Below, in pieces: positions 1 to 36,963 of a DNA stretch of 36,963 nt. The DNA is from Lachnospiraceae bacterium (lineage in GTDB: Bacteria > Bacillota > Clostridia > Lachnospirales > Lachnospiraceae): NCBI GenBank assembly GCA_017484135.1, contig JAFUTQ010000038.1, positions 1-36,963 of the forward strand, in the 5' to 3' direction. The notes under the pieces are model-generated. The model saw only the letters and a program-made list of their open reading frames with translations, had not been told where the DNA came from and did not search any database. The translations under genes were made by a program, and so were the position numbers. Numbering within the stretch: the stretch's first letter is position 1; each line of letters starts with the position of its first letter.

Positions 1-583
1 CATCCATCAAAAAGGGTGATTTCGAGGGTGTAAGGTGGCAATATCAGACACCTTTCTGGTGAATTGCTACCATATATTTTTAAAAAATAGTCGGAAAACA
101 GATTATCGATGATATCGGTTAATTAATCAGCGTTTCCTTAAAACATAAATGAAAAAAGTGTCACAAATTTGTATTTCCTGAGTTGTTCTTTATGAAGGGA
201 CTTGCTGATTCGTGAAAAACTGTACAAGAAATTGATAATCACGCAGAAATAACAAATCCGAAGAAAATGTACAGATGTTTGGTCATAGTAACATTTAAGA
301 AGGATGACTGTCTGGGAGGCATCATTTTTCACTATTCCGAAGTTCGAAAAAAGCAGAGTCGGAAAATTCAACAGCAAAGCAAACAATAGAACAGACTGCT
401 TTGCAACAGGAAACAGAGAAGGAAAAGTATGGAGACGGAATTAGAAGCGATCCTTCCTATGCTGGAACCACAGATAAGCGAGATTGATTGTAAAGTCAAG
501 ACTCAAGTTTACTCTCCCCCCAGGAATGATTACCGGTATTAACTACAGAAAATTCTGCTATTGGAGGATAGAAAGGAAAGAAT
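1..583. other. Gene-poor leader with degraded sequence
   Basis: No convincing complete gene is visible here. Positions 34-71 form an imperfect inverted repeat (GGTGGCAAT paired with ATTGCTACC). An open frame without a start codon runs from about 308 to 487 and encodes a Lys/Glu/Gln-rich stretch, which could be the tail of a decayed gene. A 37-codon frame with an ATG lies at 429-542 and is listed separately. The sequence is AT-rich compared with the core genes further right, which fits accessory DNA. The promoter of the gene at 584 should lie here, but I see no consensus -35/-10 pair that I would defend. Confidence 0.5.
429..542 (+). pseudogene. Short ORF, possible truncated gene start
   Basis: This is a 37-codon frame starting METELEAILP and ending NDYRY before a TAA. 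A purine-rich stretch (AAGGAAAAG) sits just upstream and could serve as a ribosome-binding site. The sequence reads like the N-terminus of a longer soluble protein cut short by the stop at 540-542, with the next gene starting 41 bases later. I do not recognise the family. It could be a genuine small protein, an upstream leader peptide for the 584 operon, or a remnant. Confidence 0.25.
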
Positions 584-1324
584 ATGATTAGGGAATATTT
601 AAGTTCTTTGGAAAAAAATTACGGTTACATAGGAAACTGGCAGCCGGATTGTCCTATTCAGGTAGGAAACTGGGCAGACGTAGAACTTGGTTTTCTGCCG
701 TGGTTGAAAGATTGTTTGGGCATAAGCAATAAGCATTTGGAAATTAATAAAAATCTTCATAGTGTCATGTCGGGAAAGCTTGAGAATATCGAAGTGAAAA
801 AAGAAAAACGAACCGCTCTTACGCTGTCACATAATGTTTCGATCAGCATGTCTGAATCATGTGGGACTGTCAGCATAAAGGCAAAAAAAGCGGGCGGTTT
901 TTTTGCAGTCTTTCAGGATGTACATGAAATAAACGCAGAGCCCGTATCCTTTCGAGACAATCTGGAGAAGCTGCATAAAACGTCCGTTGCAGTTGTATCG
1001 GGGGTTACCTATGTGAAAAAGGGAACGCTTGTGATATTTAATCAAGAAACCGCCTCCATCCAATTGGCAGGAAGCTCATCTTCGCTGGCGGCGCTGCTGG
1101 ACAATAAAATCGGGATCAATATGGATTTTGACATTTCCTATGAGTGTGCAGGGTTGGCAATGTATCAGGCGGAGTCAGGAAAACCGCTTGTTCCTTTTTT
1201 GAAGCTTTATATTGCGGAACAGGATAAACAGAACGGATTTCGGGGACAGGCAGCACGCCGGGGGAGAAATTATGATATTATGCCCTTTTCCTATCAGGAT
1301 TTCTTTGAAGCCTATCACGGTTAG
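584..1324 (+). CDS. Unknown 246-aa protein, gasdermin-like candidate effector
   Basis: I do not recognise this family with certainty. The protein has no signal peptide and no obvious membrane helix. The order of elements resembles bacterial gasdermins: a short N-terminal helix and GY motif, a PIQVGNWADVELGFLPWL segment (about residues 24-41), alternating polar/hydrophobic strands, a Ser-rich strand region with SSSSL near residue 166, and a GKPLVPFLKLYIAE strand near residues 198-211. An Arg-rich linker and a 20-residue tail follow, as in a cleavable inhibitory C-terminus. The length fits the roughly 250-270 aa typical of bacterial gasdermins, and the next gene is a peptidase, which is the usual gasdermin arrangement. 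The N-terminal cysteine reported as lipidated in some bacterial gasdermins is absent. The ATG at 584 is preceded by AGGAAAG. The function is inference only; another toxin or a structural partner of the peptidase is possible. Confidence 0.45.
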   Translation: MIREYLSSLEKNYGYIGNWQPDCPIQVGNWADVELGFLPWLKDCLGISNKHLEINKNLHSVMSGKLENIEVKKEKRTALTLSHNVSISMSESCGTVSIKAKKAGGFFAVFQDVHEINAEPVSFRDNLEKLHKTSVAVVSGVTYVKKGTLVIFNQETASIQLAGSSSSLAALLDNKIGINMDFDISYECAGLAMYQAESGKPLVPFLKLYIAEQDKQNGFRGQAARRGRNYDIMPFSYQDFFEAYHG

Positions 1325-1348
1325 GACACAAAAAAGCAGGGACAAAAT

Positions 1349-3529
1349 ATGGCATTTGATTACAGTGACGAAGGAAATTACAGAACATTAAATAAGATAA
1401 GGAATATGGATCCTTACTTAGGGTTGGCTGTTTTTTATTTAAGTCAGTTTTCGGAAAGAGTTATTTTGCCGGATGCAGAAGATATGCTGGAAATAAAGGG
1501 GCGAATCATTCAACCGCGTATTGTATTCCTTGATGATTCTTATCCAATTGTACAGTGCAGGAAACGAATCTTTTCAAGACAAAACAGAATAGAGATTTCT
1601 TATGGTATTTTTGTTATGCTCGGCATGATGGGAGAGTTTGAGAAAACAATCAACACTATGATAGATGACGAGACAAAAAACAATATGATATCTTTTCAGG
1701 ATTTGAGGGAGATGAATATCGATCCTTTAGTACGCTGTGTAAAGGATGCGTTAAATTATCTGAAGCTGTCATATTATGCGATGCCTGATACGGCGCCGGA
1801 GTTGCCCAAAATGACATTGACCTCCTATATTCTTAATGATGCCCTGCAGTTTATTGTAGGGCACGAAATCTCTCATTATGTTGAAATGTATTACAAGTAT
1901 GACAGTCGTGTTGAGCAGCAGCTAGATGTGTTGAATCAATGTATGGTTTTTCTTAGCGCAGTAAAAGGAACGCCGGCAAAATTTTTTGTGGATAAATTTT
2001 TTTCGTATCTGGATACACATCCGGGTGAACAGCTTTACGCTATTTGGAGTGAAGAGGTTCTGGCAGATTATGAAGGTTTTCATTATTTGTGTCCCCATGC
2101 ACCCAGGGGGCGTATTGGCTCACATAAGATTATGGCGGTTAGTCTGGCATTTTTGGTGTTGAAGCTTATGGAATATTTTGAATCAACGCTTCCGAATCCG
2201 CCCCAGGAGTTTGCGGTTCCCGTTAGATGGAGAGAGTTTTTTTTACAATTTATATTGTATCAAAATTATTATTCGGATTATGACTCTTTTGAGGAATTTA
2301 TTGATAATGAATGGGGGCTGAATAGAGCAATCTGTTATTTGTACGAACGCGTCATTATTACGATTAAAGCGGAAACCCCTCCTGACATGGAAGAGGAAGA
2401 GAATATCATGGAAACGGATTCAGAAATTGACAGAGAGTTATCCTGCTGTGACGAATTGATTGAAAAACTACAATCCGTTCAAGCTTCAGAGGCGGAAAAC
2501 ATTTTTCAAGAAATTAAGGAAAGATATGAAAAGCATGGATCAAACAAACAGTTTAAGAGTGCGTTTCCTTTTGATAAGCTGACAAAGATTCTGGATCAGT
2601 TTGGGCACGAGTGTTATGAGCAGACAGAATATGATAAGTCCTATGTGTGGTTTTACCGGGCAACTACGTATTTTGAGGGATCGAAGGACGCACTGACGTT
2701 GCCTGCGGCGGACAGCTATTATTGGCTTGGAAATGCTTGCTATCAAAAGGGACAGTACAGGGAGGCAACATGGTGGTATCGTTGTGCGATAGATATACGA
2801 CAGGAGATACTTGGGTTTTCCTTTGAAGAGAACCTGGAGATATATTTGCATTCTGCCAGAGCGTATATGGAAGCAGAGAATGGGGCTGAGGCAATGGAAA
2901 CGTTTCAAAAAATATGTGAATGTACGAAGGATGATGATATGAAAGCGGAAGCCTATCGCAGTATGGGAATTATATGTGACAGGCAAGGGGATAATCAGAG
3001 GGCTTTGGAGTTCTTTTTTCAAGCATTGGATATTAAGGATAGCAAGTATGGGATGGGGAATCTTGATTCTGCGACACTGTATAACAGCATAGGAATCATA
3101 TACAGCAATCAAGAGAAATTTACTGAGGCTGAAAAGTATCTGATGCTTGCTTTGCAGATAAAGCGTGATTGTATGGATGAGAAGGCTTTGTCTCTTATGA
3201 ATACCATGTACAGCTTGGGAATGCTGGAGGCAAGGAGAGGCTGCTGGCAGAAAGCGCTGGATTGGTATCAGATTGTACTGGATGTTCGAATGGAGGTCCT
3301 GGGGGAGAGACACCCACGGGTTGCAGATACGCTTCAGGCGATAGGTGGAGCATACTATGTAAAAAAAGACTATGGAGAGGCTCTGGCATACTATCAACAG
3401 GCATTCGTAATTTATAAAAATATATATGGAAAAAAGCATGAGCAGACGCTAAAAACAGAGCAAAATATAGCAATACTGAAAAAGATGCTTTCTTTAAAAT
3501 ATGATGACAAAAATGGTAATCTGTGTTGA
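1349..3529 (+). CDS. HEXXH metallopeptidase with C-terminal TPR array
   Basis: The N-terminal half carries a zinc-binding motif, GHEISH (HEXXH at residues 172-176). A second motif follows at about 234-240, SEEVLAD, which matches the E-x-x-A-D third-ligand helix of gluzincin-type peptidases. A hydrophobic stretch near 262-275 is more likely part of the fold than a membrane segment. From about residue 430 to 720 there are several tetratricopeptide repeats of the kinesin-light-chain type, with YYWLGNACY, LYNSIGIIY and LQAIGGAYY cores. The protein is therefore probably a soluble protease with a protein-sensing solenoid. It begins 24 bases after the 584 gene and is almost certainly co-transcribed with it. 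The pairing suggests that it processes or activates the upstream protein in response to something the repeats bind. The substrate and the trigger are unknown. Confidence 0.7.
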   Translation: MAFDYSDEGNYRTLNKIRNMDPYLGLAVFYLSQFSERVILPDAEDMLEIKGRIIQPRIVFLDDSYPIVQCRKRIFSRQNRIEISYGIFVMLGMMGEFEKTINTMIDDETKNNMISFQDLREMNIDPLVRCVKDALNYLKLSYYAMPDTAPELPKMTLTSYILNDALQFIVGHEISHYVEMYYKYDSRVEQQLDVLNQCMVFLSAVKGTPAKFFVDKFFSYLDTHPGEQLYAIWSEEVLADYEGFHYLCPHAPRGRIGSHKIMAVSLAFLVLKLMEYFESTLPNPPQEFAVPVRWREFFLQFILYQNYYSDYDSFEEFIDNEWGLNRAICYLYERVIITIKAETPPDMEEEENIMETDSEIDRELSCCDELIEKLQSVQASEAENIFQEIKERYEKHGSNKQFKSAFPFDKLTKILDQFGHECYEQTEYDKSYVWFYRATTYFEGSKDALTLPAADSYYWLGNACYQKGQYREATWWYRCAIDIRQEILGFSFEENLEIYLHSARAYMEAENGAEAMETFQKICECTKDDDMKAEAYRSMGIICDRQGDNQRALEFFFQALDIKDSKYGMGNLDSATLYNSIGIIYSNQEKFTEAEKYLMLALQIKRDCMDEKALSLMNTMYSLGMLEARRGCWQKALDWYQIVLDVRMEVLGERHPRVADTLQAIGGAYYVKKDYGEALAYYQQAFVIYKNIYGKKHEQTLKTEQNIAILKKMLSLKYDDKNGNLC

Positions 3530-3530
3530 T

Positions 3531-4901
3531 TTAGAAGCTTCTGAAATCTGCAATGCACTCGTCGATACTCGGATATAGCGCATAGTTTGCGCAGCCGATT
3601 CGCTTCATTACGGACTCGATCTGTCGCTGATCACTATCGCTGAAATATGAAATATGCCACTTGGCATCGGCGGTTCTTTTTTCATGCCCGCCATCGATAT
3701 AATCTGCGAGCTGAAGCACCGATGCACACTGTGCGCTTTCCGAAATCTCCGATATCCCCTTAATGGTGATTAATTCCTCCAACACTTCCTTTGTTCGTTT
3801 GGCCTGCTCAAGAATAAAACGCTGATGTACCGCTTCTTTGGCTTTTTTTTCTGTTTCTCCCGTATATGGGTTCTCTGTTCCAAGAATAGCTTTTTCAAGC
3901 ATTTCATGCTTCGGAAATGAAATGTCCGCCATGCCCAATTCCCGTTCCCGATGGTGCTGCGCATATAACAGGTTTAATCGGATCATGTCAAACAAACTGT
4001 GCTCCGTCATGTGATCAAGCCCCATATGGTGCGCCTGCCATAATGCGGACAGTTCGTTATAATTACAACCGGTTTTTGTCACTCTGCTGAGAAAATCAAA
4101 GTATTCAAAATCCGGTTCTCCAAATGAATGACCAAGAACATAGATATTTTCAATATCCTCGATGTGCACGCCGTCAAGGGTCATAAACTCGCACAAATCA
4201 TCAATATTATCCTGCACATGCTTATCTGTATCATATAAGGCAGATTCAATCAGATATAGTCCTCTAAGTCGTTTGCTTTTCCCTCCTCCGACGCGGCGAA
4301 TGAACCTCTGTTCCATCAGCTCCGGGAAAGCCATTTCAGGATGTGTTGCATGTCCGAAAATAAGCGTCTCCGGATCGCTTGCCTCTCCGTGTATATGATA
4401 GTCCACGGTTTGATCTACACCAAACCGCTTCTCCAAGGTATCTGTATAATTGAAATTGATAAAATAGCAGGTCTCATCAAATTTGAATCCCGAATCCAAA
4501 GTGTCTATTTTGATGGATGTAACCCAGTCGCTGAAGGCTTTTTGTAAGATGATGCTTGCCTGTTCAACGGTCTCCTGCAGCTGATACACCCCTTGATCCG
4601 TTTTTCCAAAGTACAGATTCAAATTTTGATCATCAATCAATGCCATGGATGTTTCAAACGACCAGAAGAACTCATCTTTCAAAGAAGAAGGATGAAATGC
4701 ATCTCCGTATACCAATTCCACAGGAGTAATCGTCTTGGAATCTTTTGAACCATAGGTTTGAAATCCGAGATCGCGTACGATCTCATCAATATGCTTGTAA
4801 TAATATTTCCGAAATTCCTCATATGAGGTCGGTAAATTTTGCCATCGATCAAATCCGTTTCCAATGATCACGAAATTCCGAAACTTACTTTTTTTCGGCA
4901 T
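3531..4901 (-). CDS. AbiH-family abortive infection protein
   Basis: This is a 456-aa member of the AbiH family of phage abortive-infection proteins. The family signature is clear: an N-terminal VIIGNGFDRW (GNGFD at residues 14-18) followed by PTSYEEF (24-30), then FNYTDTLE (150-157), HIHGE (169-173) and GHSFGEPD (257-264) before a helical C-terminal part. I chose the start at 4901 because AGAGGTGG sits five bases upstream; an in-frame ATG at 4928 has a poorer site. A promoter on the same strand lies at 4994-5022. AbiH was described in Lactococcus as stopping phage propagation; its biochemical activity is not settled. The gene converges on the 1349 peptidase gene with one base between the stop codons, so no independent terminator fits between them. 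Confidence 0.88.
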   Translation of the reverse strand: MPKKSKFRNFVIIGNGFDRWQNLPTSYEEFRKYYYKHIDEIVRDLGFQTYGSKDSKTITPVELVYGDAFHPSSLKDEFFWSFETSMALIDDQNLNLYFGKTDQGVYQLQETVEQASIILQKAFSDWVTSIKIDTLDSGFKFDETCYFINFNYTDTLEKRFGVDQTVDYHIHGEASDPETLIFGHATHPEMAFPELMEQRFIRRVGGGKSKRLRGLYLIESALYDTDKHVQDNIDDLCEFMTLDGVHIEDIENIYVLGHSFGEPDFEYFDFLSRVTKTGCNYNELSALWQAHHMGLDHMTEHSLFDMIRLNLLYAQHHRERELGMADISFPKHEMLEKAILGTENPYTGETEKKAKEAVHQRFILEQAKRTKEVLEELITIKGISEISESAQCASVLQLADYIDGGHEKRTADAKWHISYFSDSDQRQIESVMKRIGCANYALYPSIDECIADFRSF

Positions 4902-4993
4902 ATATCCACCTCTCTGTCTCTTCTGCATTGTTTATTTTGTCCTTTAAAAATCATGATACGCTCAATCATTCCGGAAATAATACTGTCATGAGC

Positions 4994-5022
4994 ATGATAA
5001 AACAAAGAATACTGTTTTTCAA
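4994..5022 (-). promoter_or_regulatory. Sigma-A type promoter for abiH
   Basis: On the minus strand TTGAAA (5017-5022) is followed after exactly 17 bases by TATCAT (4994-4999). It lies about 95 bases upstream of the AbiH start codon. The region is AT-rich and contains several TCATGA-like repeats that could hold an operator. Confidence 0.5.
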
Positions 5023-5082
5023 TGATAATTTGTTAAGAATCAAAAAATATTGCTCGACTTGAAGCAATAATACCGAAGCAGA

Positions 5083-5113
5083 GCACCCTCACAGCCCCAA
5101 GCTGTCGGGGTGC
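5083..5113 (-). terminator. Hairpin downstream of the integrase remnant
   Basis: GCACCCTcACAGC pairs with GCTGTcGGGGTGC around a CCCAA loop, giving a long GC-rich stem directly after the integrase stop codon. A strong U-run is missing on both strands, so it may be a weak terminator or a structural 3' end rather than a classical intrinsic terminator. Confidence 0.45.
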
Positions 5114-5122
5114 CCTCTTAAA

Positions 5123-5798
5123 TCAGATATGAAAATGATTCCTCGGATGCTTTGTGGCAAGAATGTTTCTTTGGTTTTCTACTGCTACATGGGTATATAT
5201 TTCAGTAATATGGATGGAACTATGTCCCAGCATTTCCTGAATGTATCGTATGTCAACATCGGCCTCTAAAAGGCTTGTTGCAAAGGTGTGACGGAACATA
5301 TGCGGTGTAATGTGCAGTTCAATGGAAGCAAGAGAGGTGTATTTATTTATCATCCTTCGAACTGCCTGATCAGTCAAAGCCCTGCCGGATTGATTTGCAA
5401 AAAAGTGATTGCAGGAGAGAATTTGGTGCTCAAACGCAGCTTGATATTTTTTTAAAATATCAAGGACGGCTTCATTGCCGATTTGAATACGGCGTTCCTT
5501 ATCCCCTTTGCCATAGATCAGAATGGTTCCGTCATATAAATTCACATCCTTGCAGGTAAGTGCGCACAGCTCGGAAATCCTCATGCCGGTGGCAAATAAA
5601 AGCTCTGCGACAGCGGCATCTCTTAAAGCATTCCGTTTCTGATAATTGGTTTTTGCATGTTTCTGTTGGTTGTAAATTTCGGACAGAAATATCTCAACCG
5701 TATGTAAGGGTATGGTTTTTGGCAATATATTCCTCCAAAGCTTGAGAGGTGATTTCGGTTACCTCTTTCGGAAGAATTTGCTCGCTGAATTGCTCCAA
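5123..5798 (-). pseudogene. Tyrosine recombinase with internal deletion
   Basis: The long frame (5123-5725) encodes an intact XerC/D-type catalytic domain. Counting from the TTG at 5725, the residues are Arg49 in GMRISEL, Lys73 in YGKGDK, His142 and Arg145 in HMFRHTF, His168 in LGHSS and Tyr177 in YTHV. The N-terminal core-binding (SAM-like) domain is absent. Directly upstream in another frame (5694-5798) lies LEQFSEQILPKEV followed by ALEEYIA, which reads as the first 25 or so residues of the same kind of integrase. The two frames meet near 5725, as expected if roughly 60-80 codons were deleted with a frame change. AAAGGAG precedes the remnant start, immediately after the serine-recombinase stop. 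The catalytic part might still be made from the TTG, but it would lack DNA-clamping ability. Confidence 0.75.
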
Positions 5799-5808
5799 AT
5801 CTCCTTTG

Positions 5809-6413
<605 letters not shown>

Positions 6414-6434
6414 ATGAGTTCCTCCGATTTCTGT

Positions 6435-6508
6435 ATTTTGGCAAAAAAAAGAAACAGAGCGATAGATAAGCAGTTCCGTTCTGTTTTCTCTTTTAAGCTT
6501 GCCAAAAT
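6435..6508. repeat. Inverted repeat upstream of the resolvase
   Basis: ATTTTGGCAA (6435-6444) and TTGCCAAAAT (6499-6508) are perfect 10-base inverted arms separated by 54 bases, just upstream of the serine-recombinase start. Resolvases of this type often act at, or are repressed from, paired sites in their own upstream region, so this is a candidate recombination or operator site. Function is inferred from position only. Confidence 0.35.
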
Positions 6509-6566
6509 GTTCTTCGGAATATATTTCGCAATACATTAGATGAGTTGCGTTTCACGATGGGAACCT

Positions 6567-7001
6567 TTACAGGTATGCCCGCATGTCCTTGCCCAGCTTT
6601 TCTTCGATTTGTGCCAGGCGACCGCACAGAGCCTTGGACAGTTCGTCTGCCTTTGGATATTGATTGAGAAACCGGTGCAGGGATTTGATGCCCATATTGC
6701 AGCCATCGGTGATCAGATCTGCTACCGTAGAATCGCTGTTGTCCAAAGACATTTTCACATTCGTCTTTATCCACGACATGCTCTTGGCGATTGCACCCGG
6801 CTCTTTTTCATCGCTGTGATGCTTGTCCAGCGCTTCTTCTATTTCATTGCCGAGCTTCTCATGATGCTCCCGGCTTTCCACCAGAATTTCTTTAAGCTTT
6901 GCATCACAAACCTTTTCCATGACCTCATCAATGGATTCCACCGCCATGGCGGAACCGGCTGCACATTCCCGTAATAAATTTACTGTATCGTTTTGTTCCA
7001 T
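6567..7001 (-). CDS. DUF2383-like helical bundle protein
   Basis: This 144-aa soluble protein is predicted to be almost entirely helical, with no signal peptide. The pattern of His, Glu and Asp in long amphipathic helices (VESREHHEKLGNEIEE near residues 40-55, and DGCNMGIKSLHRFLNQY near 100-116) resembles the ferritin-like DUF2383 group found in many Clostridia. I base this on sequence style and have not confirmed it by search. The start at 7001 has a good AGGAGG site. It sits between the recombinase remnants and tspO and is transcribed away from tspO, so it may mark the return to core chromosome. No specific function can be assigned. Confidence 0.65.
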   Translation of the reverse strand: MEQNDTVNLLRECAAGSAMAVESIDEVMEKVCDAKLKEILVESREHHEKLGNEIEEALDKHHSDEKEPGAIAKSMSWIKTNVKMSLDNSDSTVADLITDGCNMGIKSLHRFLNQYPKADELSKALCGRLAQIEEKLGKDMRAYL

Positions 7002-7150
7002 ACAGACCTCCTACTATTTTTTTGTTATACGTAGTATGCCCGGCAGAAAAAATTTTATGTCTGATGGGAATGGTTTGGAATTTTTGAGGTTCTGAGCGGC
7101 GAAATTCAATCATAGGTATAGAAAAGAGCTTTTAGTTTGGTGAGAAAACT

Positions 7151-7633
7151 ATGAAACAGGACGAAAAGAGCACACTTTTATTATGCCTTGTAATACCAGT
7201 GGCGGTGGGGTCTGTTGCAGGAGCCTTAACCAGTCAGAGTATGAGAATTTTTTCCCGGTTGAATCAGCCGTCGTTTTCACCGCCGGGATGGCTGTTTCCG
7301 GTGGTGTGGACCATACTGTATCTGTTGATGGGGCTTGCATCCTATCTGGTACTGACCTCGGATGCATCCAAACAGGATATCCGGCGTGCCATGCTTTTGT
7401 ACGCAGCCCAGCTGGTGGTCAATTTCTTCTGGTCACTCATTTTTTTCAATCTGGGGAACTATTTGTTTGCATTTGTATGGCTGCTGTTGCTGTGGGTTCT
7501 TGTCCTGCTTACGACCTGGCAGTTTTCGAAATGCTCAAAGACAGCAGCATATCTGATGATTCCTTATATTCTATGGATCACTTTTGCGGCATTTCTGAAT
7601 TATATGATTTATATATTGAATGAAACGGCGTGA
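7151..7633 (+). CDS. tspO: TspO/MBR family membrane protein
   Basis: This 160-aa protein has five hydrophobic segments, the size and topology of TspO (tryptophan-rich sensory protein). Family motifs are visible: LNQPSFSPPGWLFPVVWTIL near residues 36-55, YLLMGLASYLV, and LVVNFFWSLIFFNLGNYLFA near 92-111. TspO proteins bind porphyrins and related ligands, and their bacterial role is thought to involve tetrapyrrole or stress responses. The ribosome-binding site is weak (GGTGAG). The gene is divergent from the 7001 gene and stands alone, with degV following after a promoter-containing gap. Confidence 0.92.
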   Translation: MKQDEKSTLLLCLVIPVAVGSVAGALTSQSMRIFSRLNQPSFSPPGWLFPVVWTILYLLMGLASYLVLTSDASKQDIRRAMLLYAAQLVVNFFWSLIFFNLGNYLFAFVWLLLLWVLVLLTTWQFSKCSKTAAYLMIPYILWITFAAFLNYMIYILNETA

Positions 7634-7756
7634 ATCGTTTGACGCTGTCCGCTCTTGCAATATATTGTATAATGATTTACTATAGAGGTATTGTAAACTG
7701 CAAAAGGCTTGCAGTGCAATTGATTTGAAAAACAAATGAGATAAAGGAGAAAAGAC

Positions 7757-8608
7757 ATGGTAAGAATAATATCAGACAGTACCTGTGATTTGTCGCCGGA
7801 ACTGGTGGAACGTTATCATGTAACCATACTGCCGCTTCATATTTTGCTTGGTGAGGAAGAGCATGAGGATGGAGTGGATATCACACAGGGCGAGATCTTT
7901 GCATGGGCGGACGAACACAAGACAACCCCGAAGACCTCTGCACCTTCACAGGAGCGTGCGATGGAGCTCATGCGTCCTTTTGTGGAGGCAGGAGATGAAC
8001 TGGTGTGTTTTTCCATTGCTTCCGGAATGTCCACATCAGGCAATGTAATGCGCCTTGCAGCAGAAGAGTTAAATGCTTCTGACCGGATTACGGTCATTGA
8101 TTCTGCCAATTTGTCCACCGGGATCGGATTGCTTGTTGTAGAGGCCGCGATTATGGCGGGGGAGGGTAAATCTGCAAAAGAGATCACTGACCGTATGGAG
8201 GAGCTGAAACCGTTGGTGCGGGCAAGCTTTGTCGTAGATACATTGGTGTATCTGCATCGCGGCGGAAGGTGCAGCGGACTCGCAGCCTTAGCCGGAGGTG
8301 CATTAAAGCTCCATCCGATGATTCAGGTAAAAGATGGGGTCATGCATCCGGAGAAAAAGTATCGCGGAAAGATGATCAATGTCGTTACCGCATATGCGAA
8401 GGATCTGGAGGAGGCGATGAAGAATGCTCGTCCGCAGAGAGTCTTTATCACGCATACCTGTACGGATGATCAAACCGTTGAGGCAGTGAGGGAGTATCTG
8501 GAAGGTCTTGGGATTTTTGATGAGGTGCTGGAAACACGGGCAGGAGGAGTGGTGTCCAGCCACTGCGGTCCCGGTACGCTCGGGGTTTTGTTTATTGCGA
8601 GGGAGTGA
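7757..8608 (+). CDS. DegV family fatty-acid-binding protein
   Basis: This 283-aa protein matches the full length of the DegV family. The N-terminus MVRIISDSTCDLSPEL is the typical opening strand and loop; ILPLHILLGEE, TSAPSQE (about residues 56-62) and the RGGRCSG segment (about 170-176) are hallmark lipid-site regions. DegV/FakB-type proteins bind fatty acids and can present them to the fatty-acid kinase FakA; no fakA is visible here. The start has a good AAAGGAG site. A possible promoter (TTGACG at 7639 with TATATT or TATAAT near 7661-7673) lies upstream, but its spacing is not ideal. The gene appears monocistronic. Confidence 0.93.
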   Translation: MVRIISDSTCDLSPELVERYHVTILPLHILLGEEEHEDGVDITQGEIFAWADEHKTTPKTSAPSQERAMELMRPFVEAGDELVCFSIASGMSTSGNVMRLAAEELNASDRITVIDSANLSTGIGLLVVEAAIMAGEGKSAKEITDRMEELKPLVRASFVVDTLVYLHRGGRCSGLAALAGGALKLHPMIQVKDGVMHPEKKYRGKMINVVTAYAKDLEEAMKNARPQRVFITHTCTDDQTVEAVREYLEGLGIFDEVLETRAGGVVSSHCGPGTLGVLFIARE

Positions 8609-8707
8609 AATCCTGTGCGGCTTTTGCCTGGGGAACCGTCAACTTGTTGTGCACAAAATGCCGGAATTGACATATATTAGTTAGGAATAGCAATATGGAG
8701 GTCGCAC

Positions 8708-9421
8708 ATGAATTGTGAGAATCCAATCGAGCATATTGTGCAGCAGGGAGATACCCTGTATAAACTATCGAGAGAGTATCAGACGACGGTAGCCTCGATC
8801 ATCATGGATAACGCGAGAGTGAATCCGTATAACCTTCAGATCGGTATGCGGTTAAAGATCTGTCCGGGACCGGAATATCAGAGAAAGCCCGGAGAGACCG
8901 GAAACACCAATTTGAGGGATGATATGCGCCGTGCATGGCTGTCATACCTGTACTGGACCAGAATGTTTTTGGTCAGTGCAGCCGGAGATCTGCCGGATCA
9001 GAAGGAAGTGGCTGCGCAGATGGTACAGAGCGTGGATGCCATCGGAAATGTATTCGCACAATATTATCCGCAGAGTGTGGTACGTGCATTGCAGGAGCTG
9101 CTGATGAAAGAGGCAGAGCTGACCGGAAGCCTTGTGATGGCACTGCGATCCGGGGAGATGGAAAACGCAGAGGCATTGAAACGTCAGATGTATCAAAACG
9201 GAGAGGCGATCATTGGCTTGCTTGCAAATGAAACCTCTGAATTTGATGTCCTCTACCTGAGAGATTTGTGGAATGAGTATCTGGAACTCACAGAGCAGCA
9301 GATCCGGCAGAGAGTGTCGAATAATTACGAGCAGGATATCCAGACCTTTATGCAGCTTCAAAATCAGATGCTGCGCTGGGCCGATTATCTGACCGTCGGG
9401 TTGCAGCAGGAGAAAGCATAA
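8708..9421 (+). CDS. LysM domain protein without signal peptide
   Basis: Residues about 8-52 form one LysM domain: EHIVQQGDTLYKLSREYQ, then IMDNARVNPYNLQIGMRLKI. The remainder (about 75-237) is a long helical region rich in Gln and Glu, with no catalytic motif that I recognise. There is no N-terminal signal sequence. In spore-formers, LysM proteins without signal peptides are often spore-coat or cortex-associated proteins made in the mother cell (SafA and YaaH are known examples), so a spore-surface role is a reasonable inference, though not shown here. The start has a good GGAGGT site. The 9540 gene follows after 118 bases and may be co-transcribed. Confidence 0.75.
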   Translation: MNCENPIEHIVQQGDTLYKLSREYQTTVASIIMDNARVNPYNLQIGMRLKICPGPEYQRKPGETGNTNLRDDMRRAWLSYLYWTRMFLVSAAGDLPDQKEVAAQMVQSVDAIGNVFAQYYPQSVVRALQELLMKEAELTGSLVMALRSGEMENAEALKRQMYQNGEAIIGLLANETSEFDVLYLRDLWNEYLELTEQQIRQRVSNNYEQDIQTFMQLQNQMLRWADYLTVGLQQEKA

Positions 9422-9539
9422 TGTTGCAAAGCAGTCTGCCATTTCCCGAAGCGGAGCTTTGATTGGCGGGCTGCTCCCAGCTGTTTTGGGCGGATAGCTC
9501 ACAGCGATTACTGCGAAACAAGATTAGGAGAAAGAGAAA

Positions 9540-9974
9540 ATGACAGCAGAAAACTTAACGAGTATGTTGGAACAGATGCGGCAGGAAACAGAGAAGGGAC
9601 ACCTGAAATGGAACATTGAGCTTCAGACGACGGAATATAAACCGCAGGCAGACAAGCCGGTGGTGGAGGCAGATGACAGAAAATGGGTGGTGGATGAGAT
9701 TTATACGGATTACCATTGTATTTTTCACAATACGGAGTTTGCCATGATTACCTATGAAAATGTGGAGACCTCGGGATCTGAGGTGCGAAGCACCAATCTG
9801 GTATACCTTCCGCCGATGGCGATTCGCTGCTTTCAGATGGATCAGCTGGCACCCTACGCAGTACAGACGACACGGGCATTGATTCAAACGATACACCTTC
9901 TGTGGCAGACGATTCTGAACACGCGAAAGCAGAACCCTGTGCAGATTGAGATCAACGCAAACGAAGCATCATAA
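9540..9974 (+). CDS. Hypothetical 144-aa protein
   Basis: I do not recognise this protein. It is soluble, with an acidic N-terminal half containing a KWVVDEIYTDYHCIFHN segment that looks like mixed alpha/beta structure, and a C-terminal helix (residues about 105-135, LIQTIHLLWQTILNTRKQ) that is amphipathic or weakly membrane-associating. The ATG has AGGAGAAAG upstream. It follows the LysM gene on the same strand, and the next 490 bases hold no protein gene, so the two may form a small unit. Confidence 0.6.
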   Translation: MTAENLTSMLEQMRQETEKGHLKWNIELQTTEYKPQADKPVVEADDRKWVVDEIYTDYHCIFHNTEFAMITYENVETSGSEVRSTNLVYLPPMAIRCFQMDQLAPYAVQTTRALIQTIHLLWQTILNTRKQNPVQIEINANEAS

Positions 9975-10071
9975 AATATAGGAAATAAATATAAAATTCA
10001 GACAATTTATAAAATATAAACAGAATATACAAATTAAATAAAAAATAATTTAAAATTTTCTAAAAATACGC

Positions 10072-10100
10072 TTGACAGTTGGAAAATATTAGGATATAAT
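10072..10100 (+). promoter_or_regulatory. Perfect-consensus sigma-A promoter
   Basis: TTGACA (10072-10077), a 17-base spacer and TATAAT (10095-10100) make an exact consensus promoter in an AT-rich setting. No protein gene follows for more than 1.4 kb on this strand; the product is the non-coding transcript ending at the terminator near 10480. Confidence 0.88.
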
Positions 10101-10106
10101 CAAATC

Positions 10107-10480
10107 ATCAAAAGAACAGAGGAGTTCAAAAGAAAAGGGGGAGATTCCACCACAGTAAGTATTCAGAACTCATAATCTAACGGAAAGGAAGGTACGGTCC
10201 AATGCACACATAAGCGCGCTTTATTTTTTAATAAAGCACTCAGTTCGGAGATTCGGAGTCGGAATGACAACCCGGGGCTAAGCTAAGAAGGATGTTGACG
10301 GAGAACCAGCGGGATCCATTCATCGGATATGGTTTCAGTCAGAGAGAACCCGGAAGATAACGGTATTCAGGAGGAAGGATCGGTGGACTGATAAAAGGAT
10401 AGAGAAAAGGAGCAAAAAGTCCAATGGACGACATAGTATGAAAGGGCATCATCTGATTGTGTAGGTGATGCCCTTCTTTT
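10107..10480 (+). ncRNA. Structured non-coding RNA, family unassigned
   Basis: A consensus promoter and an intrinsic terminator frame about 370 nt with no plausible protein. Local pairings are visible: GAGTTC (10122-10127) with GAACTC (10166-10171), a GCTTTATT/AATAAAGC hairpin near 10218-10237, and GGACT near 10384 with AGTCC near 10418. Purine-rich unpaired stretches between them look like those of large conserved bacterial RNAs. It is not tmRNA, RNase P RNA or SRP RNA by the motifs I know. The raiA-motif RNA of Firmicutes and a 6S-type RNA are candidates that I cannot confirm by eye. Having its own promoter and terminator, next to a convergent LacI gene, argues for a trans-acting RNA rather than a riboswitch. 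Confidence 0.7.
10442..10480 (+). terminator. Intrinsic terminator of the non-coding RNA
   Basis: AAGGGCATCA (10442-10451) pairs with TGATGCCCTT (10466-10475) across a 14-base loop, followed by CTTTT. It could also serve the convergent LacI-type gene on the other strand, where a run of A's upstream of the stem becomes a short U-run. Confidence 0.8.
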
Positions 10481-10537
10481 ATGCGCAGGGGTGCGCAAAG
10501 GTTAGGTGCCGCCTACAGCGACGCGCACCCTGCGCGG
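10481..10537. repeat. Palindromic intergenic repeat, copy 1
   Basis: This 57-base element matches 27178-27234 at 52 of 57 positions by direct alignment. Its ends are inverted (GCGCAGGGGTGCGC against GCGCACCCTGCGC), so the element folds into a long stem. It starts right after a terminator U-run and ends one base before the stop codon of the LacI-type gene. It behaves like a REP- or MITE-like dispersed element. Confidence 0.8.
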
Positions 10538-10538
10538 T

Positions 10539-11420
10539 TTACACCACAGGCAGATCATGTTCAATCTCGAAGTTGCGATCCAGCGCATTCATGAGAATGT
10601 TGATGGTCAGATTGGCTTTTTTTGAGATGTCGGTATGGATCAGGGATACGGCATCCGACAGCCATCGATTGGATTCTTCGGAACTGATGACATGCATCTT
10701 TTCCGGTGTCAGATAGGGCTGTACCAGTGTGGCAAGATAGCTTCCGAGGATGATGCAGTCCTTCTCGCGGAAAGCCGACAGGCTTTCGGGGGTAAGCTCT
10801 GTGTACAGAAGAACGTGTCCGGTCGGTACGGCATCCGTGATTCCCTTCATGAGATTGTCATTGGCAAATGCGTCCATCAGAAGATAACATTCCGGTCCGA
10901 CTGTCGCCACAGTATCCGCAACAAGCTTCCGATAGTCGGTGTAGATCTGATAAAACAGTCCGTCATTGACTTGCATGTCCACCGCAATGACCGGTACCAG
11001 ATAGTTATCGGACAGATTCCGGAAGGTGGCGTGGTCGAGATCAATCGCAATGATGGCGTCAATATTCCGGGTTACCGTCATTTCTTCCCCCGAATCCCGA
11101 AGCGGCATGAAAATCACATCATAGTTCAGACGGTTTATGCGCCGGGTGAGCAGATGAAAAAAGCGCAGGATCTCATGGTTGCGTGAGGGACTGTTCTCTT
11201 TGAGAAAATAGGCAATACCGATGATATTGTTTCTTCCGGTTGCAAGACTTTTGGCAGCATGACTCGGCCGGTAATTCAGAAGGTTTGCAATCTGCAGAAC
11301 CTTTTTTTTGGTCTCCGGACTGATCTTTTGATCCGTGCGGTCATTCATAATATAAGATACCGTTGCTACAGAGACTCCGGCCTCCCTGGCAACGTCTTTT
11401 ACGGTTACTTTTTTTCCCAT
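10539..11420 (-). CDS. LacI-family regulator of the maltodextrin operon
   Basis: This 293-aa protein begins with a classic LacI helix-turn-helix (residues about 4-25: VTVKDVAREAGVSVATVSYI) and the hinge NYRPSHAAKSLATG near 50-63, followed by a periplasmic-binding-protein-like sensor domain that is shorter than the usual 270 residues. I chose the start at 11420 because MGKKVTVKD is the normal family start; the longer frame to 11513 has no family support. The gene is divergent from the operon at 11645 and has its own promoter at 11460-11488. The palindromes over the facing promoter are the obvious targets. A MalR-type role with maltose or maltodextrin as inducer is inferred from context. Confidence 0.9.
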   Translation of the reverse strand: MGKKVTVKDVAREAGVSVATVSYIMNDRTDQKISPETKKKVLQIANLLNYRPSHAAKSLATGRNNIIGIAYFLKENSPSRNHEILRFFHLLTRRINRLNYDVIFMPLRDSGEEMTVTRNIDAIIAIDLDHATFRNLSDNYLVPVIAVDMQVNDGLFYQIYTDYRKLVADTVATVGPECYLLMDAFANDNLMKGITDAVPTGHVLLYTELTPESLSAFREKDCIILGSYLATLVQPYLTPEKMHVISSEESNRWLSDAVSLIHTDISKKANLTINILMNALDRNFEIEHDLPVV

Positions 11421-11459
11421 TTTTACCCTATCCCGAAACAATTTACTGTGACAAAAACT

Positions 11460-11488
11460 ATGATAAAGATTAGGAATAAAATAGTCAA
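11460..11488 (-). promoter_or_regulatory. Promoter of the LacI-type gene
   Basis: On the minus strand TTGACT (11483-11488) is followed after 17 bases by TATCAT (11460-11465), about 40 bases upstream of the regulator start codon. It is back-to-back with the operon promoter, so one operator region could control both directions. Confidence 0.6.
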
Positions 11489-11496
11489 CAAAAATA

Positions 11497-11525
11497 TTGA
11501 CACTTAAACGCATAAGTGCTATTAT
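11497..11525 (+). promoter_or_regulatory. Promoter of the maltodextrin operon
   Basis: TTGACA (11497-11502), a 17-base spacer and TATTAT (11520-11525) form a strong sigma-A promoter. Most of the spacer is occupied by an operator palindrome, so repressor binding would block polymerase directly. Confidence 0.85.
11501..11518. promoter_or_regulatory. LacI-type operator 1
   Basis: CACTTAaacgcaTAAGTG has perfect six-base inverted arms with a central CG, the shape expected of LacI-family operators. It lies inside the promoter spacer. Confidence 0.7.
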
Positions 11526-11527
11526 CT

Positions 11528-11543
11528 ACTTAACCGTTTAAGT
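11528..11543. promoter_or_regulatory. LacI-type operator 2
   Basis: ACTTAAccgtTTAAGT is a second palindrome with the same ACTTA arms and central CG, placed around the expected transcription start. Two sites 26 bases apart centre to centre could bind regulator cooperatively. Confidence 0.68.
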
Positions 11544-11644
11544 TAATATTGCTGTGGGAGAAATGTAAAATGAATCCGGATTTGTGTAATGGCTTTACAT
11601 GAAGGGTGATTTCTACATCTGCAGCGCAGAGAAGGAGGAAAACG

Positions 11645-12409
11645 ATGAAGAGAAAAAGCAAGAAAATTGTAACGATGGCGGCAGCCTGTGCCTTGGCAGG
11701 GGCACTGCTGTGCGGCTGCGGGGCACAGGAAACTGCGGATACGCAGGAAAAGACCGGAGAAGTCACAGAAGAAAAGAGCGAGATTACCGTGACATTTATG
11801 AACGGTGACGAGCAGCTGGGTACGGTTACAGCAGCGGCAGGGGAGCAGCTCACCGGCTATGAAGCGTATGAGGATCAGGATGGATATGCGTTTGAAGGCT
11901 GGTATGAGACACCGACATTTTTAGAGAGCAGCGCAAAGGATCCGGCAGCTGACACCTTTGATGCCGATACCACACTTTATGGAAACTTTAAGCCGGAGGA
12001 GGCTGCAGAGGATACCAGGAGCTGGTATATTGTAGGTACCGGAACCGGTAAGGTGCTCGCGGACACGAACTGGGCAAGCGATGTAGAGGATGAGGTAAAG
12101 GAGGCAGCCAGACTTCAACCTACCGGAAATGCCACCAATGAATTTGCGATCACGTTAGATCTCTATGAGGGAGATCAGTTCCAGCTGATCCACGACTGGG
12201 CATGGGACGGTCAGCTTGGCTATGGCTATTTTACGGATATTGACGACACACAGTTCGAAAATGGCGGAGGCTTAAGCGGCTCGGACAGCAGCGCAAATGT
12301 GAATGTAATCATGGATGGAAATTATACCATTACACTTACCACCGATCCGAACAATGCTGCCCAGACTACGATTTCGATTGTGCGCAACGGAGATCCTGCG
12401 GATGAATAG
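11645..12409 (+). CDS. Starch/maltodextrin-binding lipoprotein
   Basis: The start at 11645 follows GAAGGAGGAAAACG and gives a 254-aa protein with a lipoprotein signal (positive N-terminus, hydrophobic core, LCGC lipobox with Cys25). Residues about 45-115 form one repeat like the InlB/Listeria-Bacteroides beta-grasp repeat (VTFMNGDEQLGTV, then GYAFEGWYETPTF). Residues about 120-250 form a beta-sandwich that resembles starch-binding modules (SWYIVGTGTGKVL, LIHDWAWDGQLGYGYF, GNYTITLTTDP), with Trp and Tyr residues suited to stacking on glucose rings. The protein would sit on the outer face of the membrane and capture starch or long dextrins for the MalE-type receptor encoded two genes downstream. 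It is the first gene of the operon. The binding specificity is inferred. Confidence 0.75.
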   Translation: MKRKSKKIVTMAAACALAGALLCGCGAQETADTQEKTGEVTEEKSEITVTFMNGDEQLGTVTAAAGEQLTGYEAYEDQDGYAFEGWYETPTFLESSAKDPAADTFDADTTLYGNFKPEEAAEDTRSWYIVGTGTGKVLADTNWASDVEDEVKEAARLQPTGNATNEFAITLDLYEGDQFQLIHDWAWDGQLGYGYFTDIDDTQFENGGGLSGSDSSANVNVIMDGNYTITLTTDPNNAAQTTISIVRNGDPADE

Positions 12410-14099
12410 GCAAGCAATCCTGCATATCGTAGATTCCGCGTACTGCTACCCGGTTTCGGAGCGTGAACTCGTGCTGAGACTGCGAACGGCAAAAGGGGAT
12501 ATCCGTTGTGCGCAGGTACTGTACGGGAACAAATATGAGATCGGGGAATCGCATAAAGCGGTGGAAATGGAGAAATGCTATACCGGAGAGCTGTATGATT
12601 TCTTTGAGGTAAAGCTTACACTGGAGGATACCAGGCTGGCATATGTGTTTTATGTCAGTCCGGATGGGAAAGAGTTTTATTATTTTTCTGAGGATGGGAT
12701 TACAGAGGACTACGACTTTGAACTGGCCTTTTACAATTCCTTCCAGTATCCCTATATCAACGGGGCAGATATTCACAGACGGGTGAATTGGCTGGACGAG
12801 GCAGTATTCTATCAGATTTTTGTGGATCGGTTCTATATGGGAAATCAGAAAAAAGATACTTCCTATATTAATTGTAAGTGGGGAGAGATTCCTAATCCCA
12901 AAAGCTTTGCGGGCGGCGATCTGAGAGGGATCATAGAAAAACTGGATTACATAAAGGGGGTAGGTTGCAATGCAATCTATATGACTCCGGTATTTCGCTC
13001 CATTTCCAATCATAAATACGATATCAGTGATTATTATCAGGTGGATCCTCAGTTCGGCAGCAACGAGGATTTAAGGGAGCTAGTTCAAACGGCGCATGAA
13101 AAGGGTATGCGCGTGATACTGGATGCAGTGTTCAACCATTGCAGCGAGGAGCTGAAGGAATTTCAGGATGTTTTGAAAAAAGGAAGGGATTCGGCATACT
13201 TTGACTGGTTTGTGATCAAAGGAGACCGGATCAGTGCGGATAGAGATAACTATGAAACCTTTGCCGCATGCACCTATATGCCGAAACTGAACACGTCCAA
13301 TCCGGAGGTGTGCCGCTTTTTGATTGATATCGGAACCTATTATATAAGGGAATATGAGATTGACGGATGGCGGCTGGATGTGTCCGATGAGATCAGCCAT
13401 TCGTTCTGGAGAAGGTTCCGGGATGAGATTAAAGCACTTAATCCCGATGCTGCGATCATCGGGGAAAACTGGCATGATGCTGCTAATTATCTAAGGGGAG
13501 ACCAGTACGACAGTATCATGAATTATGCCTTCACCAAGGCGTGCTTAGACTATTTTGCCACGGGGACAAAAAATGCAGAGCAGTTCGCGTGGAAGTTAAA
13601 TGAGATTCTTGTGAGAAATACGGGGACAGTCAACCGGATGATGTTAAACCTTCTGGACAGTCATGACACCCATCGCATCTATAAGGAGGTGGGCAAAAAC
13701 CGGTTCAAGGTGAAGGCTGCGCTGGGACTGCTGTATCTGTTTCCCGGGGTGCCCTGTATTTTTTACGGGACAGAAATCCTGACCTACGGCGGTTTTGATC
13801 CCGATTGCAGAAGGTGCATGGATTGGAGTAAAACCGGAAAGGACGGGGGATGCGCGGATATGTTTTACCTGTTGCGAAAGCTTTCAGAGCTCCGCCTCAG
13901 GGAACGTACCGCAGAGGGAAGGGTAAAAATTTATGCGGTGCAGGATGTGTTCGTACTGGAAAACAGAACGGACAAAAGTATCATCCGGCTTATGATTAAC
14001 AATACGGAAGAAACATATAGGGTTGACCTTATGGAGTTGGAGGCTTACAGTTTTTGTATATGTGTGAATGAAGGAGCAGTGATCTATGAGAAGAATTAG
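12402..14099 (+). CDS. GH13 cyclomaltodextrinase/neopullulanase-type enzyme
   Basis: This 565-aa enzyme has no signal peptide, so it acts in the cytoplasm on imported dextrins. An N-terminal CBM34-like beta domain (about residues 1-115) is followed by a GH13 barrel: DAVFNH (241-246, region I), GWRLD with the nucleophile Asp326, GEN with the acid/base Glu355, and SHDTHR with the third acid at Asp422. The N-terminal domain and the motif types fit cyclomaltodextrinase, neopullulanase or maltogenic amylase; the exact specificity cannot be read by eye. The ATG at 12402 overlaps the previous stop by eight bases, with GGAG upstream. The C-terminus overlaps the next gene by 14 bases, so translation is coupled. 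Confidence 0.9.
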   Translation: MNRQAILHIVDSAYCYPVSERELVLRLRTAKGDIRCAQVLYGNKYEIGESHKAVEMEKCYTGELYDFFEVKLTLEDTRLAYVFYVSPDGKEFYYFSEDGITEDYDFELAFYNSFQYPYINGADIHRRVNWLDEAVFYQIFVDRFYMGNQKKDTSYINCKWGEIPNPKSFAGGDLRGIIEKLDYIKGVGCNAIYMTPVFRSISNHKYDISDYYQVDPQFGSNEDLRELVQTAHEKGMRVILDAVFNHCSEELKEFQDVLKKGRDSAYFDWFVIKGDRISADRDNYETFAACTYMPKLNTSNPEVCRFLIDIGTYYIREYEIDGWRLDVSDEISHSFWRRFRDEIKALNPDAAIIGENWHDAANYLRGDQYDSIMNYAFTKACLDYFATGTKNAEQFAWKLNEILVRNTGTVNRMMLNLLDSHDTHRIYKEVGKNRFKVKAALGLLYLFPGVPCIFYGTEILTYGGFDPDCRRCMDWSKTGKDGGCADMFYLLRKLSELRLRERTAEGRVKIYAVQDVFVLENRTDKSIIRLMINNTEETYRVDLMELEAYSFCICVNEGAVIYEKN

Positions 14100-15564
14100 A
14101 AGGGATTTTGCGGTTACAGCATGTGTATGCATGATAGCGGGAATGCTTGCGGGGTGTGGCAATTCTGATAGTACACCTAAGGATCCGGATGAAATCATTA
14201 CGTTGAGGATCCTCGAAAATGATACGGCGAAGTCGAAGGGGTATTTGGATGAGCTGTTGAATGCGTTTAATGAGGCACACAAGGAGGAAGGGATCGTAGC
14301 GGTAGATGCAAACATGGATGAATATTCCAATCTTGCGGAAAACGGACCTTACGGCTACGGTCCGGATGTGATTTATCAGGCGAATGACAAGCTGATGGCC
14401 TATGCATCGGATAAACACATTCTGCCGATTTCACCGGAGGATTATGAGTGTGCGGAATATATCCCGGAGCAGGCGTGGGATGCGTTCCGGCTTCAGGTCG
14501 ATGGGGAATCCTACACCTGCGGCATACCGGTAAATATTCAGGAGCCCATGCTGTTCTATCGGGCGGACAAAATGCCGGAGAACTGGGAAACAGAATGGGA
14601 TGATGACGGAAACGGGGTGGCGGATTTCTTTGAAAACTGGAATGATCTGTATGCCTATTCCAAGTATCTGAGGGATACTGACCCCAGCGCAAACAAGGAC
14701 AGCCAGTATGGATTCATGGCATCCTTTAACAACCTGTACTTAAACGGAGAGTTTATTTTCTCCTATGGCGGCTATGTGTTTGGAAAAAATGCGGATGGTA
14801 CGCTGAACACGGAGGATATCGGGTTTGGAAAGGGAAATGCGGCGACCGGTCTGATGGCGCTGCGCCAGATGGCAGGTCTGATGAATGAAGGCTGTATTGA
14901 CGATACCATCACGTCCACCCGCTATGAGAAGGTGGCGGACGGGACCTATTTCTGCACGGTGTCTACACCGGATACCTACACGCTCTTTGTGGAAAAACTG
15001 GCACTTCAATACGAGGACAGTGGAATGAGCAAGGAGGAGGCGCAGGCAAAGGCGGAGGAAAATCTTAAGATGGTGGAGCTGCCTGTCCGTTTGCCTGCTG
15101 ATGGGGACCTGAGCAGAGACAGCAGCGAGCTGGCAGATGGTGATTGGGTGGAGTCCGTGGTCATGGGCGGAGTCAATGGCTATGGAATCAGTTCCTACAC
15201 CAAGTACAAGGATGCCTGCGTCGAATTTGTAAACTTTGCCACCAGCTATGATATGATAAAGACGCGTCAGGAAATGCTTGGGATTGCGCCGACCCGTTCT
15301 GATGTCAGTGCGGAGAGCGGGGATCAGACCTCGGAGCTGATCTTTCAAAGCCTGTCTGAAAACAGGATCTATCTGATGCCCTCCGTGAAGGAGGTAGATC
15401 AGATCTGGACACCGAGTCAGACGCTGCTTGGCGATGTGGCAAAGGATTCGTTCCGTGCAAACAGCGGAGAGACGGAAAAATACAAAACCGTGGAAGATAT
15501 GCAGACGGCGCTGGATGGAGTAAGCAAAAATATTTATGATGCGATTTATACCTTGGCGGATTAA
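14086..15564 (+). CDS. Maltodextrin ABC transporter binding lipoprotein
   Basis: This 492-aa extracellular solute-binding protein has a lipoprotein signal with an LAGC lipobox (Cys24). The body has the family-1 solute-binding fold: ITLRILENDTAKSKGYLDEL near residues 38-57, GPDVIYQANDKLMAY near 94-108, a central NNLYLNGEFIFSYGGYVF region and a C-terminal TVEDMQTALD helix. Gene order identifies it as the MalE-type receptor for the permeases that follow. It overlaps the GH13 gene by 14 bases, with GAAGGAG upstream. It is longer than E. coli MalE (about 370 residues in the mature form), which is common in Firmicute polysaccharide receptors. Confidence 0.88.
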   Translation: MRRIRRDFAVTACVCMIAGMLAGCGNSDSTPKDPDEIITLRILENDTAKSKGYLDELLNAFNEAHKEEGIVAVDANMDEYSNLAENGPYGYGPDVIYQANDKLMAYASDKHILPISPEDYECAEYIPEQAWDAFRLQVDGESYTCGIPVNIQEPMLFYRADKMPENWETEWDDDGNGVADFFENWNDLYAYSKYLRDTDPSANKDSQYGFMASFNNLYLNGEFIFSYGGYVFGKNADGTLNTEDIGFGKGNAATGLMALRQMAGLMNEGCIDDTITSTRYEKVADGTYFCTVSTPDTYTLFVEKLALQYEDSGMSKEEAQAKAEENLKMVELPVRLPADGDLSRDSSELADGDWVESVVMGGVNGYGISSYTKYKDACVEFVNFATSYDMIKTRQEMLGIAPTRSDVSAESGDQTSELIFQSLSENRIYLMPSVKEVDQIWTPSQTLLGDVAKDSFRANSGETEKYKTVEDMQTALDGVSKNIYDAIYTLAD

Positions 15565-15573
15565 GAAAGGAAG

Positions 15574-16863
15574 ATGGAACGAATGAAAAAGATAAGAGTC
15601 TACGCTTCTTCGGTGGTCATGGGGAGCGGTCAGCTCATGCAGGGGCAATGGATCAAGGGGCTTTTGTATCTGGGCTGTCTTGCGGCATTTGTAACCTATC
15701 TTGTCACGACAGGAGTTACGGATATCATAGGGTTCTTTACGCTTGGAACCGAGACGGCAGATCCGTGGCTTGGGACGAAGGGAGACGATTCCATCCTCAT
15801 GATGCTGCGGGGAATTCTGGCATTTTTTATCATCGCTGCATACGGACTGCTTCATGCAGCGAATATCAGGGATGTAAAGGAAGGGGAGGAGGCGCTTGCG
15901 CAGGGGAAAAAACTGCCGTCCTTTTGGAAGGCCTTTCGAACCTTTACGGATCGAAAATTTTATGTGGTGGCGTTGTTTGTACCGATTGTCGGCGTCCTCA
16001 TCTTGAATGTACTGCCGATTGTCTTTATGATCTTAATCTCATTTACCAACTATGGCGGAGATATCGTGCCCCCTGCGCTGGTAGACTGGGTGGGACTGGA
16101 CAATTACGGAAAGATCCTGACGTTGACAGAGATCAAGGGGACTTTTTTCCGAATCCTCGGGTGGAACCTTGTCTGGGCGGTGCTTGCCACTTTTTTGAAC
16201 TATTTCGGTGGATTGGGACTGGCGCTTTTGCTGAACAAGAAGTGTGTGAAGGGAAAGACCTTCTGGCGTACCTTTCCGATTCTGGCCTATGCGATACCGG
16301 GCTTTATCACCCTGCTGGGCTTTAAGTTCCTGTTTTCCTATGGCGGGCCCATTAACTACTACATTACCATGAATGGGGGAACTGCAGTCGGATTTCTGGA
16401 TATCGATGCCGGAATCAAGGCAAAGCTGATCGGCCTTCTGGTAAACACATGGTGCTCCGTGCCTACCTCCATGCTGTTGGCGACGGGAATTTTGTCCAAC
16501 ATGAACACCGATCTGTATGATGCGGCCAGCATAGACGGAGCGGGAAGATGGAAGCAGTTCACAAAGATTACCCTGCCCTTCGTGGTGTTTTCCACCACGC
16601 CGGTGATCATTACCAGCTTTATCGGAAACTTCAACAATTTCGGCGTGTTTTATTTCCTGAGGGGCGGCTTGTATAACGATGGATATTTCCTTGCCAGCGA
16701 CACGGATCTTTTGATCAACTGGCTGTACAATCTGTCAATTGACAACAATTACTATGGAATCGGAGCGGCGGTCAGTCTGGTAATCTTTATCATTACCTCC
16801 GTGATCTCCCTGAGCGTATATGTCAGAAGTAATGCATACAGGAAGGAGGACAGTTTCCGATGA
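15574..16863 (+). CDS. Maltodextrin ABC permease, MalF type
   Basis: This 429-aa integral membrane protein has an N-terminal extension with two extra hydrophobic segments (about residues 25-45 and 78-98) before the core permease domain. The cytoplasmic coupling helix carries the EAA-type motif DAASIDGAGRWKQFTKITLP (about residues 313-332), which contacts the transporter ATPase. MalF proteins normally carry such extra N-terminal helices. The ATG at 15574 abuts the purine-rich site AAAGGAAG; a second in-frame ATG at 15583 has better spacing and may be the true start. It overlaps the next gene by four bases (ATGA). Confidence 0.9.
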   Translation: MERMKKIRVYASSVVMGSGQLMQGQWIKGLLYLGCLAAFVTYLVTTGVTDIIGFFTLGTETADPWLGTKGDDSILMMLRGILAFFIIAAYGLLHAANIRDVKEGEEALAQGKKLPSFWKAFRTFTDRKFYVVALFVPIVGVLILNVLPIVFMILISFTNYGGDIVPPALVDWVGLDNYGKILTLTEIKGTFFRILGWNLVWAVLATFLNYFGGLGLALLLNKKCVKGKTFWRTFPILAYAIPGFITLLGFKFLFSYGGPINYYITMNGGTAVGFLDIDAGIKAKLIGLLVNTWCSVPTSMLLATGILSNMNTDLYDAASIDGAGRWKQFTKITLPFVVFSTTPVIITSFIGNFNNFGVFYFLRGGLYNDGYFLASDTDLLINWLYNLSIDNNYYGIGAAVSLVIFIITSVISLSVYVRSNAYRKEDSFR

Positions 16864-17702
16864 AAAAAAAGCATGTTTCCAAAGCAGCCATACTGGATGC
16901 AGTCATAACTTATGTGATTTTAATTGCAGTGTGTGTGATCTTCTTTTTTCCGGTGTTGTGGATCATTGCGTCTTCGTTCTCCCGCAGTGGCTCGATCTAT
17001 GACATCAAGGGATTTTTCCCGTCGAGCTTTTCGATGGCAAGCTATGTGAAGCTCTTCCGGGATACGGCTATGTACAATTATCCGAACTGGCTGCTCAATA
17101 CCCTGTTTGTGGCGGTGTTTTCCAGCCTGATCGGCACCGTATTGGTTATTCTCACGGCGTTTACCATCAGCACCTTTCAATTTAAAAGCCGCAGGTTGTT
17201 GATGAAATCAGCGCTGGTGCTGAGTATGTTCCCAAGCTTTATGGGAATGACTGCGGTGTACCTGATCATGGTAAACTTTAACCTCATCAACCAGCTTTGG
17301 AGCTTGATTTTAATTTATGCCGCCGGGGCGCCGATGGGCTATCTGGTACAGAAGGGATATTTTGACACGATCTCCAACACCATCTATGAGGCGGCGCGGA
17401 TCGATGGGGCGACGAACGGAATGATTTTCCGCAAGATTACCCTGCCGCTGGCAAAGCCGATGATCGTCTATACGGCTCTGACCCAGTTTGCATGGCCGTG
17501 GAGCGACTTTATTCTGCCGAAGCTTCTGCTCAAAAATAAGGAGCTTTGGACGGTCTCGGTCGGTCTGGCGAGCCTGGACGAGACACAGTTTTCCCGTTTT
17601 GCCGCGGGTTCGGTGTTTATTTCCGTGCCGATCGTTATCCTGTATTTTTCCCTGTCAAAGTTTCTGGTGGCAGGAGTTTCTGCCGGTGCGGTCAAGGAAT
17701 AA
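16860..17702 (+). CDS. Maltodextrin ABC permease, MalG type
   Basis: This 280-aa protein has six hydrophobic segments, the usual MalG size. The EAA motif EAARIDGATNGMIFRKITLP lies near residues 178-197. The N-terminus (KAAILDAVITYVILIAVCV) is the first helix, and the first external loop contains SSFSRSGSIYDIKGFFP. It pairs with the MalF-type protein to form the membrane channel. It is the last gene of the operon. No ATPase gene accompanies it, so the transporter probably uses a shared MsmX-type ATPase encoded elsewhere, as is known in Bacillus. Confidence 0.92.
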   Translation: MKKKHVSKAAILDAVITYVILIAVCVIFFFPVLWIIASSFSRSGSIYDIKGFFPSSFSMASYVKLFRDTAMYNYPNWLLNTLFVAVFSSLIGTVLVILTAFTISTFQFKSRRLLMKSALVLSMFPSFMGMTAVYLIMVNFNLINQLWSLILIYAAGAPMGYLVQKGYFDTISNTIYEAARIDGATNGMIFRKITLPLAKPMIVYTALTQFAWPWSDFILPKLLLKNKELWTVSVGLASLDETQFSRFAAGSVFISVPIVILYFSLSKFLVAGVSAGAVKE

Positions 17703-17741
17703 ATATAAAAATATAGTGATTCAGTAAGTTGCCAATGGACG

Positions 17742-17769
17742 CTGCCAGTACGATATCGCGCTGGCAGCT
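17742..17769 (+). terminator. Probable terminator of the maltodextrin operon
   Basis: GCTGCCAG (17742-17749) and CTGGCAGC (17762-17769) make a perfect eight-base stem with a 12-base loop, 39 bases after the last stop codon. The following TGTTTGTTGG is only moderately U-rich, so termination may be partial. Confidence 0.6.
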
Positions 17770-17935
17770 GTTTGTTGGTAGAACGCCGAATGCTCCCTAC
17801 CTCTGAAATGGCAAATTTCTTAAAATTAAAAAAGAAGGATGACAGAAGTTTATAAAAATGGTACAATGTATAAAGCATGGGGAATTATGCCTAAATTGAA
17901 ACTAATCTTGGCTTGGCATAAAGGGGTAGGTAGAC

Positions 17936-20900
17936 ATGATACAGAAATATTACAAAAGTATGCTGGCACAGGTATACAAAAGGGTGGGGTACTCGGCGCA
18001 CAATATGGTTCTTGCAAAGTATAGCAATGATCTTTCGATTGAAGATCTGAAGCTGGAGGAGGAAGGCAGGGCATATACACACATACGTTTTGTGGGCTAC
18101 GAGTTCCGAAAAGAGGAAATTGCCGGGGCGTTTGAACCTTTTATGGGCATGATGAGGGATATTTTCCGGAATTATCATGCGGATTCCCTGGATGAAATCA
18201 TGGAGAAGTGCAATGTGTACAAACCGTTGCGGCCCATATTTGCTTCGTATTTTAAGACAGGAAGATGTGAGCGGGTGGAGCCTCTTTTGTACAATGAAAC
18301 GGATTATGAAAAGACCCGTATGATGGATGCGGTGCTGCAAATGCTCATTGCGTTGTCAAAGGATTGCCCTTTTGTGATTGTCATCAACCGGGTGCAGCTG
18401 GCCAGTTATACCACGATTCGGCTGTTGAAAAGATTGCTTTCGGCGGAGGACACCAAGAATATCGGGGTTCTGCTGGGGACGAATGAGCTGCAGCGCGTGC
18501 CGGAGTATATTGAACCGGCGTGGACAGAGCTGATTGAGGAGCTGGGAGAGCGCTCCTGCGCGATCAACATAGGAAATGCTGTTCCGAAGGAGGAAAACGA
18601 AGAAAGTACAGAACACAACAACTATCAGGAGGATCTCAGGATCCTGCGCAACAGCCTGTTGTTCATGGATTTTCGTCAGACGGTTCATGGACTGGAGCGG
18701 ATTGATCGCAGAATCCGGTTTGAAAATCAAAAGGTTTCAGCAAAAAACAGGTTTGAGATCTGGTATTTGTATGCGAATGTATCGATTTATATCCGGGATC
18801 TCCCCAAGGCGCTGGAAATCAGTGAGGACATCCGCAGATTGGATGCCCAGGAGCTGCTTGCAGAGGGGGAGAGAAGGAATCCGGAATATTACTACTATAT
18901 CATTACTTCTACGGCATACATGTACCAGAATAAGCTGGAGGAGGCGATCCGGGGTGCCAAGAAAGCGGCAGAGCTGGCCGGAGGAGACGAACGACTGCTT
19001 TTTGAGGCGGAGCTTCTGGAGACACAGGCGAAGATGTCAGGCTGGGACAACGTGTTTTTCTGTACCCGGGATATTGAAAACAGTCAGGAATTGATCGAAC
19101 GGCTGCTCAAATATAACTACCTGAATCATTTGGCATACATTTATATTTTCGCCTATGACAATGATCCGGAGATTGTAGCGCAGGCTGACACTTCGGAGAA
19201 CAAGCTGACCCATTTCAGCAAAGGAATCAAGCTGGCCAGAGAAAATGGAAATGAGCGGCTTTTGTATAATGCTTATCAGAAAAATATTATGCTGGGAGTG
19301 GCAAACGGACTGTATCATATCGGAATTTTATATACGGTTCGAACCTTTGAAGAATTGTCGGACAAAAATTCCATGGAAGCCGGACGGGCATATTCGGCAA
19401 TTGGCTATGACCTGAGTTCCATGGGGAGAAATGAGCTGGCGACAGAATACTTCGTTGCGGCCAATAATCTGTTCTACGAGCTGAATCTGCCTGAGGATAT
19501 TGCGGAAGTATATTACAATATGGCGCAGAATTATATTGACATGGATCGCTTTGAAGAAGCGGCTGCTTATCTGCAGCGTTGTCTGCATATTGCCGATAAG
19601 CTGAATATGAACAGTCTGCGGGTGTGCAATCTGTCCAAACTGTTTATTCTGCTGGCGCTCTGCAATCAAATGCAGGGGAACCGGATCCAGTGTGACCAGT
19701 ATATGGAACGGTGCAAACGTTTTCTGGATTTTATTGTTGTACGGGATAAGGAGCTGGAAGCATCGGATATCAGTCACGATTATGTAAAATATGAGGATGA
19801 CAAGTTCCTTTATCTGTTTACACTGGCCCTGACACAGATTGAAGACGGGGAAAACGAGAAGGCAATGGAGAATTTGGAGCAGGCCGAGGTGCACTTCCGG
19901 CGGACGGAAGGGACGATGTACTTCTGCTATCGCCTGTTTTGTACCGTCAAGGGAGATCTGTACGAAAAAACAGGGCTCTCGGAAAAATATGAGGCAGTAC
20001 AGAAGCTTCTGGAGAAGCATCAGCAAAAACGGCGCAAGCAGGCAGATAAGATCAAAATGAAAACCTTGAAGCCGTTGGAAGCTTATCGCATGGAATGCAT
20101 GGAGAACAATGTGACGGAGCAGCAGATTGAGCTTTTGATTCACCAGGAGAGCATTCGCAGAGCGTATCTTCGGGAACATCGGCAGATGCAGTTTGTATCC
20201 ACATGGCAGAAGCTGATGGATGTGTCCAACGTCTCATCTACGGAGAGTTCCTTTGACAATACGATGCAGACCTTTATGTATCAGTTTAATCTGGACTGTG
20301 CCATGTATGTTCAGTATCGCAACCGTCTGCCGCGTGTCTTGTACGACAATACGGATGTAGAAATTTCGGAGGAAATTCTGGATTCCTTCCGGAAAATTTT
20401 TGAAAAACGGCGAAAGGGATTTGTGGTCTCGAAGATCAGTGCCAACTATGCCGAGCATCACAATGTGATGAAGTGGTTTGATGAGGATCGGATTTGCTCC
20501 ATGGTGGCGGTTCCCTTCTTTGACGACGGCAGGCTGACCAGTATCATGATTGCTTACATACGGATGAAGGACAATTGGCATTCGTCCGTGAATCGCTATA
20601 TGCTGGATGAGGAAGACCTGAACATGTATGAGATGCTGTTTCGGGATGTGCAGTATGCCATGAATCGTCTGGAGGCCTATGAGCGGATTTATGAGATGAA
20701 TCAGTTGCTATATAAGTCGGCGGTAACTGATCAGCTGACCGGTGTAATGAACCGGAAGGGCTTTTACGAAAAAATCGCAACACTCGTGGAGGAGGCTAAG
20801 CAGGGAAAGCGCGAGAAGAAATTCGGCATCATGTTTATCGATCTGGACAATTTCAAGGGATATAATGATACCTTCGGACATGATATCGGGGATCTGCTGC

Positions 20901-21256
20901 TGGTGTCCATGGCGCACATTTTTGAAAAGATTTCCCTCGCCAATGGCTTTGTGGTTCGCTGGGGCGGAGATGAGTTCCTCATTCTCATGTATACGGATGA
21001 CCGGAAAAGTCTGGAGAAATATGCAAAGCAGATCTACTCGGAGGTCCGGGCGCATGACAGCTTTAAGGGAGCGATTGAGAATGCCACCGGAATGACCATT
21101 GAGATTGAGGAGGGTAAGGAGTTGTCCTGTTCCATAGGTATTGTATCCTCTGACTCTGTGGAAAATGAGGATGACATTGAATCCATGATTATGCAGGCAG
21201 ATGATCTGATGTATGATGTAAAAAAACATTCCAAGGGAACGTATAAGTTTATATAA
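17936..21256 (+). CDS. TPR regulator with degenerate ATPase and GGDEF domain
   Basis: This 1106-aa cytoplasmic protein has three parts. Residues about 50-210 resemble the ATPase module of MalT/AfsR-type regulators: PFVIVINRVQLA (145-156) sits where the Walker B strand and loop occur, but Asn-Arg replaces the acidic pair and no Walker A loop is present. Residues about 230-720 are helical TPR-like repeats (AAAYLQRCLHIADKLN, AMENLEQAEVHF). A GAF-like segment (about 760-920) precedes a diguanylate cyclase domain with DQLTGVMNRKGF, IDLDNFKGYND and an intact GGDEF at 1010-1014. The RxxD inhibitory site is replaced by LANG, so product inhibition is unlikely. The start has an in-frame stop nine bases upstream. 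It probably makes cyclic di-GMP in response to a bound ligand or protein; its position after the maltodextrin genes is suggestive only. Confidence 0.85.
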   Translation: MIQKYYKSMLAQVYKRVGYSAHNMVLAKYSNDLSIEDLKLEEEGRAYTHIRFVGYEFRKEEIAGAFEPFMGMMRDIFRNYHADSLDEIMEKCNVYKPLRPIFASYFKTGRCERVEPLLYNETDYEKTRMMDAVLQMLIALSKDCPFVIVINRVQLASYTTIRLLKRLLSAEDTKNIGVLLGTNELQRVPEYIEPAWTELIEELGERSCAINIGNAVPKEENEESTEHNNYQEDLRILRNSLLFMDFRQTVHGLERIDRRIRFENQKVSAKNRFEIWYLYANVSIYIRDLPKALEISEDIRRLDAQELLAEGERRNPEYYYYIITSTAYMYQNKLEEAIRGAKKAAELAGGDERLLFEAELLETQAKMSGWDNVFFCTRDIENSQELIERLLKYNYLNHLAYIYIFAYDNDPEIVAQADTSENKLTHFSKGIKLARENGNERLLYNAYQKNIMLGVANGLYHIGILYTVRTFEELSDKNSMEAGRAYSAIGYDLSSMGRNELATEYFVAANNLFYELNLPEDIAEVYYNMAQNYIDMDRFEEAAAYLQRCLHIADKLNMNSLRVCNLSKLFILLALCNQMQGNRIQCDQYMERCKRFLDFIVVRDKELEASDISHDYVKYEDDKFLYLFTLALTQIEDGENEKAMENLEQAEVHFRRTEGTMYFCYRLFCTVKGDLYEKTGLSEKYEAVQKLLEKHQQKRRKQADKIKMKTLKPLEAYRMECMENNVTEQQIELLIHQESIRRAYLREHRQMQFVSTWQKLMDVSNVSSTESSFDNTMQTFMYQFNLDCAMYVQYRNRLPRVLYDNTDVEISEEILDSFRKIFEKRRKGFVVSKISANYAEHHNVMKWFDEDRICSMVAVPFFDDGRLTSIMIAYIRMKDNWHSSVNRYMLDEEDLNMYEMLFRDVQYAMNRLEAYERIYEMNQLLYKSAVTDQLTGVMNRKGFYEKIATLVEEAKQGKREKKFGIMFIDLDNFKGYNDTFGHDIGDLLLVSMAHIFEKISLANGFVVRWGGDEFLILMYTDDRKSLEKYAKQIYSEVRAHDSFKGAIENATGMTIEIEEGKELSCSIGIVSSDSVENEDDIESMIMQADDLMYDVKKHSKGTYKFI

Positions 21257-21266
21257 GGAGCGGCAC

Positions 21267-22604
21267 ATGATCATACAACTGCCGGAGAATGTAAAGTATA
21301 TCATAGACCGACTGCAGACGGACGGCTATGAGGCGTATGCGGTGGGTGGCTGCGTCCGGGATGCTTTGCTGGGAAGAACACCGGATGACTGGGATATTAC
21401 CACCTCTGCAAAGCCGCAGCAGGTAAAGGCATTGTTTCCACATACGATTGATACAGGGATTGTGCATGGAACGGTTACGGTCATGCTTCGGAAAACAGGC
21501 TATGAGGTAACAACCTATCGGATTGACGGGATCTACGAGGATGGGAGGCATCCCAAATCCGTCCAATATACGCCGAAGCTTACGGAAGACCTGAAACGCC
21601 GGGATTTTACCATGAATGCCATGGCATACAATGAGAGAGACGGTCTGGTGGACATCTTTGACGGAGAGAGAGATCTGAAGGCGGGAATGATTCGGTGTGT
21701 GGGAGAACCTGAAGAGCGGTTTGCAGAGGATGCGCTCAGAATGCTGCGGGCCGTGCGGTTTGCTGCGCAGCTTGGCTTTGAGATTGATGAAAGAACAAGG
21801 CAGGCGATTACAAAGCAGGCGGGACTGTTGGCGAAGGTCAGCGCCGAGCGGATTCAGTTGGAGCTGGTAAAATTATTGATTTCTCCGCATCCGGAAAAAA
21901 TGGAAGATTTGTATCGGCTGGGACTCTCAGCAGTCGTGCTGCCGGAGTGGAATGCGATGATGGAGACACCCCAGAATACTCCGCACCACTGCTTTTCGGT
22001 AGGGGAGCATACACTGGAGGTCTTAAAGAGAGTCAGACAAGACCGGGTGCTGCGTCTCTCAGCCTTGTTTCATGATGTGGCCAAGCCGGAGTGCCGGACT
22101 ACGGATGAGAAGGGAAGGGATCATTTTTACGGACATCCGCAGGTGGGAGAAAAACGGACGAGAGAGATTATGCATCGATTGAAGTTTGATCATGCAACGA
22201 CGGAGGCTGTCTGCCGGCTGGTGAAGGGACATGACGTGAATCCGGAGCCTGATGCAAGGTGTGTGCGGCGCACGGTGCAAAGGCTCGGAGTGGATTGTTT
22301 CCCGGAGATGTTCGAGCTGAAATATGCGGATCTTTTGGGGCAGAGTGATTATCGGCGCGAGGAAAAGCTGAGGCGTCTGGAACAGTACCGCATGTTGTAT
22401 GAGCAGATTATGGAGCGGAAGGACTGTCTTACCCGAAAGGAGCTTGCGGTCAATGGCAGGGATTTGCTTGATCTGGGCGTTTCGTCCGGCAGACAGATCG
22501 GAGAGATTCTGGATCGGCTTTTGCAGCTTGTGGTGGATGATCCGGAGAAAAACACAAAAGAATATTTGCTGGGGTATACTTTAGAGAACCTTTTCATAAG
22601 ATAG
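21267..22604 (+). CDS. cca: CCA-adding tRNA nucleotidyltransferase with HD domain
   Basis: This 445-aa enzyme adds or repairs the 3' CCA of tRNAs. It shows the class II nucleotidyltransferase head, VGGCVRD (residues 26-32) and the metal-binding DWD at 41-43, with the RRDFTMNAMA motif at 111-120 and the ERIQLEL neck region at 194-200. A C-terminal HD phosphohydrolase-type domain is present (FHD at 268-270 and a later KGHD). A start at 21267 is supported by AAGGAG seven bases upstream, and the gene begins ten bases after the GGDEF gene ends, so they may share a transcript. Confidence 0.95.
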   Translation: MIIQLPENVKYIIDRLQTDGYEAYAVGGCVRDALLGRTPDDWDITTSAKPQQVKALFPHTIDTGIVHGTVTVMLRKTGYEVTTYRIDGIYEDGRHPKSVQYTPKLTEDLKRRDFTMNAMAYNERDGLVDIFDGERDLKAGMIRCVGEPEERFAEDALRMLRAVRFAAQLGFEIDERTRQAITKQAGLLAKVSAERIQLELVKLLISPHPEKMEDLYRLGLSAVVLPEWNAMMETPQNTPHHCFSVGEHTLEVLKRVRQDRVLRLSALFHDVAKPECRTTDEKGRDHFYGHPQVGEKRTREIMHRLKFDHATTEAVCRLVKGHDVNPEPDARCVRRTVQRLGVDCFPEMFELKYADLLGQSDYRREEKLRRLEQYRMLYEQIMERKDCLTRKELAVNGRDLLDLGVSSGRQIGEILDRLLQLVVDDPEKNTKEYLLGYTLENLFIR

Positions 22605-22651
22605 AAGGACACGGATTGACAACGTGAACAGAGTTTTATGGAGGGGTTTTT

Positions 22652-23638
22652 GTGTATAATCTGACAAATCAGCTTCTGGAGCAGTATGACATGGACTTTG
22701 GCGGGATACAAAAGGGAAGGGGCGTATATGTGTGTTCCACGCAGCGGGGGAATGTCGTGATCAAGCAGTTTACGGGATCCCGTACCCATGTGGAATCCAT
22801 GAGTGAGATATTAGATGCGTTGCAGGAGGAGGGGATCCGGGCAGATCGGATCCTGCGGACAAAGGAGGGCGGACTTCTGGCAAAGGATGTGGACGAGACG
22901 CTGTATTATGCCAGATGGCAGCTTCCCGGCAGAGAGTGTGAGACAAAGGAAAGAGGAGATGTGCTGACGGCGATGAGGCTGCTGGGACAGATGCACAGTG
23001 CACTGGAAAAGAAGGAAATTGCCTGCCAGATAGTCCCGCGGGATGCTTTGCAAAATGAGCTGCAGAAGCACAACCGGGAGATTCGGAAGGTGCGTAATTA
23101 TGTACATGGCAAAAACAAGAAAAATGAATTTGAAATGATTTTTATGCGCCATTATCAGATATTTCTGAATCAGGCGGAGGAGTCCGAAAAAAGTCTGAGA
23201 GAGTGGAAAGAACAACAGAAGGAATCCGATATCAGACAGATGTATGGCATTTGCCACGGGGATTATAATCAGCATAACATTCTGATTGACCAGAAGGGCG
23301 GGCAGCTGACAAATTTCGAGCAGACCTGCTATGATATGCGGGTGCGCGATCTGGCGCATTTTCTCAGAAAGCTGATGGAGAAGCATAACTGGAACGTTGC
23401 GTTGTCCGAGGAGCTTTTGGCGGCCTATGAAAAGGAACGCAGGCTCAGTGAAGCGGAGTGGAGACAGCTTTCGATCCGTTTATCCTATCCGGAAAAATTC
23501 TGGAAGGTGGCAAATCATTATTTTAACAGTAACAAGGCGTGGGTGTCGGCGCGGGACATTGAGAAATTGAACCGGGTCATTGAGCAGGAAGAAATCAGAC
23601 AGGAGTTTTTAAGAAACATGTTTCATTTTATACGATAA
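22652..23638 (+). CDS. CotS-family spore coat protein, kinase-like fold
   Basis: This 328-aa protein starts at a GTG with GGAGGGG upstream. It has the aminoglycoside-phosphotransferase/CotS fold: VVIKQF with the probable nucleotide-binding Lys38, and a catalytic-loop motif HGDYNQHN at 202-209. The metal-binding DFG-like position reads NFEQ (221-224) instead of a DFE/DFD type, so activity may be lost or altered. CotS-family proteins are found in the spore coats of Bacillus and Clostridia. It lies between cca and a lipoprotein gene. Confidence 0.8.
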   Translation: MYNLTNQLLEQYDMDFGGIQKGRGVYVCSTQRGNVVIKQFTGSRTHVESMSEILDALQEEGIRADRILRTKEGGLLAKDVDETLYYARWQLPGRECETKERGDVLTAMRLLGQMHSALEKKEIACQIVPRDALQNELQKHNREIRKVRNYVHGKNKKNEFEMIFMRHYQIFLNQAEESEKSLREWKEQQKESDIRQMYGICHGDYNQHNILIDQKGGQLTNFEQTCYDMRVRDLAHFLRKLMEKHNWNVALSEELLAAYEKERRLSEAEWRQLSIRLSYPEKFWKVANHYFNSNKAWVSARDIEKLNRVIEQEEIRQEFLRNMFHFIR

Positions 23639-23675
23639 TCATGTATAATAAAGCGGTGTAGGGAAAAGCGTCGCA

Positions 23676-24935
23676 GTGAACAGGAGCAAAAAGCTTCCGA
23701 TGAGGTGCGGAATGGGAAAAATACGAGATATTACGGTCTGCTGTGCGCTGGTCGTGATTCTGGGTTTGCTGACAGGCTGTGGAAACCGGCAGGAAGGGTT
23801 TCAGACCGGATTGCGTTACGGTACAGGACGTACCGAAAATGAGGAGGTAAAATCTCCGACGGAGGAAACGGTGAAATTGTATATTGTGGCCGGAAATGAT
23901 ACGGCGGAGGGACAGATGACCTTCTATAACCTTTCCAGCGGGGCAAAGGAGCAATATGCATATACGGAGGGAACCTTTTTTCGTAATCGGTACGGAGCTA
24001 ATACGTCCGTTGCGTCGTTTACGCCCGGGACGGTGGTAAAATTGGAGCGGCGGGAGCTCACGACAGTGCTGTCCCAGGTACAGATGGCAAGGGAGGCATG
24101 GATTTATGAGGATGTAGACAACCTTTCCGTGGATGAGGAGCGGCAGCTGATTGCCATCGGAGGCGATAAATATGCCTATGATGAAAAGCTTCAGGTATAT
24201 TCGGGGGAGGAAACCATTTCCCTGCAGCGGGTGTCTTCGGATGATATTTTCCGGGTACAGGGAGTCGACCGTAAGATCGTTTCCCTTTCGGTAGAGACGG
24301 GGCACGGGATGGTACAGCTGATCAATACCCAGGTTTTTCAGGGAGGCTGGCTGAGTCTGGATCACAGGCAGTATTACCAGGTTACCGGAGATATGCAGCT
24401 GGAGCTTTTGGAGGGCGTGTATGAGCTGACGGTAGCCAATGACGGATATGGCGGTACCACGGAGATCACGGTCAGCCGCAACGGTGTCCTTACCGTGGAT
24501 CTGGATACGCTGAAGGGAGAAGGTCCAAAGTATTGCGAGCTTTCCTTTGATGTCGGAGATCTGGAGGCGACGCTCTATATTGACGGGAAAGAGGTGTCCT
24601 GTGAGGAGACACAACAGATCAAATACGGGATTCACCGTATTACCATTGAGGCGCCGGGGTATGATACCTGGACCAAACGATTATATGTCAATTCTCCGGA
24701 GGCAACCATAGAGGTGGCATTGGAGGAGGAAACAGGACAGACATCGGAAGAAAATACGGTAGAGGAGGAGACTCCTGAACCGGAAGAGGAGAAGGAGGAA
24801 CCGCAGAATACAGCAGTGGAGGAGTCCCTGCAGGAGATTATAGATACTTTGAAGGATTCACAGACGAGATCCGAATTGACAGACAGCTATTGGTCTACCG
24901 TTTCGGATATTGTGGATACCCTGACGGGAAATTAA
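23676..24935 (+). CDS. PEGA-domain lipoprotein
   Basis: This protein of up to 419 aa has a lipoprotein signal (CALVVILGLLTGC lipobox). A beta-rich middle region (about 60-260) follows. A PEGA-type domain at about 285-355 contains LYIDGKEVSC, KYGIHRITIEAPGYDTW and LYVNSPEATIEV. The tail (about 356-419) is highly acidic and then helical. PEGA domains are extracellular modules of uncertain function, often in surface or sporulation-associated proteins of Clostridia. The start is uncertain: GTG 23676 (AGGG twelve bases upstream), ATG 23700 or ATG 23712 (GAGGTG four bases upstream) would all keep the signal peptide. It follows the CotS-like gene by 37 bases. Confidence 0.78.
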   Translation: MNRSKKLPMRCGMGKIRDITVCCALVVILGLLTGCGNRQEGFQTGLRYGTGRTENEEVKSPTEETVKLYIVAGNDTAEGQMTFYNLSSGAKEQYAYTEGTFFRNRYGANTSVASFTPGTVVKLERRELTTVLSQVQMAREAWIYEDVDNLSVDEERQLIAIGGDKYAYDEKLQVYSGEETISLQRVSSDDIFRVQGVDRKIVSLSVETGHGMVQLINTQVFQGGWLSLDHRQYYQVTGDMQLELLEGVYELTVANDGYGGTTEITVSRNGVLTVDLDTLKGEGPKYCELSFDVGDLEATLYIDGKEVSCEETQQIKYGIHRITIEAPGYDTWTKRLYVNSPEATIEVALEEETGQTSEENTVEEETPEPEEEKEEPQNTAVEESLQEIIDTLKDSQTRSELTDSYWSTVSDIVDTLTGN

Positions 24936-24996
24936 AACGAAAAGTGTTCTGTGAGAAAGCACACAGACCAAGCAAACATCTGAATGGAGGAAGAAA

Positions 24997-26733
24997 ATGA
25001 ACTACAGGGAAGCGTATCAGGCATGGTTGGAGAACGATTATTTTGACAGTGAAACAAAGGCGGAGCTGGCGTCGATTGCAGGAGACGAAAAGGAAATCGA
25101 GGATCGCTTTTATAAGGATCTGGAATTTGGGACTGCAGGGCTGCGCGGTGTGATCGGAGCGGGAACGAACCGTATGAATGTTTACACCGTACGCAAGGCA
25201 ACACAGGGACTTGCAAACTATATTCTGAGTGTCAAAGGGGAAGCTAAGGGAGTGGCAATCGCTTTTGATTCCAGACATATGTCCCCGGAATTTGCCGATG
25301 TGGCAGCGCTTTGCCTTGCGGCAAACGGAATTCGGGCGTATGTGTTTGAATCTCTGCGCCCCACACCCGAGCTGTCCTATGCAGTCCGCCGGTTGGGCTG
25401 TATTGCCGGAATCAATATCACGGCCAGCCATAATCCGCCGGAATATAACGGTTACAAGGTATATTGGGAGGATGGAGCCCAGATTACACCGCCTCACGAC
25501 AAGGGGATTATGGATGAGGTAAAGAAGGTGACAGACTATGCCACGGTAAAGACGATGACTCTGGAGGAGGCCAAGGCAGCCGGATTGTATCAGGTCATCG
25601 GTGCCGATATCGATGATCCTTATATCGAGGGGCTGAAGAAGCTGGTCGTTCATCAGGATGCCATTGATGCTGTGGGCAATGAAATTAAAATTGTATACAC
25701 ACCGCTTCACGGAACCGGAAATATTCCGGTACGCCGCGTATTAAAGGAGCTGGGATTTGCGAATGTATATGTGGTTCCGGAGCAGGAACTTCCGGATGGA
25801 GATTTTCCGACTGTCAGCTATCCGAATCCGGAGGCAGAGGAGGCGTTTCAGCTTGGACTTGCATTGGGGAAAAAGGTGGATGCGGATCTGATTCTTGCAA
25901 CAGACCCGGATGCAGATCGTCTGGGCGTATATGTGAAGGACTCCAAAACCGGTGAATATCATTCCCTGACGGGAAATATGTCAGGATGTCTGATCGGGGA
26001 CTATGTGATCGGACAGAGAAAGGAACGGGACGGTTCGCTTCCGGAGGATGGTGCTTTTGTCAAATCTATCGTGTCCACCAATATGGCAGATGCGATTGCA
26101 AAGCACTACGGGGTCCGGCTGATTGAGGTGCTTACCGGATTTAAGTATATCGGAGGAAAGATCCTGGAATTTGAACGCACGGGAAAAGGAACCTATCTCT
26201 TTGGAATGGAGGAGAGCTACGGCTGCCTCACCGGCACCTATGCCAGAGATAAGGACGCGGTCGTGGCCTCAATGGCATTGTGTGAAGCTGCGGCCTATTA
26301 CAAGACAAAGAATATGACCCTGTGGGATGCTATGCTTGCTATGTACGAGAAGTATGGTTATTACGCAGATCATGTGGAAGCGATTACCTTAAAGGGAATT
26401 GAGGGACTTGCAAAGATTCAGCAGATCATGGACACCCTGCGGGAGGAAACACTAAAAGAAATCGGCGGCTACCGGGTGCTGGCAGTGAGAGATTACAGCA
26501 AGGACATCGTGACCGATCTGGCTACCGGAGAGAAAAAGCCTACCGGACTGCCGGAATCCAATGTGCTTTATTATGAATTGGAGGATGATGCATGGTTCTG
26601 CGTCAGACCTTCCGGAACCGAGCCCAAGGTGAAGTTCTACATAGGGGTAAAGGGAAACTCCATGAAGGATGCAGATGAAAAGTATGAGAGACTTGGCAAG
26701 GCAGTTTTGGATAAGATCAATGCGTTGCTGTAA
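24997..26733 (+). CDS. Alpha-phosphoglucomutase/phosphomannomutase
   Basis: This 578-aa enzyme interconverts glucose-1-phosphate and glucose-6-phosphate, or the mannose equivalents. The phosphohexomutase motifs are all present: FGTAGLRG (about residues 45-52), the active-site serine loop TASHNP with Ser144, the metal loop DPDADR with Asp303, Asp305 and Asp307, the sugar-binding loop GMEESYG, and the phosphate-binding loop RPSGTEPK near the C-terminus. The length matches PgcA-type mutases. GGAGGAAG precedes the ATG. It links dextrin breakdown by phosphorylases to glycolysis and glycogen or cell-wall precursors. It seems to be transcribed on its own or with the upstream lipoprotein. Confidence 0.95.
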   Translation: MNYREAYQAWLENDYFDSETKAELASIAGDEKEIEDRFYKDLEFGTAGLRGVIGAGTNRMNVYTVRKATQGLANYILSVKGEAKGVAIAFDSRHMSPEFADVAALCLAANGIRAYVFESLRPTPELSYAVRRLGCIAGINITASHNPPEYNGYKVYWEDGAQITPPHDKGIMDEVKKVTDYATVKTMTLEEAKAAGLYQVIGADIDDPYIEGLKKLVVHQDAIDAVGNEIKIVYTPLHGTGNIPVRRVLKELGFANVYVVPEQELPDGDFPTVSYPNPEAEEAFQLGLALGKKVDADLILATDPDADRLGVYVKDSKTGEYHSLTGNMSGCLIGDYVIGQRKERDGSLPEDGAFVKSIVSTNMADAIAKHYGVRLIEVLTGFKYIGGKILEFERTGKGTYLFGMEESYGCLTGTYARDKDAVVASMALCEAAAYYKTKNMTLWDAMLAMYEKYGYYADHVEAITLKGIEGLAKIQQIMDTLREETLKEIGGYRVLAVRDYSKDIVTDLATGEKKPTGLPESNVLYYELEDDAWFCVRPSGTEPKVKFYIGVKGNSMKDADEKYERLGKAVLDKINALL

Positions 26734-26757
26734 ATCTCAACGTTTTGCCGAAATTTC

Positions 26758-26786
26758 TTGACAAATATAGGAAAAACAAGTATAAA
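26758..26786 (+). promoter_or_regulatory. Promoter of the HU gene
   Basis: TTGACA (26758-26763), a 17-base spacer and TATAAA (26781-26786) form a near-consensus sigma-A promoter, 70 bases before the start codon, in keeping with the high expression of HU. Confidence 0.85.
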
Positions 26787-26856
26787 TATACTCGTAGGTA
26801 TTCTTGGAGTGTGTAGAACTCGAGAAAAATATAAAATCCAGAGGAGGAATTTTATC

Positions 26857-27132
26857 ATGAACAAGACGGAGTTAGTATCAGCAATCGCTGAGAAGGCAGA
26901 AATCTCTAAGAAGGATGCAGAGGCAGCATTAAAGGCATTTACCGATGTTGTATCTGAGGAATTACAGAAGGGGGAGAAAATTCAGCTGGTAGGCTTCGGT
27001 ACTTTTGAGGTATCAGAGAGAGCAGCCAGAACCGGAAGAAATCCTCAGACCAAGGAAGAGATTAAGATTCCGGCATCTAAGGCACCGAAATTCAAAGCAG
27101 GAAAAGCATTGAAGGATTTGGTAAATAAGTAA
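26857..27132 (+). CDS. HU family DNA-binding protein
   Basis: This 91-aa histone-like protein starts at 26857 with a perfect GAGGAGGA site; the longer frame back to 26758 runs through the promoter and is not used. The family signature is complete: [20 protein letters not shown], then [14 protein letters not shown] and [20 protein letters not shown] in the DNA-binding arm, ending [12 protein letters not shown]. It bends and compacts DNA as a dimer. It is monocistronic, with a terminator directly downstream. Confidence 0.97.
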
Positions 27133-27146
27133 AAAGTGAGTGACTG

Positions 27147-27178
27147 AGAGGTGTAACGGAAACGTTACACCTCTTTTA
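27147..27178 (+). terminator. Intrinsic terminator after the HU gene
   Basis: AGAGGTGTAAC (27147-27157) pairs perfectly with GTTACACCTCT (27164-27174) around a six-base loop, followed by a T-run. The palindromic repeat copy 2 begins right at its end. Confidence 0.92.
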
Positions 27179-27234
27179 TGCACAGGGGTGCGCAAAGGTT
27201 AGGTGTCGCCTACGGCGACGCGCATCCCGCGCGG
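27178..27234. repeat. Palindromic intergenic repeat, copy 2
   Basis: This 57-base element matches 10481-10537 with five substitutions. The inner part here forms a perfect GTCGCCtacGGCGAC hairpin. It again sits immediately after a terminator U-run. It is followed by a separate inverted repeat at about 27235-27263 (GAGCAGGAA with TTCCTGCTC). Confidence 0.8.
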
Positions 27235-27276
27235 CGAGCAGGAAAGATAAATCCTTCCTGCTCAATTCGCAATATT

Positions 27277-27296
27277 ATGCGCAGGGGCGCGAAAGG
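27277..27296. repeat. Partial third copy of the intergenic repeat
   Basis: ATGCGCAGGGGCGCGAAAGG resembles the first 21 bases of copies 1 and 2, with a one-base shortening. It lies just upstream of, and supplies the purine-rich AAAGGAG of, the rqcP ribosome-binding site. Confidence 0.5.
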
Positions 27297-27304
27297 AGCA
27301 TCCT

Positions 27305-27547
27305 ATGAGATTAGATAAATATTTGAAGGTGTCGCGTCTGATCAAACGGCGCACCGTCGCAAATGAAGCGTGCGATGCGGGACGTGTTCTGGTAAACGGA
27401 AAAACAGCCAAGGCATCTTCGGACGTGAAGGTGGGAGATACCATCGAGATTATGTTTGGCGAAAAGACCGTAAAGGTGGAGGTGCTTGGCATTGCCGATA
27501 CCAGCAGAAAGGAGGAGGCGGCGGAGCTGTTCCGATATCTGACGTGA
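27305..27547 (+). CDS. rqcP: S4-domain RNA-binding protein RqcP
   Basis: This 80-aa protein is a stand-alone S4 domain (MRLDKYLKVSRLIKRRTVAN, then GRVLVNGKTAKASSDVKVGD). It matches RqcP (YabO, HslR-like), which in Bacillus stabilises the 50S-tRNA complex with RqcH during ribosome-associated quality control. Its position directly before yabP, yabQ and divIC is the conserved Firmicute order and supports the name. AAAGGAG lies seven bases upstream of the ATG. Confidence 0.92.
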   Translation: MRLDKYLKVSRLIKRRTVANEACDAGRVLVNGKTAKASSDVKVGDTIEIMFGEKTVKVEVLGIADTSRKEEAAELFRYLT

Positions 27548-27656
27548 GATTGACATCCCGGAAGCACACATCCCTCATATTTCCGGTTCTAAAATCCCCC
27601 TATGAATCATATATATACAAAAGGAGTGAAAGATAGACAACATACAGGAGGCTGTC

Positions 27657-27941
27657 ATGGAGGAACAAAAGTCGGGAAGAAATCATAAGGTGCTTTTGGT
27701 AAACCGTAACACAGGAAATTTCAGCGGAGTCGTGGATGTACTGGCTTTTGATATCGGAGAGGTTTTGCTGGAAACAGAGCAGGGAATGCTGACGATTAAG
27801 GGAAATGACCTTCATGTCAACCGTCTCAGTCTGGAGAAGGGCGAGGTGGATATCGCCGGAAGAATCGATAGTCTGGTTTATTCGGAGGTAAATCAGTATG
27901 GAAAGAGCAAGGAATCTGTTTTGGGAAGGCTGTTCCGATGA
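27657..27941 (+). CDS. yabP: Sporulation protein YabP
   Basis: This 94-aa beta-rich protein matches YabP in size, motifs (LLVNRNTGNFSGVVDVLAF, then LLETEQGMLTIKGNDLHV) and gene order. YabP is a mother-cell sporulation protein related to YqfC. GGAGG precedes the ATG. It overlaps yabQ by four bases, so the two are translationally coupled. The upstream gap probably contains a sporulation promoter, but I could not place one with confidence. Confidence 0.9.
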   Translation: MEEQKSGRNHKVLLVNRNTGNFSGVVDVLAFDIGEVLLETEQGMLTIKGNDLHVNRLSLEKGEVDIAGRIDSLVYSEVNQYGKSKESVLGRLFR

Positions 27942-28414
27942 TGTCCGTCAGTGAAGGGATTCATCAGGAATTTGTGTTATTGCTGATGGCTGTGGCGGCA
28001 GGCAGTGCACTCGTGATGGTCTACGATGTCCTGCGGATTTTTCGGTGTATGATCCCGCATCCGCTTGTGGTGACGGCGTTGGAGGATGTACTGTACTGGA
28101 TCGGCTGTGCAGCGGCAGTGCTGATTCTGTTGTATCAGTATAATGACGGAGCTGTCCGCGGGTTTGTGATCGGGGGAATTCTGCTGGGCATGTTTGTGTG
28201 GAATCAGTATGTCAGCCCGTTGACGGTAGGGGTTCTGGGGCACATTTTGCACCGGATATACAAGGTGGTTACACGCCCGATAAAATTTTTTTTCAAAATA
28301 CTATTAAAACCTGTCAGGTTTGTGTCGAAATATATTAAAAGGTTTTTTTGTTACGTCATGGCGCGCGTCAAGATGGGAGTCCGCGCGCTGAAGCTGGCGT
28401 TGTGTAAATTGTGA
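27938..28414 (+). CDS. yabQ: Sporulation membrane protein YabQ
   Basis: This 158-aa membrane protein has about four hydrophobic segments (residues about 11-30, 45-65, 72-92 and a weaker one) and a basic C-terminus (FFFKILLKPVRFVSKYIKRF). In Bacillus YabQ localises to the forespore membrane and is needed for cortex formation. The identification rests on topology, size and the conserved yabP-yabQ-divIC order. Confidence 0.87.
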   Translation: MMSVSEGIHQEFVLLLMAVAAGSALVMVYDVLRIFRCMIPHPLVVTALEDVLYWIGCAAAVLILLYQYNDGAVRGFVIGGILLGMFVWNQYVSPLTVGVLGHILHRIYKVVTRPIKFFFKILLKPVRFVSKYIKRFFCYVMARVKMGVRALKLALCKL

Positions 28415-28427
28415 GAAGAGGAAGCTT

Positions 28428-28742
28428 ATGGGCGGTAGAAGCAGAAATAATCGAAAAGAAAAAAGGGCAGGGAGATTGGGGGTCTCCGTGATGGTGTTTC
28501 TGCTTCTTGCAGTAATGTCATCACAGATCGTAAAGCTTCATGCAAAGGAACAGGAATATCAGGTGAGGGAGAATGCCCTGCAGGAACAGCTGGAGGCGGA
28601 ACAGCGGCGGGAGGCCAACCTGCAGGAGTACGAAGAATATATCAAGACAGATGCATATGTGGAGGACGTGGCAAAGAGCAAGCTGGGTCTGGTGTATGCA
28701 GATGAAATTGTTTTTAAGGAGGATAAGGCTCAGGCTGAATGA
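28428..28742 (+). CDS. divIC: Septum formation initiator DivIC/FtsB
   Basis: This 104-aa bitopic membrane protein has a basic cytoplasmic start, one transmembrane helix (about residues 17-34, LGVSVMVFLLLAVMSSQI), a coiled coil (about 40-72, rich in Glu, Gln and Leu) and the DAYVEDVAKSKLGLVYADEIVF segment typical of DivIC/FtsB. It acts in the divisome with FtsL and DivIB/FtsQ. GAGAAGAGGAAG precedes the ATG, 13 bases after yabQ ends. Confidence 0.92.
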   Translation: MGGRSRNNRKEKRAGRLGVSVMVFLLLAVMSSQIVKLHAKEQEYQVRENALQEQLEAEQRREANLQEYEEYIKTDAYVEDVAKSKLGLVYADEIVFKEDKAQAE

Positions 28743-28813
28743 CCTCATAATGAATCGGCTGGAACACATGAGCGTTTTCTAGGTCCTTCGAATAGACAAT
28801 CGGATTCGTATTT

Positions 28814-28820
28814 TGCCGAA
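28814..28820 (+). promoter_or_regulatory. Candidate Spo0A box
   Basis: TGCCGAA matches the TGNCGAA Spo0A box and lies about 70 bases upstream of the expected transcription start of spoIIE. Confidence 0.55.
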
Positions 28821-28845
28821 AACTTTTTTGAAAGCGGACAAGCTT

Positions 28846-28878
28846 TTGACAAAGATTTCATCTCATCTTTTTTATAAT
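28846..28878 (+). promoter_or_regulatory. Spo0A-type spoIIE promoter with 21-bp spacer
   Basis: TTGACA (28846-28851) and TATAAT (28873-28878) are exact hexamers separated by 21 bases instead of 17. The Bacillus spoIIE promoter is known to be a Spo0A-activated sigma-A promoter with the same unusual spacing. TGACAAA (28847-28853) overlaps the -35 and resembles a 0A box. Confidence 0.8.
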
Positions 28879-28919
28879 TGCCTCAGTTGTCTGACCGGAC
28901 AAAGAAGGAGGTATATAAG

Positions 28920-30746
28920 ATGAATAAGAAAAAGCTGAAGCAGATTGTGATATCTTTCATAGGGATAGCAGCGTGCAGATTAAATTTTGCAGGCTGCTAT
29001 CCCTTTGTGCCGGCATATTTTGCGGCGGCATATCTGGAGGAAGAGGGGAGACTTCTGCTGGGAGTGTGCATGTTTCTGGGGATGGCATTTCAGCTGCCTG
29101 TCACGATGCTGGCAAAGTATATGATGGTATTGCTGGTGATTATGCTGGTGGTGCGTCTGTCCGAGCTGGTGAGCAAGGGCTGCTATACCTGGGTAGCAGC
29201 GCTGACGGCGGGTGCGAGCACCGCAATCCTTTCTGTATTTGGAGAGCTTCTCGATATGAAGGATCAGAAGGATCCGTTGTTTGCGGCAATGGAAGGAGTG
29301 TTTATTTTTGCGGCGACCATGGTACTCAGCAGGCTGATACATAGCTTTATGGAGCTGCGCCCGCAGAAAAAAAATGCCGTGTCTCAGGCCGGGCAGGATG
29401 AACGGCTGTTAAACTATGCAAAATCCTTTCAATCGCTGTCAGATGTGTTTGGCAGCATGGAAAACGGGCACAGGCAGATGGCGACAGAGGAGCTTATGAA
29501 ACAGGAAATTACGGGAAAGTTGTGTGCCTCCTGCGAGCAGTGCAGTCTGTGCTGGGAGCAATCGGACAGCCCCATGTATCAATATCTCATGGATTTTCTG
29601 ACATCGATGAAGGAGGCGGGGCATGCAGACCGGGATCTGGAACTGAAAATGGAGAAATACTGTTCCCGAACGCATGAGCTTGTCATTGAAGCGGTGAGAG
29701 TGTTTGAGCAGATCCGGTTGAATGAGGCGTGGTATAACCGTCTGGTGGAAAATCGGGAGGTCATCGCGGAACAGTTGGATGCCATGGCATATATTATGCA
29801 GGATTGTGCTAGGAAGGAGCAGGATATCAGCGACCGGATGCAGAGTTATCTGAAAGAATTGAAATTCAAGGCAAAGGAACGCGGAATTTATGTGCAGGAT
29901 TGCACCCTGCTGGAAAAAGAGGATGGCAGATGGAAACTTCGGGTCAAGGCATCTGTCCGCAATGGCTGTATTGCAACCAGAGAGCTGACCAGAGCAGTAA
30001 CGACTGCGCTGCAGCGGAAAATGATTCCCCAGAAAGACGAAAAGACATTAATCGGAAAGAGCGGAAATATATTTGTGTATGATGAGGAGCCGAAGTATCA
30101 GGGGATCTATGGGGTGGCCAGACTGGTAAAGGACGGAGCTGCGGTTTCGGGTGACAATTTTTCTTTTCTGGAGCCCAAAAGCGGCAGACTGATTCTGTGC
30201 CTTTCGGATGGCATGGGTTCCGGGGCTGCGGCATGCAAGGAAAGTGAAACCGTGATTGAACTGATCGAAAAATTTGTGGAGGCAGGTTTTGATATTGATA
30301 CGGCGGTGCGGGTGATGAATTCGGCGATGGTCATGAAGGGGAAGGAGGATATGTTTTCCACAGTGGACATCAGCGAAATCAATCTGTACAGTGGAAATTG
30401 TCAGATTTATAAGATCGGGGCATCTGCCACATTTATCAAAAAGGGCGGTACGGTGGAGTGTCTGCAGTCCACCAGCCTCCCGGTGGGCGTAGTAAAACAG
30501 CTGGATATGGAAACATCAAAGAAGGCATTGTCTGACGGAGATTTTCTTGTCATGGTATCCGATGGTGTGCTAGAATATTTACATGTTCCGAATCCGGAGC
30601 AAACGGTGCAGGAAATGATTGAAAGTATCGATACGAACAATGCCACGGTTCTGGCGAAACGCATTCTGGAACGTGTACTGCTGTTTACGGGCGGGCGTGT
30701 GCCGGATGATATGACCGTGCTGGCCACGGCAATCTGGGAGAAATAA
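28920..30746 (+). CDS. spoIIE: Stage II sporulation protein E, PP2C phosphatase
   Basis: This 608-aa protein begins at 28920 with a perfect AAGGAGG site. It has about five N-terminal transmembrane helices (residues about 10-150), a coiled/regulatory region with a CASCEQCSLCW cysteine cluster (about 202-212), and a PP2C-type phosphatase domain: LSDGMGSG with metal-binding Asp430, and MVSDGV with Asp548. It dephosphorylates SpoIIAA to release sigma-F in the forespore and takes part in polar septation. At 608 residues it is shorter than the 827-aa Bacillus protein, mainly in the membrane region, which is common in Clostridia. The Spo0A-type promoter directly upstream supports the assignment. Confidence 0.93.
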   Translation: MNKKKLKQIVISFIGIAACRLNFAGCYPFVPAYFAAAYLEEEGRLLLGVCMFLGMAFQLPVTMLAKYMMVLLVIMLVVRLSELVSKGCYTWVAALTAGASTAILSVFGELLDMKDQKDPLFAAMEGVFIFAATMVLSRLIHSFMELRPQKKNAVSQAGQDERLLNYAKSFQSLSDVFGSMENGHRQMATEELMKQEITGKLCASCEQCSLCWEQSDSPMYQYLMDFLTSMKEAGHADRDLELKMEKYCSRTHELVIEAVRVFEQIRLNEAWYNRLVENREVIAEQLDAMAYIMQDCARKEQDISDRMQSYLKELKFKAKERGIYVQDCTLLEKEDGRWKLRVKASVRNGCIATRELTRAVTTALQRKMIPQKDEKTLIGKSGNIFVYDEEPKYQGIYGVARLVKDGAAVSGDNFSFLEPKSGRLILCLSDGMGSGAAACKESETVIELIEKFVEAGFDIDTAVRVMNSAMVMKGKEDMFSTVDISEINLYSGNCQIYKIGASATFIKKGGTVECLQSTSLPVGVVKQLDMETSKKALSDGDFLVMVSDGVLEYLHVPNPEQTVQEMIESIDTNNATVLAKRILERVLLFTGGRVPDDMTVLATAIWEK

Positions 30747-32114
30747 ATGCTGCAAAAGATACAAAACTATATTCGACAGGAGCATATGCTGGAATATGGA
30801 GACCGGGTAATCGTGGGAATATCCGGGGGAGCGGATTCTGTTTGTCTGCTGCTGGTGCTTAAGGAACTGCAGTCGGCCTACGGACTTGAGATACAGGCAG
30901 TGCATGTCGAGCATGGGATACGCGGGGAGGAAAGCATTGCCGATCAGCGCTTTGTGCAGGATCTGTGCAGGGAGCAGGGCATTTCCTGCGTGTGCAGACA
31001 GTTTGATGTGCCGGAATATGCCGCAGCGCATGGTCTGTCGGTAGAGGAAGCCGGGCGGAGACTGAGATATGAAAGCTTTGAGCAGATAGCCGGAGCTAAG
31101 GAGCATACAAGGATTGCGGTGGCACACAACCGGAACGATCAGGCAGAGACTGTGCTGTGGAATCTGATCCGGGGCAGCGGCATAAAGGGCATGTGCGGGA
31201 TTCCGCCGGTGCGGGGCAGAATTATCCGGCCGCTGATGTGTGTGGAACGGAAGGAAATCGAGGACTATCTGGAAAAACGGAGACAGGTATACCGCACGGA
31301 TTCTACAAATCAGAACGTGGAATATACCAGAAATGTGATCCGCCATCAGGTGCTGCCGGTTCTGTGTGCGCAAAACGATCAGGCGGTTGCGCATATTGCG
31401 CAGAATGCACAAAAGCTGCGCGGGCTTTCGGAACATATCCGGAAACAGACGGAAATGCTTTGGGACAGGTGGGTGCATCCGGAGAGAGGCGGCTACCGGA
31501 TTGACTGTGCGCTGTATCAGGAAACGGATGCAGCGATTGCGGAGGAGCTGATTTATCAGATCATTGCAGCTGCGGCGGGAAGCGCCAGAGATATCGGATC
31601 GGTCCATGTGGAAAGGGTCGCGGAGCTTTTTCGGGCTCAGGTGGGAAAGCGATGTGATCTTCCCCATCAGCTGTGCGGAATCCGCGCGTATGATTCTGTG
31701 TGCATCCGTAGGAGAATGGCTGAGAGCGAACATAAAATGGAACCTGCCTGGCTTTCGGAGACACCGGAATTTGCAGTTTGGACAAAGGACAGGAGAGAAC
31801 TTCCGGATAAAATTACAAAAAAAAAGTATACGAAATGGATTGATTATGATAGAATAGAAAACAGGCTTTGTGTGAGAACCCGGCGGAACGGGGATTATCT
31901 TGTCATCAATTCGGCCGGACAGACGCAGAAACTGAAGCAGTACTTTATCAACGAGAAGATTCCGAAACAACTGAGGGATGAGGTCTTGCTGGTTGCGGAC
32001 GGCTCACACATTGTATGGATTGTGGGGTATCGTATGAGTGCGTACTATTATGTGACCCAAGCCACGAAAAAGGTGTTGGAAATACAATATTGCAAAGGAG
32101 CGGAAGATGAGTGA
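30747..32114 (+). CDS. tilS: tRNA(Ile)-lysidine synthase
   Basis: This 455-aa enzyme converts C34 of the isoleucine CAU tRNA to lysidine. The N-terminal PP-loop ATPase motif SGGADS is at residues 26-31, followed by HVEHGIRGEES and the HNRNDQAET motif near 130. The C-terminal substrate-binding domain contains RTRRNGDYLV and QKLKQYFINEKIP. The ATG starts immediately after the spoIIE stop, and the stop overlaps hpt by eight bases, so tilS is coupled to both neighbours. It is essential in bacteria with this codon scheme. Confidence 0.95.
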   Translation: MLQKIQNYIRQEHMLEYGDRVIVGISGGADSVCLLLVLKELQSAYGLEIQAVHVEHGIRGEESIADQRFVQDLCREQGISCVCRQFDVPEYAAAHGLSVEEAGRRLRYESFEQIAGAKEHTRIAVAHNRNDQAETVLWNLIRGSGIKGMCGIPPVRGRIIRPLMCVERKEIEDYLEKRRQVYRTDSTNQNVEYTRNVIRHQVLPVLCAQNDQAVAHIAQNAQKLRGLSEHIRKQTEMLWDRWVHPERGGYRIDCALYQETDAAIAEELIYQIIAAAAGSARDIGSVHVERVAELFRAQVGKRCDLPHQLCGIRAYDSVCIRRRMAESEHKMEPAWLSETPEFAVWTKDRRELPDKITKKKYTKWIDYDRIENRLCVRTRRNGDYLVINSAGQTQKLKQYFINEKIPKQLRDEVLLVADGSHIVWIVGYRMSAYYYVTQATKKVLEIQYCKGAEDE

Positions 32115-32631
32115 ACAGGTTCGGGTGCTGATCCCTGAGGAAGAGCTGATGGAACGGATTGCCCGGATGGGGGCACAGATCAGCAGGGATTTTCAGGGAG
32201 AGAGTGTACATCTGGTCTGCATCCTGAAGGGGTCCGTTTTTTTTACCTGTGAGCTTGCAAAGCATATTACGGTTCCGGTGACAATCGATTTTATGTGTGT
32301 ATCCAGCTATGGCAGATCCACGGTATCCAGCGGGGTGCTGGAGATTAAGCAGGAGCTGACCGAGCCGATTGACGGCAGAAATGTCATAATCATCGAAGAT
32401 ATCATTGATACCGGCAGAACGCTGAAGTACCTGCTGGAGGATCTCGCAAAGCGGGGACCGAAGACGCTGCGCCTGTGTACGATGCTGGACAAACCGGATC
32501 GCAGAGTGATGCAGGTGGATACCGATTATACCGGCTTTGAGATACCGGATGAATTTGTGGTGGGATATGGGCTGGATTATGACCAAAGATACCGTAATCT
32601 TCCCTATGTAGGAATTTTATCATTGGACTAG
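32107..32631 (+). CDS. hpt: Hypoxanthine phosphoribosyltransferase
   Basis: This 174-aa enzyme salvages hypoxanthine and guanine to IMP and GMP using PRPP. The PRPP-binding motif VIIIEDIIDTGRTL lies at residues 93-106, preceded by LKGSVFF (40-46) and the flexible loop SSYGRST (66-72). The order tilS-hpt-ftsH is conserved in Firmicutes, and in Listeria/Bacillus TilS and HprT are known to cooperate in ftsH regulation. It overlaps tilS by eight bases. Confidence 0.95.
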   Translation: MSEQVRVLIPEEELMERIARMGAQISRDFQGESVHLVCILKGSVFFTCELAKHITVPVTIDFMCVSSYGRSTVSSGVLEIKQELTEPIDGRNVIIIEDIIDTGRTLKYLLEDLAKRGPKTLRLCTMLDKPDRRVMQVDTDYTGFEIPDEFVVGYGLDYDQRYRNLPYVGILSLD

Positions 32632-32643
32632 GAAGGAGCTTTC

Positions 32644-34476
32644 GTGAAGAATTACAGAGGTTTTGGATTTTATGTTGCATTGATTTTGCTTGTCATACTG
32701 GTGTGGTATCTGCTGGACGGCAACCATTTGTCCAGCGGCTCGTATAATTACACGCAGTTTGAGCAGGAGCTGACGGATGGGAAGATTGCCTTTGTGGAGA
32801 TCCATCCCAATCGGGAAATCCCTACAGGAAGTCTGGAAATCGTAAAGACGGACAACTCGGATGAGACCCTGTATGTATCTGATGTACAGGAGGTACGCAG
32901 ACTGATGCAGGATTCAGATTTTACCCATTATGTGGAATACGACGTACCGGCGGAAAACTGGCTGATCACGCTTCTGCCGCTGCTGCTGGTATTCGGCGCG
33001 ATGTTTATTCTGTTTGTAATTATGAACAATCAATCGGCCGGCGGCGGGAATGCCAAGATGATGAATTTCGGAAAAAGCCGGGCCAAGATGATGGTAGAGG
33101 GGAAAAAACAGGTAACCTTTGACCGGGTAGCGGGACTGAAGGAGGAAAAGGAAGAACTGCAGGAAATCGTTGATTTTCTGAAGGATCCGGAAAAGTATAA
33201 CCGCCTTGGAGCGAGGATCCCCAAGGGAGTGCTTTTGGTGGGACCTCCGGGTACCGGTAAGACGCTCCTTGCCAGAGCGGTGGCGGGGGAGGCGGGTGTG
33301 CCGTTTTTCAGCATATCCGGCTCGGATTTTGTGGAAATGTTTGTAGGTGTGGGAGCGTCCCGTGTCCGGGATTTGTTTGAGGATGCCAAAAAAGGCGCAC
33401 CCTGTATTGTGTTTATCGATGAGATCGATGCCGTGGCAAGGCGGAGAGGAACCGGCATGGGAGGAGGACACGACGAGAGAGAACAGACCTTGAACCAGCT
33501 GCTGGTGGAAATGGATGGATTCGGCGCCAACGAGGGAATTATCGTTATGGCAGCCACTAACCGGGTGGATATTCTGGATCCTGCCATCATGAGACCGGGC
33601 CGTTTTGACCGCAAGGTACACGTGGGAAGACCGGATGTAGGCGGACGTGAGGAAATTTTAAACGTACATGCGGAAAACAAGCCGCTTGCCGAGGATGTAG
33701 ACCTAAAACAGATTGCCCAGACCACTGCGGGCTTTACGGGAGCGGATCTGGAGAATCTGTTAAATGAGGCGGCCATCTATGCTGCAAAGGAGAACCGGGA
33801 ATATATTATGCAGGAGGATATCAAGCGTGCATTTGTGAAGGTGGGCATCGGCGCGGAGAAACGAAGCCGTGTGATTTCCGACAAGGAAAAACGGATTACC
33901 GCCTTTCACGAGGCGGGGCATGCGATTCTGTTTCATGTACTGCCGGATGTGGGGCCGGTGTATTCCGTTTCGGTCATTCCTACCGGCGCGGGTGCGGCAG
34001 GCTATACGATGCCCTTGCCGGAACGGGACGAAATGTTCCAGACCAGAGGAAAAATGCTGCAGGAAATTACCGTTGATCTGGGAGGACGTGTTGCGGAGGA
34101 GCTGATCTTTGACGACATTACCACAGGCGCCTCTCAGGATATCAAGCAGGCGACAGAACTCGCAAAGTCCATGGTGACCAAATACGGCATGTCGGACAAT
34201 ATCGGCCTGATCAATTATAATAATGACGGCGATGAGGTGTTTATCGGACGGGATCTGGCCCATACCAGAGGCTATGGAGAAAATGTTGCAACCCGTATCG
34301 ACGAAGAAGTGAAACGGATCATCGATGAGTGTTATGCAAAAGCGAAGCAGATCATCTCGGAGCACGAAGATGTTCTGCACAAATGTGCAGAGCTGCTGCT
34401 GGAAAAGGAAAAGATCAGCCGTGAAGAATTTGAGTCTCTTTTTGTTGGAAACGCAGATTCAACCGGTGCACATTGA
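32644..34476 (+). CDS. ftsH: ATP-dependent membrane protease FtsH
   Basis: This 610-aa protein starts at a GTG with AAGGAG upstream. It has two transmembrane helices (about residues 8-24 and 107-127) flanking an extracellular domain, then an AAA+ module: Walker A GPPGTGKT at 200-207, Walker B VFIDEIDA near 256-263, and the second region of homology [20 protein letters not shown] near 302-321. The zinc-protease site HEAGH is at 422-426. It degrades membrane and regulatory proteins as a hexamer. It ends the rqcP-ftsH cluster and has an intrinsic terminator at 34662-34687. Confidence 0.97.
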
Positions 34477-34661
34477 TTATTGTTTTCGATAATTTTCGTA
34501 AAGTGATATACAAAACAAACAAAAACAGAGGGGGAAAATTGTGAATATTGTGCACACTTCAATTGGAAGTCATGGTATTATAATTCTCGTAACACCCCCC
34601 CCAATACATTATATAAATATTTTTGCTACACCCCATAGTAAAAATACCTTCTCCAAAAAAA

Positions 34662-34687
34662 GGCAGCTGAAAAAGCTGTCTTTTTTT
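34662..34687 (+). terminator. Intrinsic terminator after ftsH
   Basis: GGCAGCT (34662-34668) pairs with AGCTGTC (34674-34680) around GAAAA, and a run of seven T's follows. An A-run upstream would let it work in both directions. The stretch between the ftsH stop and here is AT-rich with a C8 run near 34595 and no gene. Confidence 0.9.
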
Positions 34688-34689
34688 CG

Positions 34690-34718
34690 TTGATTTTCGA
34701 ATACATATCGTATATGAT
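34690..34718 (+). promoter_or_regulatory. Promoter of the second GH13 gene
   Basis: TTGATT (34690-34695), a 17-base spacer and TATGAT (34713-34718). A CATATCGTATATG palindrome overlaps the -10 region and could be an operator with a central CG, but its arms differ from those at the maltodextrin operon. Confidence 0.6.
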
Positions 34719-34759
34719 GGTATTAAAGACAGACCAAAGAAGTGAGGGGCAGACGTTTC

Positions 34760-36859
34760 ATGAGTGAACAATCCATTTATGAGTTAAACAGAATCCAGCA
34801 ATATATCATGCAGATGCGTCCGATTTTGAAAAAAAGAGCACTTTTTTCGGACGGTACGGAGGACTATCGGATTCCGCCGGAGCCGGAGCCGTTTGAACGC
34901 GTGACCATCCGTTTCCGCTCGGCAAAGAGTAATGTGGATGCGGTGTGGCTGAATGCAGGGGAACGAAAGTATCGCATGCAGAAGGTAGAGACCGAGGGGG
35001 CATTTGACTTTTATTCCGTTGATATTTCCTTAGAGGATCAGCCGTTTTCCTATTATTTTGAAGTGGTGACGGGGATGCTGCGCTGCTATTACGACCGCTA
35101 CGGTGTGACGCCGGAGATCCGGCCGCAGTACAGCTTTTGCATCGTACCCGGATTTTCGACCCCGAAATGGGCAAAGGGAGCCGTGATGTACCAGATCCTT
35201 GTGGATCGCTTTTATAACGGAGATCCCGGCAACGATGTGCTGACCGATGAATATTTTTATATTCGTTCCAACAGCCGGAAGGTGGAGAATTGGAGCAAGT
35301 GTCCGGAGAACTTTTCGGTGGCGGAGTTTTACGGCGGAGATCTGGAGGGAGTCAGGCAGAAGCTGGATTATCTTCAGGAACTCGGAATAGAGGTCATTTA
35401 TTTTAATCCGTTGTTTGTATCTCCTTCCAATCACAAGTATGATATTCAGGATTATGATCACATTGACCCGCACTACGGAAAAATTGTCGTGGATGAGGGA
35501 GAACTGCTGAATGGAGAGCGGTACCAAAACAGTGAGGCGACCAGGTATATCTCCCGTGTGACGGATCTGCGCAATCTGGAGGCCAGTGACGCGCTGTTTG
35601 CCCAGCTGGTATCCGAGGCGCATGCCAGAGGAATCCGGGTCATTCTGGACGGAGTCTTTAATCATTGCGGCTCCTTCAATAAATGGCTGGATCGTGAGAA
35701 AATCTACAATAAAGAGGCGGGCTATGAACCGGGAGCTTATCGGGAGAAGGAAAGTCCGTATCATGATTTCTTCCGGTTTTACGACGAGAATCACTGGCCG
35801 GATAATTGTACATACGATGGCTGGTGGGGACACGATACGCTGCCGAAGTTGAATTATGAATCCTCGGAAAAGCTGCGCGACTACATTCTGAAGATTGCGG
35901 CAAAATGGGTTTCTGCGCCCTACAATGCGGATGGATGGAGACTGGATGTAGCGGCAGATCTCGGGCACAGTCCGGAGTACAATCATCAGTTCTGGAGAGA
36001 ATTCCGTCGCGTGGTTAAGGAGGCAAATCCGGAAGCCATTATCCTCGCAGAGCATTATGGTGATCCCCGTTCCTGGCTGGAGGGCGATCAGTGGGATACT
36101 GTTATGAACTACGATGCGTTTATGGAACCGGTCACATGGTTTTTTACCGGAATGGAAAAGCACAGTGACGATTTCAAGCCGGGAAATATCGGAAAGCTGG
36201 AATACTATGAGGGTGCAATGCGACATTACATGGCGAGCTTTATGACACCGTCCCTGCAGTGCGCAATGAACGAGTTGTCCAACCATGACCATTCCCGTTT
36301 CCTGACGAGAACGAATCATAAGGTCGGCAGAGTGGATCAGCATGGTTCGCATGCGGCGGAGGAAGGAATCAACAAGGCGGTCTTCCGCGAGGCGGTAGTC
36401 GTGCAGATGACATGGCCGGGGGCACCCACGGTTTACTATGGAGACGAGGCAGGCGTATGCGGGTTTACGGATCCGGATAACCGCAGAACCTATCCGTGGG
36501 GACATGAAGACAAGGAGCTGATTGCATTTCACCGCGAAATGATCCGGATTCACAAAGAAAATCCGGCGCTGAAAACAGGCTCTTTGACCTTCCTTAACGG
36601 GGCGGACAATCAGCTTTGCTACGCCAGATTTAACAGGCAGCAGCAGTTTGTTATTATTATCAACAACGATGAGAGGGATTGCCATCTGGATCTCTCTGTA
36701 TGGGCCGCAAACCTGCCCAGATACGGTCAATTGGAACGCGTCATGCTTTCCTATGATGACGGCTACAATATGAATCCGGTTATTTATGAGATTCGGCATG
36801 GACGGATTGAAATTACACTGCCGAAGCATTCGGCAGCAATCTTGAAAAATAGGAGCTAG
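34760..36859 (+). CDS. GH13 neopullulanase/cyclomaltodextrinase-type enzyme
   Basis: This 699-aa enzyme begins at ATG 34760 with GAGGGG upstream; a GTG at 34742 would be a poorer start. It has no signal peptide. An N-terminal CBM34-like domain (about residues 45-130) precedes a GH13 barrel: DGVFNH (297-302), GWRLD with the nucleophile Asp396, LAEH with the acid/base Glu431, and SNHDHSR with Asp510. A long insert at about 240-275 (rich in acidic residues) and another near 305-360 make it larger than the 565-aa paralogue, from which it has clearly diverged. It would degrade maltodextrins, cyclodextrins or pullulan-like oligosaccharides in the cytoplasm. It has its own promoter, away from the transport operon. 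Confidence 0.9.
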   Translation: MSEQSIYELNRIQQYIMQMRPILKKRALFSDGTEDYRIPPEPEPFERVTIRFRSAKSNVDAVWLNAGERKYRMQKVETEGAFDFYSVDISLEDQPFSYYFEVVTGMLRCYYDRYGVTPEIRPQYSFCIVPGFSTPKWAKGAVMYQILVDRFYNGDPGNDVLTDEYFYIRSNSRKVENWSKCPENFSVAEFYGGDLEGVRQKLDYLQELGIEVIYFNPLFVSPSNHKYDIQDYDHIDPHYGKIVVDEGELLNGERYQNSEATRYISRVTDLRNLEASDALFAQLVSEAHARGIRVILDGVFNHCGSFNKWLDREKIYNKEAGYEPGAYREKESPYHDFFRFYDENHWPDNCTYDGWWGHDTLPKLNYESSEKLRDYILKIAAKWVSAPYNADGWRLDVAADLGHSPEYNHQFWREFRRVVKEANPEAIILAEHYGDPRSWLEGDQWDTVMNYDAFMEPVTWFFTGMEKHSDDFKPGNIGKLEYYEGAMRHYMASFMTPSLQCAMNELSNHDHSRFLTRTNHKVGRVDQHGSHAAEEGINKAVFREAVVVQMTWPGAPTVYYGDEAGVCGFTDPDNRRTYPWGHEDKELIAFHREMIRIHKENPALKTGSLTFLNGADNQLCYARFNRQQQFVIIINNDERDCHLDLSVWAANLPRYGQLERVMLSYDDGYNMNPVIYEIRHGRIEITLPKHSAAILKNRS

Positions 36860-36907
36860 GTTGCAATTTACGGCGCGGGAGGGGGGCAGAATGGAGGGTT
36901 ACCGGTC

Positions 36908-36926
36908 ATGCCGCCGTCGGCGGCAT
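36908..36926 (+). terminator. Hairpin downstream of the second GH13 gene
   Basis: ATGCCGCC (36908-36915) and GGCGGCAT (36919-36926) form a perfect GC-rich stem with a three-base loop, 48 bases after the stop codon. The following TTGACTCTTTGC is a poor U-run, so it may be a terminator or another palindromic element. The window ends 37 bases later. Confidence 0.45.
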
Positions 36927-36963
36927 TGACTCTTTGCACAAAAAGCTCTGGGAAATGCTGGCA

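What the first reader, a model, noticed from the sequence alone, without database searches (positions are those of the whole stretch)
584..3529. Possible gasdermin-like effector paired with a TPR metallopeptidase
The 246-aa protein has the size and element order of bacterial gasdermins (VGNWADVE-type segment, Ser-rich strand region, GKPLVPFLKLY strand, short tail), and the next gene 24 bases away is a peptidase. Known bacterial gasdermin operons (established knowledge) place the pore-former beside an activating protease, usually caspase-like or trypsin-like. A gluzincin-type HEXXH protease in that role would be unusual. Family membership is inferred by eye and could be wrong.
Basis: partly seen in the sequence, partly recalled or inferred. 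Interest (0 to 1): 0.85.

Follow-up and report, generated by a model that had tools for sequence, protein, structure and literature searches.

The report
Gasdermin-like protein beside TPR metallopeptidase
A bacterium carries a two-gene unit that looks like a cell-suicide switch: a remote relative of the gasdermin pore proteins next to a sensor-like protease of a class not usually seen beside gasdermins.

Summary
P1 alone hits no Pfam, PADLOC, NCBIfam or PDB gasdermin. It does belong to an unnamed family (8 intact relatives fetched): 23.9 bits against a profile built without P1, reached by 0 of 20,000 shuffles. That family is remotely related to bacterial gasdermins: its P1-free 8-member profile finds one PDB sequence of 177,635, gasdermin 7N50, E 0.0038; profile-profile E 2e-5 and 7e-4. 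Its genes lie beside or near caspase-type proteases in 5 of 8 loci clearly and 2 of 8 probably. So the gasdermin reading is supported, through intermediates. The HEXXH partner is the odd part and is seen at one locus only. Likely mechanism: TPR sensing, P2 cuts off P1's short aromatic tail, P1 forms pores, the infected cell dies. Fold (prediction switched off), cutting, pores and defence are untested. Most likely a new variant of the bacterial gasdermin-protease system.

The parts
584..1324 (+). P1: divergent gasdermin-like protein, 246 aa, proposed autoinhibited pore former
596..667 (+). P1 N-terminal family signature (Y5, GY14-15, W19-x-P21, G28)
   Evidence: alignments; Y5, W19 and G28 invariant in 9 of 9 sequences
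1232..1270 (+). P1 residues 217-229, basic Gly/Arg-rich stretch before the tail; proposed protease-sensitive loop
   Evidence: sequence; role is inference
1271..1321 (+). P1 residues 230-246, aromatic C-terminal tail with S-Y-x-D-F; proposed autoinhibitory peptide
   Evidence: motif in P1 and 4 of 8 relatives, 0 of 373 comparison open frames; pattern written after seeing the sequences; role is inference
1349..3529 (+). P2: HEXXH metallopeptidase-like domain plus TPR repeats, 726 aa, proposed sensor-protease
1862..1876 (+). P2 HEISH motif (residues 172-176), proposed zinc site
2051..2068 (+). P2 EEVLAD (residues 235-240), candidate third zinc ligand region
   Evidence: ligand role inferred from gluzincin families (recalled)
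2600..3493 (+). P2 TPR region (approximate limits)
3531..4928 (-). AbiH-family gene, convergent neighbour; context only, not part of the proposed unit
   Evidence: Pfam PF14253 E 4.3e-32, PADLOC AbiH 3.9e-21

Best explanation
The two genes form an abortive-infection (cell-suicide) unit. P1 is a divergent gasdermin held inactive by its own short aromatic C-terminal tail. P2 is a sensor-protease: its TPR half senses or binds an infection cue and its HEXXH half is switched on and cuts P1 in the basic stretch before the tail. Freed P1 inserts into the inner membrane as an oligomeric pore and kills the cell before phage release. Shown: the gene pair, P1's family, the family's remote relation to bacterial gasdermins, the caspase-type neighbours of most of the family members examined, the HEXXH/TPR anatomy of P2. 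Inferred: fold, autoinhibition, cleavage site, pore formation, trigger, defence role.
For: P1 to family: 23.9 bits (single-test E 1.5e-9) against a 5-member P1-free HMM; 0 of 20,000 shuffles reach it (12,134 got a score, best 10.7); hhalign E 2.4e-5. With 8 members 19.4 bits, 0 of 20,000 shuffles (11,027 scored, best 7.7), hhalign E 3.5e-4. Only hit of the 5-member profile in P1's own genome, but weak (E 0.118, N-terminal 34 positions only). Family to gasdermin: P1-free 8-member profile finds one PDB sequence of 177,635 at E<=10, gasdermin 7N50, E 0.0038, 24-171 on 26-182; 9 members with P1, only hit, E 0.049; 5 members, top of 2 hits, E 0.031. hhalign to four bacterial gasdermins E 2.2e-5 (5 members) and 6.7e-4 (8 members); 300 column shuffles each never above score 19.2 against 41.4 and 32.6. 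Only PADLOC family listed for 6 members: bGSDM, 1 of 6, E 0.0031; only NCBIfam family listed: prok_gasdermin, 1 of 6, E 0.14. Neighbours: CHAT adjacent or next-but-one in 4 of 8 loci, C14 caspase near plus annotated CHAT further off in 1, CHAT-like partner in 2. Context: AbiH and recombinase genes beside the pair, lower GC.
Against: P1 alone matches no gasdermin model or structure (hhalign E 0.48). A 6-member profile ranked an unrelated PDB entry (3PIG, E 0.015) above 7N50 (E 0.28). Adding members lowered the profile-profile scores. Single family members against the gasdermin profile are at noise: of 5, only one (24.5) beat the best of 250 comparison open frames (21.9). The 5-member HMM scores 7N50 at 17.5 bits, barely above search-selected frames (16.9), and the other three gasdermins lower (6.5, 3.9, -2.3); with P1 in the HMM 7N50 (14.8) falls below two of them. 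P1 has no N-terminal cysteine (first Cys at 23), unlike most bacterial gasdermins. No fold was predicted. The P1-P2 pairing is seen once, no homologue of P2's peptidase domain was found, and P2's proteolytic activity rests on a motif.
Confidence: 0.7

Rival explanations
1. P1 is a gasdermin relative, but P2 is not its activator: the pair is a loose neighbourhood in a defence island, and P1 is triggered otherwise or is a relic.
For: One locus only; no second pair found; P2 has no detectable peptidase family.
Against: 24-base spacing on one strand; relatives of P1 sit beside or near caspase-type proteases in 7 of 8 loci (2 of these only probable), two of them fused to TPR repeats and one with a separate TPR gene.
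Confidence: 0.15
2. The family is a non-pore substrate, adaptor or regulator of TPR proteases; its resemblance to gasdermins is coincidental.
For: P1 alone shows no gasdermin signal; single members are near noise; curated gasdermin cut-offs are not reached.
Against: In 3 of 4 profile searches of the PDB a bacterial gasdermin was the only or top match (second), collinear over about 150 residues; same size and short-tail layout.
Confidence: 0.12
3. P1 and P2 are a toxin-antitoxin or peptidase-inhibitor pair with P1 the inhibitor of P2.
For: Two adjacent genes in a mobile, AbiH-containing region.
Against: Relatives of P1 sit with quite different proteases (CHAT, C14), which fits a common substrate better than a specific inhibitor.
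Confidence: 0.03

Closest known systems
Bacterial gasdermins (bGSDM; PADLOC PDLC02986, NCBIfam NF051890; solved 7N50, 7N51, 7N52)
   Same: About 250 aa, no large C-terminal domain, short C-terminal tail, profile homology detectable through the family, protease-like gene beside it.
   Different: P1 has no match in the curated models; no N-terminal cysteine; partner is HEXXH-TPR rather than caspase-like or trypsin-like.
Fungal gasdermin-protease clusters (HET-Q1/HET-Q2 and TPR-CHAT pairs; passages read in PMC10989679 and PMC12881547)
   Same: Two-gene unit; protease fused to repeats such as TPR, WD40 or ANK; a short C-terminal fragment is removed.
   Different: The proteases described are S8 subtilase-like or CHAT; the words metallo and metalloprotease do not occur in those texts.
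CHAT proteases beside P1-family genes in actinobacteria (Embleya L019, S. avidinii L020, Streptomyces NRRL S-244 L022)
   Same: Caspase-type protease with TPR repeats in the same protein (L019, L020) or in a separate gene (L022), next to a P1-family gene.
   Different: Cysteine protease of caspase type instead of HEXXH.

Membership tests
Bacterial gasdermin (bGSDM / prok_gasdermin) | Curated profile match (PADLOC bGSDM, NCBIfam prok_gasdermin) | tested here: not met
   P1: no match. Positive control 7N51: 1.5e-83 and 3e-68. Of 6 family members scanned, 1 weak match in each library (0.0031 and 0.14).
Bacterial gasdermin (bGSDM / prok_gasdermin) | Sequence homology to solved bacterial gasdermins | tested here: inconclusive
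   Not for P1 alone. For its family profile without P1: 7N50 the only PDB match, E 0.0038; hhalign E 2.2e-5 and 6.7e-4; single members near noise.
Bacterial gasdermin (bGSDM / prok_gasdermin) | Gasdermin N-domain fold (twisted antiparallel sheet) | not testable with these tools
   Structure prediction switched off.
Bacterial gasdermin (bGSDM / prok_gasdermin) | Short C-terminal autoinhibitory peptide, no large C-terminal domain | tested here: inconclusive
   Size and tail fit; tail motif shared by P1 and 4 of 8 relatives. Autoinhibition not testable.
Bacterial gasdermin (bGSDM / prok_gasdermin) | N-terminal cysteine that carries palmitate (majority of members, PMC9612521 passage) | tested here: not met
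   First cysteine of P1 is residue 23. Not universal, so not strictly defining.
Bacterial gasdermin (bGSDM / prok_gasdermin) | Encoded beside an activating protease | tested here: inconclusive
   HEXXH-TPR gene 24 bases downstream; activation untested, protease class differs.
Bacterial gasdermin (bGSDM / prok_gasdermin) | Proteolysis-dependent membrane pores | not testable with these tools
   Needs experiment.
P1 family (unnamed; relatives in L017-L020, L022, L039-L041) | Profile match and shared N-terminal signature | tested here: met
   Y5, W19, G28 invariant in 9 of 9.
Gluzincin metallopeptidase (P2) | HEXXH plus downstream Glu ligand in a known family | tested here: inconclusive
   Motif present; no significant family match, M48 E 0.2.

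The most novel reading that the evidence does not exclude
A family of gasdermins, not recognised by current gasdermin models, is run mostly by CHAT or caspase proteases, often with TPR repeats, and in this genome the protease module is a zinc metallopeptidase while the TPR sensor layout is kept: a metallopeptidase-fired bacterial gasdermin.
Probability: 0.5. Interest if true: 0.85.

Novelty: new variant of a known kind. Interest (0 to 1): 0.7.

Why it matters
If true, gasdermin activation would not be tied to caspase-, trypsin- or subtilisin-like proteases, and a group of gasdermins would be hidden from the HMMs used to annotate defence systems (6 members scanned: none above a curated cut-off or with a strong match). 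It gives a direct test of the idea that the protease module of a gasdermin system can be exchanged, and it links bacterial TPR-protease/gasdermin units to the TPR-CHAT/gasdermin pairs of fungi.

Tried and rejected
Direct homologue hunts. No confirmed relative of P1 in genome contigs, viral contigs, plasmids or phages; none of P2's peptidase domain in viral contigs or plasmids (at E up to 10 eight Azospirillum records at E 0.8-3). The genome search: P1 in 61 relatives (2 matches, own and G045) and 391 class genomes (4 matches, own and three weak); P2 domain in 299 family genomes (own only) and 392 order genomes (own and five weak). I looked at all four weak P1 loci (L002, L004, L005, L006): by my reading SecA, a transcriptional regulator, a surface protein and an unrelated lipoprotein. 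I looked at two of the five weak P2 loci (L011, L014): a GGDEF-type and an HsdM-like protein; the other three were not opened. Of the eight Azospirillum records I fetched three; one is annotated argininosuccinate lyase and one reads like it. All taken as chance.

Profile searches. With the 6-member profile, 391 class genomes gave own and a 26-residue stub; 398 phylum genomes gave own and four matches at E 0.004-0.017, which I saw only as high-scoring comparison frames. Those search-selected frames reach 16.9 bits on the 5-member HMM and 17.1 on the 6-member one, so single-sequence HMM scores for the gasdermin link (7N50: 17.5 and 14.8) prove little; P1 (23.9) stands above them. In hhalign of 250 comparison frames against the 5-member profile the best were 34.1 (L028, one of those selected loci) and 26.7 (L020); P1 scored 41.5. 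I did not rerun these frames on the 8-member profile, where P1 scores 33.4.

Other dead ends. Viral-contig scans with family members and phages: nothing. Viral contigs with a bacterial gasdermin: nothing. A PDB search with one partner C-terminus hit linker-rich entries. The G1401 member is a truncated N-terminal piece; it is in the 4-of-60 genome tally but left out of the profiles and the neighbour counts. The S-244 C7 and G1427 partners were missed by a small CHAT HMM and count as probable only (hhalign E 5.8e-4). No prok_gasdermin match in the own genome, which is 83% complete. Promoter-like sites in 1-6600 are near chance (23 against 16.4, sd 4.3).

Paper searches: (all 10 allowed). No title or abstract opening in these listings points to a bacterial gasdermin-metallopeptidase pair; most listed papers, also those holding both words, were not opened, and only open-licence PMC text is held. 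Opened: PMC9079055 (whole text); passages of PMC9612521, PMC10989679, PMC12881547, PMC10907252.

'Gut-type' was dropped (habitat never tested), near-noise controls were added, and TPR and paper statements were narrowed.

Full report
Observation. Two genes on the + strand, 584-1324 (P1, 246 aa) and 1349-3529 (P2, 726 aa), are separated by 24 bases. P2 has HEISH at residues 172-176, EEVLAD at 235-240 and a TPR C-terminal half. Downstream and convergent lies an AbiH gene, then a partial tyrosine recombinase. GC is 0.395-0.437 over 1-7500 and 0.45-0.52 after, as in an acquired island (inference).

P1 by direct search is an orphan. No match in Pfam, PADLOC or NCBIfam, no gasdermin in the PDB at E up to 10, one non-significant PHROG (E 0.071). 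PADLOC and NCBIfam recognise a solved bacterial gasdermin strongly (1.5e-83 and 3e-68), Pfam weakly (2.5e-4, below its cut-off).

Finding the family. These found each other and Streptomyces avidinii, then Streptomyces NRRL S-244, and by profile three more intact members, a second gene in the S-244 genome and one each in G1427 and G1451, plus a truncated one in G1401. In 60 genomes of that order 4 carried a match, the S-244 genome included.

P1 belongs to it. Against a 5-member HMM built without P1, P1 scores 23.9 bits; none of 20,000 shuffles reaches it (12,134 scored, best 10.7); hhalign E 2.4e-5 over 182 columns. With 8 members: 19.4 bits, best of 11,027 scored shuffles 7.7, hhalign E 3.5e-4. 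In its own genome P1 is the only match of the 5-member profile, at a weak E of 0.118 over 34 N-terminal positions. Identity to relatives is 12-18%, with Y5, W19, G28, V138 and P204 invariant in 9 of 9. P1's tail (PFSYQDFFEAYHG) resembles those of G1427 (PVSWDEF) and S-244 C7 (PLSWAEF); the pattern, written after seeing these, is in P1 and 4 of 8 relatives and in 0 of 373 comparison open frames, many of them not genes.

The family and gasdermins. PDB searches with family profiles: 5 members, top of two hits 7N50, E 0.031; 6 members with P1, second at E 0.28 behind a fructofuranosidase at 0.015; 9 members with P1, only hit, E 0.049; 8 members without P1, only hit, E 0.0038, residues 24-171 on 26-182. 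Profile against profile with four bacterial gasdermins (one partial): E 2.2e-5 with 5 members, 6.7e-4 with 8, 1.1e-4 with P1 added; 300 column shuffles each time stayed at or below 19.2, against 41.4 and 32.6; reversed profiles gave 14.3 and 18.4. One of six members hits PADLOC bGSDM (0.0031) and one of six NCBIfam prok_gasdermin (0.14), in each case the only family listed; Pfam lists none.

Against this: P1 alone gives nothing (E 0.48); of five single members only one (24.5) beat the best of 250 comparison frames (21.9) against the gasdermin profile; and the family HMM scores three of the four gasdermins below search-selected unrelated frames, the fourth (7N50) barely above them, or below two of them when P1 is in the HMM. 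The link is therefore good for the family profile, weak for single sequences and indirect for P1.

Neighbours of the 8 intact relatives. Clear caspase-type proteases in 5: Embleya (CHAT with TPR, adjacent), S. avidinii (CHAT with TPR, adjacent, divergent), S-244 C18 (TPR gene then CHAT gene, same strand), G1451 (CHAT directly downstream, home-made HMM), Mesorhizobium (C14 caspase-FGE one gene away; a gene annotated CHAT further off on the other side). Probable in 2: S-244 C7 and G1427 share a 57.6% identical downstream partner whose C-terminus aligns to CHAT at E 5.8e-4, score 35.2 against at most 25.1 in 150 shuffles. Gemmatirosa has no CHAT or C14 hit; its upstream gene shows only a transglutaminase-like trace (E 0.023). 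No HEXXH partner like P2 was noticed beside these relatives; the Embleya CHAT protein does hold a chance-level HExxH string.

Mechanism. In bacterial gasdermins a neighbouring protease removes a roughly 20-residue C-terminal peptide and frees the pore former (passages of PMC9612521 and PMC10989679). P1's layout, a core to about residue 211, a basic stretch 217-229 and an aromatic tail 230-246, fits this. P2 pairs a putative protease with TPR repeats, as TPR-CHAT proteases do in two relatives and in fungi (PMC12881547 passages). I therefore propose TPR-controlled cutting of P1 by a metallopeptidase, pore formation and abortive infection. Every step after the family assignment is inference.

Limits. 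One locus; no fold; no P2 homologue; no experiment. The P2 peptidase call is motif-based. Apart from a 26-residue stub, no P1 relative was matched in 390 other class genomes by profile, and no P2-domain relative in 298 other family genomes. The window starts at a contig end, so a further upstream gene of the unit could be missing.

Noticed in passing
window 3531-4928 (-): AbiH-family gene convergent with the pair; one base separates its end from P2's stop codon.
   Followed up: partly
window 5123-5725 (-): Tyrosine recombinase, C-terminal part only (200 aa, aligns to about positions 101-300 of XerC/XerD models).
   Followed up: no
window 5809-6536 (-): Two overlapping ORFs that read like one resolvase broken by a frameshift (by eye).
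   Followed up: no
window 17936-21256 (+): 1106-aa protein that by eye combines an ATPase-like N-terminus, helical repeats and a GGDEF-like C-terminus.
   Followed up: no
L042:7552-7980 (G1401): Truncated member of the P1 family: only about 47 N-terminal residues match.
   Followed up: partly
L018 (Mesorhizobium plasmid): P1-family gene lies between a C14 caspase-FGE gene and a gene annotated CHAT, with a QueC-like and an ASCH gene alongside.
   Followed up: partly
L017:3465-4892 (Gemmatirosa plasmid): Gene upstream of the P1 relative looks TIR-like at its N-terminus (by eye) with a transglutaminase-like trace (E 0.023); a possible cysteine-protease partner.
   Followed up: partly
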